From contig JALLAZ010000424.1 of the NCBI GenBank assembly GCA_036939755.1, positions 1 through 12,391 on the forward strand: DNA of 12,391 bases, given 5' to 3'. Source of the DNA: Stephanodiscus triporus (taxonomy: Eukaryota; Bacillariophyta; Thalassiosirophyceae; Thalassiosirales; Thalassiosiraceae). Under the pieces are notes generated by a model. That model had not been told where the DNA came from. It made no database searches and saw only the letters and a list, made by a program, of their open reading frames with translations. How positions within the stretch are numbered: position 1 is the first letter of the stretch; each line of letters begins with the position of its first letter. A program made the position numbers and the translations under genes. Positions 1 through 12,391 of this stretch are shown here, piece after piece.

Positions 1-327
1 AAACTTGTCTAGGTAGTGAATAATGATACCTAATTTCTTAAGTTGTTGTTGTTGATGGTGGTGGTGGCTGGCACTTTCCTCGGTCTGTGATTTTTTCGGG
101 GGGCGACATGATTTTTTCGCGGGCAACTTTTTTCAGGAGTTGTCTCAGCTCTCAGCAAGCTGACACAAGCGTTCAGAATTTCACCCACACAAGAAAACAC
201 AGAACAATGACTCCTGTGAAGGCGCAGCGCATGCCACGCTGATGACTTCCTATTTACTCTCCTCCTCCAGTTATATTAATACATAGTCATAGAGAACTAG
301 AATCTACTTGAATCTACTTGAATCAAG
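1..327. other. Upstream region of the CoA-transferase gene, with short tandem repeats
   Basis: I see no convincing gene here. The region holds GTT and GGT trinucleotide-rich sequence near 43-70, a tandem pair of about 21 bp (88-108 and 109-129) sharing TGATTTTTTCG, and an exact 10-bp tandem duplication at 301-310 and 311-320 just before the start codon. An AT-rich stretch near 268-285 could belong to the core promoter, but no TATA box can be assigned with confidence. It probably contains the promoter and 5' UTR of the downstream gene. Confidence 0.5.
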
Positions 328-2209
328 ATGATGAGCCTCCCGAGGAGCTACAGCAACCTCTTGCGTCGCTCCGGACGAGGTTGCGCAAAATCTACAATAT
401 CTTCCGCGGTAGTTCTGAACGTCATCCCGCCATCAGTCCGACCTTTGCGGCAGCTGGCACTGTCAAGCGCGTCGAATCTTGCTCCATGGGGCTCTCCAGC
501 TCCGTGCGCTATTGACACTTACTTGACAACTAGGCGGCTCATTCACCGTCATCAAGAAACACCGACATCGAAACTTTGCCCCGACGCAAAAACCGCATTG
601 GCGCTTTCGGGGCTAAAGACCGGCGACACAGTTGCCGTGGGTGGATTCGGAAACGGGGGAATTCCCGAGACGCTGCTGAATTCATTGTCTTCTCATATTG
701 GTGGGCCGTCGAACTTGACAGTGGTAAGTTTAACTGCCGGCGTGGATTCCTTCGGATTGGGCAGGCTGTTCGAAGCAGGGAAAGTGAAGCGCATGATAAG
801 CTCGTATGTAGGAGAGAATAAGGTGAGCTTGGCTGCTCAATTGATTATCCTATTTAAGCTCTCAACGCCTGCGAATTCATTCGCTGACGCAAATATTATT
901 CAATATAACTCCTGCTACTTTAGAACTTTGAGCGCATGTTTTTCAGTGGACAACTGGAGGTAGAATTGGTGCCACAGGGTACGATTGCTGCTAGATTGCG
1001 CGCGGCTGGAAATGGAATGCCTGCTATTTTCACTCCGGCGGGAGCAGGGACGTTGTATGCCAACGGAGGGATTCCTCTCAAATATGCACCCGATGGCTCT
1101 GTGGCGGTGTTCAGTGAACCGAGACCAACACAGATATTCGATGGAAAAGAATATGTCATGGAATATGCACTGCGGCCTGAGGTCAGCCTTGTCAAGGCAT
1201 GGAAGGCTGACACACGTGGCAATTTGATCTTTAGAGGGACATCTCAAAATGCCAACCCTGACTGTGCTGTTGCAGGAAAAGTGGTGTTGGTAAGTGTTGT
1301 TTCGACTGCTTGTCAACAATTACCTGGTGCATCAAGTCAACTGCAACTTAATGTTGTGTCTGATGAACGCAGGCCGAAGCTGAAACGATTGTCGAAGCCG
1401 GTGAGCTGGATCCTGATGAAATTCACCTCTCTGGTGTGTATGTAGATTATCTGATACAGGCGGAAGACAACGAGAAGAGAATCGAGCGGCTACGGCAAAC
1501 AGTCGCTGGCCAAGTGGCTGATATTTCGGGACCTCGAGGTAGGATTGTCAAACGGGCAGCGAAAGAATTCAAAGATGGCATGTACGTGAATTTAGGGATA
1601 GGTATACCCACAATGGCATCATCCTTTATACCGCATGGAGTTCGCATCGAACTGCAGGCGGAAAATGGTTTGATGGGGTTGGGACCTTACCCAGATCCAG
1701 CCATTGGCCAACAAGGTGATGCAGATTTCATAAATGCAGGCAAGGAGACAGTCACCGCAATCCGGGGTGCAAGCTCCTTCTGCAGCTCGGAAAGTTTCTC
1801 GATGATACGAGGCGGCCACATAGATCTAACCATCCTCGGCGGAATGCAATGTTCTAGTTCCGGAGATCTTGCCAGTTTCTTCATCCCGGGTGTACTGCTC
1901 AAGGGAATGGGAGGGGCGATGGATTTGGTGAGCTCTCCGAGCACAGTAATCGTAACCATGGAACACACTGCGAAAGACGGCTCGCCAAAGATATTGAAGG
2001 AGTGCACTCTGCCTCTCACTGGCAAAGCAGTCGTGGATAGAATTATCACTGACATGTGCGTGTTTGACTGTGACAAGAAAGGCTTAAAGAGTGGAGGCTT
2101 GACCCTCATCGAGATTGCCCCTGGAACAACAGTAGATGATGTTCGAGCGGCAACTGGCTGTTCCTTTGATGTAGTAGATGGTCAAATCCCAGTGATGGAA
2201 GAGCCGTAG
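328..2209 (+). CDS. OXCT1: Succinyl-CoA:3-ketoacid CoA-transferase (SCOT), mitochondrial, three exons
   Basis: Exons are 328-822, 924-1289 and 1373-2209, giving 565 residues. Introns of 101 and 83 bp have GTGAGC..TAG and GTAAGT..CAG ends, both phase 0, and splicing restores the family alignment (GENK-NFER; VVL-AEAETIVE). The family moves CoA from succinyl-CoA to acetoacetate in mitochondrial ketone-body and leucine catabolism. Residues 105-114 carry GGFG..GIPE, followed by the AGVD.FGLG and SSYVGEN signatures. The beta-type half has NLGIGIP near 360 and QAENG with the expected catalytic glutamate at about 384, then GMGGAMDLV and TMEH. Both halves lie on one chain, as in eukaryotic SCOT. The N-terminal 75 or so residues are Arg/Ser-rich, lack acidic residues until D63 and have no hydrophobic signal peptide, which suits a mitochondrial presequence. 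The protein is longer than the roughly 520 residues of animal SCOT, mainly because of this leader. ATG at 331 is an alternative start. Confidence 0.93.
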
Positions 2210-2670
2210 ATTGAATGTACAACGTGCTTTGTATGATAGGTCAAAATGCTAAATAAAATAAGACATGCTATAACATTCGTTGAGAACTTGTGCAGCACAT
2301 GCCGCCTTCGTGGAGTTGCTTCCGGCGACCCATCGTTATTCTGGACGGGCTGGCGTGATACTTTGTTATTTTCGAATTATATATCGAAGACGTAAAAAGA
2401 GAGGAGTATGGCGCCATATTACTTATGGTAGCACTGACATGCCACGCCTCTAACATTGAGATAGGTATTAACTCTCCAGTCCAGATCAACGAGAAGATGC
2501 GTCACAGAAAATGTCTTAGTACTTCTACCATACTCGAGCTTCTTCCTCTCATCTTCTAGTTAAATGACAATCATTCATCAATGTATCGTATAATATATGA
2601 TTACACCAGCGGTGCTCTAACCTCCGAATTTCCATAACCCCCCAATCCCCCAACATCACGCCTTTTCGGC
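2210..2670. other. Convergent intergenic region
   Basis: These 461 bp separate the 3' ends of two converging genes. Apart from the AATAAA at 2252 I see no conserved coding signal. Short open frames on both strands lack recognisable motifs. It is presumably the two 3' UTRs and spacer. Confidence 0.5.
2252..2257 (+). terminator. Candidate polyadenylation signal of the CoA-transferase gene
   Basis: A canonical AATAAA hexamer lies 43 bp after the stop codon, in AT-rich sequence. Its position suits a short 3' UTR. The call rests on motif and position only. Confidence 0.4.
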
Positions 2671-3672
2671 CTACATCGTGTTCGGCGCCGTCAAATCCAC
2701 GTCGTCCTCGTCCTCGTAAAAATACTGCTGCGGGAGGGGGATTACGTACCGACTCGGGACCCTCCTGTGCGGGGTCTTGCCGCTCTCCTGATCCTCGTCG
2801 TCCTCGAACTTCAGTATCACCTCCTTGACGCGCGGCTTGTGCGCGTTGCCGACCCCCCCGGAAACGAGGTCGGCGGACGTGCCGGACGTCCAGGTCGGCT
2901 GCTTCGACACGATCGCGCGGTAGAAGCTCGTGGTCTCGGGGAAGATGGCCATCACCCTCGCCCCCTTCTCGAACCACCCCTCCGTGCCCGTGCTCAGACG
3001 CATGACGTGATTCCAAGGCAGGCGTATCAGCTTCGAGGTGTCGTCCTCGTCCTGGACGTCGTACGTCTCGCTGTCGGGGTAGAACCGCAGCACGTACGCG
3101 AGTATCCACGATCCGTTCTCGTCGGTCCGGGTCACCTTCGCGGCCACCTGATCGCCCTGGTTGGCCGCGAACTTGCGACGCTTCCACTTGCGTCGGGCGG
3201 GGGAGAGGGCCTGGCCGTCGAAGTGCGTCGTGGAACGAACGTAGTCCGCCAGGAGCTGGTCGGCCGCCGCGGAGAGGGCCTTCGTCCCGCCGTGGCCGCC
3301 GGAGGAGGAGGAGGAGGACGACGACGACGACGACGACGACGAGGACGTCCCGCCGCAGCCCCCGCCGGCGAGATTGGCAGGCAGGGGTGGAGGCTTCGGA
3401 TCGTCCTTCCCCCCCGCCTCGAGGCGTGCGAGGAATCCCCCGACGGCCTGCTCCTCGTTGATGTCGACGGACTCGAAATGCTGGGCGACGGCCACGCCCA
3501 ATTCGCTCGGCGGCGCCTCGGCGGATATGGGTATGCCGTAGTGGCCGATGTAGGAGAGTTGGGTGCTAACCGAGAGCGTTCTGAAGTCCACGCTCACGCC
3601 GCGGGGGTACCGCTGCGAGTATTTGCGGCTGGTCTTGCCTTTGGAGTTGGGGACTGGGACGGACTTGGCCAT
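2671..3672 (-). CDS. SGF29: SGF29-type double-Tudor protein with N-terminal SAP30-like region
   Basis: A single exon of 333 residues, starting at the first ATG of the frame (3670-3672). Residues about 172-316 match the SGF29 C-terminal tandem Tudor domain: a GDQVAAKV start, W..AYVLRF, YDVQDEDD, then VMAIFPETTSFYRAIV, a KFEDDED segment and VPSRYVIPLP. In SAGA and related complexes this domain binds histone H3 methylated on lysine 4, using aromatic residues such as those in the FYRA segment. Residues about 28-84 resemble the Sin3-binding region of SAP30 (VDF.TLSV.TQLSYIGHYGIP, then ELG.AV..HF.S..INE). The usual SGF29 N-terminal coiled coil is not evident. Between the two lie a 15-serine run and a basic stretch (RRKWKRRK) that could be a nuclear signal. 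The C terminus is acidic. The Tudor assignment is firm; the SAP30-like assignment is by pattern only. Confidence 0.85.
   Translation of the reverse strand: MAKSVPVPNSKGKTSRKYSQRYPRGVSVDFRTLSVSTQLSYIGHYGIPISAEAPPSELGVAVAQHFESVDINEEQAVGGFLARLEAGGKDDPKPPPLPANLAGGGCGGTSSSSSSSSSSSSSSSGGHGGTKALSAAADQLLADYVRSTTHFDGQALSPARRKWKRRKFAANQGDQVAAKVTRTDENGSWILAYVLRFYPDSETYDVQDEDDTSKLIRLPWNHVMRLSTGTEGWFEKGARVMAIFPETTSFYRAIVSKQPTWTSGTSADLVSGGVGNAHKPRVKEVILKFEDDEDQESGKTPHRRVPSRYVIPLPQQYFYEDEDDVDLTAPNTM
3301..3345 (-). repeat. Serine-codon microsatellite (15 serine codons)
   Basis: Fifteen consecutive serine codons in the SGF29-type gene: one TCC, eight TCG and six TCC in that order, lying between the SAP30-like and Tudor parts. 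The purity of the repeat suggests recent slippage and possible length differences between alleles. Confidence 0.9.
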
Positions 3673-4011
3673 GATCGTTTCCAATGGGTGTCTGTCTACC
3701 TATCGTAGGGATGTTACGATGTTTGTAGAGTAGAGTATCTACGTAGAGTACATACGTATTGGGTGGGGGCTGCGAGTAGTAGAGTATCTAAGTACTACTC
3801 TAAGTACGAAGAAAGTAGGTTTAGAGAAAAGCACTCTTAGGACCTTAGAGTTGTTCCCTTCGTTGCGGAGCACACCGGAATTTCCCTCGCCATTCAATGC
3901 CTCTTGTATTTCGCCTGTCATTGCCAACGATAGACATACCCTCTCACGTGGTATGGTAGTTTTGCCGACACCCTCCTTGCATGAAACTTTCTTGCTGCAA
4001 TCTTAAGCACC
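3673..4011. promoter_or_regulatory. Divergent promoter region between the SGF29-type and Rab18 genes
   Basis: The two start codons face away from each other across 339 bp, so this must hold both promoters. A 13-bp exact direct repeat, AGTAGAGTATCTA, occurs at 3729-3741 and 3778-3790. An 8-bp inverted repeat, GAGTAGTA/TACTACTC, lies at 3774-3781 and 3793-3800. No TATA box is evident. Whether the repeats are regulatory is unknown. Confidence 0.5.
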
Positions 4012-4878
4012 ATGTCTTCAACACCTAAAGGATCGCAATCGTTTCCATATGATCATCTGTTCAAACTTCTCATGATCGGCGACGCTGCCGTTGGAAAGGT
4101 GAGTATGGTGGCCTCGCGCTGCGTCGCGTTGCGTTGATGGAGATGATTGTATGATTCAGCGGTCCGCAAACATCCTCCCGACGTGAATTCACAACGGCCG
4201 ATCCCCCCATATGGCCGCCCCTCGTTTCCCCATTCCTCGCCCACCGCATGCAATCGGATGCGCCTCACGTCGCAGTCGTCCATGCTCATCCGCTTCACGG
4301 ACGACGCATTCGACGAACACATCCAATCGACCATCGGCGTCGACTTCAAGGTCAAGCACCTAGAGCTCAACAACAAACGAATCAAACTCACCGTGTGGGA
4401 CACAGCCGGCCAGGAACGATTCCGCACCCTGACCTCGTCGTACTACAGGGGGGCGCAGGGGGTGGTCATGGTGTACGACGTAACGCGCCGCGATTCGTTC
4501 GATAATTTGGAGCACTGGCTGAAGGAGGTTAAGTTGTACAGTCCGAACAATGGCGAGGGGGTGGTGAAGCTCCTGGTGGGGAATAAAATCGATCTGCCGG
4601 ACAGCGGCGATGGAGAGTACGAAAGGCAAGTGGACAGACACGAGGCGGAGGAGTGGGCTAGGAATCAGGGGATGCTGTTCCTAGAGGCTAGTGCGAAGAC
4701 GAGGACGGGCGTGCAAGAATCTTTCATGGAGGTGGTGCACAAGATATTGGAGGATCCGGATTTATTGCTGAACACTGTCCCTGGAAAGCCAAAGGCGGTC
4801 AATTTGGCGAAGGGCGGGGGGGTGGGCGGTGCCAAGGGCATGGACCTTGATGATGGCGAAGGGGGTTACTGTTGTTGA
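4012..4878 (+). CDS. RAB18: Rab18/RabC-family small GTPase, two exons
   Basis: Exons are 4012-4098 and 4276-4878, giving 229 residues. The 177-bp intron (GTGAGT..CAG, phase 0) falls inside the P-loop, between K29 and S30. GTP-binding motifs are complete: GDAAVGKSS (23-31), switch I T48, WDTAGQE (70-76), NKID (132-135) and SAK (168-170). RFTDDAFDEH, IGVDFKVK, LTSSYYRGAQG and VYDVTRRDSFDNL are the Rab18/plant RabC signature. The C terminus ends GGYCC, a double-cysteine site for geranylgeranylation. Rab18 proteins act in ER and lipid-droplet membrane traffic; that role here is inferred from the family. The two alanines in the P-loop, where most Rabs have Ser-Gly or Ser-Ala, are slightly unusual. 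ATG 4012 is chosen because it opens the only frame leading to the P-loop. Confidence 0.95.
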
Positions 4879-5090
4879 ACTTGTCAGCGTGATGAGTCTC
4901 GATGCCATCTCAATCGTCGTTCGCGGACTTGAAATAATATGGAAAAATGATTATTAAAGAATGGTCGATACGTTGAAGTACTAAGGCACGCACACCCAAG
5001 TGACTGGTTGGCTACTATGTAGAAAAAAATGTTGCTTACAACCCATATTAGGATATGATGTACAATAACAGAACATTATTCATCATCTGT

Positions 5091-5285
5091 TCATATGTAA
5101 GTTAACACCCAGAGGTTCTGCAGCTTTCTGAGCTTCCGGGAATCGACTTTTGCTTCACTCATGTTTGCTCTAGTTCGGCCGATGTGCTTCCTGCGCTTCC
5201 CGACCTTGGCCGCTTCGCTCATTTTCTCGCCAGTCTTGCCGGTGTGTTTCAGGCGCTTGTCGCAATCTCTCTGCTCGGCCGTCAT
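5091..5285 (-). pseudogene. Decayed NUMOD3-like repeat coding fragment
   Basis: The minus strand encodes 64 residues containing two related units of about 20 residues, KRLKHTGKTGEKMSEAAK and KRRKHIGRTRANMSEAK, then a degenerate third (SRKLRKLQNL). The G.T...MSEA pattern resembles the NUMOD3 motif, a DNA-binding module found in tandem in homing endonucleases and in many proteins of unknown role. The same frame runs upstream on the minus strand to about 5480 but is broken by a TGA just before this segment (near 5303), and no complete gene can be built. It could instead be a small unrecognised gene or part of an exon. The family match is from memory of the motif pattern and is weak. Confidence 0.35.
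5152..5271 (-). repeat. Imperfect 60-bp tandem repeat, two units
   Basis: Units beginning GCTTCACTCATGTT (5152) and GCTTCGCTCATTTT (5212) on the plus strand are 60 bp apart and match along most of their length. They encode the two NUMOD3-like units on the minus strand. Keeping the protein motif while the DNA has diverged suggests coding origin. Confidence 0.6.
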
Positions 5286-5757
5286 CGATCCAATCTGCCT
5301 TCATCTTCTCGGTCGTATTAGAACATCGAGCGTAGCAATTCTGCCTTCATCACGAGTGGCCATCGTCGTGAATTGATCTTTTAGCATTTCTGCAAAAGGA
5401 GTGGTGGCGTGGGGGGGCGCATATTCCGTCGGAACCACGAACGAATTGATAGAAAATATACTCCCAAGCGTGGTGTAAGTAGAAAAGATTGATTGGAATC
5501 TGTAAAAGTTCCTTCGTCAGAGGCAGGATAGCCTCGCTGAGGATCTGTATGCTATTTGAACGTTGGTTGCCTTCTGAGAGGCGTTATGCCCGTTCAAGCG
5601 AAAATCGAAAGCATACGATATGAAAGTTTGAATTGTGAATATGGCGTGGAAGTAAGCATCGTTGAGCTGGTTGGAGAGAAAGGTAAACTGTGTCTCTCAA
5701 TCATATTGATCATAAACATTTTTGTAGTAAGCATTTTCGATATAACTATCTCAGAGG

Positions 5758-8700
5758 TTAACTATCCATAGTGTGCTTTCTTTTACGGGGCGATTTCCTT
5801 CTTCGCAATTCCTCTGACCTTACCTCCTCTTTGAGCGCTTCAATCTCCCGCACGGCAATACGGGCCTCGTTTCTTTCCTGCTTGCTTATGCTCTTGACTA
5901 TGTCTCCTGATGTGACGCAAAAGGCACAACTCCAATCACATTCGGGTACTTGCACTAGCTTGGGACGGGTGCAGCCCAAATGAAACACAAGGTTGCACGT
6001 GGAACAACAGAGGAGCTCTCCAGGCTTCCCACATGTCTCGCACAAATCATTGTGATGTATCTCATCGGCAGCTTCCGTAACCGTGTTCCTTTTCTCCTCC
6101 AACTCAGCAAGCCTTCGGAGGTCAGCCATGCTAAGGTCCTCGAAGTCATCATCTTCAGGATAGTGGCATCGACGGTCTTTGTCGTTGTCTGTTCAATAAA
6201 AAAGGTGATAAAATAACTTGCTTATCAGATCTGAAGGTAGAGAACAGTGGCGAGGAAAGTGGAAAGGGATCAACAGGGAAGAAAGAAAAACGTACCTGTA
6301 TTTACAATCTTTACAACCACACCATCGAACCATTTGCCATCAAACTCCTTTTTGAACTGGTAACCCACAGACCCGAACGAATCCATTGATTTGGATTCCA
6401 GTCGTGCACAACTCTCGAGTTCGGCAATGCACAGATCCTCGATGTGGCCATTAGCAGCATAAAAACACTTTCTATCTTTGTCTGAAAGGGTGCAGTAGGG
6501 GAGGAACACGACATAGCCCACAAATAAGATAAAGAAGAAGAAATGCACAGACATGAACGATGTGTCACTCACCAGTGTCAGATAAAATATCAACTACCTC
6601 GCCTTCAAACCAGCCCAGATCCGTCCCACTTTCATCGATGAAGTTTTTGCGGAACTTATATCCGACTCCGAAGTCCCCGTCTTTAACATTACGGTAGACC
6701 TTGTCGGAGCTAGATTCAGTGTCAGAGCTAGAAAATACTTGTTCGATTTCTTGGGCTTTCGCCTTGGCTTCTTTCACACTCCGGAAGCGTTGGCCCGTAG
6801 GGGAAAAGTAATTCCATCCTGGGCCAGTTGCAGGAATGTCCTTGGTGATTCTAGACGTTCTCACTTCTACATCAGCTGCAACGAGAGCGAGAGAGGGTGT
6901 TGTGGGGGTAGTCAGAGCCTTAATTGCTTCATCCTTCTGTTCGTGTTCTTCAACACCACGTCGTGGACTCGTACGAGAGGTTGTTTCAGCGCACATAACG
7001 GGTGAGGTCTTAGCATTTACTGCATCGGACTTTTTCATGGGATAATACGCCGCTTTCCATTCATCGAGGGTGAATACTGCCTTATCTGTATTTTGATTCT
7101 TGCTGGACTTGCCTTCATCTTCGACTTTTGCTCTCTTGCTGTATTTTCTCTTCCCATTGTCAACCTGGCATGCTTGGAAAGGAGCAAATGCAGCCTTGCG
7201 CATTAACATGACGTTTTTCTTTGCTTGTTCAGGAGTAGGATCGTCGTCCTTGAAGGCGCCAAAGCAATCGCGGGCCAATTCATATGCAACCGCGGCATCT
7301 ATCTTGGTTTCAAAAACTCCGATGTAACGAGATTTTCCAGCATAGTATAGTTGGACTTGCTGTAAAAAATGTGGAAATATTGACGACAGATGAGTGTGAG
7401 TGCTCTTTCGTGGACATGAGATAAATAAACAAAAATGATACTACACTTACCCATTTGCCAGACGGTCTAACAGTAATGCCGCGTGGCAATGCCTCTGCCA
7501 ATGTCTTGGCTTTTTCGTAAATATCAGAACCGAATTTACGCTTCCGGCTCTCCTCTGGAACATTCTCCGTGACTACTTCTCTGGTGGTGTTTTCGGGCTT
7601 GCTCACTTTTGGTAGGTTCTTGGGTCGAACACATTTGACGTCCTGTTTGGAAGATTTTGCCTTGGCATTCAAATCAGCTTCGACTTTGACTTTGGTAACA
7701 TGTGACCTCTTTAAATCGGACAAGGCTTGGACAACATTTGCTCTCCTTGACTTGTCTTCTGCCGCAATCTTTTTCCGATCAATTTGCTTGGATTCTTCCA
7801 CCCTGCTGCTCCTGTATGAATCTCTAGAAAAGGCAGCCTTGCGCATCACATCAAGGTTACGCTTTATCTGCTCTGGACTTGGATCGGCTTCTTTGAATGA
7901 GCTCATGCAATCTCGTGCGATTTCGTACGCCAACGAGGCCTCCTCTTTTGAATCGAAAAGTCCTATGTAGCGAGAGTTTCCAGCGTAATAGAGCTGAACT
8001 TGCTGTAGGTATCATGTTGTTCAACAGAAATGGTTGTGAGATAAGATTACACAGAGGAACACAAGGAAACGGGCTGTTGCCAACTCACCCATTTACCAGA
8101 GGGACGGACTGTTACACCGCGTTCTACACTGGTTGGGGCGGTGAATATTCGTGGCTTTCTAGTGACATCATCTTCGTTATTGTCTTCCTCACCACTATTA
8201 TCACTGTCCATGTCCTCAACTTCATCTGCACTTGCTTCGTCTTCACTCTCCTCATCTTCAATTTCTCTGGCTAAATTCTCAATTGTAGGAGTGGATCTAA
8301 TCTTCAGACCATACTTCACACCACGTGCCTTGGCGTCGAGCTCGGCCCTTATGTTGGCAAGCTCCGCCCTCATTCTTTCCTCCTCACTCCTATGGTTTCC
8401 ACCAGGCTTCCTCTGTCCACTCCGGTTGACAGCCTTGTTTTGTTCCAACGGAATGGCATCCACCTCCATTGCAGATGGTTTCTCATCGAGCTTTCTCTTC
8501 CTTATCAGGCAACGCCGATGGAAGCACCTTCTCCTTGATTTGTTGGGGCCCCCAAACTTTGGCTTGTCAATACACGCCCTGCACTTGCCGCAATCGACAC
8601 GTTGGCAATTCGCACAGGTGCCGCAGTTCAGTCCTCTGACCCTCTTAGTTGTAGGTAGACTACTTTTCACTTCTTCTGCTTCTTCTGATTCTTCTCTCTC

Positions 8701-11700
8701 TGCTTCCTCCTCATTGTGTGCGTCTTCATCATCAATACCATCATCTTCCCAAGATCCTGCCTCTTCAAACGACTGTGATGTAATCGAACACAACAAATCC
8801 AACGACGACGTCGGTTTCTCCTCCAATACTTCCAAGCCCAGGTTCTTGGCATACGGCGTGTGAGACCATGGAAAATTCGCCTCCTCCAACAATCTCAGCC
8901 GTTCTTCTGTCAACGATGTAGATTCGTTGTTCTCAATACGTCGGTGCTGCTTACGACATTCCTTGACAAAATTCTTGACGCGGCTCCGAATTTCGTCATC
9001 CGGAATAACAGCGTAGTTTATTAGCCCTCCATCCTCGATGCAAGGACGTAAGAATTCGAGGTTTTCGGCCCATCTTTTTTCGGCTTCAACCACGCTTCGG
9101 TGTAGTGCCATAATCTTCCCATCCTCAATTGGCGATTCTGTTCCGTCAATGGCCAGTAGCTTCGATGTTGCAGACGCATAAAATGAAGCGTCAAATGTGG
9201 GGACAGGATTCATATTGGGACATCGCCGCATGAGACATTTCTTCCTGAGACGATTCGGCCCACCAAACTTAGGCTTATCAAGACAAAAATTACACTCGCC
9301 ACAATCGTCGCGCAAACAAACTTCGCATCGTCCGCACATCGCCTTTCGCACGTTGGGGTTTCTCTCTTGCTGAGTTGCATAGGATGCGGATTGAGACCGC
9401 CAGGAGCTATCCGTGGATGATATTGCGGAGGATAGGAGATCAAGTGGCGAAAGAAATGTTTGCTTAGTTGGATCTCCTAATGCCCCACTATTTGCTACAA
9501 ACTGGCAATCATTCCGGTCGAATGGTGATCCTCCATAAAGACCTGGGTGATGATGATCTGGTGCAGGAGAAGTTGGTCGCGAGAAAGTGCCAATAAACGA
9601 TGACATAGCGGAGGAGAGAAGATCGAGTGGCGACGGCATTCTTGGCTCTCCTGGTTCTCCAACCTTTGATGCAATGACGCCTGGCTGATGAGGACCTGGG
9701 GCGGGAGCAGCAGCGGCGTGATAATGAAGTTGAGTAACAGTAGTCGGTGAGATCTGCTGTTGACGGGGGAGACTCATGGTTGAGTGCAACTTTGACGTAC
9801 TCGTGATGGGACTCGCACACTTCCCGCCGCTCACGAGCGCCTCGTCGAATGGAATTCCGTAGTACTTCATTTCCTTCATAAAATCCTTCCTGCGTACGCT
9901 CGGCGGCAGCTGCACTTTTTCGTTGCAGACGTAAAAAATGCAGTGACAAAACATTTCGTAATCGCGTGGAAGGGGAATGGCCATGTCGCCGACACGCATG
10001 GCGGAGCGCGTTATCGCGGCAATCTTTGAGCCCTCATGTTTCAATAGTATCTCAGTTGGAACTTGGACAACTGTGCCCCCGAGATTGAACTTCACTTGTT
10101 CCTTCGGAGGGGAGTTTTCCGCATTCAATAAGGGAAAGCTTCTAACTTGCCAAGACGTTGACAGCTTAGAAGCTTTCGCCTCAATGACAGGAGACGACAC
10201 AACTCTTTGGCTTTGTTCTTTTGGCTCGTAGCTGTTGCCGCCTTGATCCACAGAATCAATGCATTCAATGCCGTTCATTGCATTTTTCGCAGGTGAACTG
10301 GCACGACCTCCAGTCATCAACATCATGGCAGCTGCGGCAACTGAATCAGCAGCTGATGAAATCGCATCTTCGTGGTCCTGAAGTTGAAGTGCAGCCGTAG
10401 CCTCAGCGGGGGCAGCCGAAGGAGGAGTAACCTCGGGGGCCTGAAACAACTCTGATTGAGAACCAATTTGAAGTGGTGGGCGAGGACGAGACTCATGGGC
10501 TTGGCTGGAACTATAGATTGGCGAGATATCATCGTACGGATGACGCGGCGCGTCTGGAAGTGTGTCCAAAACTTCACAGGGGAGAGGATCACGCTCGGCC
10601 AGGCCGTGTCGCTTGCGCAATTCGTTCATCATCGGACGCCACAGCCTACGGCGATTGTTGCTGCAAAATATTGTGGGGAACAGGCGTACGAAATGAATAG
10701 CGATATGAATAACGAAATGAATTACGGTCAGCGGGGGGCGCAAAGACGAAAAGCACGGAAACGACAGATCCAGCGACACTAATTTACTCACACAAACCAA
10801 TTCTTCAACTGGGGCTTCTCCAAACCGGTGGCTCGCGATAGATCGGCATAGTTCTGCTCCGACGGATAGGGCTGTTCGATGTGCTGCCTCGATAGCAACC
10901 ACGACCTCAAGTAGTCGACGGCCAGTTGATTTAACTTAGGATGGCCGCTGCGGTCCTTCCTCTTCTTGTCCGACGATACAGAGTCGGGCGACTCGTTCGA
11001 GCTAGACACAGAAATCGACGCATTTTCGAAATCGTCTGATGTCTTCCATGAGTCACTTGCGGAGTTGGCAACGGTCTCTGGGTGAAGTATTGCCGTGTCA
11101 TGGTCGTAATTAGGCATCGGATGGGAAGGGTCCGGCGAAGATGGCTTCGCGGACGTTGCGAGTAAATAACTCAGTGGATTATCCTCCTTGGAACCATCGC
11201 GGCTCTCCTTCTGGTTATGAGAGCCTACCCTCGCAACGGAAGGAGGGGAAGGAGCTCTATCCGCGGTCTTCTCTCTTCCCGCGTCGGCCGCGACGGGAGC
11301 GGGGGTGGCGGTGGAGGATCGTTTGGCACTCTCGAGGGCCGCCAGCACCTCGTTGGCGCGTTTTTCCTTGGCGTCCAGCGAGTCCCTTGCCTTACATTGC
11401 TTCTTCCACGTCTTCTTTTGCCAATCCTTGTGTTGAGACTTGGCCCTTAACTGAGAGGCCTTTTCGGCCGCATCCGTCCTCTTGGTGCCGCGTGCGGCCT
11501 CCCATTCGTCGAGGTCGAATACCTTCTCTTGATCCCGTTGATGAGGCCCAGGGGCGGCCTTGCCGTTGCGATGTTGCATCGCCGAGTAGTACTCGGTAGC
11601 CGTGGGAGACCTGGGACGTTGGTTAAACCAGCCGGGGGCGGTTCGACGATAGTCGACGGGATCGGGATGGACGTACTTGGGCGGCAGACGCGGCACGACG

Positions 11701-12176
11701 ATCCCCTCGCCCCACCGGCCGTGCGTCGGTACGATCCTCTGGGGGACGAGCTGTTCCGCATCCTCCTCCCCGACCTCTCGGGGGATGTCGTCCCCTCCGC
11801 GAGCTTGTCCGGTCCCTCCCACTCGGGGGGGGGGGGGATCGGCCCGTTCGCCGTCATCCTCCGTCCGGGCCTCGCGCGCGATGGCGTCCTCCCTCCTCTT
11901 CTTCGAGATCTCGTCCGAAACCTCTTCGGCGCCGTCCTCGGAAGTATCCGAAGGATCCTCCTCCTCCTCGTCGTCCCTCGTCGACGACGAAGCGCCGTCC
12001 CGCGAACCCGACGCCCGGGCGAACACTTCCCCGGTCCCACCGTCCTCGACCCCTCCCCCGTCGTCGTCGTTGCCACGTGCGTCTGCGTCCTCGTCCATCT
12101 CCTCGTCGGACGCCAACGACGACGCCGCGTCGGCGCTCGAGTAGAGGAGATTGCCGAGCAGGCCCACGCATTTTCC
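5758..12176 (-). CDS. Giant chromatin reader/transcription factor: TALE homeobox, BTB, 2 CXXC, HA-like, 2 AP2-like, 2 Tudor, PHD (5' end uncertain)
   Basis: Exons on the minus strand are 12176-10792, 10660-8089, 8002-7451, 7359-6573, 6481-6296 and 6188-5758, giving about 1970 residues. Introns are 131, 86, 91, 91 and 107 bp with GTGAGT, GTAAGT or GTACGT donors and CAG acceptors. Every intron cuts a domain that splicing restores in frame. Order by residue: acidic disordered region with a KKRK basic cluster (1-410), TALE homeobox (415-475), BTB/T1 (651-732), CXXC (904-942), HA-like (991-1062), CXXC (1141-1179), acidic and helical stretch, AP2-like (1309-1377 and 1493-1561), MBD-like fragment (about 1683-1712), two PTM-type Tudor domains, PHD (1877-1918) and a basic tail with SPRKRK. 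It is probably a nuclear protein reading DNA sequence, CpG status and histone tails. The 5' end is open: the frame runs back to a possible acceptor at 12177-12178, and the first in-frame ATG is at about residue 24 (EEMDED). Function is inferred from domains only. Confidence 0.88.
5917..6042 (-). other. PHD finger
   Basis: Residues 1877-1918. It has the Cys4-His-Cys3 pattern with canonical spacing: CETC, eight residues to CSTC, four to His, two to Cys, and a final WSCAFC. PHD fingers bind histone H3 tails. An acidic run upstream and a coiled, basic tail downstream (SPRKRK) complete the C terminus. Confidence 0.93.
6103..6380 (-). other. PTM/DIR17-type Tudor domain 2 (split by intron 6189-6295)
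   Basis: Residues about 1800-1856. GSVGYQFKKEFDGKWFDGVV, then NDKDRRCHYPEDDDFEDLSMADL. It is a clear duplicate of domain 1 and lies directly before the PHD finger. In plant PTM a Tudor-like domain also lies near a PHD finger. Confidence 0.72.
6408..6678 (-). other. PTM/DIR17-type Tudor domain 1 (split by intron 6482-6572)
   Basis: Residues about 1731-1790. GVGYKFRKNF, then GWFEGEVVDI and, after the intron, DKDRKCFYAANGHIEDLCIAEL. The fold pattern is K.F...W..G.V......Y.V.Y.DG..EDL...EL, as in plant PTM. Confidence 0.7.
6733..6822 (-). other. MBD-like fragment
   Basis: Residues about 1683-1712. GPGWNYFSPTGQRFRSVKEA resembles the methyl-CpG-binding domain pattern (PpGW..., then Y.SP.GK..RS..E). 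The segment between GW and YFSP that normally holds the DNA loop is missing, so this is either a shortened relative or a chance match. Confidence 0.35.
7048..7077 (-). repeat. VF.LDEW.AA motif, copy B
   Basis: VFTLDEWKAA at residues 1598-1607, after the second AP2-like domain, followed by KKSDAVNAK. It matches copy A at eight of ten positions. Confidence 0.7.
7186..7483 (-). other. AP2-like DNA-binding domain 2 (split by intron 7360-7450)
   Basis: Residues 1493-1561. RGITVRPSGKW, then QVQLYYAGKSRYIGVFETK and AAVAYELARDCF. Most positions match copy 1, including the C-terminal DP.PEQ and MRKAAF. The intron is at the same place and phase as in copy 1. Confidence 0.82.
7829..8121 (-). other. AP2-like DNA-binding domain 1 (split by intron 8003-8088)
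   Basis: Residues 1309-1377. RGVTVRPSGKW, then after the intron QVQLYYAGNSRYIGLFDSK and an EEASLAYEIARD helix. This matches the AP2/ERF pattern of three strands (G.....SGKW, RYIG.F) followed by an A-rich helix. A charged extension ending MRKAAF follows. Confidence 0.82.
8509..8625 (-). other. CXXC zinc finger 2
   Basis: Residues 1141-1179. It has eight cysteines in the same spacing as finger 1, with DCGKC, CIDKPKFGGPN and RRC. The two fingers share CxDKPKFGGPN, so they arose by duplication or were homogenised. Confidence 0.92.
8782..8808 (-). repeat. SSLDLLCSI linear motif, copy 3
   Basis: Residues 1080-1088, after the HA-like domain and before the second CXXC finger. It is a diverged third copy; a downstream GSW (residues 1097-1099) echoes the SSW after copy 2. 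Confidence 0.6.
8860..9075 (-). other. Helicase-associated (HA)-like domain
   Basis: Residues about 991-1062. Helical sequence with W..NLEFLRP, then VKNFVKECRKQHRR and LTEERLRLLEEANFPW. The pattern of basic helix, LT.ER...L and a final F.W matches the HA domain seen in multiple copies in diatom and bacterial proteins. Only one copy is seen. The call is by pattern. Confidence 0.6.
9220..9336 (-). other. CXXC zinc finger 1
   Basis: Residues 904-942. All eight zinc-binding cysteines are present in C-x2-C-x2-C-x4-C-x2-C-x2-C order with the two distal cysteines, plus the KFGG motif that contacts CpG DNA and an RRC end as in DNMT1, MLL and CFP1. The family binds mainly unmethylated CpG. Confidence 0.92.
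9424..9450 (-). repeat. SPLDLLSSA linear motif, copy 2
   Basis: Residues 866-874, followed by ISSTDSSW. DNA similarity to copy 1 is also visible (GAGATC.AGTGGCGA on the plus strand), consistent with a local duplication or with strong constraint. Confidence 0.75.
9607..9633 (-). repeat. SPLDLLSSA linear motif, copy 1
   Basis: Residues 805-813 of the large protein, in a disordered Pro/Ser-rich linker after the BTB domain. An almost identical motif follows 55 residues later. Confidence 0.75.
9850..10095 (-). other. BTB/POZ domain of the T1 (KCTD, K+ channel tetramerisation) type
   Basis: Residues about 651-732. The pattern VKFNLGGTVVQVPTEIL, a basic/Ser stretch, IPLPRDYEMFCHCIFYV, then VQLPPSVRRKDFMKEMKYYGIP follows the T1 BTB fold: NxGG start, D-R-D-like turn with F, LP, and FYGI-like end. 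Such domains mediate oligomerisation or cullin-3 binding. Here an oligomerising role is inferred. Confidence 0.8.
10621..10934 (-). other. TALE-class homeobox (domain, split by intron 10661-10791)
   Basis: Residues about 415-475. Helix 1 is followed by the loop QPYPSEQ, the three-residue extension that defines TALE homeodomains, then TGLEKPQLKNWFV and, after the intron, NNRRRLWRP. W48, F49, N51 and R53 (homeodomain numbering), which contact DNA or build the core, are present. The intron splits the valine codon of WFV (GT|C). Confidence 0.9.
11493..11522 (-). repeat. VF.LDEW.AA motif, copy A
   Basis: VFDLDEWEAA in the N-terminal region before the homeobox (residues about 219-228), followed by K/T-rich sequence and a DAAEKA segment. 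The same motif recurs about 1380 residues later. Confidence 0.7.
11825..11837 (-). repeat. Homopolymer of 13 G (13 C on the coding strand)
   Basis: The run sits inside exon 1 of the large gene and encodes consecutive prolines. The frame stays open on both sides at this length, so 13 is probably right, but it is a likely site of sequencing or replication slippage. Confidence 0.85.
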
Positions 12177-12391
12177 CTGATGTTAGTGTTTTATCATATT
12201 TATTATTCCGAGCACGGGGCGGGGGAAATGGTGGGGAGGGCGAAGGGAGAGGAGAGAGAGAGAAAATGACGGACGATGGGGCATAAAAAAGAGGGAGAGG
12301 AGGTAGGTCCCACGTCGGGTGTGAGAAAATGAATGACAATCGGGTGGGGGGGGGGGGGGGGGGGGGGGGAAAAAAAACAAAAAAAAAAAAA
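12177..12391. other. Low-complexity region at window edge, upstream of the large gene
   Basis: On the minus strand, TAACATCAG ends at 12177 and looks like a 3' splice acceptor for exon 1, with CTAAC just before it. The rest is purine-rich on the plus strand and holds no supported gene. It ends in a run of 24 G (12346-12369) followed by near-pure A to the end, which looks like a contig edge or assembly artefact. Confidence 0.5.

Follow-up and report, generated by a model that had tools for sequence, protein, structure and literature searches.

A probable diatom gene that appears to encode a very large nuclear protein joining modules usually found in separate proteins

A six-exon gene on the minus strand of the window (the whole stretch of DNA analysed, 12,391 bases, which makes up all of contig C422 in an assembly of 21.65 Mb and 1324 contigs) appears to encode a very large nuclear protein joining modules that usually occur in separate proteins. 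A single molecule may thereby recognise a DNA address plus the surrounding chromatin state. Our main reading, to which we give a probability of roughly 0.55, is that this one gene, most probably from a diatom, would code for a multivalent chromatin adaptor that binds unmethylated CpG DNA as well as unmodified H3 tails. The TALE homeobox, two complete KFGG-type CXXC fingers, a KCTD-like BTB/T1 domain and a C4HC3 PHD finger were well supported. Two putative AP2-like domains were supported by profile, and two Tudor/Agenet-like domains, one HA-like domain and an MBD-like fragment were weak candidates.

Gene model and overall domain evidence

Six exons and five introns joined into a single frame of 1970 amino acids in which the only stop was terminal. 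The introns measured 131, 86, 91, 91 and 107 nt, and all of them were of the GT...AG type. The exons were as follows.

10792..12176, minus strand: exon 1, acidic N-terminus, first copy of the LDEW motif and first part of the TALE homeobox; frame used is the best of six
8089..10660, minus strand: exon 2, end of the homeobox, BTB, CXXC finger 1, HA-like domain, CXXC finger 2 and start of AP2-like domain 1
7451..8002, minus strand: exon 3, end of AP2-like domain 1 to start of AP2-like domain 2; phase 0-0, 552 nt
6573..7359, minus strand: exon 4, end of AP2-like domain 2, second copy of the LDEW motif, MBD-like fragment and start of Tudor-like domain 1
6296..6481, minus strand: exon 5, end of Tudor-like domain 1 to start of Tudor-like domain 2; phase 1-1, 186 nt
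5758..6188, minus strand: exon 6, end of Tudor-like domain 2, PHD finger, basic C-terminus and stop

The initial annotation had proposed six exons joined in frame to about 1970 residues, with every intron inside a domain and a single gene instead of separate neighbours, and these proposals were borne out. The spliced frame gave 1970 amino acids plus a stop, and codon usage ranked it best among the six frames in each of the six exons (training on 7 hand-picked ORFs of the same genome, 4857 codons, with a stop penalty that favours open frames). The junctions fell at residues 461.7, 1319, 1503, 1765.3 and 1827.3, all within domains (with the Tudor bounds as set here), and exon 2 alone held everything from the end of the homeobox to the start of the first AP2-like domain in one open frame. 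Introns had lower codon-usage scores than every whole exon.

The N-terminal 250 residues were the least supported part of the 1970-residue model, as the windows of residues 1-150 and 101-250 scored -0.31 and -0.34, within the range of the introns. The first in-frame methionine was residue 27 (forward-strand coordinate 12098). Since a stop and an acceptor-like ACACTAACATCAG preceded exon 1, whose 5' edge resembled a splice acceptor, the gene model is 5'-incomplete, and translation starts either at residue 27 or in an upstream exon perhaps lying beyond the contig. Runs of poly-G and poly-A occupied the contig end (window positions 12341-12391), a possible assembly edge that would have removed the 5' end of the gene.

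The domain set of the initial annotation stood for the homeobox, the BTB, the two CXXC fingers, the PHD finger and the AP2-like domains, while its HA and Tudor domains were found as sub-threshold profile matches only and the MBD-like fragment had been overlooked. The Pfam search suggested there for the spliced protein, run on the full length, placed zf-CXXC and Homeobox_KN above their cut-offs, left PHD and BTB_2 short of theirs and did not list AP2. When regions were cut out, BTB_2 and PHD rose above the cut-off, and AP2-1, Agenet, PTM_DIR17_Tudor, HA and MBD stayed below it. Internal repeats were called from pairwise shuffle tests, because a self-blastp of the protein listed the identity match alone and no repeat; the AP2, Tudor and CXXC pairs each outscored 1000 of 1000 shuffles.

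The homeobox, BTB and CXXC half

The first half of the protein harbored the following features.

10621..10928, minus strand: TALE homeobox, residues 417-475, split by intron 1; Homeobox_KN 5.5e-12 (full-length Pfam), Meis2 3.3e-12
9850..10095, minus strand: BTB/T1 domain, residues 651-732; BTB_2 24.8 bits when cut out
9598..9633, minus strand: SPLDLLSSAxSS motif, copy 1, near the CXXC fingers
9415..9450, minus strand: SPLDLLSSAxSS motif, copy 2, near the CXXC fingers
9217..9351, minus strand: CXXC finger 1, residues 899-943, 8 cysteines, KFGG
8875..9084, minus strand: HA-like (helicase-associated) domain, residues about 988-1057; PF03457 E 0.0058, below cut-off
8506..8631, minus strand: CXXC finger 2, residues 1139-1180, 8 cysteines, KFGG

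The homeobox displayed the TALE loop extension with PYP and a recognition helix of the form WFxNxRRR. This helix was whole only once intron 1 was removed, as unspliced exon 1 ran into a stop inside it, and the Homeobox_KN match ended at model position 35 of 40 without splicing and extended to position 40 with it. The homeodomain with its loop PYP resembles those of the Meis/TGIF TALE proteins (Meis2, E 3.3e-12). Its loop exceeded that of Meis2 by two residues, a difference also seen in two other homeoboxes of the genome (C63 and C6), and Meis/TGIF proteins are not known to carry CXXC, BTB, AP2 or PHD domains. On another contig (C553, L023:4784-8998, minus strand), SET/SDG2_C, HMG box and Homeobox_KN (TALE homeobox) matches shared one open frame; behind it, on that strand, lay one frame with a CW finger and another with three further Homeobox_KN matches. 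Unusual domain mixing in regulators is a point of likeness to the stramenopile transcription factors of mixed domains treated in PMC4827209, which names bHLH-PAS and bZIP-LOV (aureochromes) as stramenopile combinations and in whose main text 'CXXC', 'PHD' and 'BTB' occur 0 times.

The BTB_2 profile matched the BTB/T1 region above its cut-off of 21.4 bits when the region was cut out (24.8 bits) and fell short in the full-length scan (18.1 bits). The single-sequence structure model of the region was poor (mean pLDDT 51.2). Among the best 50 of the 381 PDB matches obtained with this model at E 10, 42 were KCTD BTB/T1 chains, and the others were channels (potassium or designed) plus a single Kelch protein; the best E-value of this fold search was 0.017, with no match at 0.001. 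A sequence search of the PDB with the region gave no relative better than E 0.17, and a genome search gave no second match at E 0.001. From the BTB_2 profile and the low-confidence fold model, the domain is predicted to be KCTD-like.

The two CXXC fingers were matched by zf-CXXC at 7.5e-21 across two stretches, above the Pfam cut-off (full-length scan), and their solved relatives by sequence included CFP1 (E 2.6e-11) and DNMT1 among the best 60 of 99 PDB matches. Two complete KFGG fingers recall the ZF-CxxC proteins CFP1, KDM2A/B, FBXL19, MLL, DNMT1 and MBD1, from which the present protein differs by a homeobox, AP2-like domains and a BTB added within one chain. KDM2 and MLL also combine CXXC with PHD, and MBD1 combines CXXC with MBD. 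At the aligned position of what we take to be the CpG-contacting glutamine of CFP1, finger 1 carried K and finger 2 carried R, so the CpG preference of these fingers may differ from that of CFP1. Between the fingers, the HA-like region reached 17.3 bits in Pfam for a cut-off of 28.4, and its structure model, with a mean pLDDT of 44.7, was too uncertain to be informative. A weaker third SLDLL copy (residue 1080, window 8770-8808) gave a score reached by 83 of 1000 shuffles against copy 2, which is not significant, and by 8 of 1000 against copy 1, which is borderline.

The AP2-like, Tudor-like and PHD half and its exon structure

The features of the second half, together with both copies of the LDEW motif, were as follows.

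11460..11537, minus strand: LDEW motif, N-terminal copy, exon 1 (pairwise shuffle test)
7907..8124, minus strand: AP2-like domain 1, residues 1308-1351, split by intron 2; PF00847 4.2e-5, below cut-off
7261..7483, minus strand: AP2-like domain 2, residues 1493-1536, split by intron 3; repeat of AP2-like domain 1, score reached by 0 of 1000 shuffles
7018..7095, minus strand: LDEW motif, C-terminal copy, exon 4 (pairwise shuffle test)
6769..6828, minus strand: MBD-like fragment, residues about 1681-1700; PF01429 E 0.009, below cut-off
6402..6678, minus strand: Tudor-like domain 1, residues about 1731-1792 (bounds set here), split by intron 4
6112..6365, minus strand: Tudor-like domain 2, residues 1805-1853, split by intron 5; Agenet 5.5e-4, PTM_DIR17_Tudor 9.5e-4
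5917..6042, minus strand: PHD finger, residues 1877-1918, C4HC3 complete

The first AP2-like domain scored 24.2 bits against the Pfam AP2 cut-off of 33.3, and the second, 68% identical to it, had no Pfam AP2 match of its own when cut out. A profile built from the four AP2-like copies found in the genome (the second domain included) matched the plant AP2 domains of WRI1 (2.1e-4), TEM1 (5.1e-4) and AtERF1 (8e-4), and the next chain, a non-AP2 one, followed at 0.0028, which displays similarity to solved AP2 domains. This is the likeness to the AP2/ERF factors; in contrast to these, the domains here lay below the Pfam AP2 cut-off, contained an intron at a shared site and were placed in a chromatin-reader protein. 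Several DNA contacts of AtERF1 are altered in them. An open reading frame of a viral contig (L045:5001-5111), which we read as HNH-like, contained an AP2-like stretch sharing 49% identity with the AP2-like core of the present protein, a likeness to phage HNH-AP2 endonucleases. An HNH-AP2 origin has been proposed for the AP2 domain, and this match agrees with it. It was the single locus returned overall by searches of viral contigs (CXXC-HA-CXXC region, AP2 profile, PHD) and of genome contigs (AP2 profile), and a tblastn of a 32-residue piece against plasmids gave no match.

The MBD-like fragment reached 16.1 bits for a cut-off of 21 and covered positions 35-50 of 77, and thus not a full domain. 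It was not among the matches of the genome-wide MBD search at E 0.001, whose sole family match (C341:2914-3096, L064) lay in a 773-residue frame and scored 25.8 bits, above the cut-off.

Tudor-like domain 1 was recognised solely as a repeat of Tudor-like domain 2 (0 of 1000 shuffles), and the Tudor region stayed under the Pfam cut-offs with 20.8 bits against 27 for Agenet and 19.4 against 27.2 for PTM_DIR17_Tudor; a PDB sequence search with it gave no relative better than E 0.22. The PHD finger passed its cut-off of 24 bits when cut out (30.1 bits) and fell short in the full-length scan (21.4 bits). Among the best 60 of 99 matches of the full-length PDB search, the PHD region was related to CHD4, KAP-1, PHF21A/BHC80, AIRE and TIF1/TRIM33. 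PHD fingers of the CHD4/BHC80/AIRE class mostly read H3 unmodified at K4. A Tudor-like domain shortly upstream of a PHD finger recalls the plant arrangement of a PTM/DIR17-type Tudor beside a PHD, but the Tudor score here was sub-threshold and the full-length Pfam scan gave no DDT match at E 1 or better, whereas PTM carries DDT.

Introns 2 and 3 interrupted the two AP2 repeats at an identical phase-0 site (after KW). AP2 copies on two other contigs (C1099 and C93, two paralogous genes) contained a GT...AG intron at the same site, which was thus common to all four AP2 matches at E 0.001, in three genes (genome search, 5 candidates scored). Introns 4 and 5 were both of phase 1 and, once the Tudor repeats were aligned, lay no more than two residues apart, with an offset of two residues in the best alignment; a related Tudor on C50 had no intron at that place and read through it. 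Because the AP2 introns share one site and the Tudor introns share a phase within two residues, these alignments suggest that the gene grew by exon duplication, and the symmetry of exons 3 (552 nt, 0-0) and 5 (186 nt, 1-1) fits this expectation. The LDEW repeat between exons 1 and 4, a motif chosen post hoc, gave a score reached by 0 of 1000 shuffles; when its exon-1 copy was used to search the genome at E 0.001, the copy in exon 4 was not recovered.

Judged by similarity, the majority of the modules have counterparts elsewhere in the genome, in other genes, as CXXC, PHD and Tudor matches were found on other contigs. A single further CXXC match was found in the genome (C295, L044), with a PHD on the same strand in a different frame. 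The Tudor-PHD query gave 12 genome matches, three within this gene and nine elsewhere, the latter including a PHD with 66% identity on C290 and a Tudor with 53% on C50.

Proposed function, alternative readings and neighbouring genes

The proposed adaptor, of nearly 2000 residues or more, would dock on unmethylated CpG DNA through its two KFGG CXXC fingers, as predicted from their family, while the TALE homeodomain, and probably also the AP2-like pair, would supply a sequence address. The C-terminal Tudor-Tudor-PHD part, with a PHD akin to the CHD4/BHC80/AIRE class, would test whether the H3 tail is unmodified at lysine 4. Copies of the protein would oligomerise through the KCTD-like BTB, with a gain in avidity, and this domain may also bring in partner proteins. 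Co-regulators would dock on the acidic N-terminus and on the short SPLDLL motifs. DNA methyltransferase family matches occurred on 4 contigs of the genome, so CpG state could vary in it.

A reading that gives the chromatin domains less weight takes the protein as mainly a TALE-class, DNA-anchored transcription factor, with specificity from homeobox and AP2 and with chromatin domains that are accessory or partly degenerate. The homeobox was indeed the strongest sequence-specific DNA-binding match, and the Tudor, HA and MBD-like matches were sub-threshold, but the CXXC and PHD fingers look constrained because they retain every zinc ligand, and we consider this reading rather unlikely. Less probable still is a corepressor platform, in which CXXC, a PHD for H3 unmodified at K4 and BTB would bring silencing complexes to CpG-rich promoters or transposons: CHD4, KAP-1 and PHF21A/BHC80, all among the PHD matches (best 60 of 99), have repressor roles, but the acidic N-terminus would equally fit activation.

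That two or more adjacent genes were read together, or that the contig is chimeric, seems very improbable. In favour of this reading, the gene model is known from genomic DNA alone, the contig has just 12391 bases and ends in homopolymer runs, and the coding score of the first 250 residues was weak. This reading would nevertheless have to account for five introns out of five that interrupt domains completed by splicing, for an AP2 intron site common to two paralogous genes, and for the stop that unspliced exon 1 reaches within the recognition helix of the homeobox.

If the multivalent adaptor reading is true, diatoms would target chromatin states through CpG and histone reading that is covalently coupled to sequence-specific DNA binding. 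Animals and plants usually divide DNA binding and chromatin reading among partner proteins. The gene would also offer a single knockout target for the coupling of DNA methylation and histone marks to diatom transcription. More tentatively, and as a possibility short of an even chance, it may represent a diatom class of all-in-one regulator, built by exon duplication, in which one oligomerising polypeptide would read DNA sequence with its homeobox and AP2-like domains, CpG state with two CXXC fingers and perhaps what is left of an MBD, and histone state with Tudor-Tudor-PHD. It would then be one case of a wider tendency in this lineage to join TALE homeoboxes to chromatin machinery, with the SET, HMG box and TALE homeobox frame on C553 as a second gene of this kind.

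Outside this gene, a silicon transporter family match of 758.8 bits was obtained in the same genome, and one of 14 control genomes matched, below the family cut-off. This match makes a diatom the most likely source; it is strong evidence but short of proof, because related transporters also occur in organisms other than diatoms. In the window, an uninterrupted frame of 342 amino acids (2671-3699, minus strand) encoded a SAP30 Sin3-binding region (2.4e-5, above cut-off) and an SGF29 Tudor (1.2e-28); we take the former to be a Sin3/HDAC part and the latter a SAGA part, joined in one 342-residue protein. A CoA transferase gene (322-2209, plus strand) and a Ras-family (Rab-like) GTPase (4147-4878, plus strand) were ordinary neighbours.
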